A stretch of 51,456 nt of DNA from Bacteroidota bacterium (lineage in GTDB: Bacteria; Bacteroidota; Bacteroidia; B-17B0; Aurantibacillaceae). Every line of letters starts with the position of its first letter. Positions within the stretch are counted from its first letter, which is position 1. This document shows, piece after piece, positions 1 through 51,456 of the stretch. The notes under the pieces were generated by a model. It did not search any database. It saw only the letters and a list, made by a program, of their open reading frames with translations, and was not told the DNA's origin. The position numbers and the translations under genes were made by a program. The stretch is taken from positions 1-51,456 of the forward strand of contig JAUXZS010000060.1 in assembly GCA_030692515.1 (NCBI GenBank), written 5' to 3'.

Positions 1-51
1 TATATGACAAGAAAAACGGGGCATTTCGAACCTCTGAAATCAACTTTATAA
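1..51 (+). CDS. Possible last 16 codons of an incoming gene
   Basis: A frame open from the window edge reads YMTRKTGHFEPLKSTL and stops with TAA at 49-51. A G/C-rich hairpin follows 8 bases later, which is where a terminator of a plus-strand gene would sit. The piece is too short to name or to prove coding; the evidence is only the open frame and the hairpin behind it. Confidence 0.25.
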   Translation, partial: YMTRKTGHFEPLKSTL

Positions 52-59
52 TTGCACAA

Positions 60-84
60 ATCGCCCGACACACGGGCGATTTTG
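60..84 (+). terminator. Hairpin, possible terminator of the incoming gene
   Basis: ATCGCCCG (60-67) pairs with CGGGCGAT (73-80) across a five-base loop, followed by a short T run. It is also nearly symmetric, so it could act on either strand. Confidence 0.4.
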
Positions 85-91
85 CTATAAT

Positions 92-130
92 AAAAAAGGG
101 ACTTAGTTCTCTTTTTGAGCCTAAGTCCCT
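92..130 (-). terminator. Rho-independent terminator of the tRNA-Ser gene
   Basis: GGGACTTAG (98-106) pairs perfectly with CTAAGTCCC (121-129). Read on the minus strand, the stem is followed by six T residues, the classic intrinsic terminator form, just past the tRNA 3' end. Confidence 0.65.
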
Positions 131-135
131 TTCAG

Positions 136-222
136 CGGAGAAAGAGGGATTCGAACCCTCGGTACGGTTACCCGTACGCATGTTTAGCAAACATGTCCTT
201 TCGGCCACTCAGGCATCTCTCC
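136..222 (-). tRNA. tRNA-Ser (anticodon GCU)
   Basis: Read on the minus strand the sequence folds as a class II tRNA. The acceptor GGAGAGA pairs with TTTCTCC. There is a D arm, and the anticodon stem CATGT/ACATG encloses loop TTGCTAA with anticodon GCT. The long variable arm GTACGG/CCGTAC is typical of tRNA-Ser, and the T arm is GAGGG-TTCGAAT-CCCTC. The discriminator is G and CCA is not encoded. It reads AGC and AGU serine codons. A terminator lies directly downstream. Confidence 0.95.
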
Positions 223-283
223 AGATTTTTTGCAATGCAAATTTAATTAATTTTTATTATTATTTGTAATTTTCTTTAAAATA

Positions 284-786
284 TTAATTATCGTCCAAAT
301 ACACGGCAATCAAGCCTTCAGGAGCATTAAAGTATAATTTTTTAGTGTCTTCCTCAATCTTTTCAATAAAATCATCTACTAAAGGCAATATAATTTCTTT
401 CTCTTTATATAGTATACTTAACAAAATTTGCTGGCCATTATCTGTTACATTAAAAACTGTTCCTAATAAACCGTAATTTTTATCAATTACTTCAAAGCCT
501 AACCAATCAAATTCAATTTCCTGTTCTTCGATTAATTCTGTAGAAATAAATACTTGTTTTCCAATTAAGAGCTTAGCTTTTTCAATAGCATCAACCTCTT
601 CCAACTCAATAATAAATCCATTATTGCTTTTAGAGAATTCTTTTACAAAATAAGGCGCCAAACCTGTTGATGACTCAATAAAAATCGCTTTTATTTCTTC
701 AACAAAAAAATCTTTATCGGCCTTAATTATTAGCTGACCTTTAACACCATGTGTTTTACTAAAATATCCAATGGGCGATAAATCCA

Positions 787-787
<1 letters not shown>
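284..787 (-). CDS. rimM: Ribosome maturation factor RimM
   Basis: RimM helps assemble the 30S subunit by binding ribosomal protein S19 in the 16S rRNA head region. The 167 residues match the usual family length. An N-terminal RimM barrel (about residues 1-85, beginning with the characteristic GYFSKTHGVKGQL stretch) is followed by a PRC-barrel-like half (about 90-165, with the FDWLGFEV stretch). It is the last gene of a minus-strand run: its ATG overlaps the pyrG stop by one base (TAATG), so the two are probably translationally coupled. Pairing with pyrG rather than with rpsP/trmD is not the textbook arrangement. Family assignment is firm; function is inferred from homology. Confidence 0.9.
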
Positions 788-2460
<1,673 letters not shown>

Positions 2461-2553
2461 TTACCAACATATTAAAGGATTTATGATGAAAATCTTAAAA
2501 AAAACCTTAAATACGAATTTTCCATTACACAAACTTCAATTACATTCTATTGA

Positions 2554-3654
2554 TTAAAAAAACTTTTTAATTGTATTGGCTACAAATTCAAGCTCTTCAT
2601 TTTTTATACCCGGATATAAAGGTAAACTTAAAGACGTTTCAGCCATCTCTTCCGCAATAGGAAATTGACCTTTTTTAAAATTCATTTCGCTATAAGCTTC
2701 TTGCAAATGAGGTGGAATTGGATAATGAATAATTGTGCCAATATTGTTTTTAGTTAAATATTCTTGCAAGGCATCTCGTTGTTTTGTTCTAATTACAAAT
2801 TGATGATAAACATGCGTACAGTTATTTGCTATAGAAGATAAGACCATATCACCCACTCCATTTAATAATTGATTGTATGTTGTTGCAATCTCAACGCGCG
2901 TTTTTGTCCAGTTATTTAAATACTTAAGTTTTACATTTAAAATTTCTGCTTGCAATTCATCCAAACGAGAGTTAATTCCTTTTATCTCGTTAAAATATTT
3001 TTTTTGCGAACCATAATTTCTAACCACATTTGCTTTGTGATTTAATTCTGTGTTATTTGTTGTAATTGCTCCGGCATCGCCTAAAGCCCCTAAATTTTTA
3101 GCCGGATAAAAACTTGTTGCATTAATGTCGCCAAAACTTCCTGTCATTTGTCCATTACATGTTGCCGCTTGAGCTTGAGCATTATCTTCAACCACAAACA
3201 AATTATGTTTTTTTGCTATTTGCATTATTTTATCCATTTCGCAGCATTGGCCAAATAAATGAACAGGCATGATGGCTTTTGTTTTTGAGGTAATGGAAGC
3301 TTCTATTAAATCGGCATTAATATTAAAAGTACCTACTCTTGGCTCTACAGGCACAGGTATAGCGCCAACATAAGATACAGAAAGCCAAGATGCAATATAT
3401 GTATTTGAAGGAACAATTACTTCATCTCCTGCTCCTATTCCTAATGTTTTTAATGAAATAATTAATGCGTCTAAACCATTAGCAACACCGGTACAATATT
3501 TTGTTCCAGAAAAATCAGCATAATTTTTTTCAAAATCTTTTAAGCAGTTACCCATAATATACCAATGACTATCATAAACTTTTTCAAAAGCTTTAGTTAG
3601 TTCAGCTTTAATTGGATCGTGTGTTCCGGCAAAAGAAAAAAATGGAATATTCAT
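2554..3654 (-). CDS. DegT/DnrJ/EryC1-family sugar aminotransferase
   Basis: This PLP-dependent enzyme family aminates keto-sugars, typically nucleotide-linked ones for surface polysaccharide. The 366 residues carry the family motifs: VEDNAQA with the pyridine-binding Asp157, and SFYPAKNLGALGDAG with the likely PLP lysine Lys186. That second stretch resembles FdtB/QdtB-type 3-keto-6-deoxyhexose transaminases. No sugar epimerase, dehydratase or acetyltransferase gene is adjacent, so the substrate cannot be read from context. It lies 165 bases upstream of pyrG on the same strand; whether they share a transcript is unclear. Confidence 0.88.
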   Translation of the reverse strand: MNIPFFSFAGTHDPIKAELTKAFEKVYDSHWYIMGNCLKDFEKNYADFSGTKYCTGVANGLDALIISLKTLGIGAGDEVIVPSNTYIASWLSVSYVGAIPVPVEPRVGTFNINADLIEASITSKTKAIMPVHLFGQCCEMDKIMQIAKKHNLFVVEDNAQAQAATCNGQMTGSFGDINATSFYPAKNLGALGDAGAITTNNTELNHKANVVRNYGSQKKYFNEIKGINSRLDELQAEILNVKLKYLNNWTKTRVEIATTYNQLLNGVGDMVLSSIANNCTHVYHQFVIRTKQRDALQEYLTKNNIGTIIHYPIPPHLQEAYSEMNFKKGQFPIAEEMAETSLSLPLYPGIKNEELEFVANTIKKFF

Positions 3655-3692
3655 ATTAAAAAATTCTAAATATTATTTAAAGTTAAAGATTT

Positions 3693-6143
3693 TTATTTTG
3701 TTTTAAAAATACCCATTGCTTCAAGATCCTCAAAAACAATGCGCTTTCCTTTATAAATAACGGTTACAAAAGCATCGTTTTGACCTGCTATAACTACCTT
3801 TTTATTATGCTCATAAGCTTTTCGTAAAGTGGTGAATTTTCCTCCAACTGTAACTCGGGTTATACCATCAATTAATAATAAATTATCAAATGGACCTAAT
3901 TTATTTAAATGTGGAAATTCATAATTTTTAGGGTTTTTAAACGCTGCAATTTGCACTCTAAACTCGAGACTATCTGCACTTATATCAGGGTATTTCTGGG
4001 CAAACAATCTAACTTTTTCTTGAGCAGGAGTTCTTGGAACAAAATTATCTATTGTTGCCACATTTGCATTGGAAGTATTTGAAGGCGATACCGCTGTTTT
4101 AACAGAAGCAACTGTTGGGCTAGTAATAGGGGCAACAGTATTTGTAGTATAATATGTTTCAGGATTAATTTTTGAACTAGTGCTAAGTGTTTTAGTAGCG
4201 GCAACTGATGGTGTAACAACCTTAGTTATTGTATTTGTTGAAGTTGGATTAACACTGGGAGTAACAACTTTAGCGATTGTATTTGTAGACGACGAAGTTA
4301 TTGTGGGAGTTACAGCTTTAGCTATTGTGTTTGTTGGAGATGAATTGAGAGTGGGAGTTACAACTTTAGTAATTGTATTTGTTGAAGTTGTTACAGAAGT
4401 TACAGTGGTTGTTACAACTTTTGTTTCGGTTACACTAGTAGATGTTACTGCAGCAATCGAAGTTGCAATTGTTGGCGATTTAGAAGAAACAGTATTTGTT
4501 AATGAATTAGTTTTAATCGCATTTAATGTTGAAGTTTTTGTTGCATTCACAACAGTTTGTATCTGGTCAAAATTAACATCAAAGTTTTTTTCTAAGTAAC
4601 CATTAAAACCATTAGTGGTTAAGGTTAAAGTTTGTGTTGGTGAATTTGCTTTGGTAAAAGTTACTTTATACTCGTTCCCCATTGGTAGCGTAACTATATA
4701 ATTTCCATTATTTGATTTAAAATTTTTGAACAGATAATTATTTTTAGATAAAATTTCAACTTTAATTTCTGCATCAACTACCTCAGCACTTTTTGCAATT
4801 GTTCCTTTTAACAACAACAATTTAAATTTATTAGGTTCAAAACCTGTATCTATTGTATAAATATCCTGCAATCCATAACCGTCTTTTTTTCCTTTAGCGT
4901 AATAAGCTTTTAAACCATTAGCCGCCAAAACAAAATTAATATCATCATCGGGTGTATTAATAGGATAAGCTAAATTTTCTACTTGTTTAAAGGTTGAATC
5001 TTTTATGTTCATGGAAGCAGCAAAAATATCATAACCCCCACTGCTTTTAATACCTTTAGAACTGTAAAATAAAGTTGTTCCGTCAGCATGCAAAAATGGA
5101 AAATCCTCGTCGTAAGGGGTATTTATTGAATCTCCGAGATTTGTAATTTTTCCCCAAACAGAATCTGCTAATAATTTAGCGCTATAAATATCTTTCCCTC
5201 CAAAACCTCCATTGCGCTCGCTACTAAAGTAAAGTGTTTTACCATCGGGAGATAAAGAACAATTTCCTTCCCAAGAATAAGAATTAATTTTACCCTTTAA
5301 TTTTGCAGGTTGAGAATACGTATTACCATTTAAATAACTTGCATAAATATCTCCGTGTCCATCCGATAAATCTTTGTAGCTATATAAAATTTGTCCGTCT
5401 TGACTCAAAGAAACAGCGGTTTCATTTCCAATGGTGTTAATGTTATCGAGAGGAATTGGACTTTGAAATTTATTATTAAGTTTCTTAGAAAGATAAATAT
5501 CTGATGTATAAATTCCGTTAATATCAGGTTTTAAAAAGCCATTTAATTTTCCGCCCTTACTTTTAGAGCCAGCATAATTAAAAACAATTACTGATTCATC
5601 CACCGAAATTAAAGGCATTGATTCATCATCTTTAGAATTTATTTCAACACCTAGATTGGTAACTTTAGCTTTAGTTTGATGGTAATGATAATATTTAGCA
5701 TTATTAATATAAGTTCTTAATAATTCTGTTTTTTCTCTATCCTCTTGCTTTATGCGTTTATATGAAAGATGTTTATTAAGTAATTCGGCTGTTTCATCAA
5801 ATTTATAATTATAGTGATATGCACGTGCTAAATCATATTCAATCTTATCAATTTTTTGATTGTTTGCATAAACTTCAGCTAAAGCTTTTAAGCTAGCCCC
5901 ATGTTTATCGCTTCTGTACAAACAACAAATACCATATAAATATTTTATAAAATCTTCGGTGGGATGAGACAGATGAACGTTTTCGAGAATAGGAAGTGCT
6001 AATTTATAATTTTGTTCTTCGTAAAAAACTAAAGCAAGGTCTAAAGAATCCCTTTCTGAATATCGCCATTTACGAGTATTTGTAATTTGGGCGGAAACGC
6101 TTGTGACAAAAAAACAAAGAAATACTATATGTTTAATATTCAT
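3693..6143 (-). CDS. Envelope protein with TPR, PD40 propeller, Thr-rich repeats and SPOR-like end
   Basis: This is a large exported protein of 816 residues. A signal peptide ends near SVSAQ (residue 19). TPR-like helices follow (about 30-130), then WD40-like PD40 blades (about 165-430, with repeated LSPDGKTLYFSS-type strands). Next is a carboxypeptidase-regulatory-like beta domain (about 445-530), a Thr/Ser/Val-rich linker (about 535-700), and a C-terminal domain starting FRVQIAAF that looks like a SPOR peptidoglycan-binding fold. Bacteroidota PD40 proteins of this layout, such as PorE of the T9SS, usually end in OmpA-like domains; here a SPOR-like end takes that place. I infer a periplasmic cell-wall anchoring role. 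The linker contains four exact 16-residue repeats. Confidence 0.75.
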   Translation of the reverse strand: MNIKHIVFLCFFVTSVSAQITNTRKWRYSERDSLDLALVFYEEQNYKLALPILENVHLSHPTEDFIKYLYGICCLYRSDKHGASLKALAEVYANNQKIDKIEYDLARAYHYNYKFDETAELLNKHLSYKRIKQEDREKTELLRTYINNAKYYHYHQTKAKVTNLGVEINSKDDESMPLISVDESVIVFNYAGSKSKGGKLNGFLKPDINGIYTSDIYLSKKLNNKFQSPIPLDNINTIGNETAVSLSQDGQILYSYKDLSDGHGDIYASYLNGNTYSQPAKLKGKINSYSWEGNCSLSPDGKTLYFSSERNGGFGGKDIYSAKLLADSVWGKITNLGDSINTPYDEDFPFLHADGTTLFYSSKGIKSSGGYDIFAASMNIKDSTFKQVENLAYPINTPDDDINFVLAANGLKAYYAKGKKDGYGLQDIYTIDTGFEPNKFKLLLLKGTIAKSAEVVDAEIKVEILSKNNYLFKNFKSNNGNYIVTLPMGNEYKVTFTKANSPTQTLTLTTNGFNGYLEKNFDVNFDQIQTVVNATKTSTLNAIKTNSLTNTVSSKSPTIATSIAAVTSTSVTETKVVTTTVTSVTTSTNTITKVVTPTLNSSPTNTIAKAVTPTITSSSTNTIAKVVTPSVNPTSTNTITKVVTPSVAATKTLSTSSKINPETYYTTNTVAPITSPTVASVKTAVSPSNTSNANVATIDNFVPRTPAQEKVRLFAQKYPDISADSLEFRVQIAAFKNPKNYEFPHLNKLGPFDNLLLIDGITRVTVGGKFTTLRKAYEHNKKVVIAGQNDAFVTVIYKGKRIVFEDLEAMGIFKTK
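4210..4401 (-). repeat. Four 48-bp tandem repeats inside the Thr-rich linker
   Basis: The units start at about 4210, 4258, 4306 and 4354, exactly 48 bp apart. They encode 16-residue repeats of the form TNTI(T/A)K(V/A)VTP plus six variable Ser/Thr/Pro/Asn residues. The period is a multiple of three, so copy-number change would keep the frame. Confidence 0.9.
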
Positions 6144-6440
6144 AAACTAAAAAGTCATTGCATTAAATAAATATTTTAACGAAAAAAACATAAAAGTATT
6201 CAGAAAACCCTATTAATTAGTAAATAAATATTTGATGAAAATGCCATACAGGCTAAATATACTAACGTTTACTTGCCTTTCAAAATTAAGTTTAATTTTT
6301 ATTGCAATAATTATATTCAATAACATAACTTGAATACATTGACAATGATTTGAATTTAACTGGTAAGATATTTTCTCTAATTCGGGACGTTTTTTCACTA
6401 TCTTTATGTTAGATTTTAAAATGACGGTAAATCTTTAAAC
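6144..6440. promoter_or_regulatory. Divergent intergenic region with a likely promoter
   Basis: This spacer separates two divergently transcribed exported-protein genes. TATCTTTA at 6399-6406 resembles the Bacteroidota -7 box and would start a transcript about 30 bases before the ATG at 6441. I see no RNA gene and no convincing small ORF. Confidence 0.35.
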
Positions 6441-7940
6441 ATGAGGAAATTATTAATAATACTATTTTTACTTAAAGGTTTATACAGCTCCGGGCAAAAC
6501 CTAAACAATTGGGATACTGCATGGGTAAACAGTTTTGGTGGCCCGAGTATTGATATAGGTAAAGACATAAAAGAAACCAGCGATAAAGGATTTATTATTG
6601 CCGGCACCTCCAGTAGTTTTGGTAACGGCAACACTTCTTTTTACATTATTAAAACAGATAGCATGGGTTTACATCAATGGAGCAAAGCTATTGGTTCAAA
6701 TTACAACGACATTGCCTACTCAGTCGATATTGCAAGTGATGGCGGCTACTTTTTTTCAGGTATTTCTAATTGGAATATACAGTCCGGTTATGACGGATAC
6801 TTGATAAAGACCGATAATTTGGGAAATGTATTGTGGTCAAAAAATTATGGCGGGAATGATTGGGATTTTATCTATAATTCATGCTTAATGCCAGATGGCG
6901 GTCTTTTACTCTGCGGAGAAACTTATTCAGATTCAAAAGGAGGGGCAGATGCCTATCTAATAAGGACCAACGCTAATGGTGATACATTGTGGACAAAAAA
7001 AATAGGGACAACCGGCAACGATGCATTTTATAGCGTTGAACAAAAAAACAATCGTATTTATGTTGTTGGAAAAACACACAATACACTAACTAACAAAAGC
7101 AATGCCAGCATTTATCAACTTGATTATAATGGCAACATTTTAAAACAAGATTTTTTTTCGCAAAACACAGCAGATGACCACGAATATAAAGATCTGTATT
7201 TAACAGGTTCCGGAGACGTTTTATTATGTGGTAAACGTAGTTCAAATTCTACTCCGTATTATATTTTAAGAAAAATAGACACAACTAATTTTAATCAATT
7301 CAATTCATTTACTAGCCCCCAAAATATTTTTTACAATTGCATTATTGAAGGCAATAATAATGATATTTATACTCTTGCTCAAAACGTTGGTGGTGCTGGA
7401 GGAACAGCAGTGCTATTTCACCGTTTTAATTCTACGTTTACATATTTAAATGCTGCAAATTTTGGAGGGATTAAGGATGAAGATGGATTTGAAATAATAA
7501 GAACTAGTAGAGGATATGCTTTTGTTGGTTGGACAAAATCATATGGAAACCAAAATAACTCTACAGATGAAAATGTTTACCTTGTTGTTTTTAATAAAAA
7601 AGATCTGGTTAACGATTATTTTCTAATTGTTACTGAATTTCAAGACAACTTACCTATGGTAGGATTAAATGAAAATAAAATTAATCTGACAAAAACAATT
7701 GTTTATCCCAATCCAATAAACACAATCTCAGCTATTAGGTTTGACGAAGATAATCTTGATGGCAAAACAATTAGTTACCAGCTGTATGATTCACAAGGCA
7801 AATTAGTTAGTGAAGAAAACATAGTAATAACAAACAAACATATAATGATTAATAGAAACGAACTGAATACAGGAATATACACCTACAAACTAAAACTAAA
7901 TTCGCTCCCTATTAGCACCGGTAAATTATCCGTTGAATAA
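6441..7940 (+). CDS. Secreted beta-propeller-like protein with T9SS sorting domain
   Basis: The 499 residues begin with a signal peptide (MRKLLIILFLLKGLYSSGQ). A run of about six repeats of roughly 50 residues follows, with recurring elements such as DGGYFFSG, YLIKTD and GNVLWSKNYGG. These are typical of SBBP-like propeller proteins. The C-terminus (from about residue 415, VYPNPINTISAIRF) matches a type A T9SS sorting domain, so the protein should cross the outer membrane through T9SS and be cell-surface bound or released. The biological role is unknown. The next gene starts 4 bases after the stop, suggesting one transcript. Confidence 0.8.
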   Translation: MRKLLIILFLLKGLYSSGQNLNNWDTAWVNSFGGPSIDIGKDIKETSDKGFIIAGTSSSFGNGNTSFYIIKTDSMGLHQWSKAIGSNYNDIAYSVDIASDGGYFFSGISNWNIQSGYDGYLIKTDNLGNVLWSKNYGGNDWDFIYNSCLMPDGGLLLCGETYSDSKGGADAYLIRTNANGDTLWTKKIGTTGNDAFYSVEQKNNRIYVVGKTHNTLTNKSNASIYQLDYNGNILKQDFFSQNTADDHEYKDLYLTGSGDVLLCGKRSSNSTPYYILRKIDTTNFNQFNSFTSPQNIFYNCIIEGNNNDIYTLAQNVGGAGGTAVLFHRFNSTFTYLNAANFGGIKDEDGFEIIRTSRGYAFVGWTKSYGNQNNSTDENVYLVVFNKKDLVNDYFLIVTEFQDNLPMVGLNENKINLTKTIVYPNPINTISAIRFDEDNLDGKTISYQLYDSQGKLVSEENIVITNKHIMINRNELNTGIYTYKLKLNSLPISTGKLSVE

Positions 7941-7944
7941 TTTT

Positions 7945-9171
7945 ATGACATTAAAACTCTATCTAAAGCATCTCGGGATCAGTATTTTTTTTTACTTCAT
8001 TTTAGCAGTAGTGTTTTTTATTTATTTAATAAATAAAAGTAGTTTGAGTTTTTTGAATGAAGCAAATTTTTTACGTTTTGATGCCAATTTATATTTAGAC
8101 ATAAAAAACAATGGTTATCGCGACGAGTGGCTCTGTGCGTTCTTCCCAGCATTTCCTTACTTTTGGAAATTATTAAATGTCTCGGCAATTGGTATTTCAA
8201 TTGTAAATGCAGTTATTTTTATTTTAAGTTTTAGTGCAATCGCAACGCTTTACAAAATAGAATGGAAAAGACAATTATTTTTACTTTCCATTCCCTCGTT
8301 TATTTTTATGTTTGTACCTTATACTGAACCCTTATTTTTCGCGACTGGAACTTTCCTAATTATAGGCTTAAATAAAAATAAATTAGGTTTAATATTAATA
8401 GGTTTACTATTTGGTAGCTTAATTCGTCCAACAACTTTTGTTTTTATTCCGGCAATTTTAATCTCTTATGTTATCACAGAGCGATATTTCAAACAGGGCT
8501 TAACAAAAAGCATCGCTCCCATACTAGTTTTGATTACTGGACTTCTATTAACAACCCTAGTTCACTACTTTTATACAAATAAATGGTTTGTATTTTTCGA
8601 AGCTCAAAAATTATGGAAAAATTATTTTCACCTCCCACAATTACCATTAACAAGTTGGGGGGGAGACGCCTCCAATCGTTTTGATGGCAGCGCTTTAGCG
8701 ATATCTTTATTTTGCGGTGTTTATTTAGTGTATTTATTTTTTGAAAAATTAAAAAACAAAATATCTCTTTCAAAAGATTTTGTTTTTTCAATGTCATATA
8801 TTACCGGAACATCATTGCTTATTTTAGCTTATCGCGATGGTAATTTATACAGTTTGAACCGTTTTATTTATGCCACACCTTTCATTATTGTATCCATTCA
8901 TTACTTTTTTTCCAATTACCATTTCAATTGGAAACACGTTTGGATTATTTTCTTTACATCTGAGGGATTTTGGCTACTATTTGGAAGTTATAACCACATA
9001 CATAATTTATTGATGTTTAGCACGGTTAGTTTGTATTTTATTTTTTTACTATTTACTAAACATAAAAATAAAACCATTTCAACAATTAGCTTATTGAGTT
9101 TAATAATTATAAATTCTATTGGCTTGATAAAATTGTACTACCGTTTTTTAAATAACGGTTGGGTTGGATAA
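7945..9171 (+). CDS. Multi-pass membrane protein, PIG-V/mannosyltransferase-like
   Basis: About 408 residues with roughly ten hydrophobic segments. The early loop has RFDANLYLDIKNNGY and then AFFPAFPYFWKLL, a pattern resembling the first periplasmic loop of PIG-V-like and other GT-C glycosyltransferases, where acidic residues lie close to the first membrane helix. A likely role is transfer of a lipid-linked sugar in the inner membrane; donor and acceptor are unknown. I start at the ATG at 7945; the frame also opens at a TTG 12 bases upstream, overlapping the preceding stop. Family assignment is by motif likeness only. Confidence 0.6.
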   Translation: MTLKLYLKHLGISIFFYFILAVVFFIYLINKSSLSFLNEANFLRFDANLYLDIKNNGYRDEWLCAFFPAFPYFWKLLNVSAIGISIVNAVIFILSFSAIATLYKIEWKRQLFLLSIPSFIFMFVPYTEPLFFATGTFLIIGLNKNKLGLILIGLLFGSLIRPTTFVFIPAILISYVITERYFKQGLTKSIAPILVLITGLLLTTLVHYFYTNKWFVFFEAQKLWKNYFHLPQLPLTSWGGDASNRFDGSALAISLFCGVYLVYLFFEKLKNKISLSKDFVFSMSYITGTSLLILAYRDGNLYSLNRFIYATPFIIVSIHYFFSNYHFNWKHVWIIFFTSEGFWLLFGSYNHIHNLLMFSTVSLYFIFLLFTKHKNKTISTISLLSLIIINSIGLIKLYYRFLNNGWVG

Positions 9172-9176
9172 AAATC

Positions 9177-10430
9177 TTACTTAAATTTTTTGGTAATACT
9201 AAAAAACACGCCTTGTCCCGAAGCAGATTTAGGAACAACATAACCTTGTAAACTATTGCTACCAATACGTAAAAACCAATTTTTACTATTCCATGTTACA
9301 GAAGCGCCAACGTTTAAGCGCACATAACCGCCATAACCTGTGTGCAAACCAAAAGTTACATTTTTTACTTTGTATTGAGGTTCAATAAAAATATAGGGTT
9401 TATAGTTGGCGTTAAAAATAAATCTAAAACCGGTTTGCAAACAAAACAATTCTTGTTTTCCAAAATAAATTTTATTTATAATAACTAAATTGGTTGGGAT
9501 GTTTGTATTAAAATTTTCTTGTCGCGCATTTGTTAAGCCACGCAATAAACTATCTCTATTAATTCTGTTTAAAGTAGAATCTTTTAAATCAATAATATTA
9601 GAAACATTATATCCTGAAAAATGTAAACTGGAGTCGCTACTATATTGCACGCTATTATTTTGCCAATGTATAAAACCAATGTTATTTGCGTTTACCAATA
9701 ACACGCTTCGTTTACCAACATTACTTTTATAAGGTGTTTCAAAAAATATATCGGCACTTGCGCCTATTCCATTAAAGCTGCTAAGTTTTTTATTGTTAGT
9801 ATCGCTAATGGCTAAATTAAAATTTGAATTAAAAATTAATTCACTTCCATCGGCAGATGTATATAAACTTGAATTTTTATTGGTGTTTAAAAAAAATAAC
9901 TGTTCGCCTTTTAAAAACGAAAGTGAAACACCAATTTTTCCAACCGAATCTACCTTATGCATAATGGCTCCAAATTTTACTTCTTGAAAACGTAAAGCAT
10001 TAATATTTTGGTTACCAAGATCAGCAGTTTTACCTCGATAAGAATCGTTTCCATAAAACAATAAATTAAAAAAATCTTTAGAATAAGTTGCGTTAATTAT
10101 TTCTTGATTTTTAAAGCCAATTAAAAAATCGAATTTACTATTTCCTTTAATGAATGTATTTACACCATAATTTAAATTAATTCCGAAATTATTTGATTGT
10201 CTTAAATGTTTTGAGGATTCTTTTTTTAAATCATCATCAATATAGCCGCCCCAAATTAATTTATTGGTTAAAGCGCTACTCATGCCGTTACTGCCGGCTT
10301 CAAAATCTAAATCTACCGACACACTACGCTTTACATTTTCGTAATTTATAAATTCTGTGTTGTATTGTGCTTTTAAAACAAAACAAAAAACAATTATAAA
10401 AAAAGTGATGTAATTTTTTATTCTGTTCAT
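9177..10430 (-). CDS. Outer-membrane beta-barrel-like protein (DUF5723-like)
   Basis: The 417 residues start with a signal peptide ending at LKAQ. The rest is rich in alternating polar/aromatic strands, ends in an aromatic/basic stretch (FFSITKKFK), and has no long hydrophobic helix, as expected of an outer-membrane barrel. The early text SSALTNKLIWGGYIDDDLK resembles DUF5723-type Bacteroidota outer-membrane proteins. Its ATG lies 3 bases after the stop of the upstream lipoprotein gene, so the two are co-expressed and may work together at the outer membrane. The substrate is not apparent. Confidence 0.6.
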   Translation of the reverse strand: MNRIKNYITFFIIVFCFVLKAQYNTEFINYENVKRSVSVDLDFEAGSNGMSSALTNKLIWGGYIDDDLKKESSKHLRQSNNFGINLNYGVNTFIKGNSKFDFLIGFKNQEIINATYSKDFFNLLFYGNDSYRGKTADLGNQNINALRFQEVKFGAIMHKVDSVGKIGVSLSFLKGEQLFFLNTNKNSSLYTSADGSELIFNSNFNLAISDTNNKKLSSFNGIGASADIFFETPYKSNVGKRSVLLVNANNIGFIHWQNNSVQYSSDSSLHFSGYNVSNIIDLKDSTLNRINRDSLLRGLTNARQENFNTNIPTNLVIINKIYFGKQELFCLQTGFRFIFNANYKPYIFIEPQYKVKNVTFGLHTGYGGYVRLNVGASVTWNSKNWFLRIGSNSLQGYVVPKSASGQGVFFSITKKFK

Positions 10431-10433
10431 TAA

Positions 10434-12020
10434 TTAAGGATTCACATGGTAATTTAATTCCGCAACAATATTTACATCAAACGAGTAGTTTTCGTACAAT
10501 TTAATATCGGGTGGATTTGTAGGCATAAGAAAATAAGTAACCAACTTTATTGTTTTCGTCTTTTTTAAGTTTTCAATTTTTGCCTGAGATATTGGCGTAT
10601 TAAGTTTTGATTGAGTAGGAGATGTAACAATGTTTTGAGCATCGAGTACTCCCCGCTCTATAAAATTGGCGCCGGGTATAAACAACGAATCAACAACTAA
10701 ATTATTTCCGTCCAACAAATAGGCCTGAATCTGCGCACGAAAAGGATATCCATTTAAAGCAGAAATAACAAAATTACCATGGTTTACATTTTCTAATTGT
10801 TTTACGTTTGAAAAATCGACGATAGATGTAGATGTTAATTTAAAATAATCGGCATTAAAACGTAAGGGTATATTAATATCTGCAAGCACTTTTATGCCTG
10901 TATTATAAAAAGCAAAATCGTTATATCCCGAAATGTTTCCTAAGGGGTTTACATCTATACTTCCTTGATAAGTTAATTTGTTGGGAAGATTAGATAAAAA
11001 AGGAACAATATTACTATTGGTATTAGTAACAGATATTGATTTTATACTAGGATAAATTGTTGCGCCAACTTTTGACGCTCTATTAATATTAATATTGGAT
11101 AATAAACCGCCCGTAAGAGCAACCGTGGTATTATTTATCGAATTTACTGATTGAATATTGGATAAGTTACTTGTGAATTCAGCACCAAACTCATTTAAAA
11201 TTTTAAAATTAATAGACGCGCTATTTAAAAGAAAATTAGAAGCTTGAAAATTATTAAACACATCAAAACGCGCAGTATCTAATGGCAAAGCAATTGTTTG
11301 TTGACCAAAATAACCTTCAACATAATCAGGAATAATATTAGAATAGGATAATGTTGCTTTGGCTCCCTGGCCAAATGTTACTACAACAGGATTGGCATTT
11401 GGATTAACTGTTACAGTATAGGCCTGCGCAATTGTGTTATATAAAACGCCATTTAAGCCTCGCATATTTAAAGTATAGCCGGCTAAACTGTATGATTTAA
11501 TAAGCGGTACATTGTTTGGTGGAATAGTTTCAAATATTTTTAGTGGCTGGCCATTTTTTACTGCACTAGGAATGATATATAACAAGTCTAGAGGCTCAGC
11601 TAAATCATTAGTGAATTTAACCATTAAAATGCCACTTCTAATATCCAATTTTTTAATGGCCACTCCATTTGAAATGTTGAAATTTAGTTCGGATGCAGGA
11701 AAAAATGTAAGGGCTTGCCCGGGTGTTAAGGTTGTAGGAAAAACTGCCGGTATTGTAAAGGTATTAACAATGGTTGTATCGGGTAATTTTAATAATGAAT
11801 CTAATTTTATTGAAATAATTTCGCGAGTAACATTTAAACTTAATAAGCCAGTGTTATCGGCAACAAAAATAGAATCTCCAATAAAATTTTTAATATTAAG
11901 TGTGCTTTTAACAACCGGAAAAACAACATCTACATCCCAATTGGCAGAGGCTGGTTTTCTACAACTGCAAAATATAATTAAAGCAATTATTACAAAGCAA
12001 ATTTTTCTTAGAACCCACAT
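10434..12020 (-). CDS. Large lipoprotein of unknown function
   Basis: About 528 residues. A short hydrophobic leader ends in CSCRKP, a lipoprotein cleavage region, so the mature protein is probably membrane-anchored. The remainder is a beta-rich sequence without recognised domains or catalytic motifs. I start at the ATG at 12020 (MWVLRKICF); a GTG two codons upstream is the alternative. It is immediately upstream of the barrel-like gene at 9177-10430 with a 3-base gap. The pair resembles an outer-membrane barrel plus surface lipoprotein unit, but it is not a SusC/SusD pair. Confidence 0.6.
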   Translation of the reverse strand: MWVLRKICFVIIALIIFCSCRKPASANWDVDVVFPVVKSTLNIKNFIGDSIFVADNTGLLSLNVTREIISIKLDSLLKLPDTTIVNTFTIPAVFPTTLTPGQALTFFPASELNFNISNGVAIKKLDIRSGILMVKFTNDLAEPLDLLYIIPSAVKNGQPLKIFETIPPNNVPLIKSYSLAGYTLNMRGLNGVLYNTIAQAYTVTVNPNANPVVVTFGQGAKATLSYSNIIPDYVEGYFGQQTIALPLDTARFDVFNNFQASNFLLNSASINFKILNEFGAEFTSNLSNIQSVNSINNTTVALTGGLLSNININRASKVGATIYPSIKSISVTNTNSNIVPFLSNLPNKLTYQGSIDVNPLGNISGYNDFAFYNTGIKVLADINIPLRFNADYFKLTSTSIVDFSNVKQLENVNHGNFVISALNGYPFRAQIQAYLLDGNNLVVDSLFIPGANFIERGVLDAQNIVTSPTQSKLNTPISQAKIENLKKTKTIKLVTYFLMPTNPPDIKLYENYSFDVNIVAELNYHVNP

Positions 12021-12065
12021 TATCACAAATATATAGCATTTAATTGAAGCTTAAAAATGTTTGTT

Positions 12066-12099
12066 TTTGTTCAAAACCCGGTTTTTTTTATTAAATTTG
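12066..12099 (+). promoter_or_regulatory. Bacteroidota-type promoter
   Basis: TTTG at 12066-12069 and TAAATTTG at 12092-12099 fit the -33 TTTG and -7 TAnnTTTG boxes, separated by 22 bases. Transcription would begin only a few bases before the ATG at 12109, giving a very short leader. Confidence 0.5.
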
Positions 12100-12108
12100 T
12101 AATTGTAA

Positions 12109-12534
12109 ATGAACTTTAATTTCAGATTCTTTATATCGTGGATTATATCTGCAGTTGTTATGTTTACACTGTTTTATGTGTGGCATGGCTACTTTTTAAA
12201 TGATTTTAAACGTATTAACTTTCCATTAGTGTGGTTTGTAAGCTTTGCGGCTATTACTTACCTTATTTTTGGTGCAGGCATTTATGTTTTATATGAATCT
12301 CAGCCTTTAAAGAAAATCAGAAATTTTGTTGTTAGAGGTGTTGTTTGTGGGGTAATTGCAGGTTTTTCTCTATTTATGATTTCAACAATTGTAAACATTT
12401 CTTTAACTAAACATCTAAGCGTTAATCATTTAATGATTGATTGCATTTGGCAAATTACCGAACAAACAATTGGGGCAATTGTGGTAGTTGTATTTAAAAT
12501 AATTATTCAAGAACCTCAGCATGAAAATGCTTAG
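12109..12534 (+). CDS. Small four-helix membrane protein of unknown function
   Basis: The 141 residues contain four hydrophobic segments (about 8-30, 40-62, 75-98 and 115-135). The first loop is WHGYFLNDFKRINFP. I recognise no family with confidence; it might belong to the broad DUF1761/DUF2177-type group of small membrane proteins. It precedes the PASTA gene by 40 bases on the same strand and may share its transcript from the promoter at 12066-12099. Confidence 0.65.
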   Translation: MNFNFRFFISWIISAVVMFTLFYVWHGYFLNDFKRINFPLVWFVSFAAITYLIFGAGIYVLYESQPLKKIRNFVVRGVVCGVIAGFSLFMISTIVNISLTKHLSVNHLMIDCIWQITEQTIGAIVVVVFKIIIQEPQHENA

Positions 12535-12574
12535 CTAAAAATTAATCTGCCAAAATAAATTACCTTAATTAGAT

Positions 12575-13192
12575 ATGAGCGGTTTTTTTTCTTTTTTAAA
12601 ATCAAAACGATTTTTTATTCATTTGGCGGTAATTATCTCTTGTATTTTTATCATACTTTTTAGCCTTGTAAAATGGCTAGGTTCCTACACCAACCACGGT
12701 GAATTTACCGAAGTACCCGATTTTAAGGGTAAACAAATTAGCGACCTTAGCTTATTCGTAAAAAACAAAGATGTTTCTTTTCAAATTATTGATAGCATTT
12801 ATGATCCAAAAGAAAAACCAGGAATAGTTATAAGACAAGAACCTGAACCAAAAAGTAAAGTTAAACACAATAGAACCATCTATTTGTACGTTACAGGTAT
12901 GGTTGCGCCGCAAATTGTAATGCCAAAATTAATAGATAGAAGTGAGCGGCAAGCAAGATTGATTATTGAAACCTATGGCTTAAAAATTGGGAAGGTTACT
13001 GAAAGGCAGGCAGATTGTAATGGTTGTATCCTAGAACAATCGATTAAAGGAGTTGCTATTGAGCCAGGAAAAGGGGTGAAAAAAGGAAGTTTAATAGATT
13101 TGGTAGTTGGGGTAAAAGACAATTTTAACTCATCCAACTCAGGAGAAAATTCAAATACAAATAATCCAAATTTTGATAACGCACCAGAATAA
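12575..13192 (+). CDS. Membrane-anchored PASTA-domain protein
   Basis: The 205 residues consist of a short cytoplasmic start, one membrane helix (about 14-36), two PASTA domains (about 43-108 and 113-180), and an Asn/Ser-rich tail. PASTA domains bind peptidoglycan fragments or beta-lactams in kinases and penicillin-binding proteins; here there is no kinase or transpeptidase domain, so it may be a cell-wall sensor or scaffold. In many Bacteroidota such a gene sits next to rluD, as it nearly does here. The downstream gene's ATG is only 4 bases after this stop. Confidence 0.85.
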   Translation: MSGFFSFLKSKRFFIHLAVIISCIFIILFSLVKWLGSYTNHGEFTEVPDFKGKQISDLSLFVKNKDVSFQIIDSIYDPKEKPGIVIRQEPEPKSKVKHNRTIYLYVTGMVAPQIVMPKLIDRSERQARLIIETYGLKIGKVTERQADCNGCILEQSIKGVAIEPGKGVKKGSLIDLVVGVKDNFNSSNSGENSNTNNPNFDNAPE

Positions 13193-13196
13193 AAAA

Positions 13197-15110
13197 ATGG
13201 TAAAATATATAATACATAGTTTTTTTATAGTGCTTTTTTCAGTTTCAGCTTTTGCACAAGAAGGTTTAAAACCTCTTACAGCAAATATTAATTATTTGTA
13301 TGGCGATCTTAAACAAAACTCAAACAAACAAAGTTCTCAAATTAATTATTCAAATAAAGCGACGTCTTTAACGCTCCCTTTTAAAGATGATTTCTCTTAC
13401 TCATCCACTCAAGCCTACCCTTTACAAAGTTTATGGAGCGATTCGTCTACTTATGTTAACTCAGGTTACGCTATTGCTCCTTTAAGTATTGGCGTTGCAA
13501 CATTTGATGGATTAAATAAATTCGGTTATCCCTACACACCAAATTTAGTAAACATGTCTAGCTCTTTACCTGCAGATACTTTAACATCTAAACCAATTAA
13601 TTTAGCCTTTGCACCGGTTGATAGTATTGCATTAACTTTTTATTACCAAGCGCGCGGCAATGGAGATGCTCCTGAAATATCGGATAGTTTATTGTTAGAT
13701 TATTATATGCCCAAGCAAAACAAATGGCAAAAAGTTTGGTATCAACGCGGCAATACAAGCGCAAATACTAACGATACAATTTTTAAAAGAGGTTTTGTTG
13801 GTGTAACTGATACTGCTTATTTACACGATGGTTTTAAATTTAGATTTAGAAACATGGCAACTACTGCCGGTAATTTTGATCATTGGAATTTAGATTATGT
13901 TTTTTTAGATAAAAACAGAAGTATTATCGCCGATACAAACTATTACGATTTTGCCTTTGGTTATGTGCCTACTCCTTTGGTAAAAAATTATTCATCTATG
14001 CCATGGAGACAATACGACACCTCAGACATGGTAAATAAAAACTCTGTTTTTATTCGTAACAATGGAATTATTAATGGAAACCTTACTTACACCAATAACT
14101 TTTACGATAATACCAATACCAAAATATATGGTTATAACGGAGGAGCCTCCCCTAACCTAGGTATATTTAAATATAACGGTTGGCTAAATGCAGCTCCGCT
14201 TTCAAATCCATCCTACACTTATAACTTGCCATCTATGACAGCGCCTGCTGTTTATAAAATTCAACATATATTATATTCTTCAAGTACCGATTTTATTCAA
14301 GCAAACGATACTGTAATTCAACACCAAACCTTTAGTAATTATTATGCTTTCGATGATGGAAGCGCCGAGGCCGGTTATTATGTAAATGGCACAGGCGGTA
14401 AAATTGCCGCAAAATACAAAACACGTGTAAGCGACACCCTAAGAGCCGTTAGAATTTATTTTGACCCTGTAGGCTCTTTAAATTTAGCGCAAAGCTATGC
14501 TTTTAGAATAAATATTTGGCAAGCCGGTTCAAATGGCCCAGGTAGTGTTGTAATTTTAAGAGATAGCGTAATGAATCCTAATTATTATAATGTTGGATTT
14601 AATACCTTTTCAGAATACACACTAACTTCTCCATTAATATTGCCAGCCGGCACTTATTACATTGGCATTCAACAACAAGTTGCAGCCGGAATTGTAATTG
14701 GTTTTGATAAAAACATTAATCATTCTTCGAGTCTTTATTACGATTCTGGTAATGGCTGGACCCAATCTTCTATTTACGGTTCTATCATGATTCGCCCTGT
14801 ATTTGGGACCGAACTGCCGCTTAGTGTAAAAGAAAATTTAAAAGCAAAAGATAATTTATTTTTTGTTTATCCAAACCCAAGTAATAACATTTTGAACATT
14901 AAATTTACAACTGAAAATTACCAGAAAATAAATTCTTCTAACTCAAAAATTCAAATGCTTAATATGCTTGGGCAAGTTGTAATAGATGAAAATCCTAACT
15001 CAGAAAACACAGTTTTAAACACACAAAATTTACCGAGTGGAATTTATTTTTTAACCTTAAAAGTAAATGAGCAATTAGTGCAACAACAAAAAATTATTAT
15101 ACAGCACTAA
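13197..15110 (+). CDS. Secreted protein with T9SS type A sorting domain
   Basis: About 637 residues. A signal peptide (MVKYIIHSFFIVLFSVSAFAQ region) is followed by a long beta-rich body and a C-terminal T9SS sorting domain (from about residue 555, VYPNPSNNILNIKF, ending LVQQQKIIIQH). The body shows no catalytic motif. I use the ATG at 13197; an in-frame TTG eight codons earlier overlaps the PASTA gene. It lies between the PASTA gene and rluD with gaps of 4 and 5 bases, so it is an insertion into an otherwise common gene pair and is probably co-transcribed. Confidence 0.8.
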   Translation: MVKYIIHSFFIVLFSVSAFAQEGLKPLTANINYLYGDLKQNSNKQSSQINYSNKATSLTLPFKDDFSYSSTQAYPLQSLWSDSSTYVNSGYAIAPLSIGVATFDGLNKFGYPYTPNLVNMSSSLPADTLTSKPINLAFAPVDSIALTFYYQARGNGDAPEISDSLLLDYYMPKQNKWQKVWYQRGNTSANTNDTIFKRGFVGVTDTAYLHDGFKFRFRNMATTAGNFDHWNLDYVFLDKNRSIIADTNYYDFAFGYVPTPLVKNYSSMPWRQYDTSDMVNKNSVFIRNNGIINGNLTYTNNFYDNTNTKIYGYNGGASPNLGIFKYNGWLNAAPLSNPSYTYNLPSMTAPAVYKIQHILYSSSTDFIQANDTVIQHQTFSNYYAFDDGSAEAGYYVNGTGGKIAAKYKTRVSDTLRAVRIYFDPVGSLNLAQSYAFRINIWQAGSNGPGSVVILRDSVMNPNYYNVGFNTFSEYTLTSPLILPAGTYYIGIQQQVAAGIVIGFDKNINHSSSLYYDSGNGWTQSSIYGSIMIRPVFGTELPLSVKENLKAKDNLFFVYPNPSNNILNIKFTTENYQKINSSNSKIQMLNMLGQVVIDENPNSENTVLNTQNLPSGIYFLTLKVNEQLVQQQKIIIQH

Positions 15111-15115
15111 GCAAG

Positions 15116-16189
15116 ATGTCTAAATTAACAGAAGAGCCGGACGAATTAGCCGGAGAAGAAGAACAAGCCCTTTACGAACACCACAACATCAAAGTTGAAA
15201 AAGGACAAGTATCCATGCGTATTGATAAATTTATCATGATACGCATAGCGCACACTACTCGCACAAAAATTCAAAATGCATGTGACGAAGGAAGAGTATT
15301 GGTAAATGGTAAATCGGTTAAATCTAATTACAAAACAAAACCACTCGACGAAATTTCTATTGTGTTAACAGTGCCGCCTCGCGATGTTGAAGTATTGCCA
15401 GAAAACATTCCTTTAGACATTACATTTGAAGACGATTATATTGTACTCGTTAATAAAAAACCTGGCATGGTAGTTCATCCCGCTTATGGTAATTATACGG
15501 GTACTTTGGTAAATGCTTTAGCATTTCATTTTCAAAATTTACCAAAAACAAAAACAAAATTAAATAACGATTTATATTTAGATCGTCCGGGATTAGTGCA
15601 TCGTATTGATAAAAACACATCGGGTATTATTATTATTGCTAAAACAGATTTAGCAATGACGCGCTTAGCTAAAGATTTTTTTGACCGTACCATGGACAGA
15701 AAATACATTGCTATTTGTTGGGGCGATTTAAAAGACGACCAAGGTACAATTGTTGGTAATGTTGGCAGAGACCCGCGCGACAGAAAAAAAATGTTTGTTT
15801 TTCCTCCAGATAGTGAAGAAGGAAAACACGCGGTAACACATTACAAAGTTATTGAGCGTTTTGGTTACGTAACTTTTATTGAATGTAAATTAGAAACCGG
15901 ACGCACACATCAAATACGTGTGCACATGAAAAGTATTGGTCACCCATTGTTTAATGATAATGAATATGGCGGCGATATTATTTTAAAAGGACTAAATACG
16001 GCAAAGTACAAACAGTTTATTCAAAATTGTTTTACATTATTACCTCGCCAAGCACTACACGCTAAAACCCTTGGCATTACCCACCCTATTAGCGGCGAAA
16101 AATTATTTTTTGATAGTGAGATTCCCGCAGATATGCAAGCCGTTTTAGATAAATGGCGAAAATATATGAAGGACAAAGTTTTAGATTAA
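15116..16189 (+). CDS. rluD: RluA-family 23S rRNA pseudouridine synthase, RluD-like
   Basis: The enzyme isomerises specific uridines of 23S rRNA (helix 69 for RluD) to pseudouridine. Of 357 residues, the N-terminal S4 RNA-binding domain lies at about 30-95. The synthase domain carries the signature GLVHRIDKNTSG with the catalytic Asp, and later ETGRTHQIRVHM. It is the last gene of the run starting at 12.1 kb and is followed by a hairpin with a T tract at 16236-16262. The family is certain; RluD rather than another RluA-family member is inferred from the S4 domain and length. Confidence 0.9.
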   Translation: MSKLTEEPDELAGEEEQALYEHHNIKVEKGQVSMRIDKFIMIRIAHTTRTKIQNACDEGRVLVNGKSVKSNYKTKPLDEISIVLTVPPRDVEVLPENIPLDITFEDDYIVLVNKKPGMVVHPAYGNYTGTLVNALAFHFQNLPKTKTKLNNDLYLDRPGLVHRIDKNTSGIIIIAKTDLAMTRLAKDFFDRTMDRKYIAICWGDLKDDQGTIVGNVGRDPRDRKKMFVFPPDSEEGKHAVTHYKVIERFGYVTFIECKLETGRTHQIRVHMKSIGHPLFNDNEYGGDIILKGLNTAKYKQFIQNCFTLLPRQALHAKTLGITHPISGEKLFFDSEIPADMQAVLDKWRKYMKDKVLD

Positions 16190-16191
16190 TT

Positions 16192-16219
16192 ATAATTATA
16201 CCCGAAAAGGTATAATTAT
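16192..16219. promoter_or_regulatory. Palindrome with TATACC core
   Basis: ATAATTATACC (16192-16202) pairs perfectly with GGTATAATTAT (16209-16219) around loop CGAAAA. It shares its core and AAAA-containing loop with the next palindrome. It could be an operator of an XRE-type repressor or part of the rluD 3' end. Confidence 0.5.
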
Positions 16220-16235
16220 TGGATTTAAAGGCGCA

Positions 16236-16262
16236 ACTATACCCAAAAGGGTATAGTTTTTA
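16236..16262 (+). terminator. Perfect hairpin, likely rluD terminator or an operator
   Basis: ACTATACCC (16236-16244) pairs with GGGTATAGT (16249-16257) around AAAA and is followed by a T-rich run. It is 47 bases past the rluD stop, suiting a terminator, but its likeness to the preceding palindrome also suits a repressor site. Confidence 0.55.
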
Positions 16263-16342
16263 AATTGTAGTATTTTATTATACCTGGCACTTCAAATGTT
16301 ACTTAGGTAATGCCAGATAAAACCATTAAAAAAGTTAAATAA

Positions 16343-16394
16343 TTACCATTTTGGTTATTTACTTACCAAAATGGTAACTTTTTTATTATCTTTG
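16343..16394 (+). promoter_or_regulatory. Operator-promoter of the higBA module
   Basis: TTACCATTTTGGT (16343-16355) and ACCAAAATGGTAA (16365-16377) form a perfect 13-bp inverted repeat. Ten bases later TATCTTTG (16387-16394) matches the -7 box. Transcription would start about 12 bases before the higB ATG. The palindrome covers the -35/-33 region, the usual place for autorepression by a HigA-type antitoxin. Confidence 0.6.
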
Positions 16395-16411
16395 TAGTAT
16401 AAAAACAAAGA

Positions 16412-16738
16412 ATGAATATATATAATAGAAGTTCGTTGATAGAGTTTTATAAAAAACATAAACAGGCGAAATTACCTTTAGAAATATGGTATGAGGAAGT
16501 TGAGTCTAAAGAATGGAAAAATCCTAATCAATTGAGGAAGGAGTTTAGAGCTAATGTTAGTGTATTAAAAAATGGACGTGTAGTTTTTAATATTAAAGGC
16601 AATGATTACAGATTAGTAGCTGCAATTAATTTTGAAAACGCATGGGTATTTATAAAATTCATTGGCACACATTTGGAGTATGATAAAATTGATGCCAATA
16701 CAATTAACTTATATACGCCAAAAAAGAAACCAAAATAA
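16412..16738 (+). CDS. higB: HigB-type mRNA interferase toxin
   Basis: The 108-residue basic protein has the HigB_toxin (RelE-fold) pattern: the N-terminal LIEFYKKHKQAKLPLEIWYEEV helix pair, then ELR-type residues, VVFNIKGNDYRL, and a C-terminal WVFIKFIGTHLEYDKID strand with a conserved His-Tyr-Asp neighbourhood. Such toxins cut mRNA on the ribosome. The toxin gene comes first, as is typical of higBA, and the antitoxin gene follows 49 bases later. An operator-like palindrome precedes it. Confidence 0.88.
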   Translation: MNIYNRSSLIEFYKKHKQAKLPLEIWYEEVESKEWKNPNQLRKEFRANVSVLKNGRVVFNIKGNDYRLVAAINFENAWVFIKFIGTHLEYDKIDANTINLYTPKKKPK

Positions 16739-16787
16739 CCTGATTAGAAAGTAGAATTAAGTAAACGTTTAACCAAAACCATGCATC

Positions 16788-17144
16788 ATGAAAATACAAA
16801 TTATTAAAAACAACAGTCAATATAAAAAATCTTTACAACGCTTTGAAGAAATATTTCACGCAAAGTCAAATACAGATGAGGGAAACGAAGCCCAACTCCT
16901 TGCACTTGTTATAAAAGATTACGAAGAAAAACATTTCAAAATAGATTCGCCCGACCCAGTTGAGGCAATAAAACACCGCATGCAAGAAATGAATCTTTCA
17001 AAGACACAACTAGGCGAAATACTTGGACACACCAGCCGTGTTAGTGATGTTTTAAACAGAAAGCGTAAATTAACTTTGGACATGGTGCGTAGCCTAAATA
17101 AAAAACTAAATATCCCTTTACAATCTTTAATTCAAGCGTATTAA
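16788..17144 (+). CDS. higA: HigA-type antitoxin with XRE helix-turn-helix
   Basis: The 118 residues comprise an N-terminal helical region (about 1-60) likely to bind the toxin and a C-terminal XRE helix-turn-helix (about 62-115, including MQEMNLSKTQLGEILGHTS). It neutralises HigB and should repress the operon through the palindrome at 16343-16377. The start is chosen at the ATG at 16788, the second of two close ATG codons and the one in frame. Layout and domain content agree with the HigA family. Confidence 0.88.
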   Translation: MKIQIIKNNSQYKKSLQRFEEIFHAKSNTDEGNEAQLLALVIKDYEEKHFKIDSPDPVEAIKHRMQEMNLSKTQLGEILGHTSRVSDVLNRKRKLTLDMVRSLNKKLNIPLQSLIQAY

Positions 17145-17211
17145 AAATACAAGCGCTTATTTACAAATATTATAACCCCGTTTATTTAACTATATAATTA
17201 GTAGAACCCCA

Positions 17212-17335
17212 AAAAGTCGAATTTCTGCTTTTAGCCCAGATAGAAACAGTATATTTGAATTATACAAGGCAAAAGGTTCATGTAAAAGAGTGAATAGCTT
17301 CGGCCACCTCTTTTTCACAGAGCTTAAAACAAAAA
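17212..17335 (+). repeat. Putative dispersed non-coding element
   Basis: The segment includes TTAGCCCAGATAGAAACAG, then TTTGAATTATACAAGG (17254-17269), then an imperfect hairpin around 17281-17327 (TGTAAAAGAGTG against CACCTCTTTTTCACA). The TTTGAATTATACAAGG core recurs at about 18667-18682. I recall similar AGCCC-GATAG-AAAC and AATTATACAAGG strings as common non-coding repeats in Bacteroidota, but cannot verify that here. Confidence 0.4.
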
Positions 17336-17357
17336 TCCAGGCAACAAACATATTTTT

Positions 17358-18485
17358 ATGAATTACATTACACGTTTTATTAAAAGGTTTACGGCCAACA
17401 TTCCAACAGACGATACTCAACAAATAACGGTTGATATTAGTGACGGAACAAAAAAATATCCTTTTTATGTTTCTACTCCAATTATATTACTTGGCTTGGT
17501 TCTTTTCTTTTATATACTATCTGCATTAGAAGGCGTATTGGTGCCTTTTTGTTTTTCTATCTTATTAGCTATTTTATTAAATCCAATTTATAATAAATTA
17601 TTAAAACTAAAATTTAATAAAATTCTTGCTATTGTAACGGTGTTAATTATCGCTGCGATTATTATAACTGCTTTGTTTATTTTTATTTCTTCGCAGTTAG
17701 CCAATTTTGGGGACATGTGGCCTGAATTAAAACAAAAATCTCAATCAATTTTTCACGAAGCTCAAGTGGCAATTAGACGATATTTTAAATTTTCTATTTT
17801 TAAACAAGATGAAGTCATTAAAAAATCGTTTGAAAATGTGCAACAATATATTGGCGCCACTTTAAGTTCAATTTTTAGAATTGTAGGTGTAATCGTTTTA
17901 ATTCCAATTTATATTTTTCTTATTTTATACTACAAACCTCTTTTGCTTAATTTTATTTACGAAGCTTTTGATGCTAAAAATGAAGGAAAAGTAGCTGAAG
18001 TTCTCAAAGAAACAAAAAGTGCAATACAAAGTTATGTATTGGGTTTACTTATAGAAACGATTATTGTAGCTGCCTTAAATTCAATTGCACTATTAATTTT
18101 AGGCGTTGATTATGCAATCTTAATTGGAATTATTGGCGCAATTTTAAATTTGGTGCCATACATAGGAGGAATTATTGCCATTGCTCTTCCAGTTTTAATG
18201 GCCACTATCACCAAAGATGGTTACACTACACAACTTTTAATAATAGGCGCTTACGGTGTTATTCAGTTTATAGATAATAACATTGTTATGCCGCGGGTAG
18301 TTTCATCAAAAGTTTCAGTAAACGCCCTTGCATCAATTATTAGTGTGTTGTTAGGAAATTTGCTTTGGGGAGTAGGAGGAATGTTTTTAAGTATTCCTTT
18401 TGTGGCGGTTTTAAAAATTGTTTTCGATAAAATTGATGGCTTAAAACCTTGGGGTAAATTATTAGGCACTAAAATTCCAAAATAG
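17358..18485 (+). CDS. AI-2E family (PerM-like) transporter
   Basis: The 375-residue inner-membrane protein has about eight hydrophobic segments. The family-typical ends are visible: an early LEGVLVPFCFSILLAILLNP, and late NLVPYIGGI and IQFIDNNIVMPRVV stretches. Members have been linked to export of autoinducer-2 or to Na+/H+ antiport, so the substrate cannot be read from sequence. It lies alone after the higBA module. The start ATG at 17358 gives a plausible short cytoplasmic N-terminus. Confidence 0.88.
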   Translation: MNYITRFIKRFTANIPTDDTQQITVDISDGTKKYPFYVSTPIILLGLVLFFYILSALEGVLVPFCFSILLAILLNPIYNKLLKLKFNKILAIVTVLIIAAIIITALFIFISSQLANFGDMWPELKQKSQSIFHEAQVAIRRYFKFSIFKQDEVIKKSFENVQQYIGATLSSIFRIVGVIVLIPIYIFLILYYKPLLLNFIYEAFDAKNEGKVAEVLKETKSAIQSYVLGLLIETIIVAALNSIALLILGVDYAILIGIIGAILNLVPYIGGIIAIALPVLMATITKDGYTTQLLIIGAYGVIQFIDNNIVMPRVVSSKVSVNALASIISVLLGNLLWGVGGMFLSIPFVAVLKIVFDKIDGLKPWGKLLGTKIPK

Positions 18486-18612
18486 GAAATTTTACCTCAA
18501 CTATTTTGCTTATTAAATTAGGGTTTTCATCTATTATGGTTTAAGAGAAGATGCCTTTACAATTTATTTAGTAGTATAAGAAAAAGCAAAGCCTAAAAGC
18601 ACATTTCAAAAA

Positions 18613-18653
18613 ACTACGGTGTACCGTAGATTTTCATTCAGAAAAAGCGGATA
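18613..18653 (+). repeat. Left copy of a long inverted repeat
   Basis: CTACGGTGTACCGTAG, itself a short hairpin, continues into ATTTTCATTCAGAAAAAGCGG. The reverse complement recurs almost perfectly at 20417-20454, and a shorter degenerate copy lies at 19146-19168. Together the outer copies bracket the RHS fragment and the DUF4240 gene. Confidence 0.8.
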
Positions 18654-18696
18654 AAAATAGCATATTTTGAATTATACAAGGTTTTAAAGATTGAGA

Positions 18697-18727
18697 CAAG
18701 AGAGTTCGAGTCCCTCTTTCTCCGCCA
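18697..18727 (+). other. 3' end of a tRNA-Ser-like gene, possible attachment site remnant
   Basis: GAGAGTTCGAGTCCCTC followed by TTTCTCCG and CCA reads as the T arm, acceptor 3' strand and CCA of a tRNA. It closely resembles the 3' end of the real tRNA-Ser at 136-222. No D arm, anticodon arm or 5' acceptor strand precedes it, so it is a fragment. The RHS coding frame begins at the very next codon, which marks a recombination joint. Confidence 0.6.
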
Positions 18728-19111
18728 CAGGAAAAAGAAGATGCTCTTTTTAATGGGGCGATGAGTGCAGAATATTGGGAATACGATGCAAGAATAGGTC
18801 GTAGATGGAATACTGACCCAGTTAAATATCCTTTTGAATCACCTTACGCTACCTTTCATAATAATCCCATTTATTGGGCAGACCCTTCGGGAGCTGACGG
18901 AGAAGGACCAAATGGAGAATGTCCAGGGGATGGTAATATGTGTGAAAACGGTAACACGGAAATTTACGGTAGAAATGGTATTACAGGTAAAATGGAATGG
19001 ACAGAATATTCTAATGGTGGCGATGCCGAAGTTAACGGCGGTAGTCTCCATAGGTATAATCTCTACCAGGCATGCTCATGCCAAAGGCTTTGTATTCAAA
19101 ATAATAATTGA
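18728..19111 (+). pseudogene. RHS repeat-associated core fragment
   Basis: The frame reads QEKEDALFNGAMSAEYWEYD, then ARIGRRWNTDP, then SPYATFHNNPIYWADPSG, which is the conserved end of the RHS core. About 60 variable residues follow, ending CIQNNN. A complete RHS protein has many hundreds of residues of YD repeats upstream; here coding sequence starts immediately after a tRNA 3' end, so it is a truncated relic or a silent C-terminal cassette. An internal ATG at 18761 could start a 116-residue product, but I see no promoter. It converges on the gene at 19265-20215. Confidence 0.75.
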
Positions 19112-19145
19112 TCTTTAAAAGATTATTTAAAATTAGACTGAGGTA

Positions 19146-19168
19146 TGCCGTAGGTTTTCATTCAGAAG
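19146..19168 (+). repeat. Degenerate third copy of the 18613 repeat
   Basis: GCCGTAGGTTTTCATTCAGA matches the CCGTAGATTTTCATTCAGA part of the copy at 18613-18653 with one or two changes. It lies directly downstream of the RHS fragment in the same orientation as the left copy. Confidence 0.55.
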
Positions 19169-19264
19169 TTACCCTGAAAGATTAAATCTTCTGGATTTTA
19201 GCAATTGTATGTAAACAAAAAAGCAAGGGATGACCCTTGGTTTTGATTTATATTATAAAGATAA

Positions 19265-20215
19265 TTATAAAAGTGGGCCATATATTTTATTTGCCACGTA
19301 ACTTGGCAAATCAGAGGTATAATCATTTTTATATTTAAGGTTTATTGCATCATCCGCTGCGTATAAAAGCTTTTCGCCTTCATTGAACTTAAAAATATTT
19401 GTTGGAATATCTTCTACTTCAAATTCTAATTGTTTAAAAAGAGTTTTTCCTTTTGTTATTATATAGCTTCTCAAATAAAGGAATGTATCATCTGTAATAT
19501 AGTCGTTAACTTTTTTTGCCTTATCAATTACAAATTCTGAGCCTAATTTATCAATGAGTTTTCTTAGAGTTATTTGAAAACCAATTATAACACTGTCATC
19601 ATTTTTACAAAGGATTTTTTCTAACAAATTTATACTTTTTTCAAAGCTTAAATTTGATACAAATGATTGTTCGATTATCTCCCAAAATAAACTTTCTTCT
19701 AATTCAGTGTATTCGATAGTATTTGATTCATTTGCAGAATTTGAATGTGAAACTTTTGAAACCAAGGCGTCAATATTTTGAGTGCTTTTTCCCTTGATTG
19801 CTTTTTCTGCAAGCGATATTATCACTACCCCTAAATCTTTGTTTTTTATTTTCTTCTCAAAAACTTCTGCTAAGGCAATCTTAAAATCTTCAAAAAAATT
19901 AAATTTGAATTGTGTCAAATCATTATTAATATATTTTTCGACTTTTAAGTTTAGCGTGAACTCAAACTGTTTTTCTGCTTTATAATTTTTAAAATGAGTT
20001 ATTAATTTATCCGAAGGTTCAAATTCGCTAAGGTTAATGCCAATAACAAAGGTGTCCAATACATTGAATAAATCTAATTTTACAAGCTCTTCATTAATTT
20101 TTTTCTCAACTTCATAAATTAAATCACTTAAATGATATGTGCTTTTTGAAGTATGAGACACTAATCCTATTCTCATTTTATCTAAACATTTTATTTCCTG
20201 GTGGCAATTTACCAA
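19265..20215 (-). CDS. Protein with C-terminal DUF4240-like domain
   Basis: The frame codes 316 residues from a start at 20215; an ATG 13 codons in (20176, MRIGLVSHTSK) is a better start because the sequence then begins directly with a compact domain. The N-terminal half (to about 160) is mixed alpha/beta and I do not recognise it. The C-terminal half (about 168-310) has the DUF4240 pattern: ESLFWEIIEQS, FLYLRSYIITKGK, EGEKLLYAADDAINLKY. No signal peptide or membrane helix is seen. Because it lies beside an RHS cassette within inverted repeats, it could be an orphan immunity or toxin-associated gene, but that is inference. Confidence 0.6.
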   Translation of the reverse strand: MVNCHQEIKCLDKMRIGLVSHTSKSTYHLSDLIYEVEKKINEELVKLDLFNVLDTFVIGINLSEFEPSDKLITHFKNYKAEKQFEFTLNLKVEKYINNDLTQFKFNFFEDFKIALAEVFEKKIKNKDLGVVIISLAEKAIKGKSTQNIDALVSKVSHSNSANESNTIEYTELEESLFWEIIEQSFVSNLSFEKSINLLEKILCKNDDSVIIGFQITLRKLIDKLGSEFVIDKAKKVNDYITDDTFLYLRSYIITKGKTLFKQLEFEVEDIPTNIFKFNEGEKLLYAADDAINLKYKNDYTSDLPSYVANKIYGPLL

Positions 20216-20352
20216 ACATTATGAAATAATACATAATTTGTTGCCTTTCTTTTCCTTTAATCACAGCTTGTGACCCCAGTAAAGTATGTAGATATTTGTT
20301 TTAATATTTCCGTTCCTAAGATAATACTTTTATCCTCATTATCTTTCCCTAT

Positions 20353-20376
20353 GTAGCCCGTACGGGAATCGAACCT
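20353..20376 (-). other. Second tRNA-like 3' remnant
   Basis: On the minus strand the text GGTTCGATTCCCGT then ACGGGCTAC resembles a T loop, T-stem 3' strand and acceptor 3' strand of a tRNA. The preceding bases (AAAAATA) do not complete the T stem, and no other arm is present. It may be an attachment-site scar like the one at 18697-18727. Confidence 0.4.
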
Positions 20377-20416
20377 ATTTTTAATAGTCTCATTCAACCA
20401 AATATACACAAATCTC

Positions 20417-20454
20417 CGCTTTTTCTGAATGAAAATCTACGGTGTACCGTAGAT
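20417..20454 (-). repeat. Right copy of the long inverted repeat
   Basis: CCGCTTTTTCTGAATGAAAA followed by TCTACGGTGTACCGTAG is the reverse complement of 18613-18653, differing only at the GT/AC centre of the small hairpin. The outer span of the two copies is about 1.84 kb. Confidence 0.8.
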
Positions 20455-20670
20455 TTATAGTTAGGCTTAATTATTATTACACTTTAAAAGAGGCTTGATT
20501 CTATAAGCATTAAAAAAAACTAAACGCCAACGCTTACCCAAAACCTCATTTATTTCCTATCAGCAAAAACTGTGAATTATGTAAGTAATCTAAAGTATTG
20601 TGTAACAATGCCGCTAACTAAAAACTGACCTTTGAGTTATACCAAAGATTTATTCATTAAAAATTAAATT

Positions 20671-21468
20671 ATGAAAACTAAAAAAATAATAACCGCATTA
20701 GCAATAGTAACAATTGGTTTAATGGCTGGTTGTAAAAAAGATAAAACAGAGCCTGTAACTAATCAACCATCAAGTACAACTCCTATTACAATTCCGGTTC
20801 AAACAACGCTTCAAGCAGCCATTAATCTTAATTCAGCTTCTAGTTATGCTATATTAGCAGGTTCGTTAGTATCTAATGTACCGGCTTCGTCAGTTACTGG
20901 TAATGTGGGCTTAAGTCCTGCAGCAGGAAGTAATATTACAGGCTTTGGTGGAGGCGAAATTACTGGAACAGTTTATACGGTAGATGCTTCAGGACCTTCA
21001 GGCTCAGTACCTAATCCAACTGGTTTAACGGCGGCTAAAGGTGATTTAACTATTGCTTATAATGATGCGGCTGGTCGTACAGCAGTTGATATAGTTTTGC
21101 TTGCAGGAAACATTGGTGGCTTAACCTTAACTCCTGGTCTTTATAAATCAAGTGGGTCGCTTCAAATTTCTTCGGGCGATTTAACTTTTGATGCTTTAGG
21201 AAATGCAAATGCTGTTTTTATTATTCAAATTGCATCAACACTTAATACATCATCTGGTCGTCAAGTAATTCTTAAAAATGGAGCATTAGCTTCCAACATT
21301 TTTTGGCAAGTTGGCACATCAGCAACACTAGGAACAACATCGGTTTTTAAAGGGAACATTATGGCAGACCAATCTATTGCCTTAAATACGGGCGCAACTG
21401 TTGAAGGTAGATTATTAGCAAGAATTGCTGCAGTTACAATAGAATCAAGCACAGTAGTTAAACCATAA
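20671..21468 (+). CDS. Ice-binding (DUF3494) lipoprotein
   Basis: The 265 residues start with a lipoprotein signal (IGLMAGC, Cys21), a 30-residue Ser/Thr/Pro linker, and one complete DUF3494 domain (about 50-263). Family landmarks are SSYAILAGS, TGNVGLSPAAGS, AKGDLTIAYNDA, LTPGLYKSSGSL, NAVFIIQIAS, IFWQVGTSATLGT and GRLLARIAAVTI. These proteins form a beta solenoid with a flat Thr-rich ice-binding face; they inhibit ice recrystallisation or hold cells to ice. A lipid anchor suggests an outer-membrane adhesin form rather than free antifreeze. Its place between recombination scars and a RAYT suggests acquisition by transfer. Confidence 0.9.
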   Translation: MKTKKIITALAIVTIGLMAGCKKDKTEPVTNQPSSTTPITIPVQTTLQAAINLNSASSYAILAGSLVSNVPASSVTGNVGLSPAAGSNITGFGGGEITGTVYTVDASGPSGSVPNPTGLTAAKGDLTIAYNDAAGRTAVDIVLLAGNIGGLTLTPGLYKSSGSLQISSGDLTFDALGNANAVFIIQIASTLNTSSGRQVILKNGALASNIFWQVGTSATLGTTSVFKGNIMADQSIALNTGATVEGRLLARIAAVTIESSTVVKP

Positions 21469-21490
21469 AAATTAATTTATTAGAGTTTTA

Positions 21491-21599
21491 CCCGTTCGCG
21501 CGGATTTGCAATCCGTGCGTCTTATTTCAACGATGCTAAACAGCAACCCCGTTCGCGCGGATTTGCAATCCGTGCGCCTTATTTCAACGATGCTAAACA
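21491..21599 (+). repeat. Left REP pair, 57-bp tandem units
   Basis: Two REP hairpins lie at 21491-21519 and 21548-21576 with core CGCGCGGATT-TGC-AATCCGTGCG preceded by CCCGTT. The units repeat every 57 bp, and each ends in CTTATTTCAACGATGCTAAAC; the second includes the RAYT stop codon (21593-21595). The REPs are inverted relative to the array at 22218-22503. Confidence 0.9.
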
Positions 21600-22162
21600 A
21601 ATGTTTTAAGTTGATGAGGGATCAGATCTATTTCCAGCAACGAATCTAAACCTGCATAATTTCTTGCGCTACTAAATAAATAGTCTTCAGGTTTTTCAAC
21701 TATTCTATCTTTAACAGGATTATTATGTATATAATTTAGTTTTTGATATATAAACATATTGCTCGAAATTTCTTCTGCATGATAACCATCCTGCCATACC
21801 TTATACCCCTGCTCTCTTTTTAAATGCTCACAGGCTTTTGAAAAAAGATCTAAAAGCCATTCACGTCTGCTTTCATGCTCCTCTTTAATATTTTGAATTA
21901 TCTTTTTAGACGTGAATTTTTTAAAGTCCCTTATAATATTTGCCAACTCAAAACCTTCTTTTGCGCGACACATCATATGTAAATGACTTGGCATTAAAAC
22001 ATAAGCATAGATCTCTAAACCTTTTTGTTGTTGACAATACTTTAAAGAATCTATGATCGTATTTTTATGATTTGAACGCGTAAAAATATCTATCCACTCT
22101 ACTGTTGTAATTGTAACAAAGTACGCCTTATCATTATCTTTTGCTTTGTATTTAGTAGACAT
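21593..22162 (-). mobile_element. REP-associated tyrosine transposase (RAYT, IS200-like Y1 HUH)
   Basis: The 189-residue protein has the Y1_Tnp fold signature: YFVTITT start strand, the metal-binding HUH motif LMPSHLHMM (His60, His62), and the C-terminal helix KLNYIHNNPVK with the likely nucleophile Tyr144. RAYTs nick and join single-stranded REP hairpins and are thought to spread them; they are usually single-copy domesticated relatives of IS200/IS605. It is intact and bracketed by two REPs at its 3' side and four at its 5' side, which face inward. The ATG at 22162 lies inside a tandem unit that was later duplicated. Confidence 0.92.
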
Positions 22163-22503
22163 AAATCAAAGATAATATTTTCTATTTACTAGAAACCTTA
22201 TCAATGTTTATAAATCATGCACGGATTGCAGATCCGCGCGAGCGGGTTATCTTTTGCTTTGTATTTAGTAGACATATATCAAAGATAATATTTTCTATTT
22301 ACTAGAAACCTTATCAATGTTTATAAATTATGCACGGATTCCAAATCCGCGCGAGCGGGATAATATTTTCTATTTACTAGAACCTTATCAATATTTATAA
22401 ATTATGCACGGATTGCAAATCCGCGCGAGCGGGTATTTTCTATTTACTAGAACCTTATCAATATTTATAAATTATGCACGGATTGCAAATCCGCGCGAAC
22501 GGG
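22136..22503 (-). repeat. Right REP array of four tandem units
   Basis: REP hairpins at 22218-22246, 22331-22359, 22405-22433 and 22475-22503 carry CCCGCTCGCGCGGATTT-type sequence read on the minus strand. Steps are 113, 74 and 70 bp. The 113-bp step exists because 22249-22275 repeats the first nine RAYT codons exactly (22136-22162). Spacers are homologous (CTATTTACTAGAA, CCTTATCAAT, TTATAAAT), so this is head-to-tail duplication rather than CRISPR-like spacing. Confidence 0.9.
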
Positions 22504-22675
22504 ATATTTAATGACGAAAAATTTCCAAGAGCTAAAAATTATTTTAAACTAAATTAATATGCAAGCTATTATTTGCCATAGCCACTGGTTCTTAAAGATA
22601 AAATTTTGTGATTATTGTTTTAAAAATTACTAAACTTTTAGTAGAGATTAAATACAATTTTAGTATTTTTAAAAA

Positions 22676-25255
22676 TTGAAAAAAAATCTCTTTGTACTGC
22701 TTCTTTTTCCTTGTTTGCTTTTTGGGCAAGATAAAACAATGGATTCTTTAAAGTTGGCTCTTAAAAATGCTAGTCACGACACCATACGTTGTAATATTTT
22801 AAATCAAATGGTTGAGGCTGAACCTAACAGTAATATTTGGCCAAAATATAATGAGGAATTAAAAATATTAGCTGAAAAAAATATTGCAAAAACTAGCAAG
22901 CCTTTAAAAATATATTTTAAACACCTTGCCTCAGCCATAGGCAACATGGGCTATATTTATAGTGAACAAGGTAATAGCCAAAAGGCATTAGAGTGTTATC
23001 AAAAAGGTTTAAAAATATCGGAAGATATTGATGATAAAGAAAGTGTAGCGGGTATATTAAATAATATAGGTTATGTTTATCAGAGCCAAGGAGATATTTC
23101 AAAGGCATTAGATTATTTTCAAAAAAGTGTAAAAATACAAGAGGTTATTGGGAATAAAGAAGGAACTGCAAATTCTTTAACTAACATTGGTATGATTTAT
23201 CAGAACCAAGGTGATATTCCAATGGCGTTGGAATATTATCATAAGAGTTTAAAAACTTTTGAGGAGGGTGGAAAAAAAGAGGGGATAGCAATTTCATTAA
23301 ATAACATTGGCGTTATTTACCAAAACCTAGGAGATTATTTAAAAGCTTTAGAATATTTTAAAAATAGTTTGCAAATCAGAAAAGAGATTGGAGATAAAAA
23401 AGGAATGGCTCAATCTTTATTAAACCTAGCTTATATTTATGATATACAAGGCAATATTCCATCTGCATTAGATTTTAATTACAAAAGTTTAAAATTATGT
23501 GAAGAATTAGGAAACAAAGAAGGGATAGCAAATGCACTAGACCAAATTGGGACGATGTATAAGAACCAGGGTGATTTACATAAGTCATTAGATTTTTATC
23601 TTAAGAGTTTAAAAATTAATGAGGAGATTGGAAATAAAAGTGGAATAGCAGAAGCTTTAACTAATGTTGGAATTATTTATAGAAGAATTGGCGATCCATC
23701 AATTACTTCCTCAAAAGAAGAATCGAGCAGAATAGGAAACACAAAAGCATTAGAGTATTTTAAAAAGAGTTTAAAAATATCTGAGGAATTAGACAGAAAA
23801 GCTGGTGTAGCTGCTTCATTAAACAACATTGCTCGTATTTATATGACCGAAGGAGACCCTTCAATTACATCCTCAAAAGAAGAAGCAATTAAGGCCGGAA
23901 TTCCTATAGCGTTAAATTATCTTATAAAGAGTTTAAAAATTCTGGAAGAAATTGGTTATAAAGAAGGAATAGCAACTACCCAAAACAATGTGGCTATTTT
24001 ACTTATAAGGAAAGGACAATTTAAAGAGGCTTTTTTATATGCAACTAAAGGAATGCTAATTGCAAAGGAAATAGGTGCCCCAGATAATATTATGAAATCT
24101 GCGCAAACGCTCAAAACACTTTTTCAAAAACAAAATAATTATCAAAAAGCATTTGAAAATTATGAACTAGAAATTAAAATGAGAGATAGTGTTAATAATC
24201 TGGCCACTCAAAAAGCAACTATTAAAAAACAAATGCAATATGCTTTTGAGAAAAAAGCCGCATTAGATAGTACTGCACATGCTAAAGAAACTGAAATTAA
24301 AAACGCAGAAATTACTGCGCGTAAGGCAGAGTTAAAAGTAAAGCAAAATACACAATATGCACTTTATGGAGGCCTTGCCTTAGTAATGATTTTTGGAGGA
24401 TTTATGTATAATCGTTTTAAGGTAACACAAAAACAAAAACAGGTTATTGAAATAAAAGAAAAAGAAACTCAATTTCAAAAACATATTATTGAAGAAAAAC
24501 ATAAAGAAATTACTGACAGTATAAACTATGCAGAAAGAATACAACGAAGTTTTATAGCAACAAAAGAAATTTTGGACGAAAACCTAAATGATTATTTTGT
24601 TTTGTTTAAACCAAAAGATATTGTAAGTGGCGATTTTTACTGGGCAAGTAAACTCAATAACGGCAACTTTGCTTTAGTTACCGCTGATAGTACTGGCCAT
24701 GGCGTGCCAGGAGCCATTATGAGTTTATTAAACATTACAAGTTTAGAAAAAGCAATTGAAACTTTAAGCGAACCATCTGAAATATTAAACTCAACTCGTA
24801 AAACCATTATTGAAAGATTAAAAAAAGATGGAAGCGAGCATGGTGGTAAAGACGGAATGGATGCAAGTTTAACCGTGTATGATTTTAAAAATAAAAAAAT
24901 AATTATTGCCTCGGCCAATAACCCTGTTTGGATAATGAGAGGCGCTGAACTAATAGATGTTAAAGCCGATAAAATGCCAATAGGCAAAGGCGAAAGAGAT
25001 TCGGTATTATTTACGCAACAAGAAATTGATTTGCAACAAGGCGATGTAATTTACACTTTAACCGATGGTTTCCCCGATCAGTTTGGTGGCGATAAAGGCA
25101 AAAAATTTATGAGTAAAAAATTAAAAGAATTACTTGCTGCTAATTCCCAGCTACCAATGCAAGACCAAAAACAATTACTCGAAAAAACCTTTGCAGATTG
25201 GGTAGGAAATTTAGAACAAGTAGATGATGTTACTTTAATTGGCGTAAGAGTTTAA
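22676..25255 (+). CDS. TPR sensor protein with SpoIIE-type PP2C phosphatase domain
   Basis: The 859 residues comprise a signal peptide (LLFPCLLFGQ), about ten TPR units (roughly 75-470), a coiled coil (about 500-550), one membrane helix (YGGLALVMIFGGFMY), a second short coiled coil, and a SpoIIE/PP2C serine phosphatase domain (about 640-859; motifs SGDFYW, ADSTGHGVPGA, GKDGMDASL, LTDGFPDQFGG, DDVTLI). Such proteins probably sense through periplasmic TPRs and dephosphorylate a cytoplasmic partner, often an anti-sigma antagonist. The start appears to be TTG at 22676, because no ATG precedes the signal peptide. Two adjacent TPRs carry a near-identical DPSITSSKEE insertion. Confidence 0.85.
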   Translation: MKKNLFVLLLFPCLLFGQDKTMDSLKLALKNASHDTIRCNILNQMVEAEPNSNIWPKYNEELKILAEKNIAKTSKPLKIYFKHLASAIGNMGYIYSEQGNSQKALECYQKGLKISEDIDDKESVAGILNNIGYVYQSQGDISKALDYFQKSVKIQEVIGNKEGTANSLTNIGMIYQNQGDIPMALEYYHKSLKTFEEGGKKEGIAISLNNIGVIYQNLGDYLKALEYFKNSLQIRKEIGDKKGMAQSLLNLAYIYDIQGNIPSALDFNYKSLKLCEELGNKEGIANALDQIGTMYKNQGDLHKSLDFYLKSLKINEEIGNKSGIAEALTNVGIIYRRIGDPSITSSKEESSRIGNTKALEYFKKSLKISEELDRKAGVAASLNNIARIYMTEGDPSITSSKEEAIKAGIPIALNYLIKSLKILEEIGYKEGIATTQNNVAILLIRKGQFKEAFLYATKGMLIAKEIGAPDNIMKSAQTLKTLFQKQNNYQKAFENYELEIKMRDSVNNLATQKATIKKQMQYAFEKKAALDSTAHAKETEIKNAEITARKAELKVKQNTQYALYGGLALVMIFGGFMYNRFKVTQKQKQVIEIKEKETQFQKHIIEEKHKEITDSINYAERIQRSFIATKEILDENLNDYFVLFKPKDIVSGDFYWASKLNNGNFALVTADSTGHGVPGAIMSLLNITSLEKAIETLSEPSEILNSTRKTIIERLKKDGSEHGGKDGMDASLTVYDFKNKKIIIASANNPVWIMRGAELIDVKADKMPIGKGERDSVLFTQQEIDLQQGDVIYTLTDGFPDQFGGDKGKKFMSKKLKELLAANSQLPMQDQKQLLEKTFADWVGNLEQVDDVTLIGVRV

Positions 25256-25372
25256 AGATTTTGACACTAGGTATTTATCATCGCTAAAATTTTTATATTC
25301 TACATCATTGTTTTTTCTAAATAACAATAATTTGAGAGGCTAATGCAGGAAATTAATCTCATAAATAATTTT

Positions 25373-26785
25373 TTAATCAAAAATTTTTCCGGGATTTAAA
25401 ATATAATTTGGATCAAAAACTTTTTTAATATTTTTCATTAACTCCAAATGGTAAGCACTAAATACAATTGGCAAATAACTTTTTTGCACAAGACCAATGC
25501 CATGCTCTCCACTTATTGTTCCACCTAAAGCTTTACACAATTCAAAAATTTCGGTAATGCCTTTTGGTAAATCATTGTCCCAAACCTCATCACTTAAATC
25601 ACCTTTAATGATATTAACGTGCAAATTGCCATCACCGGCATGGCCATAGCACACCGATTGGAAACCATATTTTTTACCTATTTGTTTTACTCCCTTTAAA
25701 AGTTTTGGTAATTCGGCGCGCGGCACAACGGTATCTTCTTCTTTATAAACGCTGTTACTTTTAACGGCCTCCCCCACTTTGCGTCTAATTTTCCACAACG
25801 CATTTTTTTGCTCGGCACCATCGGCAAATAAAATTTCGTCGCAATTATTTTTTTGCATCACTTCACTTATTACTTCACAATCGCTCATCAATACATCTAA
25901 ATTATTTCCATCAACTTCTACCAACAAAAGTGCTTCCCATTCTTTTTTAATTTCAAAATTTACTTCGCCAGAATATTTTATACTCCACTCTATGGCATCA
26001 CGCTCCATAAATTCCATAGCGCTTGGCGTAATACCTGCCCTAAAAACTTCCCCAACAGCATTACAAGCTTGCTCGGCACTAGCAAATGGAATAAGCATTA
26101 GCAAATCATGCTTAGGTAAGGGAATTAATTTAAAAACAATTTTTGTAACAATACCAAGAGTACCTTCGCTCCCCACCATTAAATGTGTAAGATTATAGCC
26201 TGTAGAATATTTTAATGTGTTTGCCCCTGTCCAAATTATTTCGCCATTAGGCATTACCACTTCTAAATTCAAAACATAATCTCTGGTTGTGCCATACTTA
26301 ACGGCTTTTGGTCCGCCACTACTATGGGCAATATTGCCACCAAGACTACAACTTCCCCAACTTGCTGGGTCTGGCGGATAAAACAAACCTAATTTTTTTA
26401 CTTCTTCTTGAAAAACATAATTAATTACACCGGGTTCAACAGTTGCTTGAAGATTACGTTCATCAATTTGCAAAATCTTGTTGAATTTTTCCATACTTAA
26501 AAGCACTCCGCCCATAATTGGCAGGGCTGCTCCACTTAAACCGGTGCCGGCACCTCGCGTGGTTAAGGGTATTTTATTAGTGTTACATATTTTAGCAACC
26601 GCTGCTACCTGAGCAACCGTTTGGGGTTTAACAACCACCTCAGCAAAATAAATTAAATCTTCGGTTTCATCTTGCCCGTATTTTTCTAATTGCTCTTTAT
26701 CGGAGCTAATAAACTCAGTTCCTACAACGCTTTCAAGTTCTTTAAAGGTTATTGACGTAACCTTGTTATAATTAATATCTACCAT
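25373..26785 (-). CDS. FAD-linked oxidase of the GlcD / D-lactate dehydrogenase family
   Basis: The 470 residues comprise an FAD_binding_4 domain (about 45-185; TTRGAGTGLSG, PDPASWGSCSLGGNIA, YGTTRDYVL) and a C-terminal FAD-oxidase domain (about 220-468; GHAGDGNLHVNI, GTISGEHGIG, DPNYILNPGKIFD). It oxidises a 2-hydroxyacid such as glycolate or D-lactate and passes electrons to the respiratory chain. GlcE and GlcF subunits are not adjacent, so it may act as a single-subunit D-2-hydroxyacid dehydrogenase. The substrate is not determined by sequence. Confidence 0.88.
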   Translation of the reverse strand: MVDINYNKVTSITFKELESVVGTEFISSDKEQLEKYGQDETEDLIYFAEVVVKPQTVAQVAAVAKICNTNKIPLTTRGAGTGLSGAALPIMGGVLLSMEKFNKILQIDERNLQATVEPGVINYVFQEEVKKLGLFYPPDPASWGSCSLGGNIAHSSGGPKAVKYGTTRDYVLNLEVVMPNGEIIWTGANTLKYSTGYNLTHLMVGSEGTLGIVTKIVFKLIPLPKHDLLMLIPFASAEQACNAVGEVFRAGITPSAMEFMERDAIEWSIKYSGEVNFEIKKEWEALLLVEVDGNNLDVLMSDCEVISEVMQKNNCDEILFADGAEQKNALWKIRRKVGEAVKSNSVYKEEDTVVPRAELPKLLKGVKQIGKKYGFQSVCYGHAGDGNLHVNIIKGDLSDEVWDNDLPKGITEIFELCKALGGTISGEHGIGLVQKSYLPIVFSAYHLELMKNIKKVFDPNYILNPGKIFD

Positions 26786-26871
26786 TAAAAAAATTAATAC
26801 CCTAAAAGTAATAATTTTGACGTCAAGTTTATTTTAAGCTCAAAAATTATAATTAACAACTTTATAAAATA

Positions 26872-26889
26872 AAACACATAGAAACATAG
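26872..26889 (+). repeat. Left inverted repeat of the GxxExxY cassette
   Basis: AAACACATAGAAACATAG here is the reverse complement of 27360-27377 with one mismatch. It ends 15 bases before the GxxExxY ATG. Confidence 0.75.
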
Positions 26890-26904
26890 ATTACAGCTAA
26901 TTAA

Positions 26905-27327
26905 ATGAAAACCATTACTATCAGCAAGAAATATTTAGATGATTTAACTTACGAGGTAGTTGGCGCTGCAATTGAAGTACATAAAATAATGGGTAGAGGT
27001 TTATTAGAGAGCGTCTACCAGCAATGCATGCAGGAAGAGTTAATTCATAGAAAAATAAATTTTTGCACAGAGTTTAAAATCCCAATTACATACAAAAACA
27101 AAGTATTAAGTACTGAATTTAGATGCGACTTTTTGATTGAAAACTGTCTAGTAATTGAATTAAAAGCCGTTAACGAGATAAATCCTGTGTTTGAAGCGCA
27201 GCTTCTAACCTATATGAAACTATTAAAAGCACCAAAAGGTATACTTATCAATTTTAATTGTTCCAATGTTTTTTTTGAAGGACAAAAAACATTTGTGAAT
27301 GAATATTTCAAATCATTAAATCCTTAA
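26905..27327 (+). CDS. GxxExxY protein (PD-(D/E)XK-like fold)
   Basis: The 140 residues include the name-giving GLLESVY motif (Gly32-Tyr38), the helix YEVVGAAIEVHKIMG before it, and a nuclease-like core with FRCDFLIEN and VIELKAV. The family is widespread in Bacteroidota and related phyla and is of unknown function, although the fold suggests nucleic-acid cleavage or binding. The gene sits between 18-bp inverted repeats of the ACATAGAAACATAG type with almost no spare DNA, like cargo of a small mobile element. Confidence 0.88.
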   Translation: MKTITISKKYLDDLTYEVVGAAIEVHKIMGRGLLESVYQQCMQEELIHRKINFCTEFKIPITYKNKVLSTEFRCDFLIENCLVIELKAVNEINPVFEAQLLTYMKLLKAPKGILINFNCSNVFFEGQKTFVNEYFKSLNP

Positions 27328-27359
27328 AACTTTAGATTGTCTTTGAGAGCAATAAAAAA

Positions 27360-27377
27360 CTATGTATCTATGTGTTT
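27360..27377 (-). repeat. Right inverted repeat of the GxxExxY cassette
   Basis: CTATGTATCTATGTGTTT pairs with 26872-26889. The two copies define a cassette of 506 bp. Confidence 0.75.
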
Positions 27378-27399
27378 AAGAAAAATAATTGTTTAAAAA

Positions 27400-28050
27400 A
27401 TGTTTATTAACATCCATACCCATCAAGAGATACACGACGCTAAAATTGAAGTCGTAAATTTAGATGTTGATTCTAACGAAAAAACGATTCAATATACTTA
27501 CGGTTTACACCCATGGTATTTGGATAAAAAAACATTTAGATCTAAATTATCTACTCTAGCTATTGTAGCCAACGAAAAACGTTGCTTAGCGATTGGTGAA
27601 TGTGGTCTTGATAAAATATGTGATGTTGATTTTTCATTACAAGAAGACGCCTTTGTTGAGCAAATAATTATTGCAAATAAAATTAACAAGCCTTTAATTA
27701 TACATTGTGTAAAAGCTTTTAATGAAGTTATTAATTGCTTAAATTTAAACAACAATAAAGTTCCGGTAATTATACATGGCTTTAATAATAACGAAAATAT
27801 AGCGAGAGTTATGGTTAACGAAGGTTACTATTTTTCGTTCGGGAAAGCATTGTTAGGTTATGATTCTAATGCGGCAAAAGCAATTAAAAATGTAGGGCGT
27901 AAAAATTTCTTTTTAGAAACAGATGACTCTGAGTTTTCTATAAAATATATTTATAAAAAAGCCGCTGAACTTTTAGGAATAGATGAAGAAATATTACAAC
28001 AACAAGTACAAAGTAATTTTGAAAATGTGTTTAAAAGGAAACTCGTTTAA
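27400..28050 (+). CDS. TatD-family metal-dependent hydrolase
   Basis: The 216 residues fold as a TIM-barrel amidohydrolase with TatD landmarks: the metal ligands INIHTHQ (His6, His8), AIGECGLD (Glu66 region), PLIIHC, VIIHGF, and the last acid in FLETDDSEF. Relatives act as DNases or have other phosphoesterase roles. At 216 residues it is shorter than the usual 250-260 TatD but keeps all ligand positions. In many Bacteroidota it neighbours tcdA, as here, with only the repeat element at 28075-28209 between them. Confidence 0.82.
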   Translation: MFINIHTHQEIHDAKIEVVNLDVDSNEKTIQYTYGLHPWYLDKKTFRSKLSTLAIVANEKRCLAIGECGLDKICDVDFSLQEDAFVEQIIIANKINKPLIIHCVKAFNEVINCLNLNNNKVPVIIHGFNNNENIARVMVNEGYYFSFGKALLGYDSNAAKAIKNVGRKNFFLETDDSEFSIKYIYKKAAELLGIDEEILQQQVQSNFENVFKRKLV

Positions 28051-28074
28051 CCACTGAAATTATTTAAAAAAAAA

Positions 28075-28209
28075 TAACCACATAGAAATATAGAATTACA
28101 TAGATGAACCAATAGGCATACATAAAACACATAGGATTTGAAGCTTTGCTTCAAATATATAAGCAACTATGTTTATGCCTTTAGTTAAATCTACGTTTCT
28201 ATGTGGTTA
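28075..28209. repeat. MITE-like palindromic element related to the GxxExxY repeats
   Basis: About 135 bp with ends AACCACATAGAAATATAGA and TCTACGTTTCTATGTGGTT as inverted repeats. Nested inside are AGGCATACATAAAACACATAG against CTATGTTTATGCCT, and a perfect central hairpin ATTTGAAG-CTTTG-CTTCAAAT region at 28136-28156. The whole element can fold into one long imperfect stem. The CACATAGAAA ends match those flanking the GxxExxY gene. No ORF lies inside. Confidence 0.75.
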
Positions 28210-28248
28210 AAAAAAAAACAAACTTATAGTAATTAAATATTAAAAAAA

Positions 28249-28995
28249 ATGGATACAAGCTGGATGGAAAGAACCTCGCTTTTAGTAGGAACTAAAGGTT
28301 TAGAGAAATTAAATAATGCGCACGTTTTAATTGTAGGGCTTGGTGGCGTAGGTTCGTATGCCGCAGAAGCCATTGCCAGAAGTGGTGTTGGAAAAATGAC
28401 CATTATAGATGGAGATACTGTTGACCCAACAAACAGAAATAGACAACTACAAGCATTAACAACTACACACGGACAAAACAAAGCCATTTTAATGGGCGAA
28501 AGAATAAAACTCATAAATCCGGAAGTTGAATTAACAGTTATAGACTCATTTAAGAATCCAGATGACATGAAAGAATTTATGACGCAGAAATTTACTTATG
28601 TGATTGATGCTATTGATAGTATATCGCCAAAACTATATTTATTGCAAACTGCCTATTATAATAATCAACGTATAATTTCGAGTATGGGTGCCGGAGGAAA
28701 AATGGACCCAACAAAAATTCAAGTGGTTGACATTGCGCAAACATTTAACTGCCCTATGGCACAATATGTAAGAAAACGATTGCGCTACATGAATATTTAC
28801 AAAGGTATTAAATCTGTCTTTAGCACAGAGTTGCCAGCAAAATATTCTATTATGAAAACCGACGGAAGTAAATTTAAAAAATCGGCCTATGGTACGATTT
28901 CCTATTTACCTGCAGCGTTTGGATTAACCTGCGCATCTGTTGTAATAAGAGATATTGTTGGTTGGAAAGAAGTTAAGACTCCAAAAAAAGATTAG
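28249..28995 (+). CDS. tcdA: tRNA threonylcarbamoyladenosine dehydratase TcdA
   Basis: This E1-like ThiF-family enzyme cyclises the t6A modification at tRNA position 37 to ct6A using ATP. The 248 residues show the nucleotide-binding VLIVGLGGVGSYAAEAIARSG start, IDGDTVDPTNRNRQ, and later YVIDAIDSISPK and GTISYLPAAFGL, as in TcdA/CsdL. Length is typical. The ATG at 28249 gives a start like other members (WMERTSLLVG). It is probably transcribed with or after the tatD-like gene, although the palindromic element lies between. Confidence 0.92.
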   Translation: MDTSWMERTSLLVGTKGLEKLNNAHVLIVGLGGVGSYAAEAIARSGVGKMTIIDGDTVDPTNRNRQLQALTTTHGQNKAILMGERIKLINPEVELTVIDSFKNPDDMKEFMTQKFTYVIDAIDSISPKLYLLQTAYYNNQRIISSMGAGGKMDPTKIQVVDIAQTFNCPMAQYVRKRLRYMNIYKGIKSVFSTELPAKYSIMKTDGSKFKKSAYGTISYLPAAFGLTCASVVIRDIVGWKEVKTPKKD

Positions 28996-29299
28996 TTATT
29001 TTGCAAACTATACAATAACATTAAAGTAAAAACAAAAAGAATTTTATAAGATAAATGTTTTGAAAAAAACAGTTGATTAAAAGCCATGTTTAAATTATTC
29101 ATACTTGGATTTTTTAGAGATTTTTTTATTGGGATAAATATCAATAATTTGATTTTAAATCGCTAAAGTTTTAACAAGCCAATATTTAGAAATTAGACAA
29201 AGAATAGATTTTGTTCGTTTAATATAAGACTAAACTAAAAGCGAATTGGAATTTCTATAAACAAAAAACTCCCTCCGATTGGGAGAGAGTTTTGTAATT
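28996..29299. other. AT-rich convergent intergenic region
   Basis: Apart from the terminator at 29265-29293 I see nothing identifiable in these 304 bases: no ORF with coding character, no tRNA, no clear repeat. Confidence 0.6.
29265..29293 (-). terminator. Rho-independent terminator of the 29300-29956 gene
   Basis: AACTCCCTCC and GGGAGAGAGTT pair with one mismatch around GATT. On the minus strand the stem is followed by TTTTTTGTTT. Confidence 0.65.
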
Positions 29300-29956
29300 T
29301 TATTCTTCAACTTCTTTTTCTTCGCCGGTAACCTTTTCAGCTTCTACCTCAACTTGTGTAGGACTAGTATCGTAATACCTATTAAATTCACGTATTGCAT
29401 TCCCTACAACCTCTTTATTAAAAGTAAATTTATCTAAGTTTTCCCATGTCGCGATTTGAGCCTTCATATAGGGTTTAATGTCCTTTTTATAAAACTTCTC
29501 CTTAATCTGTTTTAGCTCTCTTAATTCAGCAGAGGATTCATCAGCTTTTGTATCTTGAATAAAGTAAATACTCTCAATTCCTGGTTTACCTGCAACAGAA
29601 CCTGCAAATTTATATTCAAAGAAATTTAATCTTCCTTGAGCTAAATATTCAATATAAACAAAACCTGCGTCAAAAGGAATTAAGGTAAAATTTCTACCGT
29701 CAAAACCGTAAGCTTTTGCTTTTTTATTACTAATTGGCATTACTTTTCCAGTTTTAAGCTTAAAATTAAATCCTTGGTAAAAATCTACTTCGCCATTTGT
29801 TGGATTAGTTTGAACTTCACCTTTGATGGTGTCTCCTTTTAAATTACAATAGTATCCGGGAGTTAATGTAGCAGCCATTTTAGGATCTTTACCTTTTGGC
29901 TGAGCGATTAGAACAACAGAAGATGCTAAAAATAAAGCAGAAAGTAATTTCTTCAT
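29300..29956 (-). CDS. Exported protein of unknown function
   Basis: The 218 residues start with a signal peptide (MKKLLSALFLASSVVLIAQ). The mature part has a beta-rich front (GYYCNLKGDTIKGEVQ, typical of short proteins that describe a layered beta domain), a helical middle (ELRELKQIKEKFYKK) and an acidic tail (EVEAEKVTGEEKEVEE). I recognise no enzyme motif. It is a single gene with its own terminator. Similar small periplasmic proteins with an opening G-x-x-x-xxGDTI-G strand are common in Bacteroidota, but none has a known role. Confidence 0.7.
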   Translation of the reverse strand: MKKLLSALFLASSVVLIAQPKGKDPKMAATLTPGYYCNLKGDTIKGEVQTNPTNGEVDFYQGFNFKLKTGKVMPISNKKAKAYGFDGRNFTLIPFDAGFVYIEYLAQGRLNFFEYKFAGSVAGKPGIESIYFIQDTKADESSAELRELKQIKEKFYKKDIKPYMKAQIATWENLDKFTFNKEVVGNAIREFNRYYDTSPTQVEVEAEKVTGEEKEVEE

Positions 29957-30042
29957 AATTTTAAATTTTAATTATTACCAAATATATTTATATCTGCTTT
30001 AAACACAAAATTAAATGCTTCATTTTGTGATATTTTAAAACA

Positions 30043-30076
30043 AAAATCCCCCAAAACAATGTTTTGAGGGATTTAT
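30043..30076 (-). terminator. clpP terminator
   Basis: AAATCCCCCAAAAC pairs with GTTTTGAGGGATTT around AAT (one G-T pair); on the minus strand a TTTTTG run follows. Confidence 0.65.
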
Positions 30077-30091
30077 TTGATTTTATCTATC

Positions 30092-30763
30092 TTATTTTCT
30101 TTCTAAAACTTCGTCAATCATTCCATATTCTTTTGCTTCAGAAGCAATCATCCAATAATCACGATCGCTATTTTCCCAAACTTTCTCATACGTTTGTCCG
30201 CTATGAAAAGCAATTATCTCATATAATTCTTTTTTCAACTTTTGAATTTCACGCGCAGTAATTTCTATATCACTAGCTTGTCCTTCGGCACCTCCCATAG
30301 GTTGGTGAATCATGATTCGAGCATGTTTTAACGCTGTACGCTTGCCTTTTGCGCCTGCACACTGTAAAACTGCGCCCATACTTGCTGCCATTCCTGTACA
30401 AATAGTTGCTACATCTGGCTTAATAATTTGCATGGTATCATAAATTCCTAAACCTGCATAAACGCTACCGCCCGGAGAGTTTACATAAATCTGAATGTCT
30501 TTTTTAGCATCAACACTTTCTAAAAAAAGTAATTGCGCTTGAACAATATTTGCAACTTGATCGTTAATTCCAGTTCCTAAAAATATAATACGGTCCATCA
30601 TCAAACGCGAAAAAACGTCCATTTGAGCAACATTTAACTGGCGCTCTTCAATGATATAAGGAGTTAGTGATGATTGAATACGAGAAGTATAACTATCGTA
30701 AGTTAAACTGTTAATGCCTCTATGTTTTGTGGCATATTTTTTAAATTCATTATTATCAAACAT
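30092..30763 (-). CDS. clpP: ATP-dependent Clp protease proteolytic subunit
   Basis: ClpP forms the tetradecameric serine peptidase chamber fed by ClpX or ClpA/C unfoldases. The 223 residues carry the catalytic triad Ser128 (GMAASMGA), His153 (MIHQP) and Asp202 (SDRDYW), and the NSPGGSVYAG oxyanion-strand stretch. A 30-40 residue N-terminal extension beyond the E. coli mature start is usual for Bacteroidota ClpP. clpX or tig, its usual neighbours, are not adjacent here, so it stands as a single transcription unit with a terminator behind it. Confidence 0.95.
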   Translation of the reverse strand: MFDNNEFKKYATKHRGINSLTYDSYTSRIQSSLTPYIIEERQLNVAQMDVFSRLMMDRIIFLGTGINDQVANIVQAQLLFLESVDAKKDIQIYVNSPGGSVYAGLGIYDTMQIIKPDVATICTGMAASMGAVLQCAGAKGKRTALKHARIMIHQPMGGAEGQASDIEITAREIQKLKKELYEIIAFHSGQTYEKVWENSDRDYWMIASEAKEYGMIDEVLERK

Positions 30764-30938
30764 AATTTCTAAAATTTTAAGTTAAACCAAATGTACTGTT
30801 TGAATTGTTGTATTTCAAATAATGTGCAAAATTTTATTAACGCACATTTGTCATGAACTCTACGATTTCATATTAATTAACAATTTTATGCAATTATATT
30901 ATTTGATTAACTTCCTACTGTTATTAAGTTAATTGATT

Positions 30939-31829
30939 ATGAGCAATTTAAGTCCTAAAAATTGCAAATTTTGTATTACAATTTTGAAAGACACTTATTG
31001 CATATTAAATGGCCATTTAATTAGTATTTATGAGCCAAGTGTGGCGTTTAACAACCGCGCCTTTAGGTATGGAGATGCTTTGTTTGAAAGCATCCGGTTT
31101 TGCAATAATAAAATTATGTTTTTGCGAGACCACCTTAACCGCATTAAATTAGGCATGACAGTTTTGCGCATGAATATGCCCGCAGAATTTAATACCGAAA
31201 ACATTGAAGAACAAATTATGCAATTATTAAAGCATAATACACACGCTCCAAATGCACGAATTCGCTTAACGGTTTTTAGAAATGAAGGCGGTTATTATAC
31301 TCCCGAAACAAATGACATTTCGTTTTTAATTGAAAGCGAAGAAGTAAACGGACCTTACGAGTTAAATCAAAAAGGTTTTTGGGTAGATATTTATGCTGAC
31401 GTAAAAAAGCCGTTAAACAAGTTATCTAATTTAAAAACAGCTAACGCTTTACTTTATGTTTTAGCGGGCTTAGCAAAACAAAGCATGAAGTTAGATGAGT
31501 GTTTTTTAATTAATGAAACCGGAACTATTTGTGAAAGCATAAGTTCAAATATTTTTATTGTAAAAAACGGCACCATTTATACCCCGCCATTAAGCGAAGG
31601 TTGTGTTGCCGGTATTATGCGAAAACAAATAATGAATCTGGCTACACAAAATAAAATTCTTACTTTCGAGAGTCCAATTACAATAAATAATTTAATGAAT
31701 GGCGACGAAGTTTTTTTAACCAATAGCATTAAAGGTTTGCAATGGGTTGGTCAATTCAAACAAAAATATTATACAAATAAACTAGCTCAATTTTTTACAG
31801 ATAAATTAAATGAGCTTACAATAAATTAA
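30939..31829 (+). CDS. Class IV PLP aminotransferase (PabC/IlvE type)
   Basis: About 296 residues of the fold shared by branched-chain aminotransferase, D-alanine aminotransferase and aminodeoxychorismate lyase. Landmarks are the NNRAFRYGDALFESIRF start, the likely PLP lysine in SNLKTANALLYV, ECFLINETGTICESISSNIF and the late GDEVFLTNSIKG. The spacing resembles PabC/D-amino acid transaminase more than IlvE, so 4-amino-4-deoxychorismate lyase (folate synthesis) is the best guess. I start at the ATG at 30939; the frame also opens at a TTG two codons upstream. The next gene begins 4 bases after the stop. Confidence 0.75.
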   Translation: MSNLSPKNCKFCITILKDTYCILNGHLISIYEPSVAFNNRAFRYGDALFESIRFCNNKIMFLRDHLNRIKLGMTVLRMNMPAEFNTENIEEQIMQLLKHNTHAPNARIRLTVFRNEGGYYTPETNDISFLIESEEVNGPYELNQKGFWVDIYADVKKPLNKLSNLKTANALLYVLAGLAKQSMKLDECFLINETGTICESISSNIFIVKNGTIYTPPLSEGCVAGIMRKQIMNLATQNKILTFESPITINNLMNGDEVFLTNSIKGLQWVGQFKQKYYTNKLAQFFTDKLNELTIN

Positions 31830-31832
31830 ACT

Positions 31833-32225
31833 ATGTATCAACAAGTATTAGCCATCATTGAAGGCACGCTAAAAACCCTTGGAATAGACCCTAACGAAGC
31901 GAAAGTTAGCGAAGGGCAATACAATATTAGTAAAGATAAAAGCACTGAGGTTTTATTGGATGCTTGGGAAGAACACGACCGAGTTTTTTTTCAGGTAATT
32001 AGTCCTATTTCAAAATTAAAAGATCCATCCAAAGCAGAAGTGTTATTAATGTTACTGGAAGAAAATCATGGATTAGTAGAAGCTTCTTTAGCAATTGCAA
32101 AAGATGATATTATTGTAAAAGAAACGATTGAGTGCTCTGCTTTTTTTAATCAAGAAAGAGCAATTGCCACAATATCAAGAATTGCGTTTTATTCTGAAAC
32201 CTATAGAAAGAAATGGGAGCAGTAG
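31833..32225 (+). CDS. Small YbjN-like protein
   Basis: The 130-residue cytoplasmic protein is mixed alpha/beta with no membrane segment. The early AIIEGTLKTLGIDPNEAKV helix, central VFFQVISPISKL strand and helical end (ERAIATISRIAFYSETYRKKW) fit the YbjN/secretion-chaperone-like fold. Its role is unknown; family members often accompany secretion or stress genes. It is 4 bases downstream of the class IV aminotransferase gene and probably co-translated with it. Confidence 0.6.
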   Translation: MYQQVLAIIEGTLKTLGIDPNEAKVSEGQYNISKDKSTEVLLDAWEEHDRVFFQVISPISKLKDPSKAEVLLMLLEENHGLVEASLAIAKDDIIVKETIECSAFFNQERAIATISRIAFYSETYRKKWEQ

Positions 32226-32230
32226 GTTAA

Positions 32231-33538
32231 TTAAAGCTTATCAATTAATTCACAGAGTTTTTTTGTTAATTCTTTTCGGCTATATTTTTTTACCTCAGCT
32301 TCATTTCTTTCAATAACCTTACCATTAAAATAGTCTAAAATATTTTTTTCTAGAGTTTGTTCATCATTAAAATCGCTAATTAAACCTGTTTTGGTTTTAG
32401 TAATTATTTCTGCGAGATCGCCATCACAAGGACCAATAGCTAACACGGGCACATTGGCCGACATGTATTCAAAAAATTTCCCTGTTAAAATACCTTTTGC
32501 ATTTTTTGTATTGTTTACCAACAACAATAATAATTTTGATTTTTGTTGCTCTTCAATTACTTTATCGTGAGGTAAATAGTCTATTTTATTTACAAATTGT
32601 GTCAACCCAAATTCGTCAATTTGCTCCTTCACATAAATATCAATTTTCCCAACCAATTTAATTTCTAATTGATTTTTAAATTTCTCATTCTCGCTTACAA
32701 TCTTTCTTAACGCCTTCCATAATATTTGTGGATTACGGTCTTTAACCAAAGTTCCAATATGCGCAATGCTAAATTTAGCATCTTTAGTAATTGTTCCTGT
32801 TTTTACATCTTCATCGTCGTACCCATTTGTAATCACTTCAAATTTATTTAAATCCACTCCTCCTGAGTTTTTATACATTTCTAAAAACTCATTGCTCATA
32901 GTTTGTCCAACACTTAATACAATATCTGCATTTTGTAAAACACTTAATTCTTGTTTATGATGTTTATTATCTGCCCATTTTGTAAGCATTAATTTTTCAT
33001 AAAAATCAATGTTCGTCCAAGGGTCTCTAAAATCGGCAATCCATTTTAAATTTTTATTTGTTTTTTTTAAACCTAAAGCAATTAAGTGCATAGAATGTGG
33101 GGGACCGCTGCTAATTACAATATCTATTTTATTTTTTTGGATATAGTCATTTAAATAATTTATGCTAGGTTTAATCCAAAATTTTCTTGCATCGGGAATA
33201 AAAAAATTTCCGCGAATCCAAACACTTATTTTCTCGGTTAATCCCGCTTTTTTATTTTCACTTAAAAACGAAGCATTAATTTTATCTTCTTTTTTTCTGC
33301 CAATAAATTTTTTGTAAAAATTATAGGGTTCCCAAATAGGCGTTTTTAAAACAATGGTTCCTTTAGGAATATCTTTTTGCAAGCTTTCATCAATAACCGG
33401 CATCTCCCCGTTTTCGGCAGTATACACTATTGGCTCATAGCCAAACGCATGCATATACTTAACAAACTTAAGCCAACGTTGCACACCGGCGCCACCGCTT
33501 GGCGGCCAATAATAAGTAAGTATTAATACCTTTTTCAT
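32231..33538 (-). CDS. Glycosyltransferase family 4-like protein
   Basis: The 435 residues form two Rossmann-like domains typical of GT-B enzymes: the N-terminal YYWPPSGGAGVQRWLKFVKYM with the acceptor-side GGAGVQR loop, and the C-terminal IAHIGTLVKDRNPQILWKAL, GKFFEYMSANVPVLAIG and the E-x7-E-type region of family 4. It transfers a sugar from a nucleotide donor, most likely in exopolysaccharide or LPS building. No cluster of similar genes is nearby. It converges with the preceding gene with a 5-base gap. Confidence 0.82.
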   Translation of the reverse strand: MKKVLILTYYWPPSGGAGVQRWLKFVKYMHAFGYEPIVYTAENGEMPVIDESLQKDIPKGTIVLKTPIWEPYNFYKKFIGRKKEDKINASFLSENKKAGLTEKISVWIRGNFFIPDARKFWIKPSINYLNDYIQKNKIDIVISSGPPHSMHLIALGLKKTNKNLKWIADFRDPWTNIDFYEKLMLTKWADNKHHKQELSVLQNADIVLSVGQTMSNEFLEMYKNSGGVDLNKFEVITNGYDDEDVKTGTITKDAKFSIAHIGTLVKDRNPQILWKALRKIVSENEKFKNQLEIKLVGKIDIYVKEQIDEFGLTQFVNKIDYLPHDKVIEEQQKSKLLLLLVNNTKNAKGILTGKFFEYMSANVPVLAIGPCDGDLAEIITKTKTGLISDFNDEQTLEKNILDYFNGKVIERNEAEVKKYSRKELTKKLCELIDKL

Positions 33539-33649
33539 TTAGTTATGTAAAACTACAAATATTATTTTAATGGCTGGTTTATAAATTACGCAGGTAATTG
33601 ATTGCTCTTATTTGGCAGTATAAAAAGGGTGTTGGGTTTTATACATATT

Positions 33650-33781
33650 TCGTCCCTACGGGACTTACATCTCTTATGATAATTTTCTCTACAATATTAA
33701 GTCCCTAAAGGGACTCCGTAGGAGTCAAATATTATAGAAAAATTAGCGAGAAAATGTTTAAGTCCCGTAGGGACGAAATAA
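33650..33781. repeat. Palindromic block with GTCCC(GTA)GGGAC hairpins
   Basis: ATTTCGTCCCTACGGGACTTA at the left is mirrored by AAGTCCCGTAGGGACGAAAT at the right, and the arms continue imperfectly inward for about 50 bases. Between them sit GTCCCTAAAGGGAC and GACTCCGTAGGAGTC, two further perfect short hairpins. Confidence 0.75.
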
Positions 33782-34040
33782 TTAACCATAAAAAACCGTC
33801 AATACATTTTGATAGTAATGACGGTAAATTACATTTTGATAAATTATTTTACAACTACAATTTTTCTTGTAGAAACAGGGACTCCGTAGGAGTCAAATAT
33901 TATAGAAAAATTAGTGAGAAAATGTTTAAGTCCCGTAGGGACGAAATAATTAACCATAAAAAACCGTCAATACCTTTTATTAGTAGTGACAGTCAATTAG
34001 ATTTTGATAAATTATTTTACAACTACAAATTTTTTGTATA
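33710..34040 (+). repeat. Two 168-bp tandem repeats
   Basis: GGGACTCCGTAGGAGTC begins at 33710 and again at 33878, and the following about 160 bases are repeated with few changes (CGTCAATACATTTTGAT against CGTCAATACCTTTTATT). Each copy carries the GACTCC/GGAGTC and GTCCC/GGGAC hairpins. The period is a multiple of three, so an ORF (33754-34041) runs through; I regard it as a by-product of the repeat. Confidence 0.85.
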
Positions 34041-34185
34041 AACAACCCTTCCAGTCATTACAATAAACAAATGATAAATAGTTTTTTCATGTGTAGTTGT
34101 ATTACTTACAATGAAATTATTAAATTAAATTTAGATTTAAAACTAAAAAAAGGTTTGAAAATAATTACTAATAAATGCTACTAGT

Positions 34186-35343
34186 TTAGTGCTTCACAAT
34201 TATTTTTTTCACAGCGCTTTGACTTGTATTTTCAAATGTAATTCGCGAAAAATAAATTCCTTCGGATAAATTTTTAATATCTACTATTAATTCGTCTGCT
34301 TTAAATTCATTGTACATTTCATGCACTAATTCACCTTGCGGATTATAAATTCTTATCCCATGAATATTTTTTCCGTTTATAAAAATTGTGGTGTTAGCAG
34401 GATTTGGAAAAGAGGTTGCTAACGAATAATTATTATTTTCTTTTAATCCAACTGCTTTTAAATTCCAACCAATTTCTTTTAAAATACCAAGTTCCCATGG
34501 AGCTGGTGTTCTTACGGTATCGCCTGCGCCCCAATAATAAGACATAATTGTATTGGCATAAGTATTATGAATATGTAACAAATCAACCCCAAGAGTATAA
34601 GTTCCTGCGCCACCAGCCAATCTAACAGGAGTATTTGAATGAGAAGCGTTTGCATACAATGGCCCATTAAAATATAAGGCGCCATTTTTAATACTATCTC
34701 CCAGAGCTGTAGAATTATCTGGTGCCACTGTTGTTAATGGGTTACCTGATACTTTTACAATATATTTATCATAAATGCTTGGCACGCTATCTTGACCGCG
34801 CCATGGAAATGAAGGAGTTAAAGGAAAAATTGATGAAGGAGGAATGTTACCAAAAGAACCTTTTCCTGAACCATCAACATAACCATCGCTATAAAATCCC
34901 AAACCGTGTCCAATTTCGTGCATGGCGGTAGAGATAAAATCACTTTGGGAAGCAGATGGCTTGCTTGTACCAAAATAATATGAAGTAGCTAAATTAAAAT
35001 AAATATCCATATCGTATTGCCCACTATTAACTTCGGAGCCAGCAATTTGATTTGCGAGAGTACTTACATATAACGTATTTGGCTGTGGTGCATTGGCGAA
35101 ATTTTTTCTACCGTTAGCTAATGTAATTGCCGAAAATGGTAATAATGATGAATTTACTGTAAATACGTTTACTTTAACAGGAACGGTTATTTGTAAATAA
35201 TTACTCCATTTTTGGCCGGCTATAGTAAGCGCCTGCACAAAACCCGCAGGCGTTGTTCCATTAATATTAAACGAAAATGTGTTAACCTGGGCATTAATAA
35301 AAATGGGAAATAATACCGCAAGAAGAAATATCTTTTTTTTCAT
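34186..35343 (-). CDS. Secreted zinc metalloprotease with T9SS sorting domain
   Basis: The 385 residues have a signal peptide ending at FINAQ, a metzincin-like catalytic domain with HEIGHGLGF (zinc ligands His142 and His146, catalytic Glu143) followed by YSD, where Asp153 may be the third ligand as in snapalysin-like enzymes, a downstream MSYYW stretch recalling the Met-turn, and a C-terminal T9SS type A sorting domain (from about residue 305, FPNPANTTIFI, ending SAVKKIIVKH). It should be exported to the cell surface or medium and degrade protein. Stands alone; repeats lie downstream. Confidence 0.85.
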   Translation of the reverse strand: MKKKIFLLAVLFPIFINAQVNTFSFNINGTTPAGFVQALTIAGQKWSNYLQITVPVKVNVFTVNSSLLPFSAITLANGRKNFANAPQPNTLYVSTLANQIAGSEVNSGQYDMDIYFNLATSYYFGTSKPSASQSDFISTAMHEIGHGLGFYSDGYVDGSGKGSFGNIPPSSIFPLTPSFPWRGQDSVPSIYDKYIVKVSGNPLTTVAPDNSTALGDSIKNGALYFNGPLYANASHSNTPVRLAGGAGTYTLGVDLLHIHNTYANTIMSYYWGAGDTVRTPAPWELGILKEIGWNLKAVGLKENNNYSLATSFPNPANTTIFINGKNIHGIRIYNPQGELVHEMYNEFKADELIVDIKNLSEGIYFSRITFENTSQSAVKKIIVKH

Positions 35344-35365
35344 ATAAATCTATATTTAAGAGCAA

Positions 35366-35392
35366 TAAAAAAGGCTACACTTGGTAGCCTTT
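35366..35392 (-). terminator. Terminator of the terminal-oxidase operon
   Basis: GGCTAC (35373-35378) pairs with GTAGCC (35384-35389); on the minus strand TTTTTTATT follows. It is directly behind the last oxidase gene. Confidence 0.7.
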
Positions 35393-35396
35393 AAAA

Positions 35397-35876
35397 TTAA
35401 TGATGTTCTTCACCGTGCGGAGCTTCAGCTTCGTGAGCAGCACCTCCACCACCGTGGTGACCAGCTTTAAGTTTTTCTTGTTGGTCAATAAATATTTTAT
35501 CTACTCTTGTCATATTTCTAGGGTATCCAGAATAAACACCTTCTACTAAAATAATAAATACAGCATATAATATAAAAGTAATGTATGGTAACAAAATAAT
35601 GTATTTAAAGAATTTAGTCTCATGACCTAAATGCATAAACCATAAAACAATTGCCGCTGCTTTTACAACAGTTAATCCAATAAAAAGCACTTTTAATCCT
35701 AAAGTTCCGCTCCACCCATGACTAGGTGCCATTGAACCAACAATTAATTCAAAAATGGTAATAAAAAGCATCACCCAAAACACTTTCCATAAAACCTTAC
35801 GAGCTTTTTTTCCTTCTTCCTCACTGTGGTTGTACATTGTTTCGTACGAAGGGTAATCATCATGAAATTCTGACAT
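35397..35876 (-). CDS. Cytochrome c oxidase subunit IV (caa3-type)
   Basis: The 159-residue membrane protein has three hydrophobic helices (about 30-50, 60-82, 92-115), the family motif AAIVLWFMHLGHETKF and a His/Gly-rich tail (HHGGGGAAHEAEAPHGEEHH). It belongs to the prokaryotic COX4 (CtaF/CoxD) family, a small assembly or stability subunit of heme-copper oxidases. It is last in the minus-strand run ctaB - subunit III - subunit III - IV with a 37-base gap. The His-rich tail may bind metal. Confidence 0.85.
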   Translation of the reverse strand: MSEFHDDYPSYETMYNHSEEEGKKARKVLWKVFWVMLFITIFELIVGSMAPSHGWSGTLGLKVLFIGLTVVKAAAIVLWFMHLGHETKFFKYIILLPYITFILYAVFIILVEGVYSGYPRNMTRVDKIFIDQQEKLKAGHHGGGGAAHEAEAPHGEEHH

Positions 35877-35913
35877 AATATTTAAGTTTAAAGTTCTTTA
35901 ATTAATAATAAAA

Positions 35914-36639
35914 TTACAATAAATAGAAAAAGGTAAATACGAATACCCAAACAAGATCAACGAAGTGCCAGTAAAGACCAACTTTTTCAATCATTTCATA
36001 ATGACCACGTTTCTCATATGTTCCTTTTAAAACATTTAAGAAAATGATTAAATTAATCATTACGCCTGAAAATACGTGGAAACCGTGAAAACCAGTGATA
36101 AAGAAAAAGTAGTTTGCAAATTGAGGGACACCATATTCATTCACAGCCATTGTAGCGCCATGATAAGTTTGTTGAACATAAGTACCAGTTGCCATATCCC
36201 AAACATTTCTTAAAGCACCTTCATGCGTTCCAACAATAAAATGATACCACTCCCAAGCTTGAGAACCAACAAATAAGGCTCCACCAACAATTGTCCAAAA
36301 CATCCACATTGTAACCCCTCTTCTATCCATTCTATGACCAGCCTCAACAGCTAGAACCATAGTAACAGATGACATGATTAAAATAAAAGTCATTAGACCT
36401 ACATAGGCCAATGGCAAATGTTGTTCAATAAATGGAAAATGGGTAAAAACATTTTCAGCTTTTGGCCAAACCTCAGCATATTTATGGCGAATAAAACCAT
36501 AAGAAACCAATAATCCTCCAAAAGTTAATGCATCCGAAACAAGGAAAAACCACATCATCATTTTTCCGTAACTCACTCTAAACGGTGATTGTCCGCCATC
36601 CCAAGCCGCTTTTGCGTCAAATTCTGCTGTATGCGCCAT
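35914..36639 (-). CDS. Cytochrome c oxidase subunit III
   Basis: The 241 residues have about six membrane helices and heme-copper oxidase subunit III landmarks: MMWFFLVSDALTFGGLLVSYG, the AVEAGHRMD region, FFITGFHGFHVFSGVMINL and YWHFVDLVWVFVFTFFYLL at the end. Subunit III supports proton uptake and stability of the catalytic subunit. It is 36 bases downstream of a second, shorter subunit III-like gene. The genes for subunits I and II are not in this window. Confidence 0.92.
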   Translation of the reverse strand: MAHTAEFDAKAAWDGGQSPFRVSYGKMMMWFFLVSDALTFGGLLVSYGFIRHKYAEVWPKAENVFTHFPFIEQHLPLAYVGLMTFILIMSSVTMVLAVEAGHRMDRRGVTMWMFWTIVGGALFVGSQAWEWYHFIVGTHEGALRNVWDMATGTYVQQTYHGATMAVNEYGVPQFANYFFFITGFHGFHVFSGVMINLIIFLNVLKGTYEKRGHYEMIEKVGLYWHFVDLVWVFVFTFFYLL

Positions 36640-36675
36640 AATAAATTTAAATAATGTTAAAAATCTGCTGCAATA

Positions 36676-37278
36676 TTAACGATAAAAATATAAAAACAAA
36701 AACAAATACACCCATAAAATATCAAGAAAATGCCAATAAATTGCAGTTAGCTCAATTCCAAGGCTATCCGCTGAGGAATATTTTTTCAACAATGATTTTG
36801 TTAACGAAACAATTAGTGCAATTAAACCTCCTACCATGTGCATTAAGTGCAGAAAGGCAATGATAATTAAGAAAGAACCCGAAGCATTACTTTTTTTTCC
36901 TGCAAAATAAACACCATTAATCGCTAATTCTTGCCAACCTTGATATTGGGTGTAAAAGAAGGCGAACCCTAACATTAAAGTTAAAAACAAACTAATATTG
37001 GTTAATTTATAATTATCTTTTCTAATAGCAATTTGGGCCAAATACATAGTTAAACTACTGGTTACAATAAGAGCAGTGCTAATGATTAATATTGGCGGTA
37101 ATTCAAAAATTTGCCAGTTTCCGTTTTGAGCTCTAACAACATAAGCGCTAGTTAAACCTGCAAAAAGCATAACAATACTAACTATTCCAATCCAAAGTAA
37201 AGGTTTAGCAGCTTTGCGTTCTGCCAATTTGATTTCCTTCTTGTGCAAATTTTCTTTTTTAATTTTTACTTCTTTCAC
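36676..37278 (-). CDS. Second heme-copper oxidase subunit III-like protein
   Basis: The 200 residues start with a 25-residue basic cytoplasmic stretch followed by five membrane helices. Motifs GLTSAYVVRAQNGNW, FLHLMHMVGGLIAL and IYWHFLDILWVYLFLFLYFYR match subunit III. The start is GTG at 37278, 9 bases after the ctaB stop; no ATG fits. Tandem subunit III-like genes are common in Bacteroidota caa3 loci; the division of labour between them is unknown. Confidence 0.88.
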   Translation of the reverse strand: MKEVKIKKENLHKKEIKLAERKAAKPLLWIGIVSIVMLFAGLTSAYVVRAQNGNWQIFELPPILIISTALIVTSSLTMYLAQIAIRKDNYKLTNISLFLTLMLGFAFFYTQYQGWQELAINGVYFAGKKSNASGSFLIIIAFLHLMHMVGGLIALIVSLTKSLLKKYSSADSLGIELTAIYWHFLDILWVYLFLFLYFYR

Positions 37279-37289
37279 TTTATTAATTT

Positions 37290-38183
37290 TTATGATTTTG
37301 TCATTAATGCTAACTGAACTACAGGCAAGTATACCAACGTAACTAAAAATAATTTTTTTGCGTGTTCATTTGTTGGTAAGCGGTAAAAATTATATGCTTG
37401 TAATAATAAAGCGAAGCCACAAATAATACATATAGTTACACTAATTATTCCAACAAAATGAAATACAAAAGGAAATAAACTAGTAATTAATAAGAACACT
37501 GAATAAATTAATATTTGAAATTTGGAAGCGTCGTCCTTTCCACCCTTTGATGGTAAGAGATGAAATCCAGCTTTAGCATAATCATCATTGTTGAACCAAG
37601 CTAAGGCCCAAAAATGAGGAAATTGCCAAATAAATTGTATCATAAATAATAAAAATGCAAAAAAAGTAATCTCACCAAAACCCTCACTTGCAGCAACGGC
37701 GCCAATTAAAGTTGGTAAAGCTCCCGGAAACGCCCCAACTAAAACAGATAAAGGTGTTATTCGTTTTAAAGGAGTATAAACTACTGCATAAAGTATAATA
37801 GAAATAAAACCTAAAATTCCGCATAAAGGATTTGTAAATACCCAAAGCATTATTGTTCCTGCAATCCCTAAAACTGTGCAAAAAATAAAAGCCTCCGAAT
37901 GAGATAGAACCCCCAAAGGCATTGGGCGTTTTTTTGTTCTATCCATTAATCTATCTAAATCCTTTTCGATTATTTGATTAAAACCATTTGCTGCAGATGT
38001 AACCAATAAACCGCCAATGCTAAGAGCAAAAACCGCATTCACATTTACCTCTTTTGCTACAGTAAAATACGTTATTATTGCCGAAAATACTACTAGTGAG
38101 CCAAGTCTAAATTTTGTTAACTTAAGAAAACCCGAAAATTTCGAATAATTATTAGTTTTTATATTATCAGGGCTATTTTCCAA
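37290..38183 (-). CDS. ctaB: Protoheme IX farnesyltransferase (heme O synthase)
   Basis: The enzyme attaches a farnesyl group to heme B to make heme O for heme-copper oxidases. The 297 residues form about nine membrane helices; the UbiA-superfamily catalytic loop reads NGFNQIIEKDLDRLMDRTKKRPMP, and YTPLKRITPLSVLVGAFPGALPTLIG follows. It is first in the oxidase assembly operon. The start appears to be TTG at 38183, since no in-frame ATG or GTG precedes the conserved LKLTKFRLG region. It diverges from the lipoprotein gene at 38372 with 188 bases between. Confidence 0.92.
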   Translation of the reverse strand: MENSPDNIKTNNYSKFSGFLKLTKFRLGSLVVFSAIITYFTVAKEVNVNAVFALSIGGLLVTSAANGFNQIIEKDLDRLMDRTKKRPMPLGVLSHSEAFIFCTVLGIAGTIMLWVFTNPLCGILGFISIILYAVVYTPLKRITPLSVLVGAFPGALPTLIGAVAASEGFGEITFFAFLLFMIQFIWQFPHFWALAWFNNDDYAKAGFHLLPSKGGKDDASKFQILIYSVFLLITSLFPFVFHFVGIISVTICIICGFALLLQAYNFYRLPTNEHAKKLFLVTLVYLPVVQLALMTKS

Positions 38184-38336
38184 ATGCGCTGCAAATTTAG
38201 AACATATTTGATAAAAAAGCTGAGTTTTTCAATTAAAATGGAAAAAGGAATCAATATACAGCTGAATTATTTAAATACAATTTTCGACAATTTATTAATT
38301 TGTTAAAAAAATAATGATGTAATTAAAATATTTTTC

Positions 38337-38344
38337 TATTTTTG
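38337..38344 (+). promoter_or_regulatory. Likely -7 promoter box of the OmpA/TPR lipoprotein gene
   Basis: TATTTTTG matches TAnnTTTG and lies 28 bases before the ATG at 38372. No good -33 TTTG is found at the normal distance. Confidence 0.4.
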
Positions 38345-38371
38345 TGACGTTATTAAAATTAAACTTTAAAG

Positions 38372-40108
38372 ATGAATTCAAATTTTTTACGTACGATAGG
38401 GGCCGGTTTATCGGTGGCTGTGATTTTAACAAGCTGCGATGGGCTTGGAAAAATGATAAAAAAACAAAAAGACATTAAATATACAGTGTCGCCAAATCCA
38501 ATTGAAATGCATGGAGACAGCATTCAATTTAGTGTTAGTGGTAAATTTAACCCTAAGTTATTCGCTAAAAAAGTGACTTTAACCCTTACGCCGGTTGTAA
38601 AATCAGCAAGTGGTGAAAAAGCTTTAAAACCAATTGTTTTAGTTGGTGAAAAAGCTACTGGATCTGGTCAAAAAATCGGATACACTAGTGGTGGTACTTT
38701 TAACTATACCTCTGAAAAATTTGCATACGAGCCAAGTATGCGCAATGCAAAAGTAGAAGTGCATGCAGTTGGTTCTGTTAAAAAGAAAGAGAAAAAATTT
38801 GATCCAATTGAATTAGCTGATGCAACTGTTGTTACTCCTTTATTAGTTCGTAACGACGAAAAAGGAATAATGGGTAAAGACGCTTTTGTTAAAACCATTC
38901 CGGTTAACCAAACCACTCACATTTACTACACAATTAATGCTTCAAATGTTCGTCCTGCTGAAATGAAATCAGAAGAGATGAAAGCTGTTAATGAGTTTTT
39001 AAAAGCAAACTTAGGTTCACCTTGGTATGAATTTAAAGGCATCAATGTAAACGCCTATGCTTCGCCAGATGGTGAAACCGATAAAAATGAAAATTTAGCT
39101 AAAGACCGTGCAAAATCTGGTTCAATGGCTGTTATGAGTGAGTTCTCGAAGAACAAAGACAAGACTGTTACTTTTGGTAAAACTAAAGATCAATACCAAG
39201 TTGGAACCACTAAAGAAGATTGGGAAGGTTTTAAAGCTTTAATGGAAGCTTCTTCAATGGCTGACAAAGATCTTATCTTACGTGTTTTAACAATGTATTC
39301 TGATCCCGAGCAACGTCGTAAAGAAATTAAAAATTTATCTAAAACTTATGTTGAGTTAGCTGATAAAGTATTACCTAAATTACGCCGTTCTGAAATCACT
39401 ATAATGGTTGATAAAAAATCTCGTACCGACGAGCAAATTTCAAAATTAGCTACTTCTAATCCTGATAGTCTTTCTATCGAAGAATTATTATACGGTGCAA
39501 ACTTAACTAATGATTTAAATACTAAAGTTCAAATTTACCAAGCTGCTGAAAAGCAATATGGTTCTGATTGGAGAAGTTCAAATAACTTAGGTGTTGCTTA
39601 TTTAATGCAAAATAAAGTTACTGAAGCTGCTGAAGCATTTAAACGTGCAGAAACTGCATCTGCTGGGAAACCAGAAGTTACTAATAATTTAGGTATCATT
39701 CAAGCTAAAAACGGAGATCGTGTTGCTGCAATGGATTTATACAAAAAAGCAGGTGGTGCTCCAGAAACTAAATACAACATGGGTATTTTAGAAGTGCGTA
39801 ACGGTAAATATTCTGATGCGGTTTCTAACTTTGGTGATTATAAAGGTCATAACAAAGCATTAGCTCAAATGTTAGCAGGAACTCCAGGTGCAGTAAATGA
39901 AACAATTAATGCAAGCAACGAAAAAGAAATGGCTTACAGTTATTATTTAAAAGCTGTTGCTGCTGCTCGTAGTGCAAATAATGCTGATGTGTTAAGTAAC
40001 TTAAAAACTGCAATTGAAAAAGACGGTGCTTTAAAAGCATACGCTAAAGATGATGCTGAATTTGTAAAATTACGCGCTGATGGTGGATTTACTGCCTTAG
40101 TTAACTAA
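38372..40108 (+). CDS. OmpA-like/TPR lipoprotein, probably highly expressed
   Basis: The 578 residues start with a lipoprotein signal (VAVILTSC, Cys22). Beta-rich text follows (about 35-200), then an OmpA-like stretch INVNAYASPDGETDKNENLAKDRA (about 228-252), and C-terminal TPR-type helices (about 390-560: NNLGVAYLMQNKVTEAAEAF, NNLGIIQAKNGD, YNMGILEVRNGK). Its base composition is less AT-rich at third positions than that of its neighbours, with frequent GGT, CGT and GCT, as in highly expressed genes. It may link peptidoglycan and outer membrane. It has its own promoter and terminator. Confidence 0.72.
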   Translation: MNSNFLRTIGAGLSVAVILTSCDGLGKMIKKQKDIKYTVSPNPIEMHGDSIQFSVSGKFNPKLFAKKVTLTLTPVVKSASGEKALKPIVLVGEKATGSGQKIGYTSGGTFNYTSEKFAYEPSMRNAKVEVHAVGSVKKKEKKFDPIELADATVVTPLLVRNDEKGIMGKDAFVKTIPVNQTTHIYYTINASNVRPAEMKSEEMKAVNEFLKANLGSPWYEFKGINVNAYASPDGETDKNENLAKDRAKSGSMAVMSEFSKNKDKTVTFGKTKDQYQVGTTKEDWEGFKALMEASSMADKDLILRVLTMYSDPEQRRKEIKNLSKTYVELADKVLPKLRRSEITIMVDKKSRTDEQISKLATSNPDSLSIEELLYGANLTNDLNTKVQIYQAAEKQYGSDWRSSNNLGVAYLMQNKVTEAAEAFKRAETASAGKPEVTNNLGIIQAKNGDRVAAMDLYKKAGGAPETKYNMGILEVRNGKYSDAVSNFGDYKGHNKALAQMLAGTPGAVNETINASNEKEMAYSYYLKAVAAARSANNADVLSNLKTAIEKDGALKAYAKDDAEFVKLRADGGFTALVN

Positions 40109-40126
40109 TTACAACTAAATCATATT

Positions 40127-40158
40127 AAACCTTCTCCAAAAGAGAAGGTTTTTTTTTG
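40127..40158 (+). terminator. Terminator of the OmpA/TPR lipoprotein gene
   Basis: AAACCTTCTC pairs with GAGAAGGTTT around CAAAA and is followed by eight T residues, a strong intrinsic terminator. Confidence 0.85.
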
Positions 40159-40229
40159 TTTAATAATTTAGCCTATTTAAATTATATCAATTAGTATCTT
40201 TACATTAATCAAAAAAAATTAAAAAAATA

Positions 40230-41102
40230 ATGTCGCAATTCCCCGAAACAGAATTAATCATAAACTCCGAAAATAGAGTTTATCATATAAATTTAAAAGG
40301 CGAAGATATAGCCGATGACGTTATTGTTGTTGGAGATCAAAACAGAGTTTCACAAATTTCGAGTTACTTTTCTAATATAGATTTTAAAACAGAACATCGC
40401 GAATTTATTACGCACACCGGAACCTATAATGGTAAAAGAATTACAGTTTTAAGTACAGGTATAGGAACCGACAATATTGATATTGTATTAAATGAACTAG
40501 ATGCTGCAGTAAATATTAATTTAGAAACAAGAGAATTAAATCCTCAACACCGAAAATTAAATATTATTCGTTTAGGAACAAGTGGAGCTTTACAGGAAGA
40601 AATTCCAGTAAATGGCCTTGTAGCAAGCTCTCACGGAATTGGTTTAGATGGCTTATTAAATTTTTATGAGGGCTGGAAATCAATTAATGAAAATAACATT
40701 AGCGAAGCTTTTATTAAACACACCAATTGGCAAAAAAACTTACCTTACCCTTATTGCGTTGCCGCAAGTGACTTATTACTAAATAAATTTAAAGAAAACA
40801 TTCACGTTGGCATTACGGCAACTGCACCTGGTTTTTACGGACCTCAAGGCAGACAAATACGTTTAAAATCATCGGCACCAAATCTAAACGAACTTCTTAC
40901 TTCTTTTAAATTAGATGGATTAAGAATTGCCAATTTTGAAATGGAAACTTCGGCCTTATACGGTCTTGGAAAATTATTAAATCACAATTGCTTAACAGTT
41001 TGTGTTATTATTGCTAATCGTGTTCGGAAAGAATTTACCAACGATTATCAAAAAAGTGTTGGCATTTTAATAGAAAATTGTTTAAACAAACTTTCAAACT
41101 AA
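40230..41102 (+). CDS. Nucleoside phosphorylase (uridine phosphorylase-like)
   Basis: The 290 residues belong to the PNP/UDP family that splits nucleosides with phosphate into base and ribose-1-phosphate. Landmarks: IVVGDQNRVSQI (family usually GDPxR; here Gln replaces Pro), VLSTGIGTDNIDIVLNEL, IIRLGTSGAL, and the late NFEMETSALYGLGKLL with the ribose-binding Met-Glu. Pyrimidine rather than purine preference is guessed from the likeness to Udp and the neighbouring pyrF, whose ATG lies 2 bases after this stop. Together they suit pyrimidine salvage and synthesis. Confidence 0.8.
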   Translation: MSQFPETELIINSENRVYHINLKGEDIADDVIVVGDQNRVSQISSYFSNIDFKTEHREFITHTGTYNGKRITVLSTGIGTDNIDIVLNELDAAVNINLETRELNPQHRKLNIIRLGTSGALQEEIPVNGLVASSHGIGLDGLLNFYEGWKSINENNISEAFIKHTNWQKNLPYPYCVAASDLLLNKFKENIHVGITATAPGFYGPQGRQIRLKSSAPNLNELLTSFKLDGLRIANFEMETSALYGLGKLLNHNCLTVCVIIANRVRKEFTNDYQKSVGILIENCLNKLSN

Positions 41103-41104
41103 TT

Positions 41105-41917
41105 ATGAATCGTCAAGAATTAATTAATCAAATAAAAATCAAAAAAAATTTTTTGAGTGTTGGCCTAGATCCAGATATTGATAAAATTCCAAAATTTTTA
41201 TTAGAAACTGAAGACGATCCAATTTACACATTTAATACGCGCATTATTGATGCAACAGCCCCTTATTGTGTGGCCTTTAAACCAAACACAGCCTTTTACG
41301 AAGCCTATGGTTTAAGTGGAGTTGCAAGTCTCGAAAAAACTTTAAAATATATTAAAACAAATTACCCAAATCATTTCCTAATTGCAGATGCTAAGCGAGG
41401 AGATATTGGGAATACAAGTGCCATGTATGCAAAAGCTTTTTTTAGGCGTTTAAATGCTGATGCTTTAACTATTGCGCCATACATGGGTAGCGACTCTGTA
41501 AAACCATTTTTACAATTTGAAGAGAAGTGGGCTATTATTTTAGGCTTAACAAGTAACGAAGGCTCTCAAGATTTTCAGCAGTTGAAAGTTAACGGAAAGG
41601 AACTTTATTTAACTGTGATTGAAACTTGTGCTAAATGGGGATCTAAAGACAATATGATGTTTGTTATTGGTGCAACAAAAGCAAACATGTTAGACGATAT
41701 TAGAAAAATTATTCCTGAACATTTTTTATTGGTGCCAGGAGTTGGCGCGCAAGGTGGTAGCTTAGCTGAAGTGTGTAAGCATGGGTTAATAAAGGATATT
41801 GGACTAATTGTTAATTCAAGTAGAGGTATCATCTTTGCTTCTAATGGAAAAGATTTTGCTGAAAAAGCAGGCGAAGAAGCAAAGAAAATTGCATTGGAAA
41901 TGAGTCAATATATTTAA
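41105..41917 (+). CDS. pyrF: Orotidine 5'-phosphate decarboxylase
   Basis: PyrF converts OMP to UMP, the last step of de novo UMP synthesis. About 270 residues, the longer type found in Bacteroidota and mycobacteria. Motifs are FLSVGLDPD, CVAFKPNTAFYEAYG, the catalytic LIADAKRGDIGNT, LLVPGVGAQGG and IVNSSRGI. I start at the ATG at 41105 (MNRQELI); an upstream start at 41078 would overlap the phosphorylase gene and add a non-homologous stretch. It is coupled to the nucleoside phosphorylase gene upstream. Confidence 0.95.
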   Translation: MNRQELINQIKIKKNFLSVGLDPDIDKIPKFLLETEDDPIYTFNTRIIDATAPYCVAFKPNTAFYEAYGLSGVASLEKTLKYIKTNYPNHFLIADAKRGDIGNTSAMYAKAFFRRLNADALTIAPYMGSDSVKPFLQFEEKWAIILGLTSNEGSQDFQQLKVNGKELYLTVIETCAKWGSKDNMMFVIGATKANMLDDIRKIIPEHFLLVPGVGAQGGSLAEVCKHGLIKDIGLIVNSSRGIIFASNGKDFAEKAGEEAKKIALEMSQYI

Positions 41918-41944
41918 ACTAAAAATTATTTAATCAAAACAACA

Positions 41945-42259
41945 ATGGAAGACAACAACAATCAAAGCCAACCGCATTTAGATATTGAACTAAGCGAAGA
42001 AATAGCTGAAGGAATTTATTCTAATCTTGCTATTATTACCCATTCTCAAAGCGAATTTGTAGTCGACTTTATAAAAATAATGCCGGGTGTTCCTAAAGCC
42101 AGAGTAAAATCTAGAATAGTATTAACGCCACAACATGCTAAACGCTTGCTGAAAGCACTTGCCGAAAATATTCAAAAGTTTGAACAAACAAATGGTAAAA
42201 TTAAAGACTTAGAAAATAGTTTTCCTATGAATTTTGGCGGACCAACTGCTCAAGCATAA
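41945..42259 (+). CDS. DUF3467 family protein
   Basis: The 104-residue acidic cytoplasmic protein carries the DUF3467 pattern: AEGIYSNLAIITHSQSEFVVDFI, then PGVPKARVKSRIVLTPQHAKRLLKALAENI. The family is widespread and small, of unknown function. It lies 27 bases downstream of pyrF on the same strand and may share its transcript. The start ATG at 41945 gives the usual short polar N-terminus. The family resemblance is good; nothing in the context explains its job. Confidence 0.85.
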   Translation: MEDNNNQSQPHLDIELSEEIAEGIYSNLAIITHSQSEFVVDFIKIMPGVPKARVKSRIVLTPQHAKRLLKALAENIQKFEQTNGKIKDLENSFPMNFGGPTAQA

Positions 42260-42338
42260 CTGTTTTTTTTCTGAAAAGCACCGGCTGCAATGATTTCACT
42301 TAAATTAATAGGGTTAACTTCTAAGTACAATTAGACAC

Positions 42339-43205
42339 TTATTGTTTCATGATTTTTGCGCTGCGAATTTCTCCATTAACTTTTAATTGCGCAAAATAAA
42401 TACCCGCGGCTAAATCGTAAACCGGAATTTCAGCTTTATATTTTCCTTCGGTTTGTTTATCCTCAGTAAAAATAGTTTTAATGTGTTTCCCTGTGTAATC
42501 AAACAAGTTTAATTCACAAATAGAAGTTTCATTTAAACTATAAACCATAAAAGCTGTATTATTTGCAGGCTGGGGAAAAACACTCTCAATTGCACTATTC
42601 TCAACACGATTATCGCTTAATGAAGTTACAACCGGATTTGAGCCTAACGATAAATCATCAATAATTGCCCATGTTCCTGTTTGAGGTATAAAAACACTTT
42701 GCGCATCCATATTTATTCCCGATAAATAAATTCCTGTATACACTGTACCAACAGTAGTTCCGGGAAAAGCAGTAGCCGTATAATTAATTGGCGCGCTAAA
42801 TTGTTTATAAACGGCAGACGATACCGTAGTATAAGAATACCCTAAAGCAGCTGCTGAAAAAACAGTAGATTGATAAACGTATGGATTAAATACTAAAGAA
42901 TCGCCTATTTGTATATTGCATTTATACCAACCCCATAATGCCTGAGGCAAACTGGTTGTAGTTACGCTAAATACACCAAGAACCGCTCCTTGAACGGAAT
43001 AAGATTGACTACTAAAGCCTCTTATTACCGCAGCTTTAATTCCGGTATTTGGAGCCGCAGTATCTCTTATATAATAGGTTGTATAGGGAGCAAGATTATA
43101 ATCATCCGGCTTGTTAGCGGTAACAGCTTCGAAACTAGGATTTAATATTTGACTACTTGATGATAACGTAGCGAAGACGATTGCTAAAAATAAAATTTTC
43201 TTCAT
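42339..43205 (-). CDS. Secreted protein with T9SS type A sorting domain
   Basis: The 288 residues begin with a signal peptide (MKKILFLAIVFATLSSSSQ), then a jelly-roll-like beta domain resembling PCMD/carbohydrate-binding modules (ILNPSFEAVTANKPDDY, WGWYKCNIQIGDSLVFN, WAIIDDLSLG), and end in a T9SS sorting domain (from about residue 205, VFPQPANNTAFMVY, ending SAKIMKQ). No catalytic residues are apparent, so it may be a surface adhesin or glycan-binding protein. Single gene between convergent and divergent neighbours. Confidence 0.75.
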   Translation of the reverse strand: MKKILFLAIVFATLSSSSQILNPSFEAVTANKPDDYNLAPYTTYYIRDTAAPNTGIKAAVIRGFSSQSYSVQGAVLGVFSVTTTSLPQALWGWYKCNIQIGDSLVFNPYVYQSTVFSAAALGYSYTTVSSAVYKQFSAPINYTATAFPGTTVGTVYTGIYLSGINMDAQSVFIPQTGTWAIIDDLSLGSNPVVTSLSDNRVENSAIESVFPQPANNTAFMVYSLNETSICELNLFDYTGKHIKTIFTEDKQTEGKYKAEIPVYDLAAGIYFAQLKVNGEIRSAKIMKQ

Positions 43206-43394
43206 ATTGATTGGTTATATATCGTTTCAATTTAAATAATTCGTTTAATATAATTACACTAGTTATTAATACGAACCAATTATAAAAAAGGTTGGTTTTT
43301 ATACTTTAAATATAAACAAAAGTTTCATTTTTGTTGAAAAATAGACATGAATAAGCCCCTTAAGGTGGCTATTTTTATACAAAACAAAACAACC

Positions 43395-45638
43395 ATGACA
43401 GAAACAAAATTACACCTTCAAATTGCGAACCTATTAAAAATCGATTTAAAAAGTGTTATTGCTACCATAGAATTATTAGACGAAGGAGGAACAATTCCTT
43501 TTATTTCTCGCTATAGAAAAGAAGCAACTGGTAGTTTAGATGAAGTGCAAGTAATGCAAGTGCGTGATGAGATTGAAAGATTACGTCAACTAGAACAAAG
43601 AAGAGAATCCATTTTAAAATCTATTGATTCTCAAAATAAATTAACCGAAGAATTAAAAGAAAAAATACTAGCTGCAGATACTTTAAGTAAACTCGAAGAT
43701 CTTTACTTACCCTATAAACCTAAGCGAAGAACCAAAGCAACCATTGCAAAAGAAAAAGGATTAGAACCTTTAGCGCAATTTATTTTAGAACAAAAAAATA
43801 ATTTAGTTTTTGAAGAAGCCGAAAAATATATTTCAGAAGAAAAAGAAGTTACCTCCGTTTTAGATGCACTGCAAGGAGCTCGAGATATTATTTCGGAAAT
43901 TGTAAATGAAGACGCCATCGTTAGAGAAAACATGCGCGAACTTTTTAAACGAACCGCCGTTATTAAAAGTAAAATTATAAGAGGTAAAGAAGAAGCAGGT
44001 GAAAAATTTGAAGATTATTTTGAATGGGAAGAAAAATTAATGAGCTGTCCTTCGCACCGTTTACTTGCAATGCGCAGAGGCGAAAAGGAAGATATTTTAA
44101 TTCTAGATATTACCGTTGATACAGAAGAAGCCTTGGCAATTATTGATAAAAAAATAATTAACTCTCGTGGCGAAGCTGCTAAACAAATTAAAGAAGCTAT
44201 TGAAGATGGTTATAAACGTTTATTACAACCAAGTATTGAAGCTGAAATGCGTTTGTTTACAAAACATTTAGCGGATGAAAAAGCAATTGTTGTTTTTGCA
44301 GATAATTTAAGAGAATTATTATTGGCGCCTCCTTTAGGTCAAAAAGCTATTTTAGGTTTAGATCCTGGATTTAAATCGGGTTGTAAAGTGGTGGCCTTAG
44401 ACAAGCAAGGAAAATTGTTAGAAGAAACCGTTATCTATCCACACGAACCTCAACGTAAAACTGTGGAAGCCGAAATGACAATATTGGCCTACTGCCAAAA
44501 ACATAATATAGAAGCAATTGCTATAGGTAATGGAACTGCTTCGCGCGAGACCGAACAATTTATTCGTAACATAGATATTTTACCAAAAGAAATTCCTGTA
44601 ATTGTTGTAAGTGAAGCAGGCGCTTCTGTTTACTCTGCAAGCGAAGTGGCGCGTGAAGAATTTGCAGCTTACGATCTTACAGTAAGAGGTGCTGTTTCTA
44701 TTGGAAGAAGACTTGCAGACCCATTAGCAGAGTTAGTAAAAATTGACGCTAAATCAATTGGCGTTGGTCAATATCAACACGATGTTGATCAAACACAATT
44801 AAAAAATAAATTAGATGAAGTTGTTGGTGGTTGTGTAAACGCTGTTGGTGTAGAATTAAATACAGCCTCAAAACAATTACTTTCTTATGTATCGGGTATT
44901 GGTCCTGCTCTTGCTCAAAACATTGTTGATTATCGTAACGAACACGGCGAATTTAAATCAAGAAAAGATTTAAAAAATGTTCCGCGCATGGGCGAAAAAG
45001 TATTTGAATTATGTGCGGGATTTTTAAGAGTAAAAAACGGCGTACACCCCTTAGATAAAAGTGCGGTGCATCCCGAAAGTTATTTTATAGTAGAAAAAAT
45101 GGCGAGCGATTTAAATTGTAGTATTGATACGCTCATTGAAAATAAAGATTTACGTAAACAAATTCAGTTGCCAAAATATGTAACCGAAACAATTGGAATT
45201 CCAACATTAAAAGATATAGTTTTAGAATTAGAAAAACCTGGGCGCGATCCTCGTAAAAGTTTTGAGATATTTAGTTTTGATGAAAATGTGCATGCCATTT
45301 CTGATTTACGTGAAGGAATGAGATTACCCGGGATTGTAACTAACGTTACCAATTTTGGAGCCTTTGTAGATGTTGGTGTTCATCAAGATGGCTTAGTGCA
45401 TATTTCGCAATTGGCAGATGAGTTTGTTGATGACCCAAATAAAATTGTAAAAGTTGGACAAAAAGTATGGGTAAATGTAAGTGAAGTGGATGTAAAACGA
45501 AAACGAATTGCTTTAACCATGAAAGGCGAAACACAAAATGTTAAGCCAACAAAACAAAAAGTAGAACAAGAGCAATCTTATAATCCCGATGATATTAATA
45601 GTGCTTTGGCTGCTCTAAAAAATAAATTCAAAAAATAA
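43395..45638 (+). CDS. tex: Tex-family S1 RNA-binding protein
   Basis: Tex acts in transcription-related RNA metabolism. About 747 residues with Tex_N (LDEGGTIPFISRYRKEATG), a YqgF/RNase H-like domain (ILGLDPGFKSGCKVV), helix-hairpin-helix segments (LSYVSGIGPALAQNIVDYR, LKNVPRMGEKVFELCAGFL) and a C-terminal S1 domain (LPGIVTNVTNFGAFVDVG, HISQLADEFV). Length is normal. I choose the ATG at 43395 (MTETKLHLQIA) because family N-termini begin there; an in-frame ATG at 43347 would add 16 residues. aroE follows 35 bases after the stop. Confidence 0.95.
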   Translation: MTETKLHLQIANLLKIDLKSVIATIELLDEGGTIPFISRYRKEATGSLDEVQVMQVRDEIERLRQLEQRRESILKSIDSQNKLTEELKEKILAADTLSKLEDLYLPYKPKRRTKATIAKEKGLEPLAQFILEQKNNLVFEEAEKYISEEKEVTSVLDALQGARDIISEIVNEDAIVRENMRELFKRTAVIKSKIIRGKEEAGEKFEDYFEWEEKLMSCPSHRLLAMRRGEKEDILILDITVDTEEALAIIDKKIINSRGEAAKQIKEAIEDGYKRLLQPSIEAEMRLFTKHLADEKAIVVFADNLRELLLAPPLGQKAILGLDPGFKSGCKVVALDKQGKLLEETVIYPHEPQRKTVEAEMTILAYCQKHNIEAIAIGNGTASRETEQFIRNIDILPKEIPVIVVSEAGASVYSASEVAREEFAAYDLTVRGAVSIGRRLADPLAELVKIDAKSIGVGQYQHDVDQTQLKNKLDEVVGGCVNAVGVELNTASKQLLSYVSGIGPALAQNIVDYRNEHGEFKSRKDLKNVPRMGEKVFELCAGFLRVKNGVHPLDKSAVHPESYFIVEKMASDLNCSIDTLIENKDLRKQIQLPKYVTETIGIPTLKDIVLELEKPGRDPRKSFEIFSFDENVHAISDLREGMRLPGIVTNVTNFGAFVDVGVHQDGLVHISQLADEFVDDPNKIVKVGQKVWVNVSEVDVKRKRIALTMKGETQNVKPTKQKVEQEQSYNPDDINSALAALKNKFKK

Positions 45639-45673
45639 ATTTTAAAATTTTAAAAGGCTAATTTTAAGCAACT

Positions 45674-46411
45674 ATGGTAAACTTCGGCCTTATTGGTAAA
45701 TCATTATCACACTCGTTTTCTAAATCGTATTTCGAAAAATTATTTAAAGAAAAAGATTTAAAAAATCATATTTATCAAAATTTTGAATTAGAAACAATTG
45801 ATGAAATTAAAAAAGTTTTTCTGACAACTAATTTAAAAGGCTTAAACGTTACTAATCCTTATAAAGAAACAATCATTCCTTATTTAGATGAATTAAGCGA
45901 AGAGGCTAAAGAAATTGGCGCAGTAAATTGCGTAAAAATTTTAAACGCTAAAACAATTGGTTATAATACAGATTGTTACGGTTTTGCACAAAGCATAAAG
46001 CCATTTTTAGATACAACGCACGAACGTGCTTTGATACTTGGTACTGGTGGCGCAAGTAAAGCGGTAGCCTTTGCCTTAAAAAAAATTGGAGTAGATGTGT
46101 TTTTTGTTACTTCATCGGTAAAAAAAAATACCAACACTTTTTTTTATGATGAAATAAATGAACGTGTAATGGCAGCCTTTAATTTAATTATAAACACAAC
46201 GCCTTTAGGCTTGTTCCCGAATGCAAATGAAGCTCCTGCTCTACCCTATCATTTATTTACAAATAAACATTTGGCTTACGATTTAATTTATAATCCCGAA
46301 CAAACTCTATTTTTAAAACAGGCAAAAGAAATGGGTGCTGTTACAATTAATGGATTAAGTATGCTGCACCAACAAGCCCAAAAAAGTTGGGAAATCTGGA
46401 ATAGTATTTAA
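45674..46411 (+). CDS. aroE: Shikimate dehydrogenase
   Basis: AroE reduces 3-dehydroshikimate to shikimate with NADPH in aromatic amino acid synthesis. The 245 residues are slightly shorter than the E. coli enzyme (272) but complete. Visible are the substrate-binding GKSLSHSFSKSYF, the catalytic Lys64 (LNVTNPYKE) and Asp100 (YNTDCYG), the dinucleotide-binding ILGTGGASKAV, and NGLSMLHQQA at the end. It is transcribed after tex and is the last gene before a repeat-rich region. Confidence 0.93.
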   Translation: MVNFGLIGKSLSHSFSKSYFEKLFKEKDLKNHIYQNFELETIDEIKKVFLTTNLKGLNVTNPYKETIIPYLDELSEEAKEIGAVNCVKILNAKTIGYNTDCYGFAQSIKPFLDTTHERALILGTGGASKAVAFALKKIGVDVFFVTSSVKKNTNTFFYDEINERVMAAFNLIINTTPLGLFPNANEAPALPYHLFTNKHLAYDLIYNPEQTLFLKQAKEMGAVTINGLSMLHQQAQKSWEIWNSI

Positions 46412-46421
46412 TTTTTTACTT

Positions 46422-46451
46422 CGTCATTGCGAGCGATAGCGAAGCAATCTC
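46422..46451. repeat. REP-like palindrome CGTCATTGCGAG...
   Basis: CGTCATTGCGAGCGATAGCG then AAGCAATCTC: TTGCGAGCG-type and CGAAGCAATCTC arms form an imperfect hairpin. This CGTCATTGCGAG...GAAGCAATCTC string is a very widespread bacterial intergenic repeat (established pattern, recalled, not searched). Confidence 0.6.
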
Positions 46452-46473
46452 AGTTTTAAAAAGATTTTTTAGA

Positions 46474-46696
46474 CTATTTGCCTTACTTTTTTCTTGATAA
46501 AAAAGTAACCAAAAATCAAGGCTTCATAATATTTAACTAAAATTCATCGTATGCCAAGCCTGATGATTTAAGCGCTTCGCGAGAGGCAGGACAAATGTGC
46601 GGTGTACATTTGAGACAGTTTGTGCGGAGGAATCTTTCACGCAAGCCTACGCTTTTGATATATGATGAATTTTTACGTGAAATCTTATGAGGCCGT
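46474..46696. repeat. Structured intergenic element of about 220 bp
   Basis: It begins with TTGCCTTACTTTTTTCTTGA then TAAAAAAGTAACC and ATCAAGGCTTCATAA, and ends ATATATGATGAATTTTT ... CTTATGAGGCCG. The inner and outer ends are mutual inverted repeats (TTCATAA against TTATGA; AAATTCATCGTAT against ATGATGAATTT), with a G/C-richer middle (GCGCTTCGCGAGAGGCAGG). I recall similar CTTGATAAAAAAGTAACCAAAAA-type starts as common non-coding repeats in Bacteroidota. Confidence 0.5.
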
Positions 46697-46936
46697 CTCC
46701 CTACTTTCCAAACACATCATATTTACGAAATGTCAGGCAAAGGTACAAAATGTCGAAGTAAACTTTATGAAGATCTGCTAAAAATTTATCGCCTGAATGA
46801 TGTGATATCCTGTCTAATATAAGGCGATTTTATCGCAATTGTCGGTAAAAATTAGCGTAAATAGATTGGTTTTGAAGTCGTTCCATTATCTAATCAACCG
46901 ATCTAATTAACAGTTTACAGGATAGCTTTTAAAAAA

Positions 46937-47887
46937 TTAATCTTTTATAGGAAAATTTGGATGCCCCATATCTCGGCCCTTTTTAATAAAAGTGTTGATT
47001 GTTCGTTCAATAGCATCTCTCTTTTCTACATGATTCTTGTATGTGAAAAGCAAATCCTCATAAGAGTCAATAAAATAATAGCCTGAATTTGTAGAACCAA
47101 TTATTCCAGCCCTTTTGAGCGGCAGGTTGACAAAGTTTTTTATATATAAATGGGAAGAGTTTAAATTATTATGCTCTGATAAATGCTTTACTATTTGATT
47201 AATGTTTTTTGCATTTGAAAGACCATTGCCGTGAGTTTTTAAATAATTTAAAACAAGTGCCTGAACTGAAACCCTCTCATCAACCAAAAATCCAGAGAAA
47301 TCGTTTTTACTACTTTTTGCAATTATACCAATATTTCCTTTTGTATTATTATCGACTTTATTGTAGATTTTTTTTTGATATTGATCAATTACATCACGAT
47401 TATCAGATACAAGAAAGAGATATCCATTGTTAATAATATTACTCGTCGCAATCCAAGGATTATTTTGAGATTTAGGGAAATAAAGGGAATAAGTCAACCA
47501 ATATTCGTAAGCATCAACCGTGCATTTGACTATTGGTTTTAAATGCTCTGAAGTGCCTTCATTCTTTAGGAGTTTTTGTATTTTATTTTTGAATATAACT
47601 TTCGCATCATCAACCATTGCCCAATCTACTGATTGAATATTATCAGCTTCAACAACATTAGGATTTTCAAAAATAGATTGTTCTATAGAATGATAATTCC
47701 TTTCTGTTAATTTGAATTTTTGTCGTTTTTTATCATTTAGGTGCGAAAGAAAATAGAACTTCATTAAATGTGATAAATGATTATAGAAATGTCCATCATA
47801 CTGCGATTTGTTAAGCTTATCCGATAGCGAAAGCCTATTAATTGTAGATTTTATGGAATCAATGGTTATTTTATTTTCTTTGTTCAA
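46937..47887 (-). CDS. Uncharacterised protein, possibly winged-helix at C-terminus
   Basis: The 316 residues have no signal peptide or membrane helix. The N-terminal two thirds are helical and polar with no known motif. The last third (about 205-316: VSVQALVLNYLKTHGNGLSN, IVKHLSEHNNLNSSHLYIK, LPLKRAGIIGSTNSGYYFI) looks like winged-helix DNA-binding elements. The start is TTG at 47887, overlapping the upstream methyltransferase stop (TTGA), so it depends on coupled translation. It forms a two-gene unit with that methyltransferase; a DNA-directed role, possibly modification or defence, is speculation. Confidence 0.6.
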   Translation of the reverse strand: MNKENKITIDSIKSTINRLSLSDKLNKSQYDGHFYNHLSHLMKFYFLSHLNDKKRQKFKLTERNYHSIEQSIFENPNVVEADNIQSVDWAMVDDAKVIFKNKIQKLLKNEGTSEHLKPIVKCTVDAYEYWLTYSLYFPKSQNNPWIATSNIINNGYLFLVSDNRDVIDQYQKKIYNKVDNNTKGNIGIIAKSSKNDFSGFLVDERVSVQALVLNYLKTHGNGLSNAKNINQIVKHLSEHNNLNSSHLYIKNFVNLPLKRAGIIGSTNSGYYFIDSYEDLLFTYKNHVEKRDAIERTINTFIKKGRDMGHPNFPIKD

Positions 47888-48396
47888 ACTTTATCTATTT
47901 GAATTGTATATCTTTTATCGGGTATAGTGTCAGAATTATCCATTCTTTTAAAAACATAATTACTATATTCATGGGTAGAATTGATGTTTTCTTCATTATA
48001 AATTAAAGTTACATTTGGTATATTTACTTTATTCACAGTTTCATTTATTCTATATCCAATACAATATGGATTAGTAGCGCGACCTAAAACAATTAATTTA
48101 CCATTATTTTTAAGAACTCTTATAATTTCATTTAATAATGGGACTGAATCTTCATAATCCTTAAACCCATATAAATAAGGATTACACATAATCACAATTT
48201 CAAATCTATTTTCTCCCCATGGTAATTTATTTCCCTGACAAAAATGATGTACCGAATTCTCTTTACACCTTGAATTTAAATCTGAGTCGCCATCTGTTAA
48301 ATAACATTTTGGATGATAAGTTGATCCAAAATCCCCACAACCTGCTCCAATTTCTAAATTTTTATAAGATTTATCATCAATAAATTTACTTGCCAT
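47884..48396 (-). CDS. SAM-dependent methyltransferase (class I)
   Basis: The 170 residues contain the SAM-binding motif I LEIGAGCGDFG (residues 14-24), an acidic motif II position (YLTDGDSD), and motif IV-like IVIMCNPYLYGF followed by LLNEIIRVLKNNGKLIVLGRA, the Methyltransf_11 pattern. The NPY triplet recalls the NPPY motif of amino-group methylases, but the surroundings also fit small-molecule enzymes. It is short: almost nothing precedes motif I. It overlaps the next gene by 4 bases. The substrate is unknown. Confidence 0.75.
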   Translation of the reverse strand: MASKFIDDKSYKNLEIGAGCGDFGSTYHPKCYLTDGDSDLNSRCKENSVHHFCQGNKLPWGENRFEIVIMCNPYLYGFKDYEDSVPLLNEIIRVLKNNGKLIVLGRATNPYCIGYRINETVNKVNIPNVTLIYNEENINSTHEYSNYVFKRMDNSDTIPDKRYTIQIDKV

Positions 48397-48490
48397 ACAA
48401 ATCTCTTAAGAAAAAGTTGTCCGCATTAAATATACAAAAAAAGATTTGAACTTTTAATATTTATAACTATAAAATGTAAAACCGATGAAG

Positions 48491-48560
48491 TTGACCGCCC
48501 ATCACCGCAGGTGGTCAGTTTAAAGCGGTCAGGGGTGGTCAATTTAACCGGTATTTGCAT
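48491..48560. repeat. Possible insertion-sequence end remnant
   Basis: GGTGGTCAGTTTAAAGCGG (48510-48528) and GGTGGTCAATTTAACCGG (48534-48551) are near-identical direct repeats in a G/C-rich patch that stands out from its AT-rich surroundings. Terminal repeats of this GGTGGTCAATTT type occur on IS21-like elements of Bacteroidota as I recall them. No transposase gene is present. Confidence 0.35.
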
Positions 48561-48670
48561 CAGCTTTTTTAAACTCGACAGATTGATAAAGGCCCTGTTT
48601 TGCCTACACCCTAAAATAATTATTATACAGTTTTGCCCTGTAAGGTTTAGTTTAATATACTACCCTTATA

Positions 48671-49105
48671 TTATTTGCTTTTTCTTAAAATATACCCTTC
48701 CTCATAAGCCATGTCAATTCTGGCTTTTTTATTTTTTGTGGTTTTATACCAATGGACATTACCCATTTGTCCTCTTTCAGGTTTAGTTAATATACTGTCT
48801 GTAAAACGTCCTAAATAACAAATTGAAAGCCAGTCATGAAACTCAAGTTCACTTCCAAAAACAACCCAGGTATTTTTATTTTCATACAACGGAGCATTTT
48901 TATTTACCAAATCCTTTTCACTTGCATAAAAGAATTGCTCATATGTTCTAGGTCGATTTTTTATAGACAGAATCTCAATTTGTCCTGAGGGATATTTGAA
49001 CATATATTCGCCTTCGATTTCATCAGTTGGTTCAGATGGGCTTGTATTATTGCAACTTTGAAGCAATACATTTACAACTATTAAATATAGTATCTTTTTT
49101 ATCAA
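48671..49105 (-). CDS. Small lipoprotein of unknown function
   Basis: The 144 residues begin with a lipoprotein signal (IVVNVLLQSC, Cys18). The mature part is beta-rich (GEYMFKYPSGQIEILSI, TWVVFGSELEFHDWLSICYLG) with no known motif. The frame starts at TTG (49105), with no in-frame ATG upstream. It is the third minus-strand gene after the RHS gene and the TPR lipoprotein, so it may belong to the RHS locus, for example as an accessory or immunity protein, but that rests on position only. Confidence 0.55.
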   Translation of the reverse strand: MIKKILYLIVVNVLLQSCNNTSPSEPTDEIEGEYMFKYPSGQIEILSIKNRPRTYEQFFYASEKDLVNKNAPLYENKNTWVVFGSELEFHDWLSICYLGRFTDSILTKPERGQMGNVHWYKTTKNKKARIDMAYEEGYILRKSK

Positions 49106-49297
49106 ATTCTAATGGTTATTTGGTTGGGTTAAACATTTTGCAAAGTTTGTAGTGTTTTAATTTCCGATTAGTGCGCTCCTTGATAAGTGGGTGCACTTGG
49201 CATTTGTATAAAAATCATTTTGCTTATTTTTAATTCATAGTTTATTGTTATAGCGAAATAAATATTATTGGTAAACATAATTTATACATCCCATCAT

Positions 49298-50125
49298 TCA
49301 CTCATGTTTAATTTTAACACTTTTCTCGTGCCTTTTGATGTATTCAATTGCAGTTGTATCACCCAAAGCACGAGCCTTATAAAAGTCCAGAATACTTTCA
49401 TCTTTTCGTTTAAGATAATATAACGCGTTGCCGCGTATCGTATAAGCTTGTGCAATATTCGAATCCAACCCGATCAACTTTGTCGATGCTGTTAGAGCTT
49501 CTTTATGCATATCAGTTTGATTATAAATTATTGACTGAGCGAGAAGAAACTGAACATTCTGTTTATTCCCACTATCAACGTTTTTGACATCTGCAACCGC
49601 GCCTTTAAAATCACCGACCACCATTTTATAAACTCCACGTTGGTTTACGTAAGATGTTTCCGAAGGACTATACTTAATTGCAAGCTCTATATCCTTTAAT
49701 GCCTCTGTGTTATATCCCCAGATATTATAGAATCTGGAACGCATAAAGTAATAAATACTATTTTTTGGATCATTCTCAATCGCTCTATCCATGTTGTAAA
49801 ACACTGAGTCGACTGCCGCTTTGGTGTGAATAAAGCCCCAAATACCTGCTAAATATGAATAGCAATTTGCTTTATCAATAGCAAGATGTTTGCCACGATG
49901 CAAAAATTTAATGGCTTCGAAGTATTGTTTTCTGTCTTTGCATATTTTAGCCCTGTCGAAATAGTATAAAAAATGCGAGCTGTCATTACTTAGTGTGTCA
50001 GGAAAGTTATTGAGAGTACGGTTTAAGGTATCCATCTTCTGAAATTTTGTAACTTCAGTTTCGTCTCGGTTATTTGAACAACCAAATAGGAAGATAAGTG
50101 TGAATAGGGAAAAAGTAGTTTTCAT
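49298..50125 (-). CDS. TPR lipoprotein downstream of RHS
   Basis: About 275 residues. A lipoprotein signal (FSLFTLIFLFGC) is followed by five or six TPR units (about 55-265: FLYYFDRAKICKDRKQYFEA, SIYYFMRSRFYNIWGYNTEA, AQAYTIRGNALYYLKRKDES). TPRs bind protein partners. I use the ATG at 50125, because an earlier TTG at 50188 lies inside the RHS gene. The RHS stop and this ATG are one base apart (TAA-A-ATG), so the products are made together; immunity or anchoring for the RHS C-terminus is an inference from position. Confidence 0.75.
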   Translation of the reverse strand: MKTTFSLFTLIFLFGCSNNRDETEVTKFQKMDTLNRTLNNFPDTLSNDSSHFLYYFDRAKICKDRKQYFEAIKFLHRGKHLAIDKANCYSYLAGIWGFIHTKAAVDSVFYNMDRAIENDPKNSIYYFMRSRFYNIWGYNTEALKDIELAIKYSPSETSYVNQRGVYKMVVGDFKGAVADVKNVDSGNKQNVQFLLAQSIIYNQTDMHKEALTASTKLIGLDSNIAQAYTIRGNALYYLKRKDESILDFYKARALGDTTAIEYIKRHEKSVKIKHE

Positions 50126-50126
50126 T

Positions 50127-51456
50127 TTAGTTACGAGGTGCTTTAATTTGTACTTGAAAGCCGAATAAGTTAAACCCAGCTGTTGCAAATTTTTGTTTTA
50201 CTTCTCCCACGGTTCTCGGTGGAATAACCTGACCACTAGGAATAAGAGTTTTCGATTCAACAACTGTTGCTTTGTTTTCATTTATTCCAGCGAAAAATTG
50301 CGCAGTTCTATCTTGTAGAATAAAACTGGTTTCTACGATTGCTGTCGGAGTTAAAGCTGCGTCATGCTGTATGTTGGTTTCGCTTGTTGTGTTAATTGAG
50401 TTAGATACGGAGTAAGGCCCATACTCTAAGCTTTCATTGCTAACCATTACACCACCTGCACCAACTTTATTCATTTCACCAGTAAACAAATTACCGCTCA
50501 AATTTGGATTGTTCTTTTGAATACCCGCAGTAACTTCTCCCGATGTGCTGCCGGATAATGCCCCTTTGCCAATCTGTATTTCTGGGCTAGACTGTAACAT
50601 TTCAAAAGCTCTTTCTAGTAGTTGAGTATCTGTTGGTGCTGGATTACTGGCATCCCCAGCCAAACCCGTTGTATTATTATTAGCAGCCGCTCGTGGAGTT
50701 GGATCAGCAGCCTTACCCTCAAATGTGCCTTTTGGATACTGATGACCTACTACCGGTTTCTCGTTACTGGTGGGACCTACTTTCAGATTCTGTAATTTCG
50801 TTGCACCTCCACCACCATCCGTACCAGCTGCTTTTAAATCTCCAGATTTATAGGGCGTACCTGTGCTTGGTGTAAATCCGGGCAATTTATTGGCGTTTGT
50901 AGCATTTGTACCAGCCCCAGTATTTGTTGATGAAGTATTTACCCCACCTCCACTTGTACCTGAATTACCACCTTGAGCACTTTGCTTCGAGTCACCCTTT
51001 TGCATGCCATCTATATCCTTATCATTAATCGGGTTATTTTCCGAATAGTTAAAAGGAGATAGTTGAGCAAATTTTTCAGCTAGCGGATCGACGGAAATAA
51101 ATCGACACGTCCAAGCAGCGTAGTAACGGGCTCCGTAATAATATAAACCACTTTCTTGATCTTTTTCTTTACCAACGTAACGATAACGTTTGCTTGTGAA
51201 GGTTCTAAGTGATGAGTCGCCGAACGGATAATATTCTTCTTTGTCTATTACAATTCCTGTTGTGCTTAATCTTACAGAGGATGACCCTATTTGATCTGCT
51301 AAAACATAAGTAATAGCATCTGCAATATCTCCGGGGAATGCCGTACCAACTCTTATTTCAGCAATACGGCTCTTATCATCCATAATGTGAACGTAGTTTT
51401 TTTGATATGTAGTCCCGTTTTCAAGTTTTACATATTCAAAAATTCCATCAATGTAA
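50127..51456 (-). CDS. RHS repeat-associated core protein, 5' end outside the window
   Basis: The frame runs open to the window edge (YIDGIFEYVKLENGTTYQKN is readable before the internal ATG at 51383), so this is the 3' part of a longer gene. It contains a YD-repeat end, the RHS core (KRYRYVGKEKDQESGLYYYG, ARYYAAWTCRFISVDPLAEK, FNYSENNPIN) and, after IDGM, a variable C-terminus. That tail has a 120-residue Gly/Ser/Asn/Thr linker and a final domain of about 150 residues with no Cys and few His, which I cannot match to a known toxin. RHS proteins deliver C-terminal toxin domains or act as surface proteins. Confidence 0.88.
   Translation of the reverse strand, partial: YIDGIFEYVKLENGTTYQKNYVHIMDDKSRIAEIRVGTAFPGDIADAITYVLADQIGSSSVRLSTTGIVIDKEEYYPFGDSSLRTFTSKRYRYVGKEKDQESGLYYYGARYYAAWTCRFISVDPLAEKFAQLSPFNYSENNPINDKDIDGMQKGDSKQSAQGGNSGTSGGGVNTSSTNTGAGTNATNANKLPGFTPSTGTPYKSGDLKAAGTDGGGGATKLQNLKVGPTSNEKPVVGHQYPKGTFEGKAADPTPRAAANNNTTGLAGDASNPAPTDTQLLERAFEMLQSSPEIQIGKGALSGSTSGEVTAGIQKNNPNLSGNLFTGEMNKVGAGGVMVSNESLEYGPYSVSNSINTTSETNIQHDAALTPTAIVETSFILQDRTAQFFAGINENKATVVESKTLIPSGQVIPPRTVGEVKQKFATAGFNLFGFQVQIKAPRN

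Follow-up and report, generated by a model that had tools for sequence, protein, structure and literature searches.

How REPs are disseminated is poorly understood, as stated in the portion of a study on TnpA_REP that was available to us (PMC8266576). According to the same portion, other TnpA_REP proteins cleave single-stranded REPs in vitro, form a 5'-phosphotyrosine link and transfer strands, and the known cut is C/T (a slash marks cuts and junctions throughout). Nunvar et al. 2010 (PMC2817692, available in part) proposed that the REPs on either side of the gene for a REP-associated tyrosine transposase (RAYT) are multiplied by the RAYT itself, and that a cut next to a REP may serve to prime DNA synthesis that runs into the gene. 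Tandem REPIN clusters beside RAYT genes were reported by Bertels and Rainey 2011 in the accessible part of their paper (PMC3116915). The REPs of the TnpA_REP subclass 2.6 enzyme group are termed atypical in the extract at hand of Quentin et al. 2018 (PMC6006769).

Here, we analyzed a RAYT locus in the draft assembly (68 contigs) of a Bacteroidota bacterium. The window, that is, the whole stretch of DNA analyzed, comprises 51,456 nt. A sequence-only reading had described an intact Y1 transposase gene with two REPs on one side and four on the other, all hairpins facing inward, and the open reading frame (ORF), the profile matches and the REP positions agree with this description.

The RAYT gene and its REPs

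The features of the locus are as follows (window positions).

21491 to 21518 and 21548 to 21575, plus strand: the two left REPs
21491 to 21547, plus strand: outer downstream unit, with its CCCG edge at 21491, spacer, a copy of the gene's final 7 nt and 5 filler bases
21548 to 21604, plus strand: gene-proximal downstream unit, with its CCCG edge at 21548, spacer and the final gene bases
21593 to 22162, minus strand: RAYT gene, intact ORF of 189 aa
22134 to 22246, minus strand: upstream unit U1 (gene-proximal), with its CCCG edge at 22246, leader and gene nt 1-29
22247 to 22359, minus strand: upstream unit U2, a copy of U1 (96%) whose gene portion is 29 nt long (nine codons and 2 nt)
22249 to 22275, minus strand: RAYT codons 1-9 repeated exactly, within U2
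22360 to 22433, minus strand: upstream unit U3, outer end as in the others, truncated ahead of the start codon and ending AAAATATTAT
22434 to 22503, minus strand: upstream unit U4 (outermost), outer end as in the others, stopping 4 nt short of U3 and ending AAAATA
outer ends at 22246, 22359, 22433 and 22503, minus strand: the four right REPs

The RAYT ORF (22162 to 21593, minus strand) contains no internal stop. Its product scored 117.6 bits with NCBIfam NF047646 REP_Tyr_transpos (cut-off 80) and 40.7 bits with Pfam Y1_Tnp (cut-off 23), and matched the profile of TnpArep 4er8 (E=1e-4); its score with the IS200 model (30.9) lies below the cut-off of 55. Residues H60, H62 and Y144, which we take to be catalytic, do not vary across 11 aligned relatives. 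The closest relative found (L014) is 85% identical, and the dN of 0.089 and dS of 1.68 between the two indicate that the protein is maintained by selection. The subclass 2.6 motifs WQ, YIH[QN]NP and SS are present as VWQDG, YIHNNP and FSSARNY. In place of the subclass motif NH[LIV]H the protein has SHLH, with both histidines retained and N changed to S; we take this as variation, since other relatives have NH. A relative was found in 6 of 72,556 plasmid records, each below 60% identity. One RAYT, on a Bernardetia plasmid (L293), lies between annotated RHS genes, and a reading frame near the window RAYT (18761-19111) is, judging from its motif, presumably an RHS-like C-terminal one.

Read from the outside towards the gene, the REP is CCCGYT-CGCGCGGATY-TGC-AATCCGTGC, the same element on both sides of the gene. 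Its hairpin comprises 10 stem base pairs and the loop TGC (TGG in U2, 22359-22247), lacks a GTAG tag and is preceded at the stem by CCCGYT. The window contains five copies of the REP core CGGATTNNNAATCCG, and 100 shuffles yielded 0. These five do not include the gene-proximal right REP, which carries a C.A mismatch. The flanking REPs are inverted, with a perfect 28-nt inverted match between 21548-21575 and 22476-22503. On either side of the gene, and in a further array on contig C19, the REPs stand head to tail, and BIME-type alternation was seen in none of these places.

Array units with a constant outer edge

From the outside towards the gene, each window unit is composed of CCCGYT, hairpin, spacer and gene end. 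That a 113-bp unit exists twice on the right, the second copy repeating the first nine codons, was correctly seen in the sequence-only reading: the copies (22134-22246 and 22247-22359, head to tail) are 96% identical, and the copied gene start is exact over nine codons (22249-22275) and 2 nt longer than these. The last gene bases that it placed in the left 57-bp units are the final 7 nt, stop codon included; the units are spaced 57 bp apart, have 52 nt in common (98%) and are separated by 5 filler bases at their junction. The copied gene start also opens a 24-codon frame ahead of the RAYT (22275-22201, minus strand), which reads MSTKYKAKDNPLARICNPCMIYKH and then a stop.

All window units are constant at one end, the outer REP edge; their inner ends are all different. 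In gene orientation, the upstream units have a common start (CCCGYTCGCGCGGATY), with CCCGYT always 16 nt before the hairpin loop, and differing stops: one lies at gene nt 29, and the other two fall short of the start codon and differ from each other by 4 nt. U1 continues into the full gene. The U2/U1 junction reads GATAA/CCCG. Past this point the gene continues TGATAAGG and the copy continues CCCGCTCG, with 0 shared bases.

Arrays of this kind might have been built by unequal recombination between direct REPs. U3 and U4 have differences from U1 and U2 in common, so that one of them may descend from the other, and the long regular arrays at L024, L027 and L035 in the survey below would suit such a process. 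Recombination requires an initial duplicate, though, and would leave the inner ends of units unchanged, whereas those of U3 and U4 are 4 nt apart and that of U2 lies further away. We consider this origin very improbable.

Further tandem direct repeats are present in the window at 33709-34044, 4213-4384 and 22981-23335, the last within a TPR-like gene adjoining the arrays; tandem repeats per se are thus not unique to the RAYT.

REPs elsewhere in the genome and in relatives

The sequence-only reading had proposed a search for further REPs, lying singly or as inverted pairs, and held that their absence, or the same array in a relative lacking the RAYT, would argue for simple local slippage. The pattern CGCGGATTNNNAATCCG matched nine times in the 4.33 Mb genome, five times in the window and four times outside; these four exact matches include a member of a three-unit array and copies that bear RAYT gene ends. 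An inverted pair was indeed found (C34:26980/27043), along with one direct array and one internally deleted element. The inverted pair belongs to a stretch of about 26920-27190 on C34 (L012) in which a RAYT 3' end with its REP stands beside a REP with a RAYT 5' start. The internally deleted RAYT copy, 5.8 kb away at 32866-33243, has REPs at both ends.

The direct array, near 54.4 kb on C19, consists of three head-to-tail units in the style of the window, away from the gene. Its junctions, TTTTGCTT/CCCGTT and CAACAATA/CCCGTT, again have one end fixed and different tails. Among 40 genomes of the genus, a C19-type unit is present in only two, the window genome and G012. The single unit of G012 has the longer of the tails and the edge GAT/CCGTT, with one C fewer. 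Both lie in the same neighbourhood, downstream of a matching 805-aa ORF (presumably the ribonucleotide reductase large chain) and next to a shared CCTCCTCC repeat, and the intervening genes differ. A search of G012 at E<=0.001 found no RAYT. REPs of the window type also occur in three relatives without a detected RAYT, among 60 relatives, so REP presence alone is no proof of current activity. The proposed test does not overturn the reading.

A palindromic repeat (CCTCCTCC...GAGGAGG) adjoins REP units in two genomes (L300 9216-9332, L301 9366-9588), within one neighbourhood whose intervening genes differ. A comparison of the whole element with an empty site was dropped: elsewhere in the genus, the best matches to the gene adjoining on the left are 58-63% identical, too distant at the base level.

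Gene-reaching repeats at other RAYT loci

We surveyed RAYT loci of Bacteroidota from three sources. The first was a set of 60 relatives, 33 of them with a match; the second, the best 80 among the 506 places confirmed in named genomes; the third, 395 genomes of the class, of which 155 gave a match and from which 24 returned loci and 80 more of the listed matches were used. We excluded loci that had only weak or partial matches (L039-L042, L049-L052), duplicates and the remaining class matches, which gave 207 distinct loci (32, 74 and 101 by source). Array presence played no part in choosing them. Base frequencies, junction tests and the figures for inner ends and overlaps were computed before two doubled loci were removed (209 to 207 loci); the counts of 33 loci, 21 loci and 24 event junctions are identical for both sets.

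A direct repeat reaching into the RAYT coding sequence is present at 33 of the 207 loci. The idea of array growth through the copying of gene-reaching segments is borne out, and the pattern recurs: at 21 of the 207 loci, with 24 junctions, the gene-reaching copies are same-side tandems (the remaining 12 of the 33 are not). L063 and L077, with 96% identical proteins, probably represent one inherited event; identity among the other event loci is at most 87.5%. Tandem junctions also concentrate near the gene, with 43 of 391 gene-adjacent 400-nt windows having one versus 4 of 378 at a distance of 800-1200 nt (odds ratio 11.6, p=1e-9). At E. coli K-12 rayT, a single locus and not a distribution, repeats begin 4 nt past the gene and none lies inside.

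Gene-reaching repeats extend into the gene by 7 to 399 nt at their inner ends, with a median of 39.5. No inner-end consensus was apparent by eye across the survey junctions, and some inner ends show C/T (by eye). The 5' copies of L063, L064 and L084 end at gene nt 17-18, after AAATAYAA(A), which could be a hot spot instead of a random stop. Gaps at the junctions range from -4 to +44, besides two multi-copy alignments at -53 and -87. Filler of 1-44 nt is present at 14 of the 24 junctions and an overlap of 1-4 nt at five, with no overlap above 4 nt, the two multi-copy alignments aside. Copies of the 5' gene end also occur downstream of the gene in direct orientation (L158, L160, L247), and L236 (G072:C163) has two successive RAYT matches, 659-1201 (with one TAG) and 1319-1831.

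Gene-reaching copies could also arise if whole elements were inserted in tandem at a REP edge and one copy was then part-deleted up to the next REP edge, possibly via abortive cleavage by the enzyme. Internally deleted copies are known from the window genome (C34:32866) and from L092, where one lies behind a full RAYT (about 639-1071 relative to the gene start) and fuses position 68 of the gene to position 466. In L019, L091, L116, L124 and L125, full genes have 3'-end copies on their upstream side. The existence of internally deleted copies leaves this course of events some probability. No direct repeat spans at least 430 nt of the RAYT gene at any survey locus, so intact tandem dimers were not seen, and the mostly short inner ends argue against a deletion origin. 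Overall, we judge insertion followed by deletion to be distinctly unlikely. L092 also has a 27-nt gene-internal piece (150-176) at the border of the full and deleted elements.

Junction position and hairpin polarity

That junctions lie at the outer REP end was first noted from the window alone, ahead of the survey; both cut-offs used here (CC within 4 nt; 15-18 nt) were picked after the junction list was known. As the null, we slid each junction along the same unit. CC was found at most 4 nt from the junction in 14 of 23 events versus 3.62 expected (P=6e-7; L102, whose match spans several copies, was excluded). The junction lay 15-18 nt before the REP loop in 9 of 21 scorable events versus 1.16 expected (P=5e-7; three events had no scorable hairpin), and in 8 of 19 versus 1.07 expected with the window locus excluded (P=3e-6). 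CC is missing at the junction in 9 of the 23 events, among them L257, and 12 of the 21 fall outside 15-18 nt. Five of these lie at 31-42 nt (two in L063 and one each in L064, L066 and L077), with CCC still at the junction on the 5' side of L063 and in L064; other misfits lie at 13-14 or 19-22 nt. In L097, an extra REP-like stretch separates the copies. In L063, L064, L084 and L092, the REP edge bears an extra CCCGAYCGCTCGG-like stretch, which may form another small hairpin, about 15-30 nt beyond the usual one. Among 12 tandem arrays that stop short of the gene, 2 of 9 junctions lie at 15-18 nt (P=0.085), so the edge rule is shown for gene-reaching arrays only.

At 112 loci, we scored 156 adjacent hairpins on the strand that runs from the outside towards the gene. 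Their pairs were G.T in 70, A.C in 10, T.G in 4 and C.A in 4, and 62 hairpins were perfect; the excess of G.T over A.C has a binomial P of 3e-12, with kinship ignored. In 54 hairpins the G.T occupies position seven counted from the loop, and the bases before the stem of these are G (80%), Y (89%) and T (78%), with C-rich positions further out, perhaps the counterpart of the GTAG tag. As single-stranded DNA, the CCC strand of a left window REP folds with -10 kcal/mol and a shorter complementary piece with -5.9, a hint that the CCC strand is the one read by the enzyme. The gene-proximal right REP, with its mismatch, folds differently (-7.5 kcal/mol) and not into the REP hairpin.

Slippage or template switching during replication could place repeats at hairpins that just stall the polymerase, the enzyme being uninvolved. 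The repeats are indeed located at hairpins, five junctions have overlaps of 1-4 nt, and filler is known to occur at repair junctions, as it does here. Slippage would not account for junctions that cluster about 6 nt outside the stem, neither at the stem foot nor at random, nor for a fixed end that is the same strand end on both sides of the gene. The junction overlaps are short or absent, and slippage between REPs leaves the differing inner ends unexplained. We hold slippage to be unlikely and favour an enzyme-linked origin. The sequence-only reading had offered processing or re-insertion at the REP next to the gene and slippage between REPs as the mechanism; the first is favoured by outer ends that tend to lie at the REP edge, the varying inner ends, the short overlaps and the C19 array.

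A model for array growth

We lean slightly towards the reading that the window arrays grew by RAYT-directed one-ended insertion, and we infer from the sequences that the RAYT both cleaves and joins at the outer REP edge. On the unit strand that reads CCCGYT-hairpin towards the gene, the 5' outer end is constant and the 3' inner end variable, and a fixed 5' end with an open 3' end is the expected product of a Y1 HUH enzyme that holds the REP-tipped 5' end. The RAYT would recognise the REP hairpin as single-stranded DNA, cleave at the outer REP edge and remain linked to the 5' CCC end. It would then carry a REP-tipped strand whose 3' end lies anywhere the strand stops, be it in the leader, the gene interior or the flank. 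This strand would be swapped into a resident REP edge, the flank contributing a 3'-OH that is joined to the 5' CCC of the incoming strand, whose own 3'-OH is joined to the resident CCC. The reaction is possible on either side of the gene, since the flanking REPs share the outside-to-gene polarity on opposite strands; upstream-derived copies would bring the gene start and downstream-derived copies the gene end. Units might later be multiplied further by recombination.

More tentatively, and with somewhat less confidence than for the window itself, we suggest that the Bacteroidota REP is a one-ended mobile unit, for which a Y1 enzyme requires no more than the 5' CCC-hairpin end and re-inserts the strand that follows, whatever it is, at REP edges. 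If so, REPs near the gene and away from it would be 3'-truncated copies of transposase gene ends, which would explain the origin of REPs from the transposase. Fragments of the transposase gene at natural junctions serve as tags that tell the fixed end from the open one. For this enzyme group, the predicted cut lies before CCC, 16 nt ahead of the loop. The REP edge here does not match the C/T cut known from other TnpA_REP. A guide-pairing rule modelled on the portion of PMC8266576 at hand and extended to a YT guide gave no fit to the REP edge and was rejected.

Comparison with known systems

The window RAYT resembles the TnpA_REP of subclass 2.6 of Bacteroidetes (group 5 in the table of Quentin et al. 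2018, PMC6006769), with which it has the Y1/HUH protein type and the motifs WQ, YIH[QN]NP and SS in common. As here, that subclass belongs to Bacteroidota and has atypical flanking hairpins with copies elsewhere in the genome. Arrays with gene ends, the fixed outer edge, the CGYT-like tag and the conserved G.T pair are seen here and are not reported for subclass 2.6 in the part of that paper available to us. Inverted REPs likewise flank the gene in gammaproteobacterial REPtrons (Nunvar et al. 2010, PMC2817692), the tag there being GT(A/G)G in contrast to CCCGYT here, and units with gene ends are not mentioned in the accessible text of that study. REPINs, too, consist of short hairpin repeats associated with a RAYT (Bertels and Rainey 2011, PMC3116915); their unit, as given in the part of the paper at hand, is an inverted REP pair present in hundreds of copies, whereas the units here are few, stand head to tail and contain gene ends. 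In a mostly open-access literature, we found no report of gene-end copies in REP arrays among the titles listed.

With IS200/IS605, the window element shares the Y1 transposase, hairpin ends and single-strand logic, but its hairpins are inverted at the two ends, unlike those of IS200/IS605. One-ended transposition of IS91 and Helitrons produces one precise and one open end via HUH chemistry. These elements use different enzymes and scattered targets, whereas re-insertion here would occur at the element's own ends. What this locus and its relatives add to the earlier proposals is evidence from the junctions, namely that gene ends are copied, that an outer edge is preferred and that inner ends are open.
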